Under the pieces are notes generated by a model that saw nothing but the letters and a program-made list of their open reading frames with translations, made no database searches and had not been told where the DNA came from. Below, in pieces: positions 1 to 34,101 of a stretch of 34,101 nt of DNA (the first letter of the stretch is position 1; the number at the start of each line of letters is the position of its first letter). The translations under genes and the position numbers were made by a program. This stretch comes from Puniceibacterium antarcticum (lineage in GTDB: Bacteria > Pseudomonadota > Alphaproteobacteria > Rhodobacterales > Rhodobacteraceae), in the NCBI RefSeq assembly GCF_002760615.1, contig NZ_AWWI01000115.1, positions 1-34,101 on the forward strand, written 5' to 3'.

Positions 1-462
1 TTCAGCCCCACCGGCCAAGCTGGTTGTCGGCACCGGCCATGGTGGTTGTCGCTCATCAGCTTACAGGTGATGACACAAAATGATCAATGGATTGATGTGC
101 CCGTTGATCCCGGCACCTTCATCGTCAATATCGGCGACATGCTCGAAGCTTGGAGCAATGGCATCCTGCGCTCGACACCTCACCGGGTTCTAAACCTCAG
201 CCCCGAACGTTTCTCGATGCCCTACTTCGTGGCGGTCGACTACGATACTGAGATCAAGCCATTCCAGCAATTGCTGTCCTCTGACGCAAAGCCGCGATAC
301 GCGCCGTTCCACGCTGGCGAACATCTGGAACGCATGCTGATCCGCGACTTTCCCTACCTCCGGCAGCGCAAGGATCGCCGCATATCCGCCTCGTCCTCCG
401 CCGGATTGGATCGGCCGACTGCGAACCCGTTCGAATCTCGCCTGAATGCGAGAGCCAGTTAA
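1..462 (+). CDS. 2-oxoglutarate/Fe(II) oxygenase-like protein (isopenicillin N synthase family), partial and possibly degenerate
   Basis: The reading frame is open from the first base of the window, so the N-terminus lies outside it or is lost. The visible part matches the C-terminal half of isopenicillin N synthase-like dioxygenases: a LQV...W-I-D-V-P strand, P-G-T-F-I-V-N-I-G-D, then S-T-P-H-R-V with the distal iron-ligand His, and an R-F-S motif for 2-oxoglutarate binding. The expected HxD iron motif before LQV is not readable. The frame gives H-R-P there (bases 31-39), and about a dozen residues usual before LQV seem to be missing. It may therefore be inactive. A TTG at 46 is the first recorded start but would leave only 138 residues against about 320-350 for the family. 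The LysE gene follows 3 bases after the stop. Confidence 0.6.
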   Translation, partial: FSPTGQAGCRHRPWWLSLISLQVMTQNDQWIDVPVDPGTFIVNIGDMLEAWSNGILRSTPHRVLNLSPERFSMPYFVAVDYDTEIKPFQQLLSSDAKPRYAPFHAGEHLERMLIRDFPYLRQRKDRRISASSSAGLDRPTANPFESRLNARAS

Positions 463-465
463 ACC

Positions 466-1113
466 ATGCCGGATTTAAATGCGATCATCGCCGTCACACT
501 GGCTGGCTTTGCCTTGAGCCTGACGCCAGGGCCCTCGATGCTTTACGTGTTGTCCCGTAGCGTCGGCCAGAGCCGCGCTGCGGGGCTGGCATCTGCTCTT
601 GGGCTGGGGGTTGGTGGCATACTTCTCGCAATTGCGACGGCCCTCGGACTGGCGACACTGTTCGAGTGGGCAAACTGGCTTGTGACAGTCCTACAGTATG
701 TCGGGTCAGGTTATCTTGTCTGGTTGGGTTTGGGCATGATACGAGAAGGACCAGAAGACGCGCGCAAGTTCCTGAAAGCAACCAAAGTCACCGATAATGA
801 CCTGTTTCTGAGTATATTCTGGCAGGGCGTCGTGATCGAGGTACTCAATCCGAAAACCGTCTTGTTCTTCGCGCTTTTTCTCCCACCCTTCGTGAATTCC
901 GGCGGCGGTGGCGATCAAGCTGTGGGCATCCAGCTTCAACTGCTTCTCCTTGGCACCCTCGTTCCTTTGACGGCTCTTCCCTCCGATATCGTTGTCGCAT
1001 TCTTCGGGGGCACATTTGTCAAGTTGGTCAATCAGCAGAGGGCCGCGCGTCAGCACCTTGGCTCAGCCTGTGGAATTACACTCATCGCGATTGCAATCAG
1101 CCTGCATCTTTAA
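466..1113 (+). CDS. LysE/RhtB family amino-acid exporter
   Basis: This 215-residue membrane protein matches the LysE/RhtB family in length and pattern. The N-terminal helix carries the family signature L-T-P-G-P-S (residues about 19-24), followed by a G-x-G-x-G-G helix, a Y-L-V-W-L-G helix and the internal N-P-K-T-V-L-F-F motif near residue 128. Five to six hydrophobic segments are visible. The family exports amino acids or related small molecules across the inner membrane by proton exchange; the substrate cannot be told from sequence. The start is 3 bases after the stop of the oxygenase-like gene, so the two were probably co-transcribed. A second LysE protein is encoded at 21058-21687. Confidence 0.9.
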   Translation: MPDLNAIIAVTLAGFALSLTPGPSMLYVLSRSVGQSRAAGLASALGLGVGGILLAIATALGLATLFEWANWLVTVLQYVGSGYLVWLGLGMIREGPEDARKFLKATKVTDNDLFLSIFWQGVVIEVLNPKTVLFFALFLPPFVNSGGGGDQAVGIQLQLLLLGTLVPLTALPSDIVVAFFGGTFVKLVNQQRAARQHLGSACGITLIAIAISLHL

Positions 1114-1124
1114 TCAAATGGGTG

Positions 1125-1136
1125 TTTGGTACCAAA
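1125..1136. promoter_or_regulatory. 12-bp palindrome after the LysE gene
   Basis: TTTGGTACCAAA is a perfect 6+6 palindrome 12 bases after the LysE stop codon. It has no loop and no T-tract, so it resembles a protein-binding site more than a terminator. No gene start nearby makes its role clear. It may be a leftover of a lost promoter. Confidence 0.25.
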
Positions 1137-1197
1137 ACGCGTATTCGATCTGAATTCGGGGCAGCCCGCTAACTCAGATGCCAGCAGTTTAGCAAGA

Positions 1198-1218
1198 GCC
1201 TCAGCTTTCCGCTGAGGC
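1198..1218 (-). terminator. Hairpin downstream of the VIT-family remnant
   Basis: GCCTCAGC (1198-1205) pairs perfectly with GCTGAGGC (1211-1218) around a 5-base loop. On the minus strand it sits just after the stop of the VIT-family fragment and is followed by a weakly T-rich stretch (TCTTGCT). This fits a rho-independent terminator of the former gene. Confidence 0.5.
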
Positions 1219-1225
1219 CGTTCAC

Positions 1226-1435
1226 CTATGCCGCAACGCCAAAGATCATACCAACGCCGGCGGTTGCGGCCATGGCGAGCGCACCCCAGAAGGTGACACG
1301 CAGCGCGCCATTCAAAACTCCCGCGCCACCGGCGGAGGCGCCGAGACCGCCGAGCACCGACAGAGCAATAATCGTGGTCAGCGCCACCACCAGCGTGATC
1401 TGCGTGACCGGGGTTAGAGCCGCGATGGCCACAGG
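1226..1435 (-). pseudogene. C-terminal fragment of a VIT1/CCC1-family membrane transporter
   Basis: On the minus strand the frame ending at 1226 encodes two hydrophobic helices separated by a Gly-rich loop (G-G-L-G-A-S-A-G-G-A-G-V-L-N-G-A-L-R), then F-W-G-A-L-A-M-A and a final G-V-G-M-I-F-G. This is the usual end of VIT1/CCC1-family proteins, which move iron or manganese. Only about 65-70 of the expected 230 or so residues remain. Upstream of about 1435 the frame runs on as unrelated sequence (to a possible start at 1516), so the N-terminal two thirds are gone. It keeps its own downstream hairpin at 1198-1218. The family assignment rests on the remembered C-terminal pattern. Confidence 0.6.
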
Positions 1436-1675
1436 CCGACGCGACGACGAGAAAAGATCATGGGGCGTTTCAAGTCGCCACGGCAAGCACAGCGCTAGCC
1501 TGCCGCACATGACCAAATCAACAACATCTTCCGCCCTCGCCGCTACAGCCTATCCGCAGCCGCCTATCGCCACGCCCGGGCAGATGCTTTCTGCCTTTGG
1601 GCGGAGTATGCCGCTGAGATGGCAGCTTGAGCTCAACTGAAGTGGCTGTTTGAAATCAATACGGAACAACTTGGC
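1436..1675. other. Unassigned junction sequence between two gene remnants
   Basis: No intact gene is seen here. One plus-strand frame reads as plausible protein and ends in A-E-Y-A-A-E-M-A-A then a stop near 1623. The same frame resumes after the stop (K-W-L-F-E-I-N) before running into the cyclopropane synthase remnant. I do not recognise the family. It is probably another truncated gene or insertion-sequence debris. Confidence 0.3.
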
Positions 1676-2004
1676 AATGCCGCCCGGAAAGTTTTACTTC
1701 CCTATCCACGGCGAGGTCAGACGCAGCGGGGCCGAATGGCCGACGGTGTGGATCATCGCCACGCCATTTTGTGCCAGCAGATCGGCGACCCTGCCGAAAG
1801 AGGTGGAAAGTGCGGCAGGCCCACATGCTCGAGCATTCCGACGCTGACGATCCGATCAAGCCCCTCGTCGTCGAGATTACGTTCGTCGAGCAGCCGGAAA
1901 TCGGTCAAGTCCGAGGCGCGCGTCATTCCGTACCTGCCGGATCGAGAACAGACTGAGGCCCGGAACAACCCGCAAGCGGGAGAAGGATCAGCTAAGAAAA
2001 ACAT
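1676..2004 (-). pseudogene. Broken cyclopropane-fatty-acyl-phospholipid synthase
   Basis: Minus-strand frames between 2004 and 1676 give consecutive parts of a cyclopropane-fatty-acid synthase, an S-adenosylmethionine enzyme that methylenates membrane lipids. In one frame D-F-R-L-L-D-E-R is followed by the characteristic D-R-I-V-S-V-G-M-L-E-H-V-G (about 1810-1870). The protein then continues in a second frame as F-G-R-V-A-D-L-L-A-Q-N-G and M-I-H-T-V-G, then S-P-W-I-G-K, a stop, and N-F-P-G-G. A frameshift lies near 1800 and an in-frame stop interrupts the K-Y-I-F-P-G-G region. Another frame change seems to occur near 1915. Only about 110 of roughly 400 residues are present, so this is clearly a decayed fragment. 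Confidence 0.75.
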
Positions 2005-2116
2005 CCACGCCTGATGCGCTTCGCCAAGCTGGATTTCACCGGGCCGGTTCGATCATTTGATTTCCATTCGTGACGCGTGAAATATTCAAACTTGCGTCAG
2101 AAGGGTTTGTTCCATC

Positions 2117-3076
2117 TCAATCCAAACGTATGGAGGTTGGGACAGCCCCACCACGCGCTGTGTCCGCAAGGAGATGTTCGAGAGCGCTGATGTGATAGGG
2201 GAGTTGATTGACTCTGAGGCGTCCCTCGGGGGGCAAATCGGGCGGCCAGACACCCGGCGTGGACATATTTTCCAGCAGCCAGTCAGAGCAAGGCAGGGCC
2301 GTGTCGATGCCATAGGGGCCGGACCGGCAGGGCAGCCGGTCCCGCAGAGCTGCGGCCATACCGTCGGGCGCCCTGCCAGTCAGGCGGCAGGATGCCTGCA
2401 TCACAACATCCCCTGCATGGCGTACTGCAAAGCCTCGTGATTTCATTTGCCGGACGATCGCACGGTCTTCGCCGGTCTTCACGTCGTCGAAACCGCCCGA
2501 TGAACGGTAGGCGGCAAGTCTTATGGCGAGGCTTGCGCCGGAGGCTTCGCCATGATGTGGCTGCGGGTTCGCAGTCTCCGGCGCGAACCGATAATACCAG
2601 TCCAAGACCAAGCGGCGATAGCGGCCTTCCCACACCGCAAAATCAAGGCTCTGTCCCGACAAGGGGGTGGTCTCCGCCGGAATGGGCTCAATCGCACCGC
2701 AAACCGCGTCCACCTCGTCAAGGTGTGCCAGATTTCGAGCGAGCCAGTCGGGCGCCGCAATCCCATCGGCATCTGTGGTCAGCAGAAAGCGCAAGTTCGA
2801 AAATGTGTCGATCGCGTGCGCGCAGCCAAGACGCCGCGCCGTTCCGACGCCTTGTTCCGGAGGAAGGTGAAGGTTCAGCAGATCGACAGGCTTACCGAAT
2901 TTCCGGGCTTCGCAGGAGATTGCCGCTTCGGTACCGTCTGAGGTGTTGTTGAGAACGACGATGATCCGCACGTTGGGACGGCATTGTGCGAGCAACGCCG
3001 CCAGGCATGTGCCGATACGTTTCTCCTCGTTGCGGGCGGGGATGACGATTGTGGTTTCCACGGAAGCATTATTCAT
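2117..3076 (-). CDS. Family 2 glycosyltransferase (soluble), last gene of the glycan operon
   Basis: This 319-residue protein begins with the GT2 fold signature T-I-V-I-P-A-R-N-E-E (residues 9-18). The nucleotide-sugar and metal site T-D-A-D follows at about 101-104, with D102 and D104 forming the DxD motif. A later stretch with G-E-D-R-A-I is compatible with the catalytic-base region. It has no clear membrane segment and is probably cytosolic. It should transfer a sugar from a nucleotide donor, but donor and acceptor are unknown. Its ATG overlaps the stop of the NodS-like methyltransferase gene by 4 bases. Nothing resembling a strong terminator was found between its end and the cyclopropane synthase remnant. 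Confidence 0.88.
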   Translation of the reverse strand: MNNASVETTIVIPARNEEKRIGTCLAALLAQCRPNVRIIVVLNNTSDGTEAAISCEARKFGKPVDLLNLHLPPEQGVGTARRLGCAHAIDTFSNLRFLLTTDADGIAAPDWLARNLAHLDEVDAVCGAIEPIPAETTPLSGQSLDFAVWEGRYRRLVLDWYYRFAPETANPQPHHGEASGASLAIRLAAYRSSGGFDDVKTGEDRAIVRQMKSRGFAVRHAGDVVMQASCRLTGRAPDGMAAALRDRLPCRSGPYGIDTALPCSDWLLENMSTPGVWPPDLPPEGRLRVNQLPYHISALEHLLADTARGGAVPTSIRLD

Positions 3077-3639
3077 GCGTGACCCTCGGGTTGTGCAATA
3101 TCAATGCGATAAAAATCGGTGCTTCTTCGGGTTTCGAAGCGATGCGTTTCGGCCAGCGTACCGGTAAAGACCTCAAGCGCGTCGATGCCCTGAAGCGTGT
3201 GGTCGGTTTCGCCAAGATAGGTGACACAGAGCAGCTCTGCCAGCGGCCAGCGCGCGGAGAGATCTTTGGCGAGAGCTCTGATATCGTCGCGACCGAGAAA
3301 GTAGAGAAATTCTGAGATCACGATCAGGTCAAAATCTCCTGCCGGAAGAGGACAGGGGTAGAAACCCTGCACGAACCTTGCGGATGGCACTGCACGGCCC
3401 GCGGCCAACACTGCGCGTCCGACTGCGTCGATCCCGGTATAACGTTTGCAGAGCGGGGCGAGGTGGCGTGCAAGTTCGCCGTTGCCGCAGCCAATTTCCA
3501 GCGAGGCGCGGTACTGAGACCGCGACAGGGCTTCGCGGGTGGCCTGGAACTTTGCCTGCTCATAGGGGCTTGTGGCGAAATCCCAAGGATCATCTGTTGC
3601 GGCGTAGATCGCGTTCAACCGCTCGGAGGAAACGGTCAT
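3073..3639 (-). CDS. NodS-like SAM-dependent methyltransferase
   Basis: This 188-residue protein has the class I methyltransferase motif L-E-I-G-C-G-N-G-E at residues 47-55, a G-I-D acidic strand near 69-71 and an F-D-L-I-V-I-S-E strand near 103-110. The N-terminal D-P-W-D-F-x-T-S-P-Y-E-Q (residues 17-28) is typical of the NodS family, whose founding member N-methylates the deacetylated amino sugar of rhizobial Nod factors. Its neighbour is a PIG-L deacetylase, which could expose such an amine. Methylation of a deacetylated aminosugar is therefore a reasonable inference, not shown by sequence. It overlaps both neighbours by 4 bases (ATGA), implying translational coupling. Confidence 0.87.
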   Translation of the reverse strand: MTVSSERLNAIYAATDDPWDFATSPYEQAKFQATREALSRSQYRASLEIGCGNGELARHLAPLCKRYTGIDAVGRAVLAAGRAVPSARFVQGFYPCPLPAGDFDLIVISEFLYFLGRDDIRALAKDLSARWPLAELLCVTYLGETDHTLQGIDALEVFTGTLAETHRFETRRSTDFYRIDIAQPEGHA

Positions 3640-4343
3640 ATCGGGGTTCTCCAGAAGATTTCATCCTCGTCAATGAACTTGGCCACGAACCGGGGGTCGA
3701 GCCGGAAGCCATCAGGATCGTCAGTGATACAGGATCCAAGCTGGCTTTCATGTGCACGGATCGCAGCCGCCTTCCGGGCGCGATGGCGGGCGATGTCGAA
3801 ATGAACGGGATCATGTTTCTGGATGTTTGTTGCAAAGTCCCGGTCGTCCCAGCGACACCAGACGGGGTAGCTGTAAAGCGTCAAATCTGGGTCAAGCAGG
3901 ACCAGTGTCCGCGCGATCCGCGCAGTGGTCTTGTGATCGGCGTGGTGATCCTCCGTCGCTGGTGCAAAGACGCACCTCGCGCCAATTCGCGCAACGATGG
4001 ATTCTATGTCTGTAGCAATTTGACAAGGGTCATAAGCGTGCAACTGGCTGTCCTTCAGGCCAAGCCATGTGGTATCCGCAGGCTTCCCTCCGAGCTGCGC
4101 GATGGCGGTCTCAAACTCTTGTCTGCGTCTCAGGGCGAGTCTTTCTGGCGGCCACTCCTTCGAATTGGGATGAGAGGCAGAGCGATCGGTCACGCAGATG
4201 ACGTGCGCGCCATGCTGGCGAAATCCTTCGGCCAGAAGACCGCCACAGCCTAGCGATTCATCGTCGGGATGCGGCGCCAGGATGACTATCGGTGTCCCAC
4301 TGGACAGGGCGTCGAAGCACGCGGCGCGGAAATGCGCGTTCAC
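3636..4343 (-). CDS. PIG-L/LmbE family N-deacetylase
   Basis: This 235-residue protein carries both zinc-site signatures of the PIG-L/LmbE family: H-P-D-D-E at residues 25-29 and H-H-A-D-H at 133-137. The family removes N-acetyl groups from amino sugars such as GlcNAc-inositol in mycothiol or GPI synthesis, or related amides. No signal peptide is visible, so it should act in the cytosol. It lies between an acyl-CoA dehydrogenase-like gene (4-base overlap) and the NodS-like methyltransferase gene (4-base overlap), which points to deacetylation followed by N-modification of a sugar. All ligand residues are present, so activity is expected. Confidence 0.92.
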   Translation of the reverse strand: MNAHFRAACFDALSSGTPIVILAPHPDDESLGCGGLLAEGFRQHGAHVICVTDRSASHPNSKEWPPERLALRRRQEFETAIAQLGGKPADTTWLGLKDSQLHAYDPCQIATDIESIVARIGARCVFAPATEDHHADHKTTARIARTLVLLDPDLTLYSYPVWCRWDDRDFATNIQKHDPVHFDIARHRARKAAAIRAHESQLGSCITDDPDGFRLDPRFVAKFIDEDEIFWRTPI

Positions 4344-5437
4344 TTCAGAAGCTCCCTGATCGAGTTTTCGTCTGCAAATGCCTGATCAGCGAAACGGATC
4401 AGCATGGCGTCCCGCGCCGCCTGACGAAGGTAGACAGAAAGATCGCGTGCCCTGCGGCTGGTGACACTCCCGTCCTCGAAATGTGCTAGTCCGACAGATT
4501 GCTCGACCGCTCGGATTGCATCGAGCGCGCAGTCCTCTGTCTGGAGACGCGCAGCAATTGAGAGCGCAACCGCCTTCTCCGGCATCTTTGACAGCATCAT
4601 CCGGGCCGCGCGTTCGACCAAAGCTCCGCCCGAAAGGGCGCGCATCATCACCTGGCCCAGCCGCGACTTCTGGGCATCCGCCTCCATGCGCCCCAGAGAG
4701 CGCAGGTGGGAGGTTGCCGCGTCGATCAGTCCGACCGCACCACCGATCTGAAGCGCCGCTATCCGCCACACGCCCCCCACGAAATATGGTTCACGCACGT
4801 AATCGCCCGCAGATCCAACCCAGAGAAGCGAAGACACCGCCAGGCCGCTGAAATCGAAGCGGCCTGATGCGGTGGATCTCATCCCCGGCATGCGCCAACC
4901 CGATACGTCGGCACGATTGACGTCGGTCACCTCAATGAGGGCAAGCCTTACGTCCGGCCCGGAATTCACGGTTACGATCGCATGTGTCACGGTTCCAAGG
5001 CCCGATGCGAATTTCTTGGCTCCTGTCAGCCCTGCCGCGCCCTTTTCCAAGACAACGGGTATGGCATCGTCAGCCCCCCAGACGCCAAGAAACGCACCAT
5101 GGGCAAGCAATTGTTTGACCTTGTCCCTCACGGACCGAGCGGCGTACGTCTTTACCAGATTGAGCGCGTTGATATGTCCCTCCCATAGGCGCCCTACCGG
5201 CAAATTTACCGACCCTAAAGATATCAGACTTCGTGCCGTCAATTCGGGTTCGGTCGCTCCATCATCCAGCAGTAGGCTGGCATCACGCAATCGATCTATG
5301 GAGGCTCCGATGTCGAGAAGGCCAATCTCTTCATCCGCCGCGTGCGCGGCGCACCCGGCAAGCATCGTCTCGAAGGAAGAATCCGCATAGGCACTGCGGT
5401 GTTTCAACCATGCGCTGACGCGCTCATTCTTTGCCAT
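4340..5437 (-). CDS. Acyl-CoA dehydrogenase-like flavoprotein
   Basis: The 365-residue product resembles acyl-CoA dehydrogenases. It has an alpha-helical N-terminal region, a middle beta domain with G-V-W-G-A-D-D and T-G-A-K-K-F-A-S-G (about 120-150) that contacts FAD, and a helical C-terminal domain ending in R-D-L-S-V-Y-L-R-Q-A-A-R-D-A, typical of the FAD-binding end of the family. The usual catalytic Glu could not be placed with confidence. Membership of an operon of glycosyltransferases and sugar-modifying enzymes, rather than of beta-oxidation genes, suggests that it desaturates or otherwise modifies an acyl or sugar-linked intermediate. Its ATG overlaps the preceding stop by one base (TAATG). 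Confidence 0.82.
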   Translation of the reverse strand: MAKNERVSAWLKHRSAYADSSFETMLAGCAAHAADEEIGLLDIGASIDRLRDASLLLDDGATEPELTARSLISLGSVNLPVGRLWEGHINALNLVKTYAARSVRDKVKQLLAHGAFLGVWGADDAIPVVLEKGAAGLTGAKKFASGLGTVTHAIVTVNSGPDVRLALIEVTDVNRADVSGWRMPGMRSTASGRFDFSGLAVSSLLWVGSAGDYVREPYFVGGVWRIAALQIGGAVGLIDAATSHLRSLGRMEADAQKSRLGQVMMRALSGGALVERAARMMLSKMPEKAVALSIAARLQTEDCALDAIRAVEQSVGLAHFEDGSVTSRRARDLSVYLRQAARDAMLIRFADQAFADENSIRELLK

Positions 5438-6480
5438 TATGCCACCCTCTGACTTGTTTCGAGCCGCTCAGACCGGGCTGCGGAGGTCAGCAGATCGGCC
5501 CATTGATGAGCCACTGCGGAGAGACGGAACGACGGATTCAGAGAGACCTCTGGCGCCCTCTGGCGCCAGCACTGGATCCGTTCCAGAATCTGCGTGGGAT
5601 CACTGCAATCGATGCGCTGATCCGGACTTTCAAGCACCTCGTTGTTCGCGCCAAGACCCTTTTGTGCGAGCACAGGAGTGCCGACGGCATTCGCCTCTGC
5701 CATAACTAGACCGAAGGTTTCGGCGAATGTCGTCTGCGGGTAAAACACGCATAGCGACCGGCGCATCTGCCGGATCAGGGCAGTATGAGACAGAACGCCC
5801 AGAGGAATGACGTTGTCGGGGGCTGGCCCGACATTCCAGCGAAGGTACCCAGGGTCAGCAACAGCCAGAACAAGCTCCGGTATCGTGTGACGCAGTGCAT
5901 CAAAGCATGCAAAAACCTCACGCAGGCCCTTGTGTGGAGAGCTCGCGAACAAGAGGCGGTTTTTCAGGCGTGGCGTCGCATCGGGGACCATGCTGTCGGC
6001 AACGGGATTATGAATGTGTAGTATGTCGGGTTGGCGTGCCTCCGCAAGAAAACGGCGCAGCCCGTCGGCGTGGCTTTGTGATACGCATATGATGCGGATA
6101 CCTGCATCGCGCAGCTCCTTGCCCATTACCCTGTTGTGGCGGCCTGGAAAGACATGCAGCCACAGAAAGATGGGCAGATCGGGGTTGATCCGGCGCAGCT
6201 TGAGCGCGACCTTCCAGGCGTTAATGACCACGATGACATCTGTCTGCAGCTTCGTCAGCTTGACTTCGAATCTTTCAAATGACAATGAACCGCGCTGACT
6301 GGTGGTCCTTCGATTGCGTTGGAACAGGCCGATCTTGAATGTCTCGGACAGGGCATCGGCGATGCGCAGGGTCGTCGCTTCGGTTCCGCCCAAGGTTCCG
6401 GTGCGTAGGTGTGACGGATCATATCCGGCGGCGCACATGGGGTCGACAATCGCGACGCGGACGCGTGAATGCAGGGTCAT
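5437..6480 (-). CDS. GT4-type glycosyltransferase (GT-B fold)
   Basis: The 347-residue protein has the two-domain look of retaining GT-B enzymes. The N-terminal half contains G-G-T-E (residues 31-34), the acceptor-side loop found in many GT4 proteins. The C-terminal half has S-P-H-K-G-L (181-186) and the E-x7-E donor-binding motif, E254 and E262, within E-T-F-G-L-V-M-A-E. It is probably cytosolic or loosely membrane-associated. Overlaps of 4 bases upstream and 1 base downstream place it within the same transcript as the GT2, deacetylase and methyltransferase genes. Donor sugar and linkage cannot be inferred. Confidence 0.88.
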   Translation of the reverse strand: MTLHSRVRVAIVDPMCAAGYDPSHLRTGTLGGTEATTLRIADALSETFKIGLFQRNRRTTSQRGSLSFERFEVKLTKLQTDVIVVINAWKVALKLRRINPDLPIFLWLHVFPGRHNRVMGKELRDAGIRIICVSQSHADGLRRFLAEARQPDILHIHNPVADSMVPDATPRLKNRLLFASSPHKGLREVFACFDALRHTIPELVLAVADPGYLRWNVGPAPDNVIPLGVLSHTALIRQMRRSLCVFYPQTTFAETFGLVMAEANAVGTPVLAQKGLGANNEVLESPDQRIDCSDPTQILERIQCWRQRAPEVSLNPSFRLSAVAHQWADLLTSAARSERLETSQRVA

Positions 6481-7454
6481 GCGATCGCTTCCACCTCGCC
6501 AAAGCGCGTATAGGGCGTCCTTATTATGGCCGAAACGGCACGACCTGTGGACGCAGTAGCGGGAATGTCGCGGCAGGCGAGCATATCGGGGTTGCTTACA
6601 AAATCTATGGCAAGATTAGGCAAGTCTATGGTTTCGGCCTCGACCGTCCCATGCGCGCGCCAGTCATCAACCTTGCGCCAGACTGTATCGCGGTCAAAGC
6701 GGCGGGCAGAGCTTTCGTAATTTGATCCGACCGCCTGGGTCAAACTGCCGGGGGTCTCGATCTTGGTCAGAAGAATCTCGGGGATGACCCAAACGACCTC
6801 ACCATTCAGGATCAAACGGTTGCGCAACTCGCGATCTTCCTCGATGCAGTTCGCGAACCCGCCGACGCGGCTCAGCATCTCGTGCCGAAACAGACCTGAA
6901 TTGATGTGCGTCCACTCTCCCGGGACCTGCGAGCCCATCTGGAGGTTGGGAAAGACGTCGTCCAGCAGTGACAGATCGCGGCGAATTTCCACCCGTCGGC
7001 CATCCGGCAGCAGAAGCTCATGATGGCTTAGCACGACCCCAACATCCAGCCGCGACGAGGGTGTGTGGCCGGCTATCCGCCAGTTCAGACATGGGTCGGC
7101 GTGAATATCCTGCGCGGTCAGGACGCGAACCTGTCGCAGCACTTTGTCGCGATGCGGAATATCATCGGAATCGTGGAAGGTTACGGCTTCGCCATCGGTC
7201 AGAAGCAGACCGGCATTCTTGGCCTGAGCGGTGCCATGATTGCGCGACAGACGGATATAATTGAAATCATCGCGGTTGAGATAAGGCCTGAGCGCGCGCC
7301 AAGTATCATCAGTGCTCGCGTCATCGACAACCGTGATACGTTTATGCCACCAAGATTGTTCAAGAGCCGCTCGTACGGCCGTTTCGATCAAGTGAGCCCG
7401 GTTGTAGGTCGGGATGATGATATCCACGCGGGGGGACATGGGGTCGGCTGTCAT
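6477..7454 (-). CDS. Family 2 glycosyltransferase (soluble)
   Basis: This 325-residue GT2 protein opens with V-D-I-I-I-P-T-Y-N-R-A (residues 10-20) and V-V-D-D-A-S-T-D-D (42-50). It has the acidic metal-binding motif H-D-S-D-D at 94-98. No membrane helices are evident. A second Met at residue 6 is an alternative start, but the first gives the 4-base ATGA overlap seen elsewhere in this operon. It follows the membrane synthase gene directly and probably adds a sugar to the same glycan. It is distinct in sequence from the other soluble GT2 at 2117-3076. Confidence 0.88.
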   Translation of the reverse strand: MTADPMSPRVDIIIPTYNRAHLIETAVRAALEQSWWHKRITVVDDASTDDTWRALRPYLNRDDFNYIRLSRNHGTAQAKNAGLLLTDGEAVTFHDSDDIPHRDKVLRQVRVLTAQDIHADPCLNWRIAGHTPSSRLDVGVVLSHHELLLPDGRRVEIRRDLSLLDDVFPNLQMGSQVPGEWTHINSGLFRHEMLSRVGGFANCIEEDRELRNRLILNGEVVWVIPEILLTKIETPGSLTQAVGSNYESSARRFDRDTVWRKVDDWRAHGTVEAETIDLPNLAIDFVSNPDMLACRDIPATASTGRAVSAIIRTPYTRFGEVEAIA

Positions 7455-8914
7455 GTCATAAACTCCTGTTTCAGGCCCGTGACGGCTTTGCGATAGGATT
7501 TAAGCTGGGCTGAGGTCAGTGCCGCGGCGGGCCATGTCAGCATCAGTGAGATGGTGGCAGCCAAGACGACGAAGCCCGCATGATAGGCTGCCGGGAGGCA
7601 CAAAAGTGCGAGCGCGAGCATTATGGTATGCTGAACGGGGATGCGCCCATGATCTGCGTCGGTTGCGACGCACTTGTCTGTGACGACGAATTGGAAACGC
7701 CGTCCTGCCATGGTGTCGAAGGTCGCACTGGCGGACGCCGGTGCGAGCGCCAAGCGGCTTGCGAGCGCACCCAGTATGGTGCCAAGTGCCTGCCTGTCGC
7801 GCAGGCCACGGTCGAGGATGCGCCAGACGAGTTCACCCAGTCCAAGGAATACGGTGGTGGCGGCAAGCAGAACGACAAAATTGTTTGCCGCCCCTGTCAG
7901 AAGGCCGATGAGAAGGACGAGTGCCGGAAGTAGCGACACATTAAGCCAAGCCGTTAGCTGCGCGAGCAGCGCGATGCGTTTGCGCGATGGAAGACTGCTT
8001 TTACAACCGAGTATGATTGGCAAATGCAGCAGCAGAGTCTGCAGATTGCCGCTGGCCCAGCGATGACGCTGCTTTTCGAGATCGCGCAGCGAGAAGGGCA
8101 GGTAGCCCATGCCGACGACTTGTGAAATATATCGACCAGAAAAACCGGCCTGACACAACCTCACGCCCATTTCTGCATCTTCAGTGGTTGTGCGACCGGA
8201 CCAGCCGCCGCAAGCTATCAGGGCGGCCTTTGAGACCACACAGAGTGTTCCGGTCAGCAGCACCGATTCCGCGCCATCCCCAACTTCCGCGCTTGAGCGG
8301 AAATACTCTTCGAGTTCAGCGTCGACACCTTTTAGGCGGCCTTGAGAATGTGCATAGGCCTGAGGGAACTGCACGTAATCTGCGCCAGTTCGTGTCAGTG
8401 CCGACTGCGATGCTTTAAGGAAATCCGCACTGACCTGATAATCCGCATCCACTGTCACAACATGGGTCGCTTCGCTTCGGGATTGGGCTAGTGCAATGTT
8501 CAGCGCACCAGCCTTTGCACCCTTAACGTCGTCCTGATGCAGGTATCTGAAGGTCGGCCCTCGCCCGTTACACCACTTCTCGACTGGCCGCCAAAGTTCA
8601 GGATCGGCAGTGTTGTTGTCCATCACGATGACCTCGTACCCAGAGTGGGGCCAGTTCTGCTCATCAAGGGATTGCAGGGTTTTGATGACCATGTCCGGCG
8701 GCTCGTCATGTGTGGCGACATGCACGGAGAAGAACGGGTCGACCTCAACAGTGTGATCCGGTCCCCTGTTGGGCAGATAGGCACTCGCAGAGATCCGAAC
8801 TGCTATGAGGCATAGTTGCAGCGCGAGCACCGCACCACAGATTACGGCCCCTGCCAAGGGCATGATGATACACAGGGCGGCAAGGCAAAAGGGTAGAAAT
8901 ATGCCACAGTTCAT
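7451..8914 (-). CDS. Membrane GT2 synthase of the cellulose/chitin synthase type
   Basis: This is the first gene of the operon (487 residues). Two hydrophobic segments occupy residues 1-45. The GT2 domain follows, with a D-x-D at 156-158 (V-D-A-D), T-E-D at 244-246 and Q-R-H-R-W at 282-286. These are the motifs of processive synthases such as BcsA, NodC and hyaluronan synthase. At least three or four further membrane helices lie between 305 and 475. Such enzymes both polymerise and extrude a beta-linked glycan; a non-processive role on a lipid acceptor is also possible. The PilZ domain of BcsA is absent. The ATG is preceded by a GGGGGT ribosome site. The next gene overlaps by 4 bases. Confidence 0.9.
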   Translation of the reverse strand: MNCGIFLPFCLAALCIIMPLAGAVICGAVLALQLCLIAVRISASAYLPNRGPDHTVEVDPFFSVHVATHDEPPDMVIKTLQSLDEQNWPHSGYEVIVMDNNTADPELWRPVEKWCNGRGPTFRYLHQDDVKGAKAGALNIALAQSRSEATHVVTVDADYQVSADFLKASQSALTRTGADYVQFPQAYAHSQGRLKGVDAELEEYFRSSAEVGDGAESVLLTGTLCVVSKAALIACGGWSGRTTTEDAEMGVRLCQAGFSGRYISQVVGMGYLPFSLRDLEKQRHRWASGNLQTLLLHLPIILGCKSSLPSRKRIALLAQLTAWLNVSLLPALVLLIGLLTGAANNFVVLLAATTVFLGLGELVWRILDRGLRDRQALGTILGALASRLALAPASASATFDTMAGRRFQFVVTDKCVATDADHGRIPVQHTIMLALALLCLPAAYHAGFVVLAATISLMLTWPAAALTSAQLKSYRKAVTGLKQEFMT

Positions 8915-9132
8915 GGTTCACCCCCGAGGTGTTGCAGGCAGATTCGGACTGGAGAAATCATCAGGACGCCGACAAAGGCCGATGGGCTTCCATGGATTGA
9001 CAACCGCTGCGGCAGGCCAAAGGTTCCCACTGTGAAAGAAGATATAAGTAAATGAAATTTAACGATAAAGTTTGATCGGGAGATAACTTATCAGTAAAAT
9101 AAAACGCGTTCGTTAAACTGTGTTAATCCACG
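8915..9132 (-). promoter_or_regulatory. AT-rich leader/promoter region of the glycan operon
   Basis: The 218 bases between the Crp/Fnr regulator stop and the membrane synthase start include a markedly AT-rich stretch (about 9030-9125) in otherwise GC-rich surroundings. A palindrome GATAA-C-TTATC lies at 9082-9092, a candidate operator. A TTGAT half-site at 9072-9076 resembles half of an FNR box, but its partner is not well placed. No convincing -35/-10 pair was found. Position and composition make this the likely promoter of the seven-gene operon. Confidence 0.45.
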
Positions 9133-9876
9133 TCAGACTTTGTTCGCTGGAAACCAGCCTATGTCCATATCGGAGTAACGATCCCGGAAATCGGTCGCTT
9201 CCTCCATGGCCTCGGGGCGAAGCAGGTGGACAGTGTTTCCTGTCCGAGCAATGTCCCCGTCTTTCTCCATCCTTGAAAGTGTCTTGCTGACATAGACATT
9301 GGTCAAGCCGACGTAGGCCGCAATCTGGCTCTGGTTTAGCGGAAGTCTCAAGACATCACTCATCCCCTTATTGGTGATTTTCAAACGCGCCAGAAGATCT
9401 AGCAGCATGTAGCTGATCCGTGCCCGGGCGGTCATGCTTCCTAATGCCCGCAGGAGGTCGAGCAGGATGATCTGATCGCGCAATGCGATGGACAGAATAA
9501 GAGCAGAAAGGCGGGGAGAGTCCCGCAAGATGACGTCGAGCGCGGTCTTGGGGAAGGGGCAGAGCACAACATCCTCGGCGGCGCAGAGGGTCGAGGTAAC
9601 ATGTTTCTGCGACACATCCGGAAAGCCGATGATATCGCCGGGCAAATGCAGTTTCACAATCTGCCGACTGCCATCGGGCAGGTCGTTGTAACTGAAAAGC
9701 CAGCCCTGCTTCACCACGAAAAGGTCGGTGCAGGGATCGTCCATTTGATAGATGTCCGTCCCAGCCCCGTAACTGCGTTCGGATTTTTCCAGTGTCGAAA
9801 GCCTCTGCCTGTCGTCTTCACTCAGAGAAATGTAGTGTCCAAGCTTGGAAACGAGGCAGCTCGCTCGGTCGGTCAT
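9133..9876 (-). CDS. Crp/Fnr family transcriptional regulator
   Basis: This 247-residue protein has an N-terminal cyclic-nucleotide-binding-like beta barrel (about 30-115, with L-P-G-D-I-I-G-F at 78-85), a long dimer helix (about 120-145) and a C-terminal winged helix. The helix-turn-helix L-N-Q-S-Q-I-A-A-Y-V-G-L-T-N-V-Y-V-S-K-T-L lies near 180-200. It lacks the spaced N-terminal cysteine cluster of true FNR, so an iron-sulfur oxygen sensor is unlikely. The ligand is unknown. It is followed in the same orientation by the glycan operon after 218 bases, so it may regulate that operon. A GGAG ribosome site precedes the ATG. Confidence 0.92.
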   Translation of the reverse strand: MTDRASCLVSKLGHYISLSEDDRQRLSTLEKSERSYGAGTDIYQMDDPCTDLFVVKQGWLFSYNDLPDGSRQIVKLHLPGDIIGFPDVSQKHVTSTLCAAEDVVLCPFPKTALDVILRDSPRLSALILSIALRDQIILLDLLRALGSMTARARISYMLLDLLARLKITNKGMSDVLRLPLNQSQIAAYVGLTNVYVSKTLSRMEKDGDIARTGNTVHLLRPEAMEEATDFRDRYSDMDIGWFPANKV

Positions 9877-9925
9877 TCACGCGTCTCCGGGTTGCTTGTG
9901 CTCATCCAGTCAAAGTTTCTGAGCC

Positions 9926-9950
9926 TGTCAAGATCCTTCGTCTAAAGGAT
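9926..9950 (-). promoter_or_regulatory. Candidate promoter/operator of the Crp/Fnr gene
   Basis: On the minus strand a perfect TTGACA hexamer (9926-9931) lies about 50 bases upstream of the regulator start. Directly upstream of it is an inverted repeat ATCCTT-N6-AAGGAT (9933-9950). No good -10 hexamer is found at the right spacing. The repeat could bind a regulator, perhaps the Crp/Fnr protein itself. Confidence 0.35.
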
Positions 9951-10045
9951 TGTCGGCTCAATAAAAGACTTTGGATAAATGGCGTCACTGATATAGCCTC
10001 GCCTGCACGCGATAATCATGCTCCGCGAAGATTGCCCAGGGCCGA

Positions 10046-10573
10046 TCAGGGGGTGTCTTCGATCCCGCGTATACCTTTCAACACATCAGATCGTGAAAGG
10101 GGCACGGGGTTCAGGTCGCGGAGAACACTGACATCCCCGGTGGTTTCAAGAACCACTGCGATGACCTGTTCGGTATTCCAGACGTTGGCCTCCCGCATTT
10201 TGGCAAACAAATCGGCTTCTGTGACCCGTGCCGTCGCTAGGTTCTCGGTGTAGATCTTCTGACCGGCCATCAGCAACAGTGGCGTGTTGTCCACAGCGCC
10301 GCGGAAACCGTGAACATGAACCCGCAGCCAAGCGACAATGCCCTGAAAAAGGAAAATTGCCACTATGGCCGCGATTGCAATACTCAGGTCAAGGCTCTTG
10401 TCGACGATTGCCGTCGCCACCAGAGAGCCCGTGGCAATGGTCATCGCAAAGTCGAAGATCGACATTTTCGAGAACGAGCGAAGCCCTTGTATCCTTGTCA
10501 GGACGATGACCACGACGATAATCACGCCGGTTCTGAAAAAGGGTTCCAGCACGGAAAATTCCTTATTGTCCAA
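10046..10573 (-). CDS. DUF421 (YetF/YcaP-like) membrane protein
   Basis: The 175-residue product has three N-terminal hydrophobic helices (about 12-30, 40-58 and 65-85), followed by a soluble domain with the DUF421 features G-x-V-D-N-T-P-L-L-L-M and I-Y-x-E-N-L, and a later L-R-E-A/M-R-E-A-N-V-W region. The family is widespread in the inner membrane and its function is poorly known. It lies 70 bases after the catalase gene on the same strand, so the two may form a stress-related transcript. The recorded start is a TTG at 10573 without a clear ribosome site; an in-frame GTG seven codons later is an alternative. Confidence 0.85.
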   Translation of the reverse strand: MDNKEFSVLEPFFRTGVIIVVVIVLTRIQGLRSFSKMSIFDFAMTIATGSLVATAIVDKSLDLSIAIAAIVAIFLFQGIVAWLRVHVHGFRGAVDNTPLLLMAGQKIYTENLATARVTEADLFAKMREANVWNTEQVIAVVLETTGDVSVLRDLNPVPLSRSDVLKGIRGIEDTP

Positions 10574-10594
10574 AATGTCAGGCTCGGCGCGGTG

Positions 10595-10629
10595 GCCTGC
10601 ACATCAGGCTTTGTGACCGACGTGCAGGC
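10595..10629 (-). other. Intercistronic hairpin between the catalase and DUF421 genes
   Basis: GCCTGCAC (10595-10602) pairs with GTGCAGGC (10622-10629) around a 19-base loop. It occupies much of the 70-base gap after the catalase stop. There is no T-tract, so it looks more like an RNA-stability or attenuation element than a full terminator. Confidence 0.35.
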
Positions 10630-10643
10630 AGGAAGTTCAGGCC

Positions 10644-12752
10644 TTACGAAAGCCGGTCCCAGAAGCGGACCTTGGCGCAGGCCGAGACGAAGGACTTTGC
10701 GTCGCCCTTCTTGTTTAGGGCGATGACGCCGTCGTCAGGTGAGTCGATGCCCGATGACTTCAGGAACGCAGCACCTGCGCCCCCGACACCGATGAACTTG
10801 CCATGAGCAAAGGCATCCGCCGCAAAAGTCTTGGCGGCGTGCATCCCCTTCAGGGCCTTTGCACCGTCTTCCGAGGCGAGTATGACCACAGCATCATAGA
10901 GCACGGAGGGGCCGCCATCGATCTTTTGCTGTGCGGGCACTTCCTTTCCACCTGCCGTCACAATGCCGCCGATCTTAGGCGCAACGACCTCAAAGATGCC
11001 TCCAGCATCCTTGATGGCGTTCATCACGCCGTCGAGCAGATCGTCGTCGATGCCGTCGGTCAGCAGAAGACCCATCTTGCGACCCGCAAAACTGTCGGGA
11101 CCGTTCTTAAGGATCGACAACGAATCTGATGGCTTCAGCCCTTCGACCGGGGTGCGAGCGGGTGTGTGCGCCTTTGGTACCGATTTGAGGCCCAGCCCAT
11201 CGGCGACCTTGGCGGCGAGATCTTTATCGATGTTGGGCAGGTGAGCCACCAGCCGCTCCCGGATCGCGGGAGTCTCGACCTTCGAGAGTTCAAAGACGAT
11301 TGCACTGGCAATGTGGTCCTGCTCGATCCCGGTCTGGCTGATGTAGAACTGGCGAGCCTGACTGTAGTGATCGGCAAACAGTTCGCCTCGGACCTTGCGC
11401 TTTTCGCCATCCACCTGCTCGGGATAGGATCTATGACCCTTCTCGGGATCGGCGCGCGGACCGCCCTGCGCCCAGCCGTTGGGTTCGTAATTGGCGCGAC
11501 CGACGGGATTGTGCATCGCCATGTGACCGTCCTGCTGGAAGTGATGGAACGGGCATTTCGGGGCATTGATCGGGATATGGGTGAAGTTCGGCCCACCTAG
11601 ACGCTTGGTCTGTGTATCGAGATACGAGAAGTTGCGTCCTTGCAGCAGTGGGTCGTTTGTGAAGTCTATGCCCGGCACGATATTTTGTGTGCAGAAGGCC
11701 ACCTGTTCGGTTTCGGCAAAGAAGTTGTCGACCATTCGGTCGAGCACAAGCCTCCCAACAATACGCACCGGTACGTCCTCTTCCGGAATCAGCTTCGTGG
11801 CGTCGAGCACGTCAAACGGGAACGTGTCGGCGAACGCATCGTCAAAGACCTGAACGCCCAGCTCCCATTCCGGATAATCTCCGTTCTGGATAGCCGTCCA
11901 CAGGTCCCGACGGTGGAAATCCGGATCGGCGCCGTTGATCTTTACCGCCTCGTCCCAGATCACCGATTGCAGGCCCTGCTTCGGCTTCCAGTGGAACTTG
12001 ACGAACTGGCTTTTGCCCTCGGCCGTCACCAAGCGGAATGTGTGGACGCCAAAGCCTTCCATGAACCGGAAGGAGCGCGGAATCGCCCGATCCGACATGG
12101 TCCACATCACCATGTGCATGGCCTCGGGCATCAGCGAGATGAAGTCCCAGAAGTTGTCATGCGCCGACTGCGCCTGCGGGAAGGCGCGGTCCGGCGCTTC
12201 CTTGACCGAATGGATGAGATCGGGGAATTTCATTGCATCCTGGATGAAAAAGACCGGGATGTTGTTGCCAACGATGTCCCAGTTGCCCTCTTCGGTGTAT
12301 AGCTTCACCGCAAAGCCGCGCACGTCCCGGGCAAGGTCAACCGATCCCTTGTTGCCCGCCACTGTCGAGAACCGCACGAAGGCCGGAACCCGGCGTCCCT
12401 TTTCCTGAAACAGATGCGCCGAGGTCAAGTCAGATAGGTCTTCGGTCGCCTCGAAATATCCATGCGCACCATAACCGCGGGCATGGACCACACGTTCGGG
12501 GATCCGTTCGTGATCAAAATGGAAGATCTTTTCGCGAAAGTGGAAATCCTCCAGAAGGGCGGGTCCTCGCGCGCCCACGCGCAGGGTGTTCTGATTGTCG
12601 CCCACGGGAATTCCCTGAGATGTGGTCAAGGCAGGGCCATCACCGCGCTGATGCGTCTCGCCGCCTTCGCCGGGCACGTTCTTTCGCTCTTTGGTGTCAT
12701 TGGACGACTGTGTTTCGGCGCTCGGTGTGTAAAGGCCGGATTGATCTGCCAT
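10644..12752 (-). CDS. katE: Large-subunit (clade 2) catalase, HPII type
   Basis: This 702-residue protein breaks down hydrogen peroxide. The catalytic His lies in R-V-V-H-A-R-G (His 90), followed by R-F-S-T-V-A-G, the N-N-I-P-V-F-F-I-Q Asn region and the proximal haem site [10 protein letters not shown]. Length above 700 residues and the extra C-terminal domain, a class I amidotransferase-like flavodoxin fold (about 540-700), mark it as a large-subunit catalase. The frame continues upstream to 12842, but the ATG at 12752 is preceded by an AAGGAA ribosome site 8 bases away and begins with a polar extension usual for the family, so it is preferred. It is followed by the DUF421 gene. Confidence 0.95.
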
Positions 12753-13180
12753 GAGCTCAGTTCCTTGTGAGGGGCATCGCCCGCTCGGAGCCGGGCGGGT
12801 CAGTGCGCTCATTCCAACACTCCATCGCGCTGAAGGTTCCAATTGCCTGGTGCACTGTTCGCTTTCGGAAAAAAGGCACTCTTTGCTGTATTATGAGCCG
12901 GAACAAGATAGTGATCGCGCGTTGGCGAAAAGTAATCTCTTCTCGTCCCAACCAAAGGGGATATCAGCGGTTGGTGGCGTGAGGAGACCGATCTTAGGAG
13001 GTTGGGGGGGGCAGCATTATGAGCTAATAGATCATTCAGTCGGACACGGTCCTGCCGGACACTATCCTCTCTGTTCGCAAGGATAACCGAACTTTTGAAT
13101 TATCTCACCAATGTTACTAAGGGCACCTACGGCTGTTCGGGTTTTGGTCTTGTCAGCCTGAATATCACGTCTCAAAATAT
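12753..13180 (-). promoter_or_regulatory. Long leader region of the catalase gene
   Basis: No gene is supported in these 428 bases. On the minus strand GGAAC-N16-TGTT lies about 70-95 bases upstream of the catalase start, three of four matches at the -10 to the GGAAC/CGTT pattern of extracytoplasmic stress sigma factors; this may be chance. A run of eight or nine G lies near 13007. Two GGACAC copies lie near 13045-13065. A T-G-A-A-T-A-T hairpin with its complement (13159-13183) overlaps the kinase stop codon and may weakly terminate that gene. Confidence 0.3.
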
Positions 13181-14372
13181 TCAGTGTTCCAACGTTTTCA
13201 GTTCTGCCTGTTGCTGGATCATTTTCAGGATCCGTCGTTCGTCAACCGGCTTCGGCAGGAATAGCACTTCATCGAATATGTCGGGAAGCTGATCTTTCGA
13301 ATAGCCGGATACGCACAGGAAAGGCACACCCTGTTTTTGGAGCTCAAGCGCCACGGGTTCCGAGGTTTCAGTGCCACGTTTGACATCGAGAATTGCAAAG
13401 GAAGGGCGCGCGTGCGCGATAAGGGCAAGTGCATCTTCGACATTGCCCGTCGGGCCAATCATGGCCAGCCCAGCTTCCTCCAGCATTTCCGAGATTGAGC
13501 GCGTAAGCAGCGCGTCGTCATCGACGATGAGCACGCCCACCTCTTCGCTTTTTCTGGTCAGAGGTTCGGCACGCACGGAGGCTGTGTCATCGACGACCGT
13601 CACCGACGCCAACGGACACGTCAAACGCCAAATCAGCCCGGAGGGCTCATACTTCGCATCCACCGAACCGCCCAATCCCGACGTGAGAAGCGAGCCGGAA
13701 ACGAGGCTACCGAACCCGGTTCGCTGCGGTGCCTTGACCGACGGTCCGCCCGTCTCTCGCCACTCCATGACATAGCTATGCCTGTCTTCGGTCCGTTCCC
13801 TGCGCCAGCTGATCTGAACCTGTCCGGAGGTGTTGGAAAGTGCGCCATATTTCCCCGCGTTGGTCGTCAATTCGTGCAAAGCCATTCCCAGTTTTTCCGC
13901 CGCTTCGGGGAAAATCATTATGGGAGACCCATCGACATGAATGCGGTTTTCAAAAAGATCCGAGAAATGCGCCAGCTGACCGCGAACCAAATCGTTCAGA
14001 TCAACTGTCTTCCACTCGGATTTGACAAGAATATCCTGGTTCGCTGCTAGCGCAGAGATCCGATCCGAGAAACGTTCGAGGAAGCCATAGATCCCGCTTG
14101 ATGCCGTGCGTCTGGCGATGACGTTGACCAGTGACAGCATGTTCTTGGCGCAATGGTTCACCTCTTTCAGCAGAAGCTCGACATGATCTTTGTGACGCTT
14201 GATGTCGGTAATATCGTGGAATAGGTTGGCAATCCGGCTATCTTCCGGTTTGTCGATCGGGAATGCGTAGACATCGAACGCCCGGTTCAGCATTTCCGAG
14301 TGCTCTTCAAAGCGCCTTGGCTTGCGTGTCCGGGCAACGTCGCCATAAAATTCGTACCAATGCTCTTCTAGG
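13181..14372 (-). pseudogene. HWE histidine kinase with C-terminal receiver domain, 5' end lost
   Basis: The frame is open through 14372 and the visible start at 14293 lies inside a PAS domain: S-L-E-E-H-W-Y-E-F-Y and F-D-V-Y-A-F-P-I are standard PAS segments split by that ATG. Numbering from that ATG, the phosphoacceptor is His 47 (E-V-N-H-C-A-K-N; the usual Arg after His is Cys). The HWE kinase signatures are H-E-L-T-T-N-A-G-K-Y-G (140-150) and W-R-E (178-180). A receiver domain follows (V-L-I-V-D-D-D at 254-260, acceptor Asp 303, Lys in L-P-K-P). The coding sequence stops abruptly at the end of an IS6-family remnant at 14373, so the N-terminal sensor is missing. A shortened kinase could still be made from 14293. 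Confidence 0.85.
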
Positions 14373-14742
14373 GATTGTGTCGCAAAATTTTGGGTGAAGC
14401 GAGATGAGGCTTCAGCTGGACAACTATGCTGCCAGCTGGCCGAACTGCGCGAAGCCGGACAGCCCTGATCGATCGAATTTCCCTTTACGGATCATGTGAG
14501 CGACTTCGATGCTTGCCAGAGTTGCTGCCGCTGAATTGAGCGATTTAAAGGTCTGCATAGGGCGCGTAATCCTTTTTATAAAGCGATGGTCCTGCTCAAT
14601 GATATTATTGAGATATTTCACCTGCGGGACATCGATCAACCAGCACCAGCTATTCATAACCAGTACCCACCTGCCAATTCAAAGGGGGCTCCTATCACAG
14701 CTTGGCGGGCAGGCAAATATTCTCAAACTTTGTGACAGAACC
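14373..14742 (-). mobile_element. Internally deleted IS6-family element, copy 1
   Basis: The left terminal repeat begins at 14373 (GATTGTGTCGCAAA) and a matching inverted end AAACTTTGTGACAGAACC closes at 14742, giving about 370 bases instead of the usual 800 or so. Inside, minus-strand codons 14657-14424 encode the C-terminal 77 residues of an IS6 DDE transposase: V-K-Y-L-N-N-I-I-E-Q-D-H-R with the catalytic Glu, K-R-I-T-R-P-M, and a typical H-M-I-R-K-G tail. The rest of the transposase is deleted. No 8-base target duplication is visible (left flank CTTCTAGG, right flank TCCGCCTC), so the flanks have been rearranged. The left end cuts the histidine kinase gene. Confidence 0.88.
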
Positions 14743-14852
14743 TCCGCCTCTGGCCCTGAGGCTCCATCATAACCGCCGATGCGGGGGGCTGAAACTCGGC
14801 CTTGCCGCACTAGTTCCATGCGGAACGGGAAAGTCTGGGATGGAACAGGACC

Positions 14853-15425
14853 ATGATCTTAAACGCGATGACCGCACAGCTTTGGCGCCTGCTGCTTGTG
14901 GCCTGCTTGATGTGGCCGGGGGTCGCCCGTGCCAATGACTGGGACGCCCTCGAACAACCCGGAGCCTTCGCGCTGATGCGCCATGAACAGGCCCCCGGGA
15001 TCGGCGATCCTGCGGACTTCACGCTTGGGGATTGCACCACGCAGCGCAACCTCGACGCGTCGGGCCGCGCGCAGGCGCAGCAGATCGGTGCGGCATTCCG
15101 GGATCGCGGCATTGGATTCGATGCGGTCCTCACCAGCCAGTGGTGCCGCTGCCGCGACACGGCCATGCTGCTGGACCTTGGGCCGGTGAGCGAGGCGCCA
15201 GTCTTCAATTCGTTCTTTCGCGACGCGGCTGCGCGGCTATCGCAGACCGAAGCCGCACGGGCGGAACTCGCGGCACGGTCGGGCCGCATCCTTGTCGTCA
15301 CGCATCAGGTGAACATCACCGCGCTGACCGGTCAAAATACCAGATCGGGCGAAATGCTTGTGGTCCGGGCAGACCCTGACACGGATGGATTCGAGGTGCT
15401 GGGCAGCATCCTCATCGCGCCCTGA
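14853..15425 (+). CDS. Periplasmic histidine phosphatase family protein
   Basis: The 190-residue product begins with a signal peptide ending near A-R-A (residues 25-27). The catalytic motif is L-M-R-H-E (41-45; the family consensus is RHG or RHA/E, with His 44 as phospho-acceptor). It is followed by T-Q-R-N-L-D-A-S-G-R-A-Q-A, a T-S-Q-W-C-R-C-R-D-T-A segment and the second catalytic His in V-V-T-H-Q-V-N-I-T. These are features of the secreted branch of the histidine phosphatase superfamily; the substrate is unknown. An ATG five codons later is possible, but the first is preceded by a GGAACAGG-like ribosome site. It lies between two IS6 remnants as presumed transposon cargo. Confidence 0.88.
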   Translation: MILNAMTAQLWRLLLVACLMWPGVARANDWDALEQPGAFALMRHEQAPGIGDPADFTLGDCTTQRNLDASGRAQAQQIGAAFRDRGIGFDAVLTSQWCRCRDTAMLLDLGPVSEAPVFNSFFRDAAARLSQTEAARAELAARSGRILVVTHQVNITALTGQNTRSGEMLVVRADPDTDGFEVLGSILIAP

Positions 15426-15603
15426 TGCGGCAGCGCATTTCAGGATGCAGCGTTGCCGTGTTTCGGATCTGACCTGAGATGCCGACGGGTCGTATGTGCG
15501 TCGGAGCGGTGCCCGCATCGCGAAAACGTGTGCAGCTTTTGAGGGAAAGGCCCGGCAAAAACGCTATCATCATCGAAATCGTCAATCACGAGGACATAGC
15601 CAG

Positions 15604-16818
15604 ATGCGCAATCCGACCATGCCCCGCCTTTCGACCCTCACCTCGCTTGGTGCTGCGGCCCTGATTTTTCTGCCGCTGAGCGCCTGCGCGCAGGATTTCA
15701 ACGCCGCCCCCCCCCACGCAGCAGGTCAGTCCCCGGCGTTCGAGGCCCAGACCCGCGCCCCGGTGCTTGCCGACAACATCAGCCTGAACCGGCAGGTCGT
15801 CGCCTCAAAGCTCGAGAGCCCCTGGGGCATGGACCAGCTGCCCGATGGGCGCTGGCTGGTGACGGAACGCCCCGGTCGGCTGCGGATCGTGGCGGCGGAT
15901 GGCACTCTGTCGGGCGCAATCAAAGGCCTGCCTGAGGTCGACGCACGCGGTCAGGGTGGTCTGCTGGATGTCGCATTGCGCGATGATTTTGAGCAGACGC
16001 GCCGCCTCTGGTGGAGCTTTTCCGAACCGCGCGGCCGCGGAACGAACGCCACAGCTGTCGCCACCGGCCTGCTGTCAGCGGATGAACAAAGCCTTGAACA
16101 GGTCGAGGTTATCTTTCAGCAGCAACCCGCCTGGGCCTCGACCAAGCATTTCGGCTCGCGTCTGGTCTTTGACGGTCAGGGCGCGCTTTTTGTCACCACG
16201 GGAGAGCGTTCCAATCCCGAGCCGCGCCAGCTGGCACAGGACGTCGGCACGCATCTTGGCAAGGTGCTGCGCATCGACCCGAGGGGCGGCGCCGCGCAGG
16301 GAAACCCCAAGATCGCCGGAGGCCTGCCCGAGATCTGGTCCTATGGCCATCGCAACATGCAATCGGCCGCACTTGGCCCCGATGGTGCGCTTTGGACCGT
16401 TGAACATGGGCCAAAAGGCGGCGATGAGCTGAACCGCCCACAGGCCGGACTGAACTATGGCTGGCCGGTGATCACCTATGGCGAGGATTATTCGGGGCGC
16501 CCGATGGGTCAGGGCCTGACCAAGCAGGAGGGCATGGAGCAGCCGGTCTATTACTGGGACCCGGTGATCGCGCCCTCGGGCATGGTGTTCTACGATGGTG
16601 CGATGTTTGCGGACTGGCAGGGCAGCGCTCTGATCGGCGGGCTGGCCGGTCAGGCGCTGGTGCGGCTTGAGATGGACGACGGTCGCGTCACAGGCGAGGC
16701 GCGTTATCTGCAGGGGCAGGGCCGGGTGCGCGACGTGGATCAGGCCGCAGACGGCGCGGTCATGCTGCTGATCGACGGCGAAAACGGCGCTCTGGTGCGG
16801 CTGACACCGGCCTCCTGA
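15604..16818 (+). CDS. PQQ-dependent sugar (aldose/sorbosone-type) dehydrogenase, exported
   Basis: From the ATG at 15604, which has a GAGGA ribosome site upstream, the product has 404 residues. The frame is open back to 15496, but that extension lacks protein character. Residues 1-26 form a signal sequence with L-P-L-S-A-C, a possible lipobox. The mature part is a soluble-type PQQ glucose/sorbosone dehydrogenase beta-propeller: L-E-S-P-W-G-M, L-V-T-E-R-P-G-R-L, G-G-L-L-D-V-A-L with the region of the catalytic His/Arg, H-F-G-S-R-L-V-F, R-I-D-P-R-G, Y-G-H-R-N and W-T-V-E-H-G-P-K-G-G-D-E-L-N. It should oxidise sugars in the periplasm. A strong terminator follows at 16838. Confidence 0.92.
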   Translation: MRNPTMPRLSTLTSLGAAALIFLPLSACAQDFNAAPPHAAGQSPAFEAQTRAPVLADNISLNRQVVASKLESPWGMDQLPDGRWLVTERPGRLRIVAADGTLSGAIKGLPEVDARGQGGLLDVALRDDFEQTRRLWWSFSEPRGRGTNATAVATGLLSADEQSLEQVEVIFQQQPAWASTKHFGSRLVFDGQGALFVTTGERSNPEPRQLAQDVGTHLGKVLRIDPRGGAAQGNPKIAGGLPEIWSYGHRNMQSAALGPDGALWTVEHGPKGGDELNRPQAGLNYGWPVITYGEDYSGRPMGQGLTKQEGMEQPVYYWDPVIAPSGMVFYDGAMFADWQGSALIGGLAGQALVRLEMDDGRVTGEARYLQGQGRVRDVDQAADGAVMLLIDGENGALVRLTPAS

Positions 16819-16837
16819 ACGCATCAAGTCGTGACCG

Positions 16838-16872
16838 ATCCCACCGGAGCCGCGCCTTCGGTGGGATTTCTA
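16838..16872 (+). terminator. Rho-independent terminator after the sugar dehydrogenase gene
   Basis: ATCCCACCG (16838-16846) pairs perfectly with CGGTGGGAT (16859-16867) around a 12-base loop and is followed by a short T-rich tail (TTCT). It begins 20 bases after the stop codon. Confidence 0.8.
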
Positions 16873-17049
16873 TGACCTGACATAAAGGACGTGGGAAACA
16901 GGCTGTTAACCTCTGACCCTTTGGCCACAAGTTCAGCGACCAAAGGAGGATGTTTGACGTGGCAGTGTCCGTACGAGCACAGCGCAGCACGAACGTTCAG
17001 ATCCACGCGGGTGATCCAGCGCGCGCGCAGGAGTCCTGGACACTGTGGA

Positions 17050-17412
17050 GGTTCTGTCGCAAACTTTCGGGTGAAGCGAGATGAGACTTCTGCTGGATGC
17101 AATTATCCCGCCAGCTGGCCGAACTGCGCGAAGCCGGACAGCCCTGATCGGTCGAATTGCCCTTTACGGATCATGTGAGCGACTTCGATGCCTGCCAGAG
17201 TTGCTGCCGCTGAATTGAGCGATTTAAAGGTCTGCATAGGGCGCGTAATCCTTTTTATAAAGCGATGGTCCTGCTCAATGATATTATTGAGATATTTCAC
17301 CTGCAGGACGTCGATCAACCAGCACCAGCTCTTCATAACCAGTAGGCAATTCATCTTGAACAGCCCCGCCGCATTCGATCCGCTTTTGTCGATGACAACC
17401 TTGTCGGGCCAT
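17050..17412 (-). mobile_element. Truncated IS6-family element, copy 2
   Basis: The left terminal repeat GGTTCTGTCGCAAAC starts at 17050. About 290 bases are nearly identical to copy 1 and lie in the same orientation. The minus-strand frame runs from a stop near 17423 down to 17103 and covers more of the DDE transposase than copy 1: V-V-I-D-K-S-G-S-N-A-A (catalytic Asp region), then V-K-Y-L-N-N-I-I-E-Q-D-H-R, K-R-I-T-R-P-M and the H-M-I-R-K-G tail. The 5' part of the gene and the right terminal repeat are missing. The element joins directly to an IS1182-like fragment, so it cannot move by itself. Confidence 0.85.
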
Positions 17413-17417
17413 AGTCA

Positions 17418-17790
17418 TATGCTGCCACCATCGATCCAACCGATACCCCAAGGGTGGTGCGCGAATATCCCGATACGCTCGACGAAGAGGCCTTCGGAGC
17501 GGCCACGCCCGTCAAGCCCAAGTTCACGGCCCATGCCAATCCTGCCAGCCAGTGGATGGCAGCGCGTAAGGGTCCTGCTTTCTTTGCCTATTCAGGCAAT
17601 TACCTGATTGATACCGATCATGTGGTCATCGTGGATGTAGAAGTGACGCGATCTGTCCAGCAGGCGGAGGTGGGCTCCACCCTCACGATGCTGGACCGCT
17701 CGGCAGAACGGGAACGCTCATACTGGCGGTTGCCGACGCATCCTATGGGTCCGAGGAGAGCTTGGTCGAGCTCGTCCTGAATCGGCAGAT
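17418..17790 (+). pseudogene. IS1182-like transposase fragment, frameshifted
   Basis: The plus-strand frame from about 17420 reads V-V-R-E-Y-P-D-T-L-D-E-E-A-F-G, V-K-P-K-F-T-A-H, N-P-A-S-Q-W, R-K-G-P-A-F-F-A-Y-S and D-T-D-H-V-V-I-V-D-V-E-V-T-R. This is the middle of IS1182/IS5-superfamily DDE transposases. Near 17700 the frame shifts, and the protein continues in another frame as L-A-V-A-D-A-S-Y-G-S-E-E-S-L. Both the N-terminal and the C-terminal parts are missing. It is dead insertion-sequence material attached to IS6 copy 2. Confidence 0.82.
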
Positions 17791-17910
17791 CCTGCTGTAT
17801 CAGGTTTGTCCGCATAGTGTGAATTCGCTCATCTCAGGTTTTACACTTGCAGCGAAAGTCCGGTCTGACGGGCTGCACCGCAGCATGATCAAGACTGGGT
17901 GAATGTCGGC

Positions 17911-18471
17911 TTAGCCCCTTCTATAGAAGGCCACCTTCAACCGATCGTCAAGCTGTCCGAGACGATCGAAATCTCCAATGTTCCGCGTGACAACCAAGCA
18001 TCCTAGACGGGACGCCTGTGCTGCCAGGATGGCATCGTTCTGTGCTTTCCTGCGATCTTCCTTAGTGTAGCCCAGGATACGCGCCATGCAGCCCGCGAGC
18101 ACCATTCCCCGCATCGTGTCTTCATGCGTCAGATCGAAGATCCTGTGGGCGCCAGTGCTAGCCAGAAGAGCACGGACCTCGCGGGTGGCATCCGATGTGC
18201 GAGGATCGCTTGGGTCGAGCCGACCGAAGAGGAAGGCCAGTTCGCCGAGAACGACGGGGGAGTGGTAGATGACCCGCGCCCGAATGCGCTCCTCGGTGTC
18301 TCGCGGAAGCCGCCCTTGGAGCTGATCCAAGATCACACAGGTGTCGAGCATGATCCGTTCCCCGCCCACCGGTGCATCGGCGATGAACGAGAGGTCGACG
18401 TCGGCCCGCGTGGGCAGATCGGTCTTGCCGAGAGCGACTCGGCAGCGACGCAGCAGTTCATCGATTTCCAT
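17911..18471 (-). CDS. PIN-domain protein, toxin of a toxin-antitoxin pair
   Basis: This 186-residue protein has the acidic residues of a PIN ribonuclease: Asp 43 in I-M-L-D-T-C-V, Glu 77 in V-V-L-G-E-L-A-F, Asp 146 in Q-N-D-A-I-L-A-A-Q-A, and T-R-N-x-x-D-F at 162-168. An extra N-terminal segment of about 38 residues precedes the fold, making it longer than a usual VapC (about 130-140). PIN toxins cleave RNA and are neutralised by a partner encoded upstream. Here the partner gene ends 6 bases before this ATG. All metal ligands are present, so it is probably active. The RNA target is unknown. Confidence 0.85.
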   Translation of the reverse strand: MEIDELLRRCRVALGKTDLPTRADVDLSFIADAPVGGERIMLDTCVILDQLQGRLPRDTEERIRARVIYHSPVVLGELAFLFGRLDPSDPRTSDATREVRALLASTGAHRIFDLTHEDTMRGMVLAGCMARILGYTKEDRRKAQNDAILAAQASRLGCLVVTRNIGDFDRLGQLDDRLKVAFYRRG

Positions 18472-18477
18472 GCAGTG

Positions 18478-18762
18478 TCAGGCTTCCAGATCGAGTCCGG
18501 GGTCGACCTTTCCGCGGGCGGCCATGAACGCGTCCGCGAAGCCGTCCTCGATTACGATATTCGCGAGCGCGAACTCGATGAGTTGGCTGTCCGACATCGC
18601 GCCTGCGCGTGCGCGTGCAAGTTCGAGGAGCTTAGGATTTATCCGGCCGGTCACCCGCGCGCCCTTGTCACGAGACAAACCCATCTCTCCGATCTGGGCC
18701 AGGACAGCTTCAAGGCGGGCTCGGGAAGCTTCTGATTGCTCAGGGGTATCTATATTGGCCAT
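18478..18762 (-). CDS. Probable ribbon-helix-helix-type antitoxin
   Basis: The product has 94 residues from the ATG at 18762, which has GGAGG five bases upstream; the longer frame from 18810 is less likely. The C-terminal half, V-T-G-R-I-N-P-K-L-L-E-L-A-R-A-R-A-G, followed by S-D-S-Q-L-I-E-F-A-L-A-N, has the strand-helix-helix pattern of a DNA-binding antitoxin. The N-terminal third is charged and probably flexible or helical. The gene lies 6 bases upstream of the PIN toxin gene and shares its strand, the usual order for such pairs. A palindromic operator candidate lies just upstream at 18803-18815. Confidence 0.75.
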   Translation of the reverse strand: MANIDTPEQSEASRARLEAVLAQIGEMGLSRDKGARVTGRINPKLLELARARAGAMSDSQLIEFALANIVIEDGFADAFMAARGKVDPGLDLEA

Positions 18763-18782
18763 GGCATCCTCCATTGATCCTA

Positions 18783-18833
18783 ATGTTCCACAAAGATATA
18801 AAAATGTCAAACATTCAAAATATAAAGAACATG
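18783..18833 (-). promoter_or_regulatory. Promoter and operator of the toxin-antitoxin pair
   Basis: On the minus strand a perfect TTGACA -35 hexamer lies within the palindrome AATGT-N3-ACATT (18803-18815). This is nested inside a wider inverted repeat ATGTTC/GAACAT (18783-18788 and 18828-18833). A weak -10 lies 17 bases further. Nested repeats over the -35 fit autorepression by the antitoxin. Confidence 0.6.
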
Positions 18834-18865
18834 CCTATATCTTGCGAGAGCAAGTGAGAAAAGTG

Positions 18866-18958
18866 ATGCAAAACGATCTCCGCATGAAAGCGGTGTGGAA
18901 CCAGAAAAACATCCCTGTCGCTCTTCGTCGTGACGGCAAGGGCGAGCAGGTTAGCTGA
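18866..18958 (+). pseudogene. 30-codon remnant of an unnamed conserved protein
   Basis: The plus-strand frame reads M-Q-N-D-L-R-M-K-A-V-W-N-Q-K-N-I-P-V-A-L-R-R-D-G-K-G-E-Q-V and then stops. The Q-K-N-I-P-V-x-L-R-R-x-G-K-G stretch looks like the start of a conserved hypothetical protein that normally continues with an R-L-P-(F/Y) segment. Here it is cut off after 30 residues. The recognition is from memory and is tentative. Confidence 0.4.
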
Positions 18959-18991
18959 CTGGCATGAGGCGCAGGATCAAGTCCAGATATC

Positions 18992-19022
18992 ATCAACGCG
19001 CCATGGATTGTCATGCGTTGAT
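18992..19022. repeat. Inverted repeat with 15-base loop
   Basis: ATCAACGC (18992-18999) pairs with GCGTTGAT (19015-19022). It lies in the 430-base gap between the antitoxin promoter and the quinone reductase gene, where apart from the remnant at 18866-18958 no gene was seen. It could be an old element end or a protein site; there is no T-tract. Confidence 0.35.
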
Positions 19023-19241
19023 ATGAAAGCCGTAGAACGGCCCACAGCATGCCGTTCATCACTTCTCTGAATGCCGCACGCCGCCCGCTGAACCGGCCGT
19101 TCGCTGCGGTTACGAGATCAAGGCAACCTCGAACTCACACTCTGCGGACCTTCCTGCCGTTCGCCAAATGGCGGCTCTTGGCAGATCCTATTTCTTGCTG
19201 TCGCGCCCGGGTTCGGGCTGAGTCCCATGGTCAGTTTGGCA

Positions 19242-19967
19242 TCAGGCGACGGCGCTACCGTCTTCATTCCAATCAGTCCAGCTCGCAAAACTGAGGGGCT
19301 CGACATCATCCAGTTTTAACAGGAACGAAGACCAATTATTCAAGTTGCGTTCGAGTCTATCTTGCAGGCTGTTTGCGTTTTCGTAGCTATAACCATGCCC
19401 TTGCACGCCGTAGGAAATGAAGGGCGGCAGGACTGAGAAACCCATGTAATGCATCGAATATTGCAACGACCATAGCATCGTGTCGAAGTCACCTCCGCGG
19501 CTGCTCGGCCCAAAAGCTGCCTGAGGCGCCCCTGTCGTGACAGAGATCAGCGCTCGACGGCCCCTGAAATAGCCCGCGTCATAGCGCATCTTGCTGGTGT
19601 AGAGGCCACCGCTCACGAACACGCGGTCCATCCAACCTTTCAGCATGGCTGGTGGTCCGTGCCACCACAGGGGGAATTGAAGGATGACAAGATCAGCGCG
19701 TTCCAGCCTGTCAATCTCGGTGGCAACATTGTCGGGTAGCGTGCCGGTCGCCCAGGCGTTGCGCTGTTCGCCCAAGGCCGCAAAACGGCCCGGGTCGATC
19801 CGGTTCACATAGTGCTCCGGGCGCTCAACTGGATCGAACCTTGATTGGTAGAGATCACTGACCGTCACCGCGCCACCTGCGCTGCGTAACGCGCTTTCTG
19901 CGGTTCGCGTGAGTGCGCCATTGTAGGAAGTGACCTCGGGGTGAACATGAATGATATGGGTCTGCAT
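19242..19967 (-). CDS. NAD(P)H:quinone oxidoreductase, flavodoxin-like fold
   Basis: The 241-residue product belongs to the NQO1/MdaB group of flavoenzymes that reduce quinones by two electrons. An N-terminal H-I-I-H-V-H-P strand is followed by the signature L-V-I-L-Q-F-P-L-W-W-H-G-P-P-A-M-L-K-G-W-M-D-R-V-F (about 93-117), which shapes the flavin site. T-T-G-A-P-Q and a C-terminal P-F-I-S-Y-G-V segment follow. It is cytosolic. It diverges from a LysR regulator with a 94-base shared promoter region, which suggests control by that regulator in response to a quinone or electrophile. Confidence 0.9.
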   Translation of the reverse strand: MQTHIIHVHPEVTSYNGALTRTAESALRSAGGAVTVSDLYQSRFDPVERPEHYVNRIDPGRFAALGEQRNAWATGTLPDNVATEIDRLERADLVILQFPLWWHGPPAMLKGWMDRVFVSGGLYTSKMRYDAGYFRGRRALISVTTGAPQAAFGPSSRGGDFDTMLWSLQYSMHYMGFSVLPPFISYGVQGHGYSYENANSLQDRLERNLNNWSSFLLKLDDVEPLSFASWTDWNEDGSAVA

Positions 19968-20008
19968 CTATTGGTCTCCGCCGGTTGTTCTCATTCGACC
20001 TGACTTTA

Positions 20009-20024
20009 ATCGTTCATTCATGAT
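20009..20024. promoter_or_regulatory. Candidate LysR-type operator in the divergent promoter
   Basis: Within the 94 bases between the quinone reductase and the LysR gene, ATCGTTCATTCATGAT has dyad character: an ATC/GAT outer pair and a TCAT-TC-ATGA core. It contains a T-N11-A pattern as expected for LysR proteins. The match is loose. Confidence 0.35.
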
Positions 20025-20061
20025 AGGTATTCAGAAGATCTGGTAACTTGGCCTTTCAAAA

Positions 20062-20934
20062 ATGAACGACACGCTCGACTGGAATGACTATGAGATTGTT
20101 CTCAGGATCGCGGACGCCGGTTCGTTGTCCAGGGCGGCTCAGATGTTGGGGTCAAGCCATCCGACCATGTTTCGTAGAATAAATGCTGTGGAAGAAAAGC
20201 TCGGCGTGCGGCTCTTTGAGCGTTTCAGGACGGGATATAAGGCGACCGCTGCCGGTGAAGAACTCGTGTCGGTCGCCCGACAAATCGCCGAATTAACCAA
20301 CAACATGGAGCGACGCCTGTGGGGGCAGGACCTGCGGCCTTCCGGTGTGGTGCGCATAGCGACGACCGATACATTGCTCTCCGGCCTACTCGCACCAGAG
20401 GTCGTGCTTTTCCGGCAACTAGAGCCCGACATTACCTTGGATATCGCCGTGTCGAACGAGGTTTCCAACCTTTCGCTCCGCGAGGCCGACATCGCGATCC
20501 GGCCCGCGTCTTTACCAGACGATCACCTTATCGGTCGAAAACTGGGCCTGATCCGGCAAGCCGTCTACGTGCATCGCAGACTTGATCTTGGGAATGAACC
20601 TGCGCCACCGTGGAAAGCACTACCTTGGATCGGGCCAAGTCGGTCAATGCCGTATGGCCAGCTTCACGCGTGGATGCGAAAGGTCGACTGCGCCGAGAAA
20701 TGCATTTGCCGTATGGACAGTGTGCTTGCCATGTATGCGGCGGTTAGATCCGGGATGGGCGTTGCGGTTCTACCTTGCTATCTTGCTGATAGCGACATCG
20801 ACCTGGTACGGATTGGAAATCCGATCGATGATGTTGCTGTGGACCTATGGCTCTTGACGCATCCTGACCTTCGTCACACGGCGCGTGTGCGGGCAACATT
20901 GGATCATTTCGGAAAGCTTGGCGTGAAGCTGTAA
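20062..20934 (+). CDS. LysR-family transcriptional regulator
   Basis: The 290-residue product has an N-terminal winged helix-turn-helix (A-G-S-L-S-R-A-A-Q-M-L-G-S-S-H-P-T-M-F-R-R-I near residues 18-39, then E-K-L-G-V-R-L-F-E-R). A linker helix and a periplasmic-binding-like effector domain from about residue 93 follow. Length and order are normal for the family. Its divergent neighbour is a quinone oxidoreductase, the most likely target. After the stop a hairpin without a T-tract (20994-21027) lies between it and the converging LysE gene. Confidence 0.93.
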   Translation: MNDTLDWNDYEIVLRIADAGSLSRAAQMLGSSHPTMFRRINAVEEKLGVRLFERFRTGYKATAAGEELVSVARQIAELTNNMERRLWGQDLRPSGVVRIATTDTLLSGLLAPEVVLFRQLEPDITLDIAVSNEVSNLSLREADIAIRPASLPDDHLIGRKLGLIRQAVYVHRRLDLGNEPAPPWKALPWIGPSRSMPYGQLHAWMRKVDCAEKCICRMDSVLAMYAAVRSGMGVAVLPCYLADSDIDLVRIGNPIDDVAVDLWLLTHPDLRHTARVRATLDHFGKLGVKL

Positions 20935-20993
20935 GCGGAACGAAAAACCCTGCAGTTCGCTACCATGCAGAAAATCGGTAGTGTGGGCTCGGT

Positions 20994-21027
20994 CCGGACC
21001 TTCGCTGTGCCCTGCTCGAGGGTCCGG
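20994..21027. terminator. Weak hairpin between converging genes
   Basis: CCGGACC (20994-21000) pairs with GGTCCGG (21021-21027) around a 20-base loop in the gap between the LysR gene (plus) and the LysE gene (minus). No T-tract is present on either strand, so terminator function is uncertain. Confidence 0.3.
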
Positions 21028-21057
21028 TGAGCGGACTGAACGGACCTTAGGTGATCT

Positions 21058-21687
21058 TCATTGCGACCGCTTGAATGCGGCCGTCGCAACGCCCATCGCA
21101 ACCAGCGCACTACCGCCAAGACGAGAGAACCAAGCCAAAACTGAAGGTCTCGCAATTTTAGCGCGTAGCTTATCTGCCAAGAGCGCATAAGCGAGAGCAT
21201 TGAATGCGGCCAAACCTACGAAGGTAACGACCAGTATCGCGAACTGGGGCAGAAGCGGGCTGTCCACCACAACGAATTGCGGCACGAAGGCAATGAAGAA
21301 TACGATGGATTTAGGATTTAGCGCGGTCACTGCCGTAGCGTGGCCAAAGACACTTGACGCGCTGGTCTCCCTAACCTTCTCCAGATCGTCGAGCGAAGCC
21401 GTTGAAGCGCTACGGAAAAGCTTGATCCCCATATAGACGAGATAGACAGCTCCGACCCACTTTAGAACAGTGAACAGCGTCGCCGAAGCCAGAACTAAGG
21501 CCCCTAGGCCCGCCAATGATGCAGACATTGCGATGAAGTCACCGAGAGCTACGCCCCCGACCGTCGCGATGGCCACCCTTTTTCCTTGGCTGATCGCATA
21601 ACTAAGAACTAGCAAAACCGTCGGTCCGGGAATGAGCAAAAGAGCTATTGAGGCTGCAACAAACGCCAGCCAAACCTGAAAATCCAT
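21058..21687 (-). CDS. LysE/RhtB family exporter, second copy
   Basis: This 209-residue inner-membrane protein has the family signature L-I-P-G-P-T-V-L-L-V near residues 18-27, a Y-L-V-Y-M-G-I-K helix (about 82-89) and the A-L-N-P-K-S-I-V-F-F-I-A-F motif near 120-133. Six hydrophobic segments fit the LysE fold. The substrate is unknown. It is only distantly like the first LysE at 466-1113, so it is not a recent duplication. It converges on the LysR gene. A short hairpin GCCAGCC-N4-GGCTGGC (21714-21731) lies about 27 bases upstream of the start and might affect its transcript. Confidence 0.92.
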   Translation of the reverse strand: MDFQVWLAFVAASIALLLIPGPTVLLVLSYAISQGKRVAIATVGGVALGDFIAMSASLAGLGALVLASATLFTVLKWVGAVYLVYMGIKLFRSASTASLDDLEKVRETSASSVFGHATAVTALNPKSIVFFIAFVPQFVVVDSPLLPQFAILVVTFVGLAAFNALAYALLADKLRAKIARPSVLAWFSRLGGSALVAMGVATAAFKRSQ

Positions 21688-22621
21688 GAAAATCCCTCTC
21701 TACTTTTTAGCTAGCCAGCCATGGGGCTGGCAAACTGTAACGGGAACAGGTGAAGCTGGGCAGGTGCTGCGTTGATCGAGACTACTTCAACCGGTCGATG
21801 ACGGATGCCCCGCCCGACCTGGCAAGCGCGATCAGGCTGGACTGGATCCTGGATGTGAATGCTGAGCTGAACGCACCGATGGGCGTGCGATCCTCCCAGA
21901 CATAGGACCGCTCCAGAATGTCCGTGTTGATTTCGTCCAGCATGATCCATTTGCGGACATGGGTATCAAGCCCCACGCGCTGCGACTCTAACCAATACCA
22001 CCACACAGCGCCTGCAGATGGCGTAGTCGCTGGATCAGGGCGGGCAGGCCCGGTCTCAGTCCTCGCGCGACGGGAAGGAGCGTGGGGCTTCAAGGTCAGA
22101 GGTGTCCAGGGAGCGCCAAAGGCGCGGTGGCAAGGATCGGGACCGGTGAAGGGCGCAGCGGAGTCTACTGATTGCACAAAAGATTTGGCCGTCCGGTCGG
22201 TCGCAGCATCTGAGCATGCAAGCTGGCGCTACTCAGTCACCTTCACGCTCAGGCGCCTGTTCCGCGGAAGCCGACCCACGGAAGGCCGCTCACGCTCTCG
22301 ATGATGCTGCAGGCCGTTCGACCGGCAGCACCGCGCAGAAATCTCCATTTGCAAACTCAGGCTTTTGACACGATCAGGCAACGTTTCATGCTATGATGCC
22401 ACGCGCAGCAGCTGACGTTCGCTGCAGGGCTTCAGATCGCCGGGTGGGTTGCAACGCTAAGTATATATGCAGTCGTCAACCCGTAATAGCTTCTCCGTCC
22501 CAGGCCGCCGTCGTTCCACTCTCACCTCCGTTACTATCGCCCCGAAGTATTCGAGGCGTCGAAACCAGCGGCAAATGTCGCTTGATCAACGACCGGCATG
22601 CCAACTTGCAAACTCAGAGAG
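21688..22621. other. 934-base region without a convincing gene
   Basis: The only frame with protein character is on the minus strand, from about 21990 down to a stop at 21782. It reads G-L-D-T-H-V-R-K-W-I-M-L-D-E-I-N and ends in A-R-S-G-G-A-S-V-I-D-R-L-K, perhaps the C-terminal tail of a lost gene. Its upstream extension to 22177 is Pro/Arg-rich and looks non-coding. The remainder (22180-22620) shows no recognisable gene, RNA or repeat. Confidence 0.3.
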
Positions 22622-24814
22622 TTAACGTGACAACACCGCAACACCACCTGCCTCCAGATCATGAATTTGGTAAAATCTTCTGTTTGCCTCAACAACCTTG
22701 AAAGGTACAGGTCGACCAAAGTAATATCCTTGTAGATAATCAACTCCAATTCCCCTTAGACAATCCGCGTCCTGAACAGTCTCAATGCCCTCAGCGATTA
22801 TCTCCAAATCCAATGATCGGGCGAGACCTACCATGGACGCAACCATTTGGGCATCTTTGTTGCTGTTGTAACTGGACCGGACAAAGGAACGATCAATTTT
22901 CAGAACGTCAAACTTAACTCGTTTTAGATATCCGATTGAGGAATAGCCGGTTCCAAAATCGTCCAGCGCTAGACTAAAGCCGCAGGCCCTGAGAACAGAT
23001 AGTTCTTTCGCGATCGTAATATCGTCGCGCAAGACGATCTGCTCTGTGACCTCCACCTCAATCCGACACGGGCGAATACCATATCCAGAAATACGGTTGG
23101 AGAACTCTTCTGCAAAGCCAGGTGTCATGAGTTGGGCAGGCGAGATATTGAGGTTGATCACTGTGTTGTCAACATTTTTGATGTCTTGGCAGACCAGATC
23201 GAGGAGCAACCAGCCCAACTGCAGGATAAGTCCGCTTGTCTCAGCAACATTGATGAACCTCTCAGGGTCAACCTGACCCAGTGTGGGGCAAGACCAGCGA
23301 GCCAGCGCTTCGTACCGGGAAGCCTGTGAAGGTTCGCGTGTGGAAACAATGGGCTGATAGTACATTTCAAACCCTGTACCGTCTACTAAAGCGCGGCGCA
23401 GTTCCACCTCGATCCGCTTGTAATCAAGATCAGCGGCTTTCATGTGGCTGTCGTAACGAACCACCTTCTGCGAACCGTGCGCCTTGGCGGAATACATGGC
23501 GCGATCTGCCCGTCTAAGAAGTTCGTCTTGATCCATGAAACGATATTCGCTTACGGCAAGCCCTTTGGAAGCTATGACTTCGAACATCACACCGTTACTT
23601 CGTATGGGGTCCGCAGATATCTCGATTATATGTCGGCATTTCTCATTAATTGTCGTTTCAAGTTCATCAGAACCGCAAATAGCGATAAAGAACTCATCCC
23701 CACCATAGCGCGATACGAACGTTGCATGGTCTGCCAACCGTCCCAGGCGTCGCGAGAATTCAATCAGGAACTCATCTCCTCCAATGTGCCCCACTGTATC
23801 GTTGATCTGCTTGAAACGGACCAGGTCTATGGCTATTATTGCGCAGTCCGCATCTGCTCGTTGGCACAGAAGGTCCAGATGTTCGCGTAGGGCAAACCGG
23901 TTTGGCAGATTGGTGAGCACATCGATTCTGGCCTTTCTGAATGAAATGGCTTCCTTATCGATCAGAACCTCGGCTTTGACGCGCAAGAGTCGCGCGGCAA
24001 AAAATGAGATCAGCATGAAAGCGAGACTGCCGCTGATCATGATCGGGAGCATATTCCAGAACAAAAGCGTACCCGGAGTCGGTGGCAACCATTGCAGCCA
24101 AGCGATGGGTTCGCCCGTGACACCGGACAGGGGGAAGCCAACCGCAACGGCAGACGGGCCGCCAACCACGATTTCTAGTCTTGAGATGGAGAATTCACGT
24201 TCTACTTCGGCTAGTCGCTTTTCAGATATAACTTTTCCGATGACGGCTATGGCTTCAGCTTCAAGATGGCTTCCCTCAAGCAGGTCATCATCTTCCGGCA
24301 AAAGGTACGATGCGCTGAACATCACCAACTTTCCGTCCCTCAGCTCAAAATAGTCGAGCGTCTCTCGTCGCGTAAAATCGAGCCGGAACACTCTAGACCG
24401 CAGTTCAGCTCGCGTTATAGGCGATAGCATTCCTTTCTGCGGGGTTAGACCAAGCTGCGCACTCCAGGACACGGGTGCATCAAATGGCCCATCGAAAAGC
24501 TCTGCATATTGGAATACATCGCCGCGATCCGCAGTGACACCATAGTTCGATGCCAACTTGGAATATTCGAGGTTCTTAGCATTCAAGTAAAGATCCGTCC
24601 AGTTATGGTAATCACTGGCGATGATAGAAACTTGGTCTTGGAAGGCTAAAATTCTTCCAGTCATACGATTTTTGGATTCTTCCGCAGCGTCAGCGTCCAT
24701 TTTATCCCTTATTGAGAAAAAGGAAAGCCAGACAACAGAAACCGACGCGAAAAGACAACCGGTTACCACGATTACTATCTGGCTCGGAAGTGTGTTTGGT
24801 TTCATTTTGCACAC
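22622..24814 (-). CDS. CHASE4-GGDEF-EAL cyclic-di-GMP signalling protein
   Basis: The product has 730 residues from a GTG start (an ATG three codons later is also possible). A first membrane helix (about 12-35) is followed by a periplasmic CHASE4-like sensor with D-Y-H-N-W-T-D-L-Y, then a second helix (about 255-280). The cytosolic diguanylate cyclase domain has R-Y-G-G-D-E-F. Oddly, a second G-G-D-E-F precedes it in G-H-I-G-G-D-E-F-L-I, where the family usually has A-G-D. The phosphodiesterase domain keeps E-A-L-A-R-W, N-x-S-x-x-Q, D-D-F-G-T-G-Y-S-S, K-I-D-R-S-F-V and E-G-I-E-T, so both activities look intact. It overlaps the SET-domain gene by 13 bases. Confidence 0.93.
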   Translation of the reverse strand: MCKMKPNTLPSQIVIVVTGCLFASVSVVWLSFFSIRDKMDADAAEESKNRMTGRILAFQDQVSIIASDYHNWTDLYLNAKNLEYSKLASNYGVTADRGDVFQYAELFDGPFDAPVSWSAQLGLTPQKGMLSPITRAELRSRVFRLDFTRRETLDYFELRDGKLVMFSASYLLPEDDDLLEGSHLEAEAIAVIGKVISEKRLAEVEREFSISRLEIVVGGPSAVAVGFPLSGVTGEPIAWLQWLPPTPGTLLFWNMLPIMISGSLAFMLISFFAARLLRVKAEVLIDKEAISFRKARIDVLTNLPNRFALREHLDLLCQRADADCAIIAIDLVRFKQINDTVGHIGGDEFLIEFSRRLGRLADHATFVSRYGGDEFFIAICGSDELETTINEKCRHIIEISADPIRSNGVMFEVIASKGLAVSEYRFMDQDELLRRADRAMYSAKAHGSQKVVRYDSHMKAADLDYKRIEVELRRALVDGTGFEMYYQPIVSTREPSQASRYEALARWSCPTLGQVDPERFINVAETSGLILQLGWLLLDLVCQDIKNVDNTVINLNISPAQLMTPGFAEEFSNRISGYGIRPCRIEVEVTEQIVLRDDITIAKELSVLRACGFSLALDDFGTGYSSIGYLKRVKFDVLKIDRSFVRSSYNSNKDAQMVASMVGLARSLDLEIIAEGIETVQDADCLRGIGVDYLQGYYFGRPVPFKVVEANRRFYQIHDLEAGGVAVLSR

Positions 24815-25197
24815 GTTGAGAGTTTAGGTTTTTTCGCCATAAATCCTAAAACACAGACGTCAAAATAGCTGCATGTAAGTTCAGTACCGGCCACAATGTC
24901 GAAAGCCGCCTTCATCTCGTTACCGAAGTCGAGCAGACTTGGTGCGTCACTGTGATTCATGAACATGTCGCCGTCGTTTCCCAGGCGAAATACGCCTAAA
25001 TGTTCGATGTATTCGGCGTGGTGCAGGATGAGATCCAAATCTTCCTGCGACAACCGGTCGATCAGTGCCGCCGGTATTTCAACATCGAAGTTAGGGTCAA
25101 ATCGCCAGACCACATCTCCAGCCCGGATCGGTTCATGCGTGAACACACCCAAGCCATGAATCATGCTGCGGCCCACGTAATGGTTTACGAGAAGCAT
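24802..25197 (-). CDS. SET-domain protein (putative protein lysine methyltransferase)
   Basis: The 131-residue product is a minimal SET domain. G-L-G-V-F-T lies near residues 15-20, the conserved M-N-H-S-D-A-P-S near 80-87, and the closing G-T-E-L-T-C-S-Y-F-D near 104-113, equivalent to the family G-E-E-L-x-x-D-Y. SET enzymes transfer methyl from S-adenosylmethionine to protein lysines; bacterial targets are mostly unknown. A final Cys-containing tail resembles a post-SET end. The gene precedes and overlaps the c-di-GMP protein gene by 13 bases, implying co-translation. An AAGGTAG ribosome site precedes the ATG. Confidence 0.85.
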   Translation of the reverse strand: MLLVNHYVGRSMIHGLGVFTHEPIRAGDVVWRFDPNFDVEIPAALIDRLSQEDLDLILHHAEYIEHLGVFRLGNDGDMFMNHSDAPSLLDFGNEMKAAFDIVAGTELTCSYFDVCVLGFMAKKPKLSTCAK

Positions 25198-25233
25198 ATT
25201 GCTACCTTGATGGTTAATTTTTAATTGATGGCC

Positions 25234-25560
25234 TTAACCATCAGATTCCATTAGAAAAACTGAGATCAGAGCTGCGCTGATTCCAAGGGCCTGACGAAGA
25301 GAAATACTTTCTCCAAAGAAAGCATATCCCACTCCGGTCAGGGCGAGAATCGTCGTTGAACTATAAATCACAGCGATCTGGGCAAGGTTGTGGTTTTGCA
25401 TAAGAAGCATCCAACCGTAGGCGGTAGAGGCATAAAGAAGTACCCCACCAATGAACCAGTAGGATGACAAGGGCGCGCTTTTCATTGATGCATGTTTTAG
25501 CGCATAGTCGCCAAACACCGTGAACGCCACAACTCCTGCAAGGATCAGATAGGAACGCAC
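25234..25560 (-). CDS. Small multidrug-resistance-like four-helix membrane protein
   Basis: The 108-residue product has four hydrophobic helices and the length and spacing of SMR/EmrE-like proteins (drug/metabolite transporter superfamily). The hallmark membrane Glu at position 14 of EmrE is replaced by Thr here (F-T-V-F-G-D), with an Asp at residue 18 instead, so drug-proton exchange of the EmrE kind is doubtful. It may be a lipid or sugar-phosphate flippase-type SMR relative (like ArnE/F), or work as half of a pair. It lies 37 bases upstream of the SET gene on the same strand and may be co-transcribed. Confidence 0.75.
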   Translation of the reverse strand: MRSYLILAGVVAFTVFGDYALKHASMKSAPLSSYWFIGGVLLYASTAYGWMLLMQNHNLAQIAVIYSSTTILALTGVGYAFFGESISLRQALGISAALISVFLMESDG

Positions 25561-25888
25561 TTATGGTTACTCCTACTACCGTTCACATTCATACTCTGGT
25601 TTCAGAAAATACGCTTTAAAAGTGTCGTTACTTTTAACAAGCGGCTGAAAAACTGCGGCTCGACAGTGATTTGAAAGAATAATTGGCAGCACTCGGGCCA
25701 AAGAGGCTTTGTTTATGGCGTGGATGGGCATTCTTGAACAGCTCTGACCCGAGAAGATTCACATTGTTAATCCACGCGGTGTTGTCACGTTAACGGGCTT
25801 GAGGTTGCCGGTTCTTTGATCTGGGCGTTGGAACGGAGAAACGGTTTCGGGTCACCGAGAGGATGGAAATCACCTCAGGACAGTTAAT
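25561..25888. other. Intergenic region upstream of the SMR-like gene
   Basis: These 328 bases hold no supported gene. The first hundred bases are AT-rich and include TTTAAAAGTG-TCG-TTACTTTTAA, an imperfect dyad near 25615-25640 that may belong to the promoter of the SMR-like, SET and GGDEF-EAL genes. The remainder leads into a broken oxidoreductase gene. Confidence 0.3.
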
Positions 25889-26342
25889 ATGACAACATCC
25901 GAGATGCTGCGCGCCTACCTCCCCGGCTGCGCCAATTGGCACCTGTCCCAGACCGGCCCACAGATCGGTGTGCGCGGAAGCCGCCACCGCGTTTGCGCTA
26001 CGAAATGACGGCGCGGGATCTTGCCGCCGGTCATCAACGCCCCGACAGCGTCGCCCGCGCCGCTTGGTCGGCCTGGCCGCACACCGAGGCGGGAAAACTG
26101 GTCTATGGTCCGACGGCGGCCTTGGCTATGCATCGATCCCGCTCTACAGCCTGCGCGTGCGCGGGCTTGAGAATCTGCTGCGCCGTATCATTGGCGCGGC
26201 CCAGGTCGCCTACGGCTCGGTCCGGCCGATGGGAACGGCGTTCGCCACGGGCCATCCCGCAGGCCTCGCCGCCGTGGCGGAGGATCTGGCGACCGGTGAA
26301 GCGATCGACGCCACTGTGTGCCGTCTCGGCGGGATGACCTGA
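25889..26342 (+). pseudogene. C-terminal part of an FAD-dependent oxidoreductase, two frameshifts
   Basis: Three plus-strand frames join into one protein like the end of FAD_oxidored-type enzymes. Frame one (from ATG 25889) gives Y-L-P-G-C-A-N-W-H-L-S-Q-T-G-P-Q-I-G-V-R-G-S-R. Frame two gives R-Y-E-M-T-A-R-D-L-A-A-G-H-Q-R-P-D-S-V-A. Frame three gives G-L-G-Y-A-S-I-P-L-Y-S-L-R, G-L-E-N-L-L, R-I-I-G-A-A-Q-V-A-Y-G-S-V-R and G-T-A-F-A-T-G-H-P-A-G, the flavin-binding end. Shifts lie near 25990 and 26115. The N-terminal FAD-binding half is missing. This is a decayed fragment, probably of an imported or duplicated gene. Confidence 0.78.
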
Positions 26343-26386
26343 GGCGACATCTGCCTTTTCATGAGCCCGCCACGCAAGTACGAAAA

Positions 26387-26417
26387 CGCCCGGCGCTGCT
26401 GAATGCAACGCCGGGCG
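26387..26417 (-). terminator. Rho-independent terminator of the TRAP operon
   Basis: CGCCCGGCG (26387-26395) pairs perfectly with CGCCGGGCG (26409-26417) around a 13-base loop. On the minus strand it is followed by TTTTCG, and it begins about 30 bases after the stop of the solute-binding protein gene. Confidence 0.88.
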
Positions 26418-26446
26418 GCTTACGTTCAAATCGCTTCAGTCGGTGA

Positions 26447-27460
26447 TTATTGGGCCGCGCGCTGCTTCTTCAGCTCCGCCTGCACGTCGTCGACAATATC
26501 CGCTCCGATCTCGTCCTTGTGCTTTTCATAGACCACTTGGGATTTCTCCAGCATCGCGTCCTGATCTGCGGGGGCGATGGTGTTGTACTTCAGGCCCGCC
26601 TTTTCCATTTTCTCCAGCGATTCCTTGTTCAGCTCCTGGATCGCCTCGCGCTCGACATCGCGGCCGACCGTGGTGCAATCCCGCAGGGCCTGCTGTTCTT
26701 CAGGCGTATAGCTGTTGAAGATCGCCTTGGAGAACAGGAACAGGAACGGTGTATAGGCGTGCTTGGTCTCGCTCAGATAGGACTGCACCTCATAAAACTT
26801 GGACGTGTCGATGGTCACATAAGGGTTTTCCTGCGCGTCGATCGCCTTGGTTTCCAGCGCCGAGAAGACCTCGCCAAAGGACATCGGGGTCGCATTTGCA
26901 CCGAAGTTGTCGAAGGTGTCGAGAAAGATGTTGTTCTGCATGACACGCACCTTCATGCCCTCGAAATCCTCCCAGGTCTTGATCGGGCGTTGGGAGTTCG
27001 ACATGTTGCGGAAGCCGTTTTCCCAGTAGCCGAGGTTGACCAGCCCGACCGCGTCCAGCTTTTCGTTCAGCGTGTCACCGAAGGGGCCGTCCATGATGGT
27101 ATAGGCTTCCTGCGGCGTGCGGAACAGAAACGGCAGATCGAAGACACCAAGCGCCGGAACCATCCCCACCAGCGGCGAGGAAGAGGTCAAGACCGCCTCT
27201 TGCAGACCGCTGCGTACCGCCTGGGTGGCCTGCAGATCGCCGCCGAGAGAGCCGCCCCAGAAGCCCTGCATCTTCATCTTGCCGCCGGTCTTTTCGTCAA
27301 GGCAGACCTGCATCGCCTTCATGCCGGTGCTGTTGGGGTGGTCTTCGTTGACGCCGTTGGACACGCGGAAGGTGCGCTCCTTGAAATCGGCCATGGCCGG
27401 GCTTGCGGCGGCTAGTGCAGTCGTCACGCAAAGCGCGGCTTTCAGTGCGAAATGTTTCAT
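26447..27460 (-). CDS. dctP: TRAP transporter solute-binding protein (DctP family)
   Basis: The 337-residue product has a classic signal peptide (K-H-F-A-L-K-A-A-L, cleaved after A-M-A near residue 24). The family pattern follows: G-M-K-V-R-V-M with the substrate carboxylate-binding Arg, G-A-N-A-T-P-M-S-F-G-E-V-F-S-A-L-E-T-K-A-I-D-A-Q-E-N-P, and Y-L-S-E-T-K-H. It captures an organic acid in the periplasm and delivers it to DctQM. The neighbouring sugar-acid enzymes suggest an aldonic or related acid as substrate. A GAGGAGGAG ribosome site precedes the ATG. It is the last gene before a strong terminator. Confidence 0.95.
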   Translation of the reverse strand: MKHFALKAALCVTTALAAASPAMADFKERTFRVSNGVNEDHPNSTGMKAMQVCLDEKTGGKMKMQGFWGGSLGGDLQATQAVRSGLQEAVLTSSSPLVGMVPALGVFDLPFLFRTPQEAYTIMDGPFGDTLNEKLDAVGLVNLGYWENGFRNMSNSQRPIKTWEDFEGMKVRVMQNNIFLDTFDNFGANATPMSFGEVFSALETKAIDAQENPYVTIDTSKFYEVQSYLSETKHAYTPFLFLFSKAIFNSYTPEEQQALRDCTTVGRDVEREAIQELNKESLEKMEKAGLKYNTIAPADQDAMLEKSQVVYEKHKDEIGADIVDDVQAELKKQRAAQ

Positions 27461-27489
27461 GGTGTCTCCTCCTCGAGAACAGTTGTCGT

Positions 27490-28767
27490 TTAGTAAAACC
27501 AGTGCGCCGGAACGATGATGATCTGTGGAAACAGGACCAGCAGAAGGATCACGAGGACCTGCGCAAGCAGGAAGGGTCCGACGCCGCGGATCACCTGGCC
27601 AAGCGGCACGCGACCGACGCTGCTGACCACGTTCAGCACGACACCGATGGGGGGTGTCAGCAGGCCGATGCAGCAGTTGATGATGAACATGACCCCGAAG
27701 TAGACCGGATCTATGCCCGCCTTGGTGATGATCGGCATCAGCACCGGCGTCAGGATCAGGATGGTCGGCGTCAGATCCAGCGCCGTGCCGACGATCAGGA
27801 TCAGCACCATGATCGCCAGCATCAGCAGCTTTGGCCGGTCGATCAGCGGCTCGATATAGCCCGCAACTTCGTTCGGGATATTGGCTGCCGTTATAAGCCA
27901 GGCCGAAACCAGCGCCGCGCAGACCAGGAACATGATTGCCGCCGTGGTGCGCGCTGCAGAAATCAGCACGTCCGGCAGATCAGCAAGCTTCAGCTCGCGG
28001 TAGACGAACAGGCCCACGAACAGCGCATAGAATGCTGCGATTACGGCCGCCTCAGTTGGCGTAACGATGCCCATCTTGATGCCGCCGAGAATGATGATCG
28101 GCATGCCGAGCGCCCAGATCGCCTTGGCCGAGGCCTGGCCCCGCTCGGACCAGCCGGCGCGTGGCAGCGTCTCGACCTTGTCATTCCGCGCCACGATCAT
28201 CCAGGTGATGATCAGCACGACCCCCATCAGCACGCCCGGCACGATCCCCGCCATGAACAGCTTCGAGATCGAGACGTTGGCCGCCACGCCGAAGATGATG
28301 AAGGCCATTGAGGGCGGGATCACCGGGGCAATCACCCCGCCCGCTGCAATCAGCCCGGCGGAGCGCGGCAAGTTGTAGCCCGCTCGCGCCATCATCGGGA
28401 TCAGGATCGCCGCCAGCGCCGCCGTATCCGCCGCTGCCGAGCCCGAGATCGAGGCCATGATGACCGCTGCGATGATCGCGACCAGCCCCAGACCGCCCCG
28501 GATATGGCCGACGCAGGTGATGGCAAATTCTATGATGCGTTTGGACAGGCCGCCCGCATTCATCAGCTCGCCCGCCAGAATGAAGAACGGGATCGCCAGA
28601 AGGGTGAAGGTATCCGCGCCGATCAGCATGTTCTGTGCGATGATCTGCGTGTTGTACATATCCATGTAGGACATCAGCACAATGCCGCAGAAGATCAGGG
28701 AAAAGGCCACCGGCACTCCGATTGCCATCGCGCCCAGCAGCGCTGCGATAAAGACTAGAAGTGTCAT
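27490..28767 (-). CDS. dctM: TRAP transporter large permease (DctM family)
   Basis: The 425-residue product has about 12 hydrophobic segments, as for DctM, the sodium-coupled channel subunit. Typical stretches are G-V-P-V-A-F-S-L near the N-terminus, the conserved S-I-S-G-S-A-A-A-D-T-A-A-L near 108-120, I-P-P-S-M near 170 and T-P-T-E-A-A-V-I-A near 231-239. A late T-P-P-I-G motif completes the second repeat. It acts in the inner membrane with DctQ and DctP. Its ATG overlaps the DctQ stop by 4 bases. Confidence 0.95.
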   Translation of the reverse strand: MTLLVFIAALLGAMAIGVPVAFSLIFCGIVLMSYMDMYNTQIIAQNMLIGADTFTLLAIPFFILAGELMNAGGLSKRIIEFAITCVGHIRGGLGLVAIIAAVIMASISGSAAADTAALAAILIPMMARAGYNLPRSAGLIAAGGVIAPVIPPSMAFIIFGVAANVSISKLFMAGIVPGVLMGVVLIITWMIVARNDKVETLPRAGWSERGQASAKAIWALGMPIIILGGIKMGIVTPTEAAVIAAFYALFVGLFVYRELKLADLPDVLISAARTTAAIMFLVCAALVSAWLITAANIPNEVAGYIEPLIDRPKLLMLAIMVLILIVGTALDLTPTILILTPVLMPIITKAGIDPVYFGVMFIINCCIGLLTPPIGVVLNVVSSVGRVPLGQVIRGVGPFLLAQVLVILLLVLFPQIIIVPAHWFY

Positions 28768-29336
28768 TTGCCGTGCTCCCTCACGTCCGGGGCCCGCAGG
28801 TCAGAATTGTCATCGGGAAGGGTGTCAAGGATATCCATCTCGCCGCAGAAGGCGCCCAGCTCGGCCTCGGTCATGCGACCGGTCAGCAATCGGAACAGCC
28901 GCTCCAGCGTGATCAGGATGATGCCCACGCCGGCAAACAGCCCGATCCCATAGACCCAGGCCATCGACAGGCCCGAGACAGGTGCATCCATGCTGGCGTT
29001 GATCGGAAGCTGCTTCCACGTGCCGATCGTCAGCACGGCGGCGCAGCCCACGATCATCACGTCCGACAGCCCCATCAGGAAAAGCCGGCCGCCTCGGCCA
29101 AACAGGCTGACCACGGTTTCCATACCCATGTGCTGGCGATGATGGTGCACGACGACCGCACCGATGAAGGTCAGCCAGACGAAGCCGAAGCGCGACAGCT
29201 CGTCCGACATCGCGAAGCCGGAGTTCATGGTGTAGCGCATGACGACATTGACGAAGACCATGATGGCCATTGCCGCCAGCAACAGCCCGAGTACGATGTC
29301 GAGCAGGCGGTAAAAGAGATCTGAAATCCGTTTCAC
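28764..29336 (-). CDS. dctQ: TRAP transporter small permease (DctQ family)
   Basis: The product has 190 residues from a GTG at 29336, which directly follows the upstream stop and has AGGA six bases before it; a TTG at 29354 inside the upstream gene gives 196 residues. Four membrane helices are visible, with N-V-V-M-R-Y near residue 37, a conserved DctQ feature, and F-V-W-L-T-F-I-G-A-V-V near 53-63. DctQ anchors and assists the DctM channel. The C-terminal tail of about 45 residues (D-I-L-D-T-L-P-D-D-N-S) is longer than in many DctQ proteins. Confidence 0.92.
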   Translation of the reverse strand: MKRISDLFYRLLDIVLGLLLAAMAIMVFVNVVMRYTMNSGFAMSDELSRFGFVWLTFIGAVVVHHHRQHMGMETVVSLFGRGGRLFLMGLSDVMIVGCAAVLTIGTWKQLPINASMDAPVSGLSMAWVYGIGLFAGVGIILITLERLFRLLTGRMTEAELGAFCGEMDILDTLPDDNSDLRAPDVREHGK

Positions 29337-29337
29337 G

Positions 29338-30504
29338 TTAAATCCTGTCGCCAAGGCCGCGCGCGATCAGGTTGCGCATCAGCGCACCGATCCCGAACTG
29401 CCATTCAGGGCAGCGATCCGTGCGCTCCACCCAGTTCACCAGCGTTCCCAGACGCGGCGATGCGATCTCGACCCGGTCGCCGGTCTCATGGGTGAAGCCC
29501 TGTCCCTCGCCACGGCGGTCCTTGACCGGCGCGAACATGGTGCCCAGAAACAGCACTGCCCCGTCGGGGTACTGGTGAGACCGGTTCAGCATCTGCCCGA
29601 CCAGATCGTCGGGCGTGCGGCTGATCGCCTGCATCGGGCTTTCGCCGGTCATGACAAAGCCGTCCTCGCCCTCGACCCGCAGCGATACAGTGGCGTTTTC
29701 CAGATCCGACTTGGTGAACTGCGCATCGAACAGCCGGATGAACGGGCCGATCGCGCAGGAGGCGTTGTTGTCCTTGGCCTTGCCCAGCAGCAGCGCCGAG
29801 CGTCCCTCGACATCACGCAAGTTGACGTCATTGCCGAGTGTCGCCCCAAGGATCGTTCCGTCCGAGCGCACGACCAGCACGATCTCGGGTTCGGGGTTGT
29901 TCCATTCGGAAATCGGGTGGATGCCGACGCGATCGCCACATCCCACCGCTGACATCGGCTGCGCCTTGGTGAAGATCTCCGCATCCGGACCGATGCCGAC
30001 CTCGAGGTATTGCGACCACAGGTTCATGTCCTGCAGCAGCGCCTTGATCTCACGTGATTTCTCGGACCCAGCACGGACACCGCGCAGGCTTTCCCCGATG
30101 ACCGGCGCCAGCCGTGCGCGCACCTCATTGGCGCGGGCACTGTCGCCGCGGGCCTGTTCCTCGATCACGCGTTCCAGCATGCTGTCGGCGAAGGTCACGC
30201 CCGCCGCCTTGATTGCCTGCAGATCGACAGGGGCCAGAAGATGCCCGGCGCTGCCGTCCAGAAACGATTCGAGCGGGCCAAGGTCGGGTAGGTCAGTGCT
30301 GGCAAGGATCGCGGTCAGATCGTCCCGCTCCAGCAGCCCAGAAATTGTGGCCGCAGCCCCGCTCAGATCGAAGACATGGCCCTGCCTCAGGAGGACGGGG
30401 CAGGGCCCGGCCTGCGTCTCTGACCACACCCGGCCCAGAAGGGCCGCGTCGCTCGCGTCCTGTGGCAAAATGGCGGATGCCTGCAATGATGGCGATGATA
30501 CCAA
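29338..30504 (-). CDS. FAH-family sugar-acid dehydratase (2-keto-3-deoxy-pentonate dehydratase-like)
   Basis: The 388-residue product resembles Caulobacter XylX-type proteins, which dehydrate 2-keto-3-deoxy-xylonate in the fumarylacetoacetate hydrolase fold. Typical segments are K-A-A-G-V-T-F-A-D-S-M-L-E-R-V-I-E-E, W-S-Q-Y-L-E-V-G-I-G-P-D-A-E-I-F-T-K, W-N-N-P-E-P-E-I-V (metal-ligand glutamates), G-N-D-V-N-L-R-D and H-Q-Y-P-D-G. The exact substrate is not certain. Translation begins at a TTG, supported by GAGGAGGGG six bases upstream. It is the first gene of the TRAP operon, so enzyme and importer are co-expressed. Confidence 0.85.
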   Translation of the reverse strand: MVSSPSLQASAILPQDASDAALLGRVWSETQAGPCPVLLRQGHVFDLSGAAATISGLLERDDLTAILASTDLPDLGPLESFLDGSAGHLLAPVDLQAIKAAGVTFADSMLERVIEEQARGDSARANEVRARLAPVIGESLRGVRAGSEKSREIKALLQDMNLWSQYLEVGIGPDAEIFTKAQPMSAVGCGDRVGIHPISEWNNPEPEIVLVVRSDGTILGATLGNDVNLRDVEGRSALLLGKAKDNNASCAIGPFIRLFDAQFTKSDLENATVSLRVEGEDGFVMTGESPMQAISRTPDDLVGQMLNRSHQYPDGAVLFLGTMFAPVKDRRGEGQGFTHETGDRVEIASPRLGTLVNWVERTDRCPEWQFGIGALMRNLIARGLGDRI

Positions 30505-30559
30505 AACGTCCCCTCCTCAAGTCACGTCACGACGCTCTCCTGCGTCGGATCATCCAACA

Positions 30560-30570
30560 TTGTCAGACAA
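30560..30570. promoter_or_regulatory. GntR/FadR-type operator upstream of the TRAP operon
   Basis: TTGTCAGACAA is a perfect dyad matching the T-N-G-T-N3-A-C-N-A pattern of FadR-type GntR regulators. It lies 56 bases upstream of the dehydratase start and near the end of the adjacent FadR-type gene. A 10 of 11 match is found at 32863-32873. Confidence 0.65.
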
Positions 30571-30621
30571 CCGTATGACATGACCTTAATCGAGGGGGCG
30601 GCAAAGTGTCTACAGCAAACC

Positions 30622-30635
30622 TGCGATTGATCGCA
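30622..30635 (-). terminator. Short hairpin after the FadR-type gene
   Basis: TGCGA (30622-30626) pairs with TCGCA (30631-30635) around four bases, 10 bases after the stop of the FadR-type regulator gene on the minus strand. The tail is only weakly T-rich. It may be a small terminator or another protein site. Confidence 0.3.
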
Positions 30636-30644
30636 TGCAACGCC

Positions 30645-31358
30645 CTAGCGGTAGAAGTCCAGCTTGAGCTCAACCCGCTCGGTTGAACCGACCATGTGCG
30701 CGCGCATTGCCTGGCGGGCCTTCAGCGGATCGCCCGAGGCGATGGCATTGCGCAGGGCGGAATGCTCGCGATTAACCATGCTGATAAGGGTATCCAGCCG
30801 GATTTTCTCGCGCGACAATAGGATGGTTTTCAGGACCCGGTCGGAAATCGCCCCGAGGAACTGGACGAAATAATCGTTGCCCGTCGCAAGCGCGATGGTG
30901 CGGTGAAAATCGAGATCCGCGATGATGCCGTCGTTCGCACCGTCCCCCGCCGTCTCCATTCGCAGCAAGGCTTGATCCATCTGCTGCAGATGTTCGGCGG
31001 TGTGATTCTGTGCCGCCAGCCCTGCCGCCTCGATCTCCAGTGGCACGCGCAGCTGAAACAGGCCGCGAAAGTCCTCCGCGCTCAACCCGCCGTCCTCAAG
31101 ACGGATGTGGCGGGCTGGGCGGTCAATCACGAAGGCGCCGACGCCCTGACGGGTCTCGATCATGCCCTCATTTCGCAGGCGCGCGATTGCCTCACGGATG
31201 ACAGTGCGGCTAACACCAAAGTTCTTCGACATCGCAAGCTCGGTCGGCAGCCTGTCACCGGCCTTCAACCCGCCCGACTGGATCTGCTGAGTGAACTGTT
31301 CGGCAATCCGGGTTGGCAGATGCGTGGTGCGCAGAAATTGTGGGGACTCGCCCGTCAT
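30645..31358 (-). CDS. FadR-subfamily GntR transcriptional regulator
   Basis: The 237-residue product has an N-terminal winged helix-turn-helix: G-D-R-L-P-T-E-L-A-M-S-K-N-F-G-V-S-R-T-V-I-R-E-A-I-A-R-L (about 35-62), then I-E-T-R-Q-G-V-G-A-F-V-I. An all-helical FCD effector domain follows from about residue 90, with D-x-x-F-H-R (D-L-D-F-H-R-T-I) and a later H-x-x-H-type metal or ligand region. It is probably a repressor released by a sugar acid. A GGAAA ribosome site precedes the ATG. Genes for uptake and oxidation of the acid lie on both sides, and dyads of the family's type are found in their promoters. Confidence 0.93.
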   Translation of the reverse strand: MTGESPQFLRTTHLPTRIAEQFTQQIQSGGLKAGDRLPTELAMSKNFGVSRTVIREAIARLRNEGMIETRQGVGAFVIDRPARHIRLEDGGLSAEDFRGLFQLRVPLEIEAAGLAAQNHTAEHLQQMDQALLRMETAGDGANDGIIADLDFHRTIALATGNDYFVQFLGAISDRVLKTILLSREKIRLDTLISMVNREHSALRNAIASGDPLKARQAMRAHMVGSTERVELKLDFYR

Positions 31359-31393
31359 CGTGTGGTTTCCTTCGTGTTGTTCAGCCCCTGGGC

Positions 31394-32827
31394 TCAGTAC
31401 ATATCAAACAGGCAGCCCGGGTTCATTGTCATAGCAGGGTCCAGCGCCTTTTTAAGCGTTGTCAGCAGATGGCGGTGCACCGGCAGCAGGCGTGCCTCGA
31501 AATCAGGCTTTTTCAGTCGGCCGATCCCGTGTTCTGCACTGATCGAGCCGGCGTAGCGATCAAGGACATTGTTCACGATCTTTTTCGCAGCATGGATCTG
31601 CGCGTCGATCTCGTCCGGGGCAAGGTGCGGATCGGGCAGGACGTTCAGGTGCACATTGCCGTCGCCGACATGCCCGTAGGACACACAGGTGCTGCCCGGC
31701 TGGTCCTGCAGGATGGCGGCCTCGGCCTCGGCCACAAAATCTGCCAGACGTGACAGCGGAACAGAAATATCCGTGCGTAAGTGGCGACCCCGTTGCGCCT
31801 GCCCGATGTTCATCCCCTCCCGGATCGCCCAAAGGTTTTTCGCCTGCGCCTGATTCTGCGCGATGACCCCGTCCAGCGCCAGCCCGCTCTCAAACGCGCT
31901 TTCCAGAAAGCGCTGCATCAGATCATCGATATCGACAAGGCCGGAGCCCGAAATCTCGATCAGCGCATAAGCCGGGTGGGTCGCCTCCATTGGCATCGCC
32001 AGATCCGGCATCGCCTCCTGTGCCAGCGTCATGGCGATGGGGGGCATGAATTCGAAGGCAGACATCAGATCGCAGCACGCGTGCCGCGCGCGGCGATAGA
32101 GCGCGATGGCATCTGGCAGCCGTGCAAGAGCCACAAGCGCCGTGGCGACCTGATCCGGGGCCGGCAGCAGCTTGAGCGATACCGCCGTGATGATACCGTA
32201 CAGCCCCTCGCCACCGATGAACAGCTGCTTGAGATCGACGCCGCGATTGTCCTTGCGCAGTTGGGACAGGCCATTGAAGACCTGACCGTCCGGCAGCACG
32301 ACCTCCAGCCCCAGCACCAGTTCGCGCGTCATGCCGAAGCGCAGAACATTCACGCCCCCCGCATTGGTCGAGACATTTCCGCCAATCCGGCAACTGCCCT
32401 GCGCGCCAAGCGACAGGGGAAAGAACAGCCCCGCCGCAGCGACGGCATCCTTGAACTGCTCCAGCACGGCCCCCGCCTCGACCACCGCCGAATAATTCTC
32501 GGCATCTAGCAGGCGGATGCGCGTCATCCGTTCAAGGCTGACAACCACCTGCTCCGCCGGGCGGTCAGGAACCGCCCCGAGAACCAGCCCGGTCCCCCCG
32601 CCCTGCGGCACGATCCCCAGCCCCAGCGCCGCAGCGGCGCGCACGCAGGCCTGCACCTCGGCGGTGCTGCGCGGGCGCAGGACGGCAATCGCATCGCTCT
32701 GCACATCGCCATGCCAGTCGCGGCAATAGGGCGCCGTGGCGGCGCCGGTCAGGACGATCTCGGGTCCCAGCTCTTCGATCAGGCGCGCGGCGGCGTCCGG
32801 CAAAATGGCAGTCTTGGCAACGGACAT
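31394..32827 (-). CDS. FAD-linked D-2-hydroxyacid dehydrogenase (GlcD/D-2HGDH family)
   Basis: The 477-residue flavoenzyme has an N-terminal PCMH-type FAD-binding domain with V-L-R-P-R-S-T-A-E-V, I-V-P-Q-G-G-G-T-G-L-V-L-G, G-S-C-R-I-G-G-N-V-S-T-N-A-G-G and D-L-K-Q-L-F-I-G-G-E-G-L-Y-G-I-I. The C-terminal FAD-oxidase domain has the metal-binding histidines in G-H-V-G-D-G-N-V-H-L-N and S-A-E-H-G-I-G. It oxidises a D-2-hydroxy acid to a 2-keto acid and passes electrons to a carrier. In this locus it may act on an aldonic acid or a degradation product. It is divergently transcribed from the DenD-like gene and lies 35 bases upstream of the FadR-type regulator. Confidence 0.93.
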   Translation of the reverse strand: MSVAKTAILPDAAARLIEELGPEIVLTGAATAPYCRDWHGDVQSDAIAVLRPRSTAEVQACVRAAAALGLGIVPQGGGTGLVLGAVPDRPAEQVVVSLERMTRIRLLDAENYSAVVEAGAVLEQFKDAVAAAGLFFPLSLGAQGSCRIGGNVSTNAGGVNVLRFGMTRELVLGLEVVLPDGQVFNGLSQLRKDNRGVDLKQLFIGGEGLYGIITAVSLKLLPAPDQVATALVALARLPDAIALYRRARHACCDLMSAFEFMPPIAMTLAQEAMPDLAMPMEATHPAYALIEISGSGLVDIDDLMQRFLESAFESGLALDGVIAQNQAQAKNLWAIREGMNIGQAQRGRHLRTDISVPLSRLADFVAEAEAAILQDQPGSTCVSYGHVGDGNVHLNVLPDPHLAPDEIDAQIHAAKKIVNNVLDRYAGSISAEHGIGRLKKPDFEARLLPVHRHLLTTLKKALDPAMTMNPGCLFDMY

Positions 32828-32862
32828 GGATTGGACACTCTCTTGGTCTTGCAGTTTTCAGG

Positions 32863-32905
32863 TTATCAGACAATCATACTACTCGAAGGCTGACACACTG
32901 TCAGC
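32863..32905. promoter_or_regulatory. Divergent promoter with two operator-like dyads
   Basis: TTATCAGACAA (32863-32873) differs from the dyad at 30560 by one base. Sixteen bases further, GCTGACA-CAC-TGTCAGC (32889-32905) is a perfect 7-base inverted repeat. Both lie in the 103 bases between the FAD-linked dehydrogenase and DenD-like genes. They are candidate sites for the FadR-type regulator. Confidence 0.6.
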
Positions 32906-32930
32906 ACGGATTTGCGGGAGGAGGATTTCA

Positions 32931-33914
32931 ATGCACATTCTGACCATCGGGGCCGCTGGCATGCTGGGTCGCAAAGTGACGCAGCGCCTGGTCGATGACG
33001 AAGGTCTGGGGGGGCAGAAGATCGACGCCATGACCCTGGTCGATGTCGTCGCACCCGACGCCCCGGCAGGCTTCGCGGGCAAAACAACCACTCTGGCCAT
33101 CGATCTGTCCGCCCCCGGCACTGCGGCGCAGCTTATCGCCACCCGGCCCGATGTGATCTTTCATTTCGCCGCCATCGTGTCGGGCGAGGCCGAGGCCGAT
33201 TTCGAAAAAGGCTACCGAATCAACCTCGACGGCACCCGCGATCTGTTCGAGGCGATCCGCCTGGCCCATGTCGCGGACGGATATTTCCCCCGTGTGGTCT
33301 TCGCCTCTTCCATCGCGGTGGTCGGCGCACCCTTACCCTTCCCGATCCCGGACGACTTCCACACGACGCCGCTGACCAGCTACGGCACGCAAAAAGCGAT
33401 CAGCGAACTGCTGCTGGCCGACTACACGCGGCACGGCTTTTTCGACGGTATCGGCATTCGCCTGCCGACGCTCTGCATCCGCCCCGGCACGCCGAACAAG
33501 GCCGCGTCCGGCTTCTTTTCCAACATCCTGCGCGAACCTCTGGTCGGCAAACCCGCCGTGCTGCCGGTGCCCGACACGATCCGCCACTGGCACACCTCGC
33601 CGCGCTCTGCGGTCGGGTTCATGATCCATGCCGCGACGATGGACCTTGCCGCGCTCGGGCCCCGACGCAACCTGTCGATGCCTGGCCTCAGCGCGACGGT
33701 GGCCGAGCAGATCGAGGCGCTGCGCCGCGTGGCCGGTGACGACGCCGTCGCCCTGATCCGGCGCGAACCGGACCCTGCCATCATCCGCATGTGCGAAGGC
33801 TGGGCCCCGGGGTTCGAGGCGACGCGTGCGCGCGCGCTTGGCTTCACCGCCGAGGACAGCTTTGACGCCATCATCCGCGCCCATATCGAGGATGAGCTGG
33901 GTGGCGCGCCATGA
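32931..33914 (+). CDS. denD: D-erythronate dehydrogenase-like short-chain/epimerase-family protein
   Basis: The product has 327 residues from the ATG at 32931, which has GGGAGGAGG upstream; the frame extends further 5' without coding character. The Rossmann motif G-A-A-G-M-L-G lies at residues 6-12. Then come P-D-V-I-F-H-F-A-A-I-V-S-G-E-A-E-A-D, S-S-I-A-V-V-G and the catalytic Y-G-T-Q-K (YxxxK). K-A-A-S-G-F-F-S-N and P-R-S-A-V-G-F fit the DenD group of the extended SDR family, which oxidises D-erythronate at C2 in four-carbon acid-sugar catabolism. The substrate could also be a related sugar acid. The next gene overlaps by 4 bases (ATGA). Confidence 0.85.
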   Translation: MHILTIGAAGMLGRKVTQRLVDDEGLGGQKIDAMTLVDVVAPDAPAGFAGKTTTLAIDLSAPGTAAQLIATRPDVIFHFAAIVSGEAEADFEKGYRINLDGTRDLFEAIRLAHVADGYFPRVVFASSIAVVGAPLPFPIPDDFHTTPLTSYGTQKAISELLLADYTRHGFFDGIGIRLPTLCIRPGTPNKAASGFFSNILREPLVGKPAVLPVPDTIRHWHTSPRSAVGFMIHAATMDLAALGPRRNLSMPGLSATVAEQIEALRRVAGDDAVALIRREPDPAIIRMCEGWAPGFEATRARALGFTAEDSFDAIIRAHIEDELGGAP

Positions 33915-34101
33915 CCGACAGCCAACCCCTGCGCATCGCCTTCCTGGGCACCGGCCTGATGGGTGCCCCGATGGTGCGCCGCCTGCTGGCGGCGGGTCAC
34001 GCCGTCACCGTCTGGAACCGCGCGCCCGACAAGGCGCAGGCGCTGGCCGCTGACGGGGCGGTGGTCGCCGCCGACCCGGTAGAGGCCGTCGCCGACGCCG
34101 A
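33911..34101 (+). CDS. 3-hydroxyisobutyrate dehydrogenase-family protein, cut by the window end
   Basis: Only the first 63 codons are present. The N-terminal Rossmann motif I-A-F-L-G-T-G-L-M-G-A-P-M-V-R-R-L-L is typical of NAD(P)-dependent beta-hydroxyacid dehydrogenases (3-hydroxyisobutyrate, tartronate semialdehyde and L-threonate dehydrogenases). The family, and the DenD-like gene with a 4-base overlap just upstream, support a role in acid-sugar breakdown, perhaps like LtnD or GarR. Confidence 0.85.
   Translation, partial: MTDSQPLRIAFLGTGLMGAPMVRRLLAAGHAVTVWNRAPDKAQALAADGAVVAADPVEAVADA

Follow-up and report, generated by a model that had tools for sequence, protein, structure and literature searches.

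Some features of the locus reported here recall described systems. In mycothiol and bacillithiol synthesis, a glycosyltransferase is paired with a PIG-L deacetylase (MshA/MshB and BshA/BshB), and in Nod factor synthesis (NodC-NodB-NodS-NodA), an amino sugar is freed and methylated. DnmZ-type nitrososynthases oxidize the free amine on a sugar, and the flavin monooxygenases DszC, SfnB and MsuC share their superfamily. The nearest counterpart by gene content is ACICU_02432-02435 of Acinetobacter baumannii, one operon whose products are listed as a glycosyltransferase, a SAM methyltransferase, LmbE and a putative acyl-CoA dehydrogenase-related protein, and to which the accessible part of the source assigns no function (PMC5660220). 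These four product names stand in the same order as in the four-gene core described below, a comparison of names and order rather than of sequences, and the synthase module is not among them. Literature text searches found no description of the four genes as a pathway, with PMC5660220 alone listing them, unlabelled; likewise, the accessible parts of PMC6599016, PMC5660220, PMC13130816, PMC13232832 and PMC6181384 do not describe them as one.

The operon and its conserved core

In the window, which is the whole stretch of 34,101 nucleotides analysed here, seven open reading frames lie on the minus strand between positions 2117 and 8914, with neighbours overlapping by 4, 4, 4, 1, 4 and 4 bases (Table 1). 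The first-pass annotation had described these same frames as a seven-gene glycan operon with a GT2 synthase, two soluble GT2s, a GT4, a PIG-L deacetylase and a NodS-like methyltransferase, and Pfam agrees with these families. The motifs it had named are also in place, namely, VDADY at residue 155, TED at residue 244 and QRHRW at residue 282 of the synthase, and HPDDE at residue 25 and HHADH at residue 133 of the deacetylase.

Table 1. Features of the operon and its upstream region
Feature	Position	Strand	Evidence
GT2A, soluble GT2 glycosyltransferase, core	2117..3076	-	PF00535, E 9.4e-20; DAD at residue 102
MT, NodS-like SAM-dependent methyltransferase, core	3073..3639	-	PF05401 (NodS), E 4.2e-12
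PIG-L family de-N-acetylase, core	3636..4343	-	PF02585, E 2.7e-24; HPDDE and HHADH complete
ACAD-like, acyl-CoA-dehydrogenase-fold flavoenzyme, distinct family, core	4340..5437	-	profile A1, best solved match DszC, 5.9e-18
GT4 glycosyltransferase, add-on	5437..6480	-	PF00534 (Glycos_transf_1), E 7.6e-9; weak PimA similarity
GT2B, soluble GT2 glycosyltransferase, add-on	6477..7454	-	PF00535, E 1.6e-25
SYN, membrane GT2 synthase (DxD, TED, QxxRW), add-on	7451..8914	-	PF13632, E 3.4e-21
EcfG-type promoter-like motif GGAAC-N18-GTT	9002..9027	-	motif end ~88 bases before SYN start codon
Crp/Fnr-family regulator, directly upstream	9133..9876	-	PF00027, PF13545
YetF/DUF421 protein	10046..10573	-	PF04239
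KatE-type large catalase	10644..12842 (true start probably near 12752)	-	PF00199, PF06628, PF18011
HWE histidine kinase with receiver domain	13181..14293	-	PF07536, PF00072

The operon consists of two modules, a core tetrad (ACAD-like, PIG-L, MT and GT2A) and an add-on (SYN, GT2B and GT4). Relatives of all seven genes occur in the same order at five other places (L002, L053, L054, L055 and L129), and two further places (L059 and L060) also hold all seven, with a catalase gene inserted between GT4 and the first GT2. A co-occurrence survey, which the first-pass annotation had proposed, finds the gene set conserved together elsewhere. Among 63 neighbourhoods of ACAD-like relatives, MT lies within 3 kb in 60/63, PIG-L within 3 kb in 54/63 (missing nearby in 9/63) and GT2A within 9 kb in 54/63 (17/19, 21/27 and 16/17), and all four genes occur together in 50/63. 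In the 44 neighbourhoods that were not used for profile building, MT is found in 41 and the tetrad in 33, compared with 0/20 for either around ordinary acyl-CoA dehydrogenases. The core is found in Deinococcus, Nostoc, Bradyrhizobium, Komagataeibacter, Acinetobacter, Comamonas and Pandoraea, as well as on Kitasatospora and Streptomyces plasmids. At one locus (L133) the ACAD-like gene stands alone, and another (L127) is probably not a member. The tetrad is thus a conserved unit across distantly related bacteria, and the synthase module, which is near the core in 7/63 neighbourhoods with none nearby in 56/63, is an add-on of this lineage and a few relatives.

These counts derive from 35 matched genomes, of which 31 neighbourhoods were examined (G700, G820, G834 and G885 were left out), and from 58 and 29 matched plasmid records, of which 17 were taken for examination. 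The pair of contigs from G066 contributed a single neighbourhood (L061 was dropped), the window itself was excluded, and two unannotated long records (L152 and L153) were read by profile only. A separate scan of genome contigs for relatives recovered a single one.

With regard to the add-on, the nearest solved structures to SYN are those of bacterial cellulose synthase (BcsA), although SYN scores 73.4 bits on the CelA equivalog model, whose cut-off is 699. At E 1e-40, GT2B is found in 7/198 genomes of the family, all 7 of which carry the ACAD-like gene, itself present at the same level in 14/198 (P 1.6e-9 if the genomes are independent). This association, the BcsA-like synthase and the overlap of all seven genes would suit a stress-regulated exopolysaccharide or glycolipid, whose backbone the synthase module would make and the tetrad would decorate by freeing, methylating and oxidizing glucosamine. 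However, a Kyte-Doolittle scan finds hydrophobic segments in SYN only among the seven proteins and gives no export sign for PIG-L, MT and ACAD-like, which should therefore act intracellularly before export, and the tetrad occurs without any such synthase in most places. We regard this reading as a minority possibility.

Enzyme families of the core

The PIG-L protein scores 86.6 bits against PF02585 (cut-off 28.2), and its metal-binding motifs HPDDE and HHADH are invariant or near-invariant across the family profile (A2). This profile is nearest to diacetylchitobiose deacetylase and then to the bacillithiol and mycothiol deacetylases, all of which are GlcNAc-glycoside enzymes. A redox buffer of low molecular weight, similar to mycothiol or bacillithiol, could be proposed from these relations: a glycosyltransferase and PIG-L would make a glucosaminide onto which a reactive group is then loaded. 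The pairing of the two enzymes follows MshA/MshB and BshA/BshB, the best NCBIfam models for the window protein are BshB2 and BshB1, and a catalase is linked to the core (see below). Nevertheless, the scores fall far under the cut-offs (55 against 195 and 49.5 against 182.5, with 17.4 against 224 for MshB), the core glycosyltransferase is a GT2 instead of a GT4, and a methyltransferase and a flavoenzyme stand in place of the cysteine ligase (MshC or BshC), which is not seen in the tetrad. Such a buffer is improbable.

MT is related to NodS at the family level (46.8 bits against PF05401, cut-off 24). Among solved structures, its profile scores highest on 4isc (147.7 bits), an entry whose name says no more than 'Methyltransferase', and next on NodS (3ofj, 95.8 bits), so that by profile similarity NodS is the nearest characterized enzyme. 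The first-pass annotation had proposed a possible Nod-factor-like pathway with the logic of NodC, NodB and NodS. In such a pathway, the synthase would make a short N-acetylglucosamine chain, PIG-L would de-N-acetylate its end and MT would N-methylate it. The logic fits at the family level, with an MT profile close to NodS and a PIG-L profile close to diacetylchitobiose deacetylase, but the specific models do not agree. Against the NodC cut-off of 550 bits, SYN scores 31.1 and GT2B 36.3 (best in the whole genome, 37.9); against the NodS equivalog cut-off of 300, MT scores 58.9 (best in the whole genome, 57.1); and the operon deacetylase matches PF02585 only, being of the PIG-L/CE14 and not the NodB type, while four matches to PF01522 (NodB type) lie on other contigs. 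NodA (PF02474) has no match in the genome, but 14 control genomes also gave 0 matches. In addition, the conserved unit comes without the synthase in the 56 neighbourhoods noted above, and its hosts are wide and non-symbiotic, including Deinococcus, Nostoc, Acinetobacter and Streptomyces. Nod-factor membership was rejected on the family-model scores, and we consider a pathway of this kind highly improbable. From the earlier sequence of polymerization, de-N-acetylation and N-methylation, deacetylation followed by methylation is possible, but polymerization falls outside the conserved logic, since most core copies lack the synthase module. The first-pass annotation had named no described product for the set, and no characterized cluster matching it was found here.

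Taken singly, the ACAD-like protein gave no match in Pfam or NCBIfam at E 0.01, and the structure predicted from the window and L002 sequences had a pLDDT of 41.5. Searched against solved structures, a profile of 20 relatives (A1) reaches the acyl-CoA dehydrogenase superfamily, with the flavin monooxygenase DszC first; the SfnB model matches 16/20 members and the DszC model 12/20. DnmZ is matched at E 3.3e-9 in the same search, behind DszC and several dehydrogenases, so the nitrososynthases share the superfamily fold but lie farther away. Residues E86, H88, S145, R338 and Q339 are conserved in the family. At aligned position 340, which the motif spacing of acyl-CoA dehydrogenases marks as that of the catalytic Glu near the C-terminus, none of the 53 aligned sequences has Glu. 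An acyl-CoA dehydrogenase proper was therefore rejected as the likeliest role, because this Glu is missing and the nearest relatives are flavin monooxygenases. For the first-pass label 'acyl-CoA dehydrogenase-like', the superfamily relation emerges with this profile and not with the single protein, and the acyl-modifying step suggested for it is unsupported. Of the key residues of DszC (H92, N129 and S163), the Ser equivalent to S163 is conserved, whereas H92 and N129 are not, their positions being R/K83 and V119 here; because two of the three differ, DszC membership is not claimed. A literature search on these residues gave no result. Further differences from DszC, SfnB and MsuC are the family's own invariant E86, H88, R338 and Q339 and a genomic setting of sugar chemistry, not sulfur. 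Taken from sequence comparison, the ACAD-like protein is probably a flavin monooxygenase of a distinct family.

Stress-related neighbours and the promoter motif

Another finding is the company that the core keeps. Chosen stress markers (KatE, OtsA/B, Ku, LigD, GlgE, TopoIB and DtpC-like) lie near it in 21/63 neighbourhoods against 0/20 controls, or in 19/61 without two loci scored only by markers that they themselves supplied; 42/63 have none. A KatE relative is present in 11/63 (0/20 controls). The tetrad of Comamonas antarctica sits between otsA and otsB in a run of overlapping genes (otsA-ACAD-PIGL-MT-GT-otsB), and at L117 and L123, otsB-otsA or otsA lies directly upstream on the same strand. 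Both L053 and L129 have a homologue of the Crp/Fnr regulator at the corresponding position.

The EcfG-type motif is found upstream in 14/31 alphaproteobacterial places including the window (13/30 others) and is missing in 17/31, a count that includes near relatives such as L053 and L129 and leaves out L058 and L071 (contig ends), L114, L127 and the Deinococcus and Nostoc loci. Shuffled sequences gave a mean of 0.64 and at most 4 in 300 shuffles, the opposite strand 4/31, four in-gene offsets 0, and other classes 0/18. The distance from motif to start, with starts set by hand, ranges from 2 to 288 bases. NepR is encoded in the window's genome. Both the motif and NepR fit a place for the operon in the EcfG general stress regulon, and dependence on this sigma factor is predicted.

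In two colistin-dependent A. baumannii mutants, RNA-seq showed expression of ACICU_02432-02435 down 31- to 62-fold, and trehalose-6-phosphate synthase/phosphatase and catalase fall alongside (accessible part of PMC5660220). In Acinetobacter sp. Tol 5 under drying, multiple acyl-CoA dehydrogenases go down and catalases are not prominent in the accessible part of PMC13130816, and these data do not help the stress reading.

Proposed product and its meaning

Based on the results presented above, we lean somewhat towards a stress-inducible locus of core plus add-on, whose product protects against drying and oxidation. GT2A would join an acceptor to an N-acetylated amino sugar, whose acetyl group PIG-L would remove, MT would place a methyl group on the freed amine (a putative N-methylation, from its likeness to NodS), and the ACAD-like protein, working as a flavin monooxygenase and not as an acyl-CoA dehydrogenase, would oxidize the product. 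Because otsA and otsB share the operon in some lineages, the candidates for the acceptor include trehalose and other small polyols. SYN, GT2B and GT4 probably extend or export a glycan carrying or accompanying the modified sugar. Transcription may start from the EcfG general-stress promoter upstream of SYN, together with that of the neighbouring KatE catalase, and the promoter and catalase suggest drying and oxidation as what the product most likely protects against. We infer a de-N-acetylated, methylated and oxidized glycoside, and its substrate and the order of steps are proposed on the same footing, as are the regulation and protective role. The distant hosts and frequent stress-survival neighbours make a protective modified sugar likelier than a Nod-factor-like plant signal.

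A more specific version, which is a long shot, is a widespread stress metabolite derived from an amino-sugar glycoside, perhaps on trehalose: after de-N-acetylation and N-methylation, the new monooxygenase family would oxygenate the nitrogen and so give a hydroxylamine- or nitrone-type sugar, which in the window's lineage would be built into a stress-induced glycan. If so, the hydroxylamine- or nitrone-type group could act as a radical scavenger while cells dry, and the presence of catalase, trehalose synthesis and DNA-break repair genes as neighbours across several phyla would be explained.

The annotation labels 'acyl-CoA dehydrogenase' and, for the methyltransferase, the GO term 'nodulation' would be corrected. 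If the protective reading is true, an unnamed small molecule is made by a four-gene pathway that recurs in alphaproteobacteria, in Acinetobacter and Deinococcus, and in cyanobacteria and actinomycetes, and the survival of desiccation and oxidative stress would be tied to a testable chemical product.

The operon and its conserved core

Seven minus-strand genes, overlapping by 1-4 bases, occupy 2117-8914 with the families and motifs proposed in the first-pass annotation, and the base composition of this stretch is about that of the remainder of the window's left half. The annotation had further read the set as a possible Nod-factor pathway following the logic of NodC, NodB and NodS; tests against NodC, NodS and NodB supported none of the three assignments, and a search for NodA gave no match in the window's genome and none in 14 control genomes. 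The operon is genuine, and the likening to Nod factors is wrong. The resemblance of the methyltransferase to NodS is real at the family level, and publicly available annotations take their 'nodulation' labels from it. The closest match to the methyltransferase profile is 4isc (named merely 'Methyltransferase'; 147.7 bits), followed by NodS (95.8 bits); for the PIG-L profile the closest are diacetylchitobiose deacetylases, followed by bacillithiol and mycothiol deacetylases.

Searches with the acyl-CoA dehydrogenase-like (ACAD-like) protein gave matches in 20 of 198 genomes of the family (E 0.001), 14 of these at E 1e-40 or better. At class level 28 of 385 genomes matched, six of them, including the window's own, at E 1e-30 or better, and with the profile of the protein 35 of 398 phylum genomes gave a match at E 1e-20. 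The profiles derived from the first set were next applied to 63 neighbourhoods of 20 kb each: 19 belonging to that set, 27 found in the phylum search and 17 on plasmids. Within 3 kb of the ACAD-like gene, the methyltransferase was found in 19/19, 25/27 and 16/17 neighbourhoods and PIG-L in 18/19, 22/27 and 14/17. The complete tetrad (these three genes and the glycosyltransferase GT2A, the latter sought within 9 kb) was present in 17/19, 19/27 and 14/17. The first 19 match partly by construction as the source of the profiles. In the 44 neighbourhoods outside profile building, the methyltransferase was present in 41 and the tetrad in 33. With the same profiles, methyltransferase, PIG-L and complete tetrad were each found in 0/20 neighbourhoods of ordinary acyl-CoA dehydrogenase-like matches; in one of them, L171, no gene was picked up by the profile itself. 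The glycosyltransferase is not codirectional in 8/63 neighbourhoods (GT2A on the opposite strand in L069, L104, L130, L131, L132, L134 and L135; no GT2A in L133); therefore, ACAD-like, PIG-L and methyltransferase can be taken as the secure unit, with GT2A nearby.

PIG-L adjoins a catalase gene, and is not within the tetrad, in Cupriavidus basilensis (L146). Record L150, listed as a plasmid of Acinetobacter baumannii, is chromosome-sized at 3.66 Mb and has the tetrad, with a predicted aminoglycoside resistance gene approximately 7 kb away.

The synthase, GT2B and GT4 genes occur together in 7/63 neighbourhoods (6/19, 0/27 and 1/17, respectively). At E 1e-40, GT2B was found in 7/198 family genomes, all 7 with the ACAD-like gene (hypergeometric P 1.6e-9, uncorrected for kinship). 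Within one lineage group, therefore, the module and the tetrad occur together, but the tetrad is independent of the module. We regard the synthase module as an addition to the core specific to that lineage. A catalase gene, its homology checked by sequence comparison, lies inside the seven-gene set in L059 and L060.

Features located in the window and in related neighbourhoods
Feature	Record	Position	Strand	Remarks
EcfG-type motif	window	9002-9027	operon strand	~88 bases before synthase start
EcfG-type motif beside KatE catalase gene	window	12816-12840	- (catalase strand)	~64 bases before probable start near 12752
EcfG-type motif beside KatE catalase gene	window	12900-12923	+	pattern match
138-residue ORF	window	46-462	+	matches C-terminal part only of 2OG-Fe(II) oxygenase domain; at window edge, possibly cut or decayed
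HWE histidine kinase	window	13181-14293	-	C-terminal receiver domain; homologues near operon in L002, L055
Large protein	window	22622-24814	-	reads like diguanylate cyclase/phosphodiesterase; GGDEF and EAL motifs spotted by eye
ACAD-like gene without other three	L133, Methylobacterium sp. FF17 plasmid	9764-10930		adjoins Crp/Fnr and c-di-GMP genes
Second PIG-L gene near tetrad	L116	6595-7206		same genus as L128, different genome
Second PIG-L gene near tetrad	L128	12007-12636
ACAD-like protein	L134, Deinococcus gobiensis	8579-10927		annotated as far longer fusion with N-terminal extension

The ACAD-like enzyme

DszC is the closest match to the ACAD-like profile (5.9e-18), ahead of methanesulfinate monooxygenase (2.9e-14); dehydrogenases follow from 1e-10 onwards, and the nitrososynthase DnmZ scores 3.3e-9. 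Among 20 members searched with NCBIfam models, SfnB matched 16 and DszC 12; Pfam dehydrogenase domains matched at most 8 of the 20. In the alignment of 53 members, E86 and H88 are present in all 52 having a residue there, S145 in 51, and R338 and Q339 in all 53, and position 340, which by motif spacing we take to be the dehydrogenase Glu site, is Glu in 0/53. Taking H92, N129 and S163 as the key residues of DszC, S145 corresponds to S163, whereas R/K83 and V119 occupy the H92 and N129 sites. On this profile ranking and residue pattern the enzyme represents a separate family, probably of flavin monooxygenases.

Stress-gene neighbours and a candidate EcfG promoter

The genes directly upstream of the operon encode a Crp/Fnr regulator, a YetF protein, a catalase of the KatE type and a receiver-bearing HWE kinase. 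Kinases of the HWE family often deliver signals to the PhyR general stress system. A Paracoccus sediminicola plasmid has the same upstream catalase, YetF and Crp/Fnr genes, with a DUF892 gene behind. KatE relatives occur in 11/63 neighbourhoods, OtsA in 6/63 and Ku or LigD in 4/63. At least one of eight stress markers was found in 21/63 neighbourhoods versus 0/20 controls; the markers were partly drawn from the same loci, and leaving out two loci counted solely by their own marker gives 19/61. Comamonas antarctica has a run of overlapping or nearly touching genes that reads otsA, ACAD-like, PIG-L, methyltransferase, glycosyltransferase, otsB, and otsB-otsA (L117) or otsA (L123) lies directly upstream on the same strand. 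On an Acinetobacter ursingii plasmid the tetrad is flanked by otsAB on one side and a catalase/diiron-protein group on the other; judging from annotation, this diiron protein may be the DtpC described in the accessible part of PMC13232832.

The pattern GGAAC-N15-18-GTT, based on EcfG sites in the accessible part of PMC6599016, occurs 7 times in the whole window against 2.97 expected, a count reached by 3 of 100 shuffles. In regions reaching from 350 bases before the start of the operon or of the first core gene to 60 bases inside, with starts set by hand, it is present in 14/31 alphaproteobacterial places, L053 and L129 among these places being closely related; the shuffle mean is 0.64 and the maximum 4 in 300 shuffles. 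The opposite strand of the same regions gave 4/31, four in-gene offsets 0/31 each, and upstream regions in other classes 0/18. NepR, the anti-sigma partner of EcfG, is encoded in the window's genome (58.5 bits; cut-off 25.7). We read the motif counts and NepR as candidate control by the general stress response in roughly half the alphaproteobacterial copies.

Expression in Acinetobacter and the putative product

Among the literature matches listed, no paper was on the gene set. In the accessible part of PMC5660220, Acinetobacter baumannii ACICU_02432 to 02435 form one operon, tabulated there without comment, whose expression drops 31- to 62-fold in each of two mutants dependent on colistin. 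Genes for trehalose-6-phosphate synthase, trehalose-6-phosphate phosphatase and a catalase drop along with it, and all are among 33 genes reduced more than tenfold in both mutants. This pattern is co-variation in LPS-altered strains, no proof of function. The core is a conserved cassette for a putative modified amino-sugar glycoside, plausibly under general-stress regulation.
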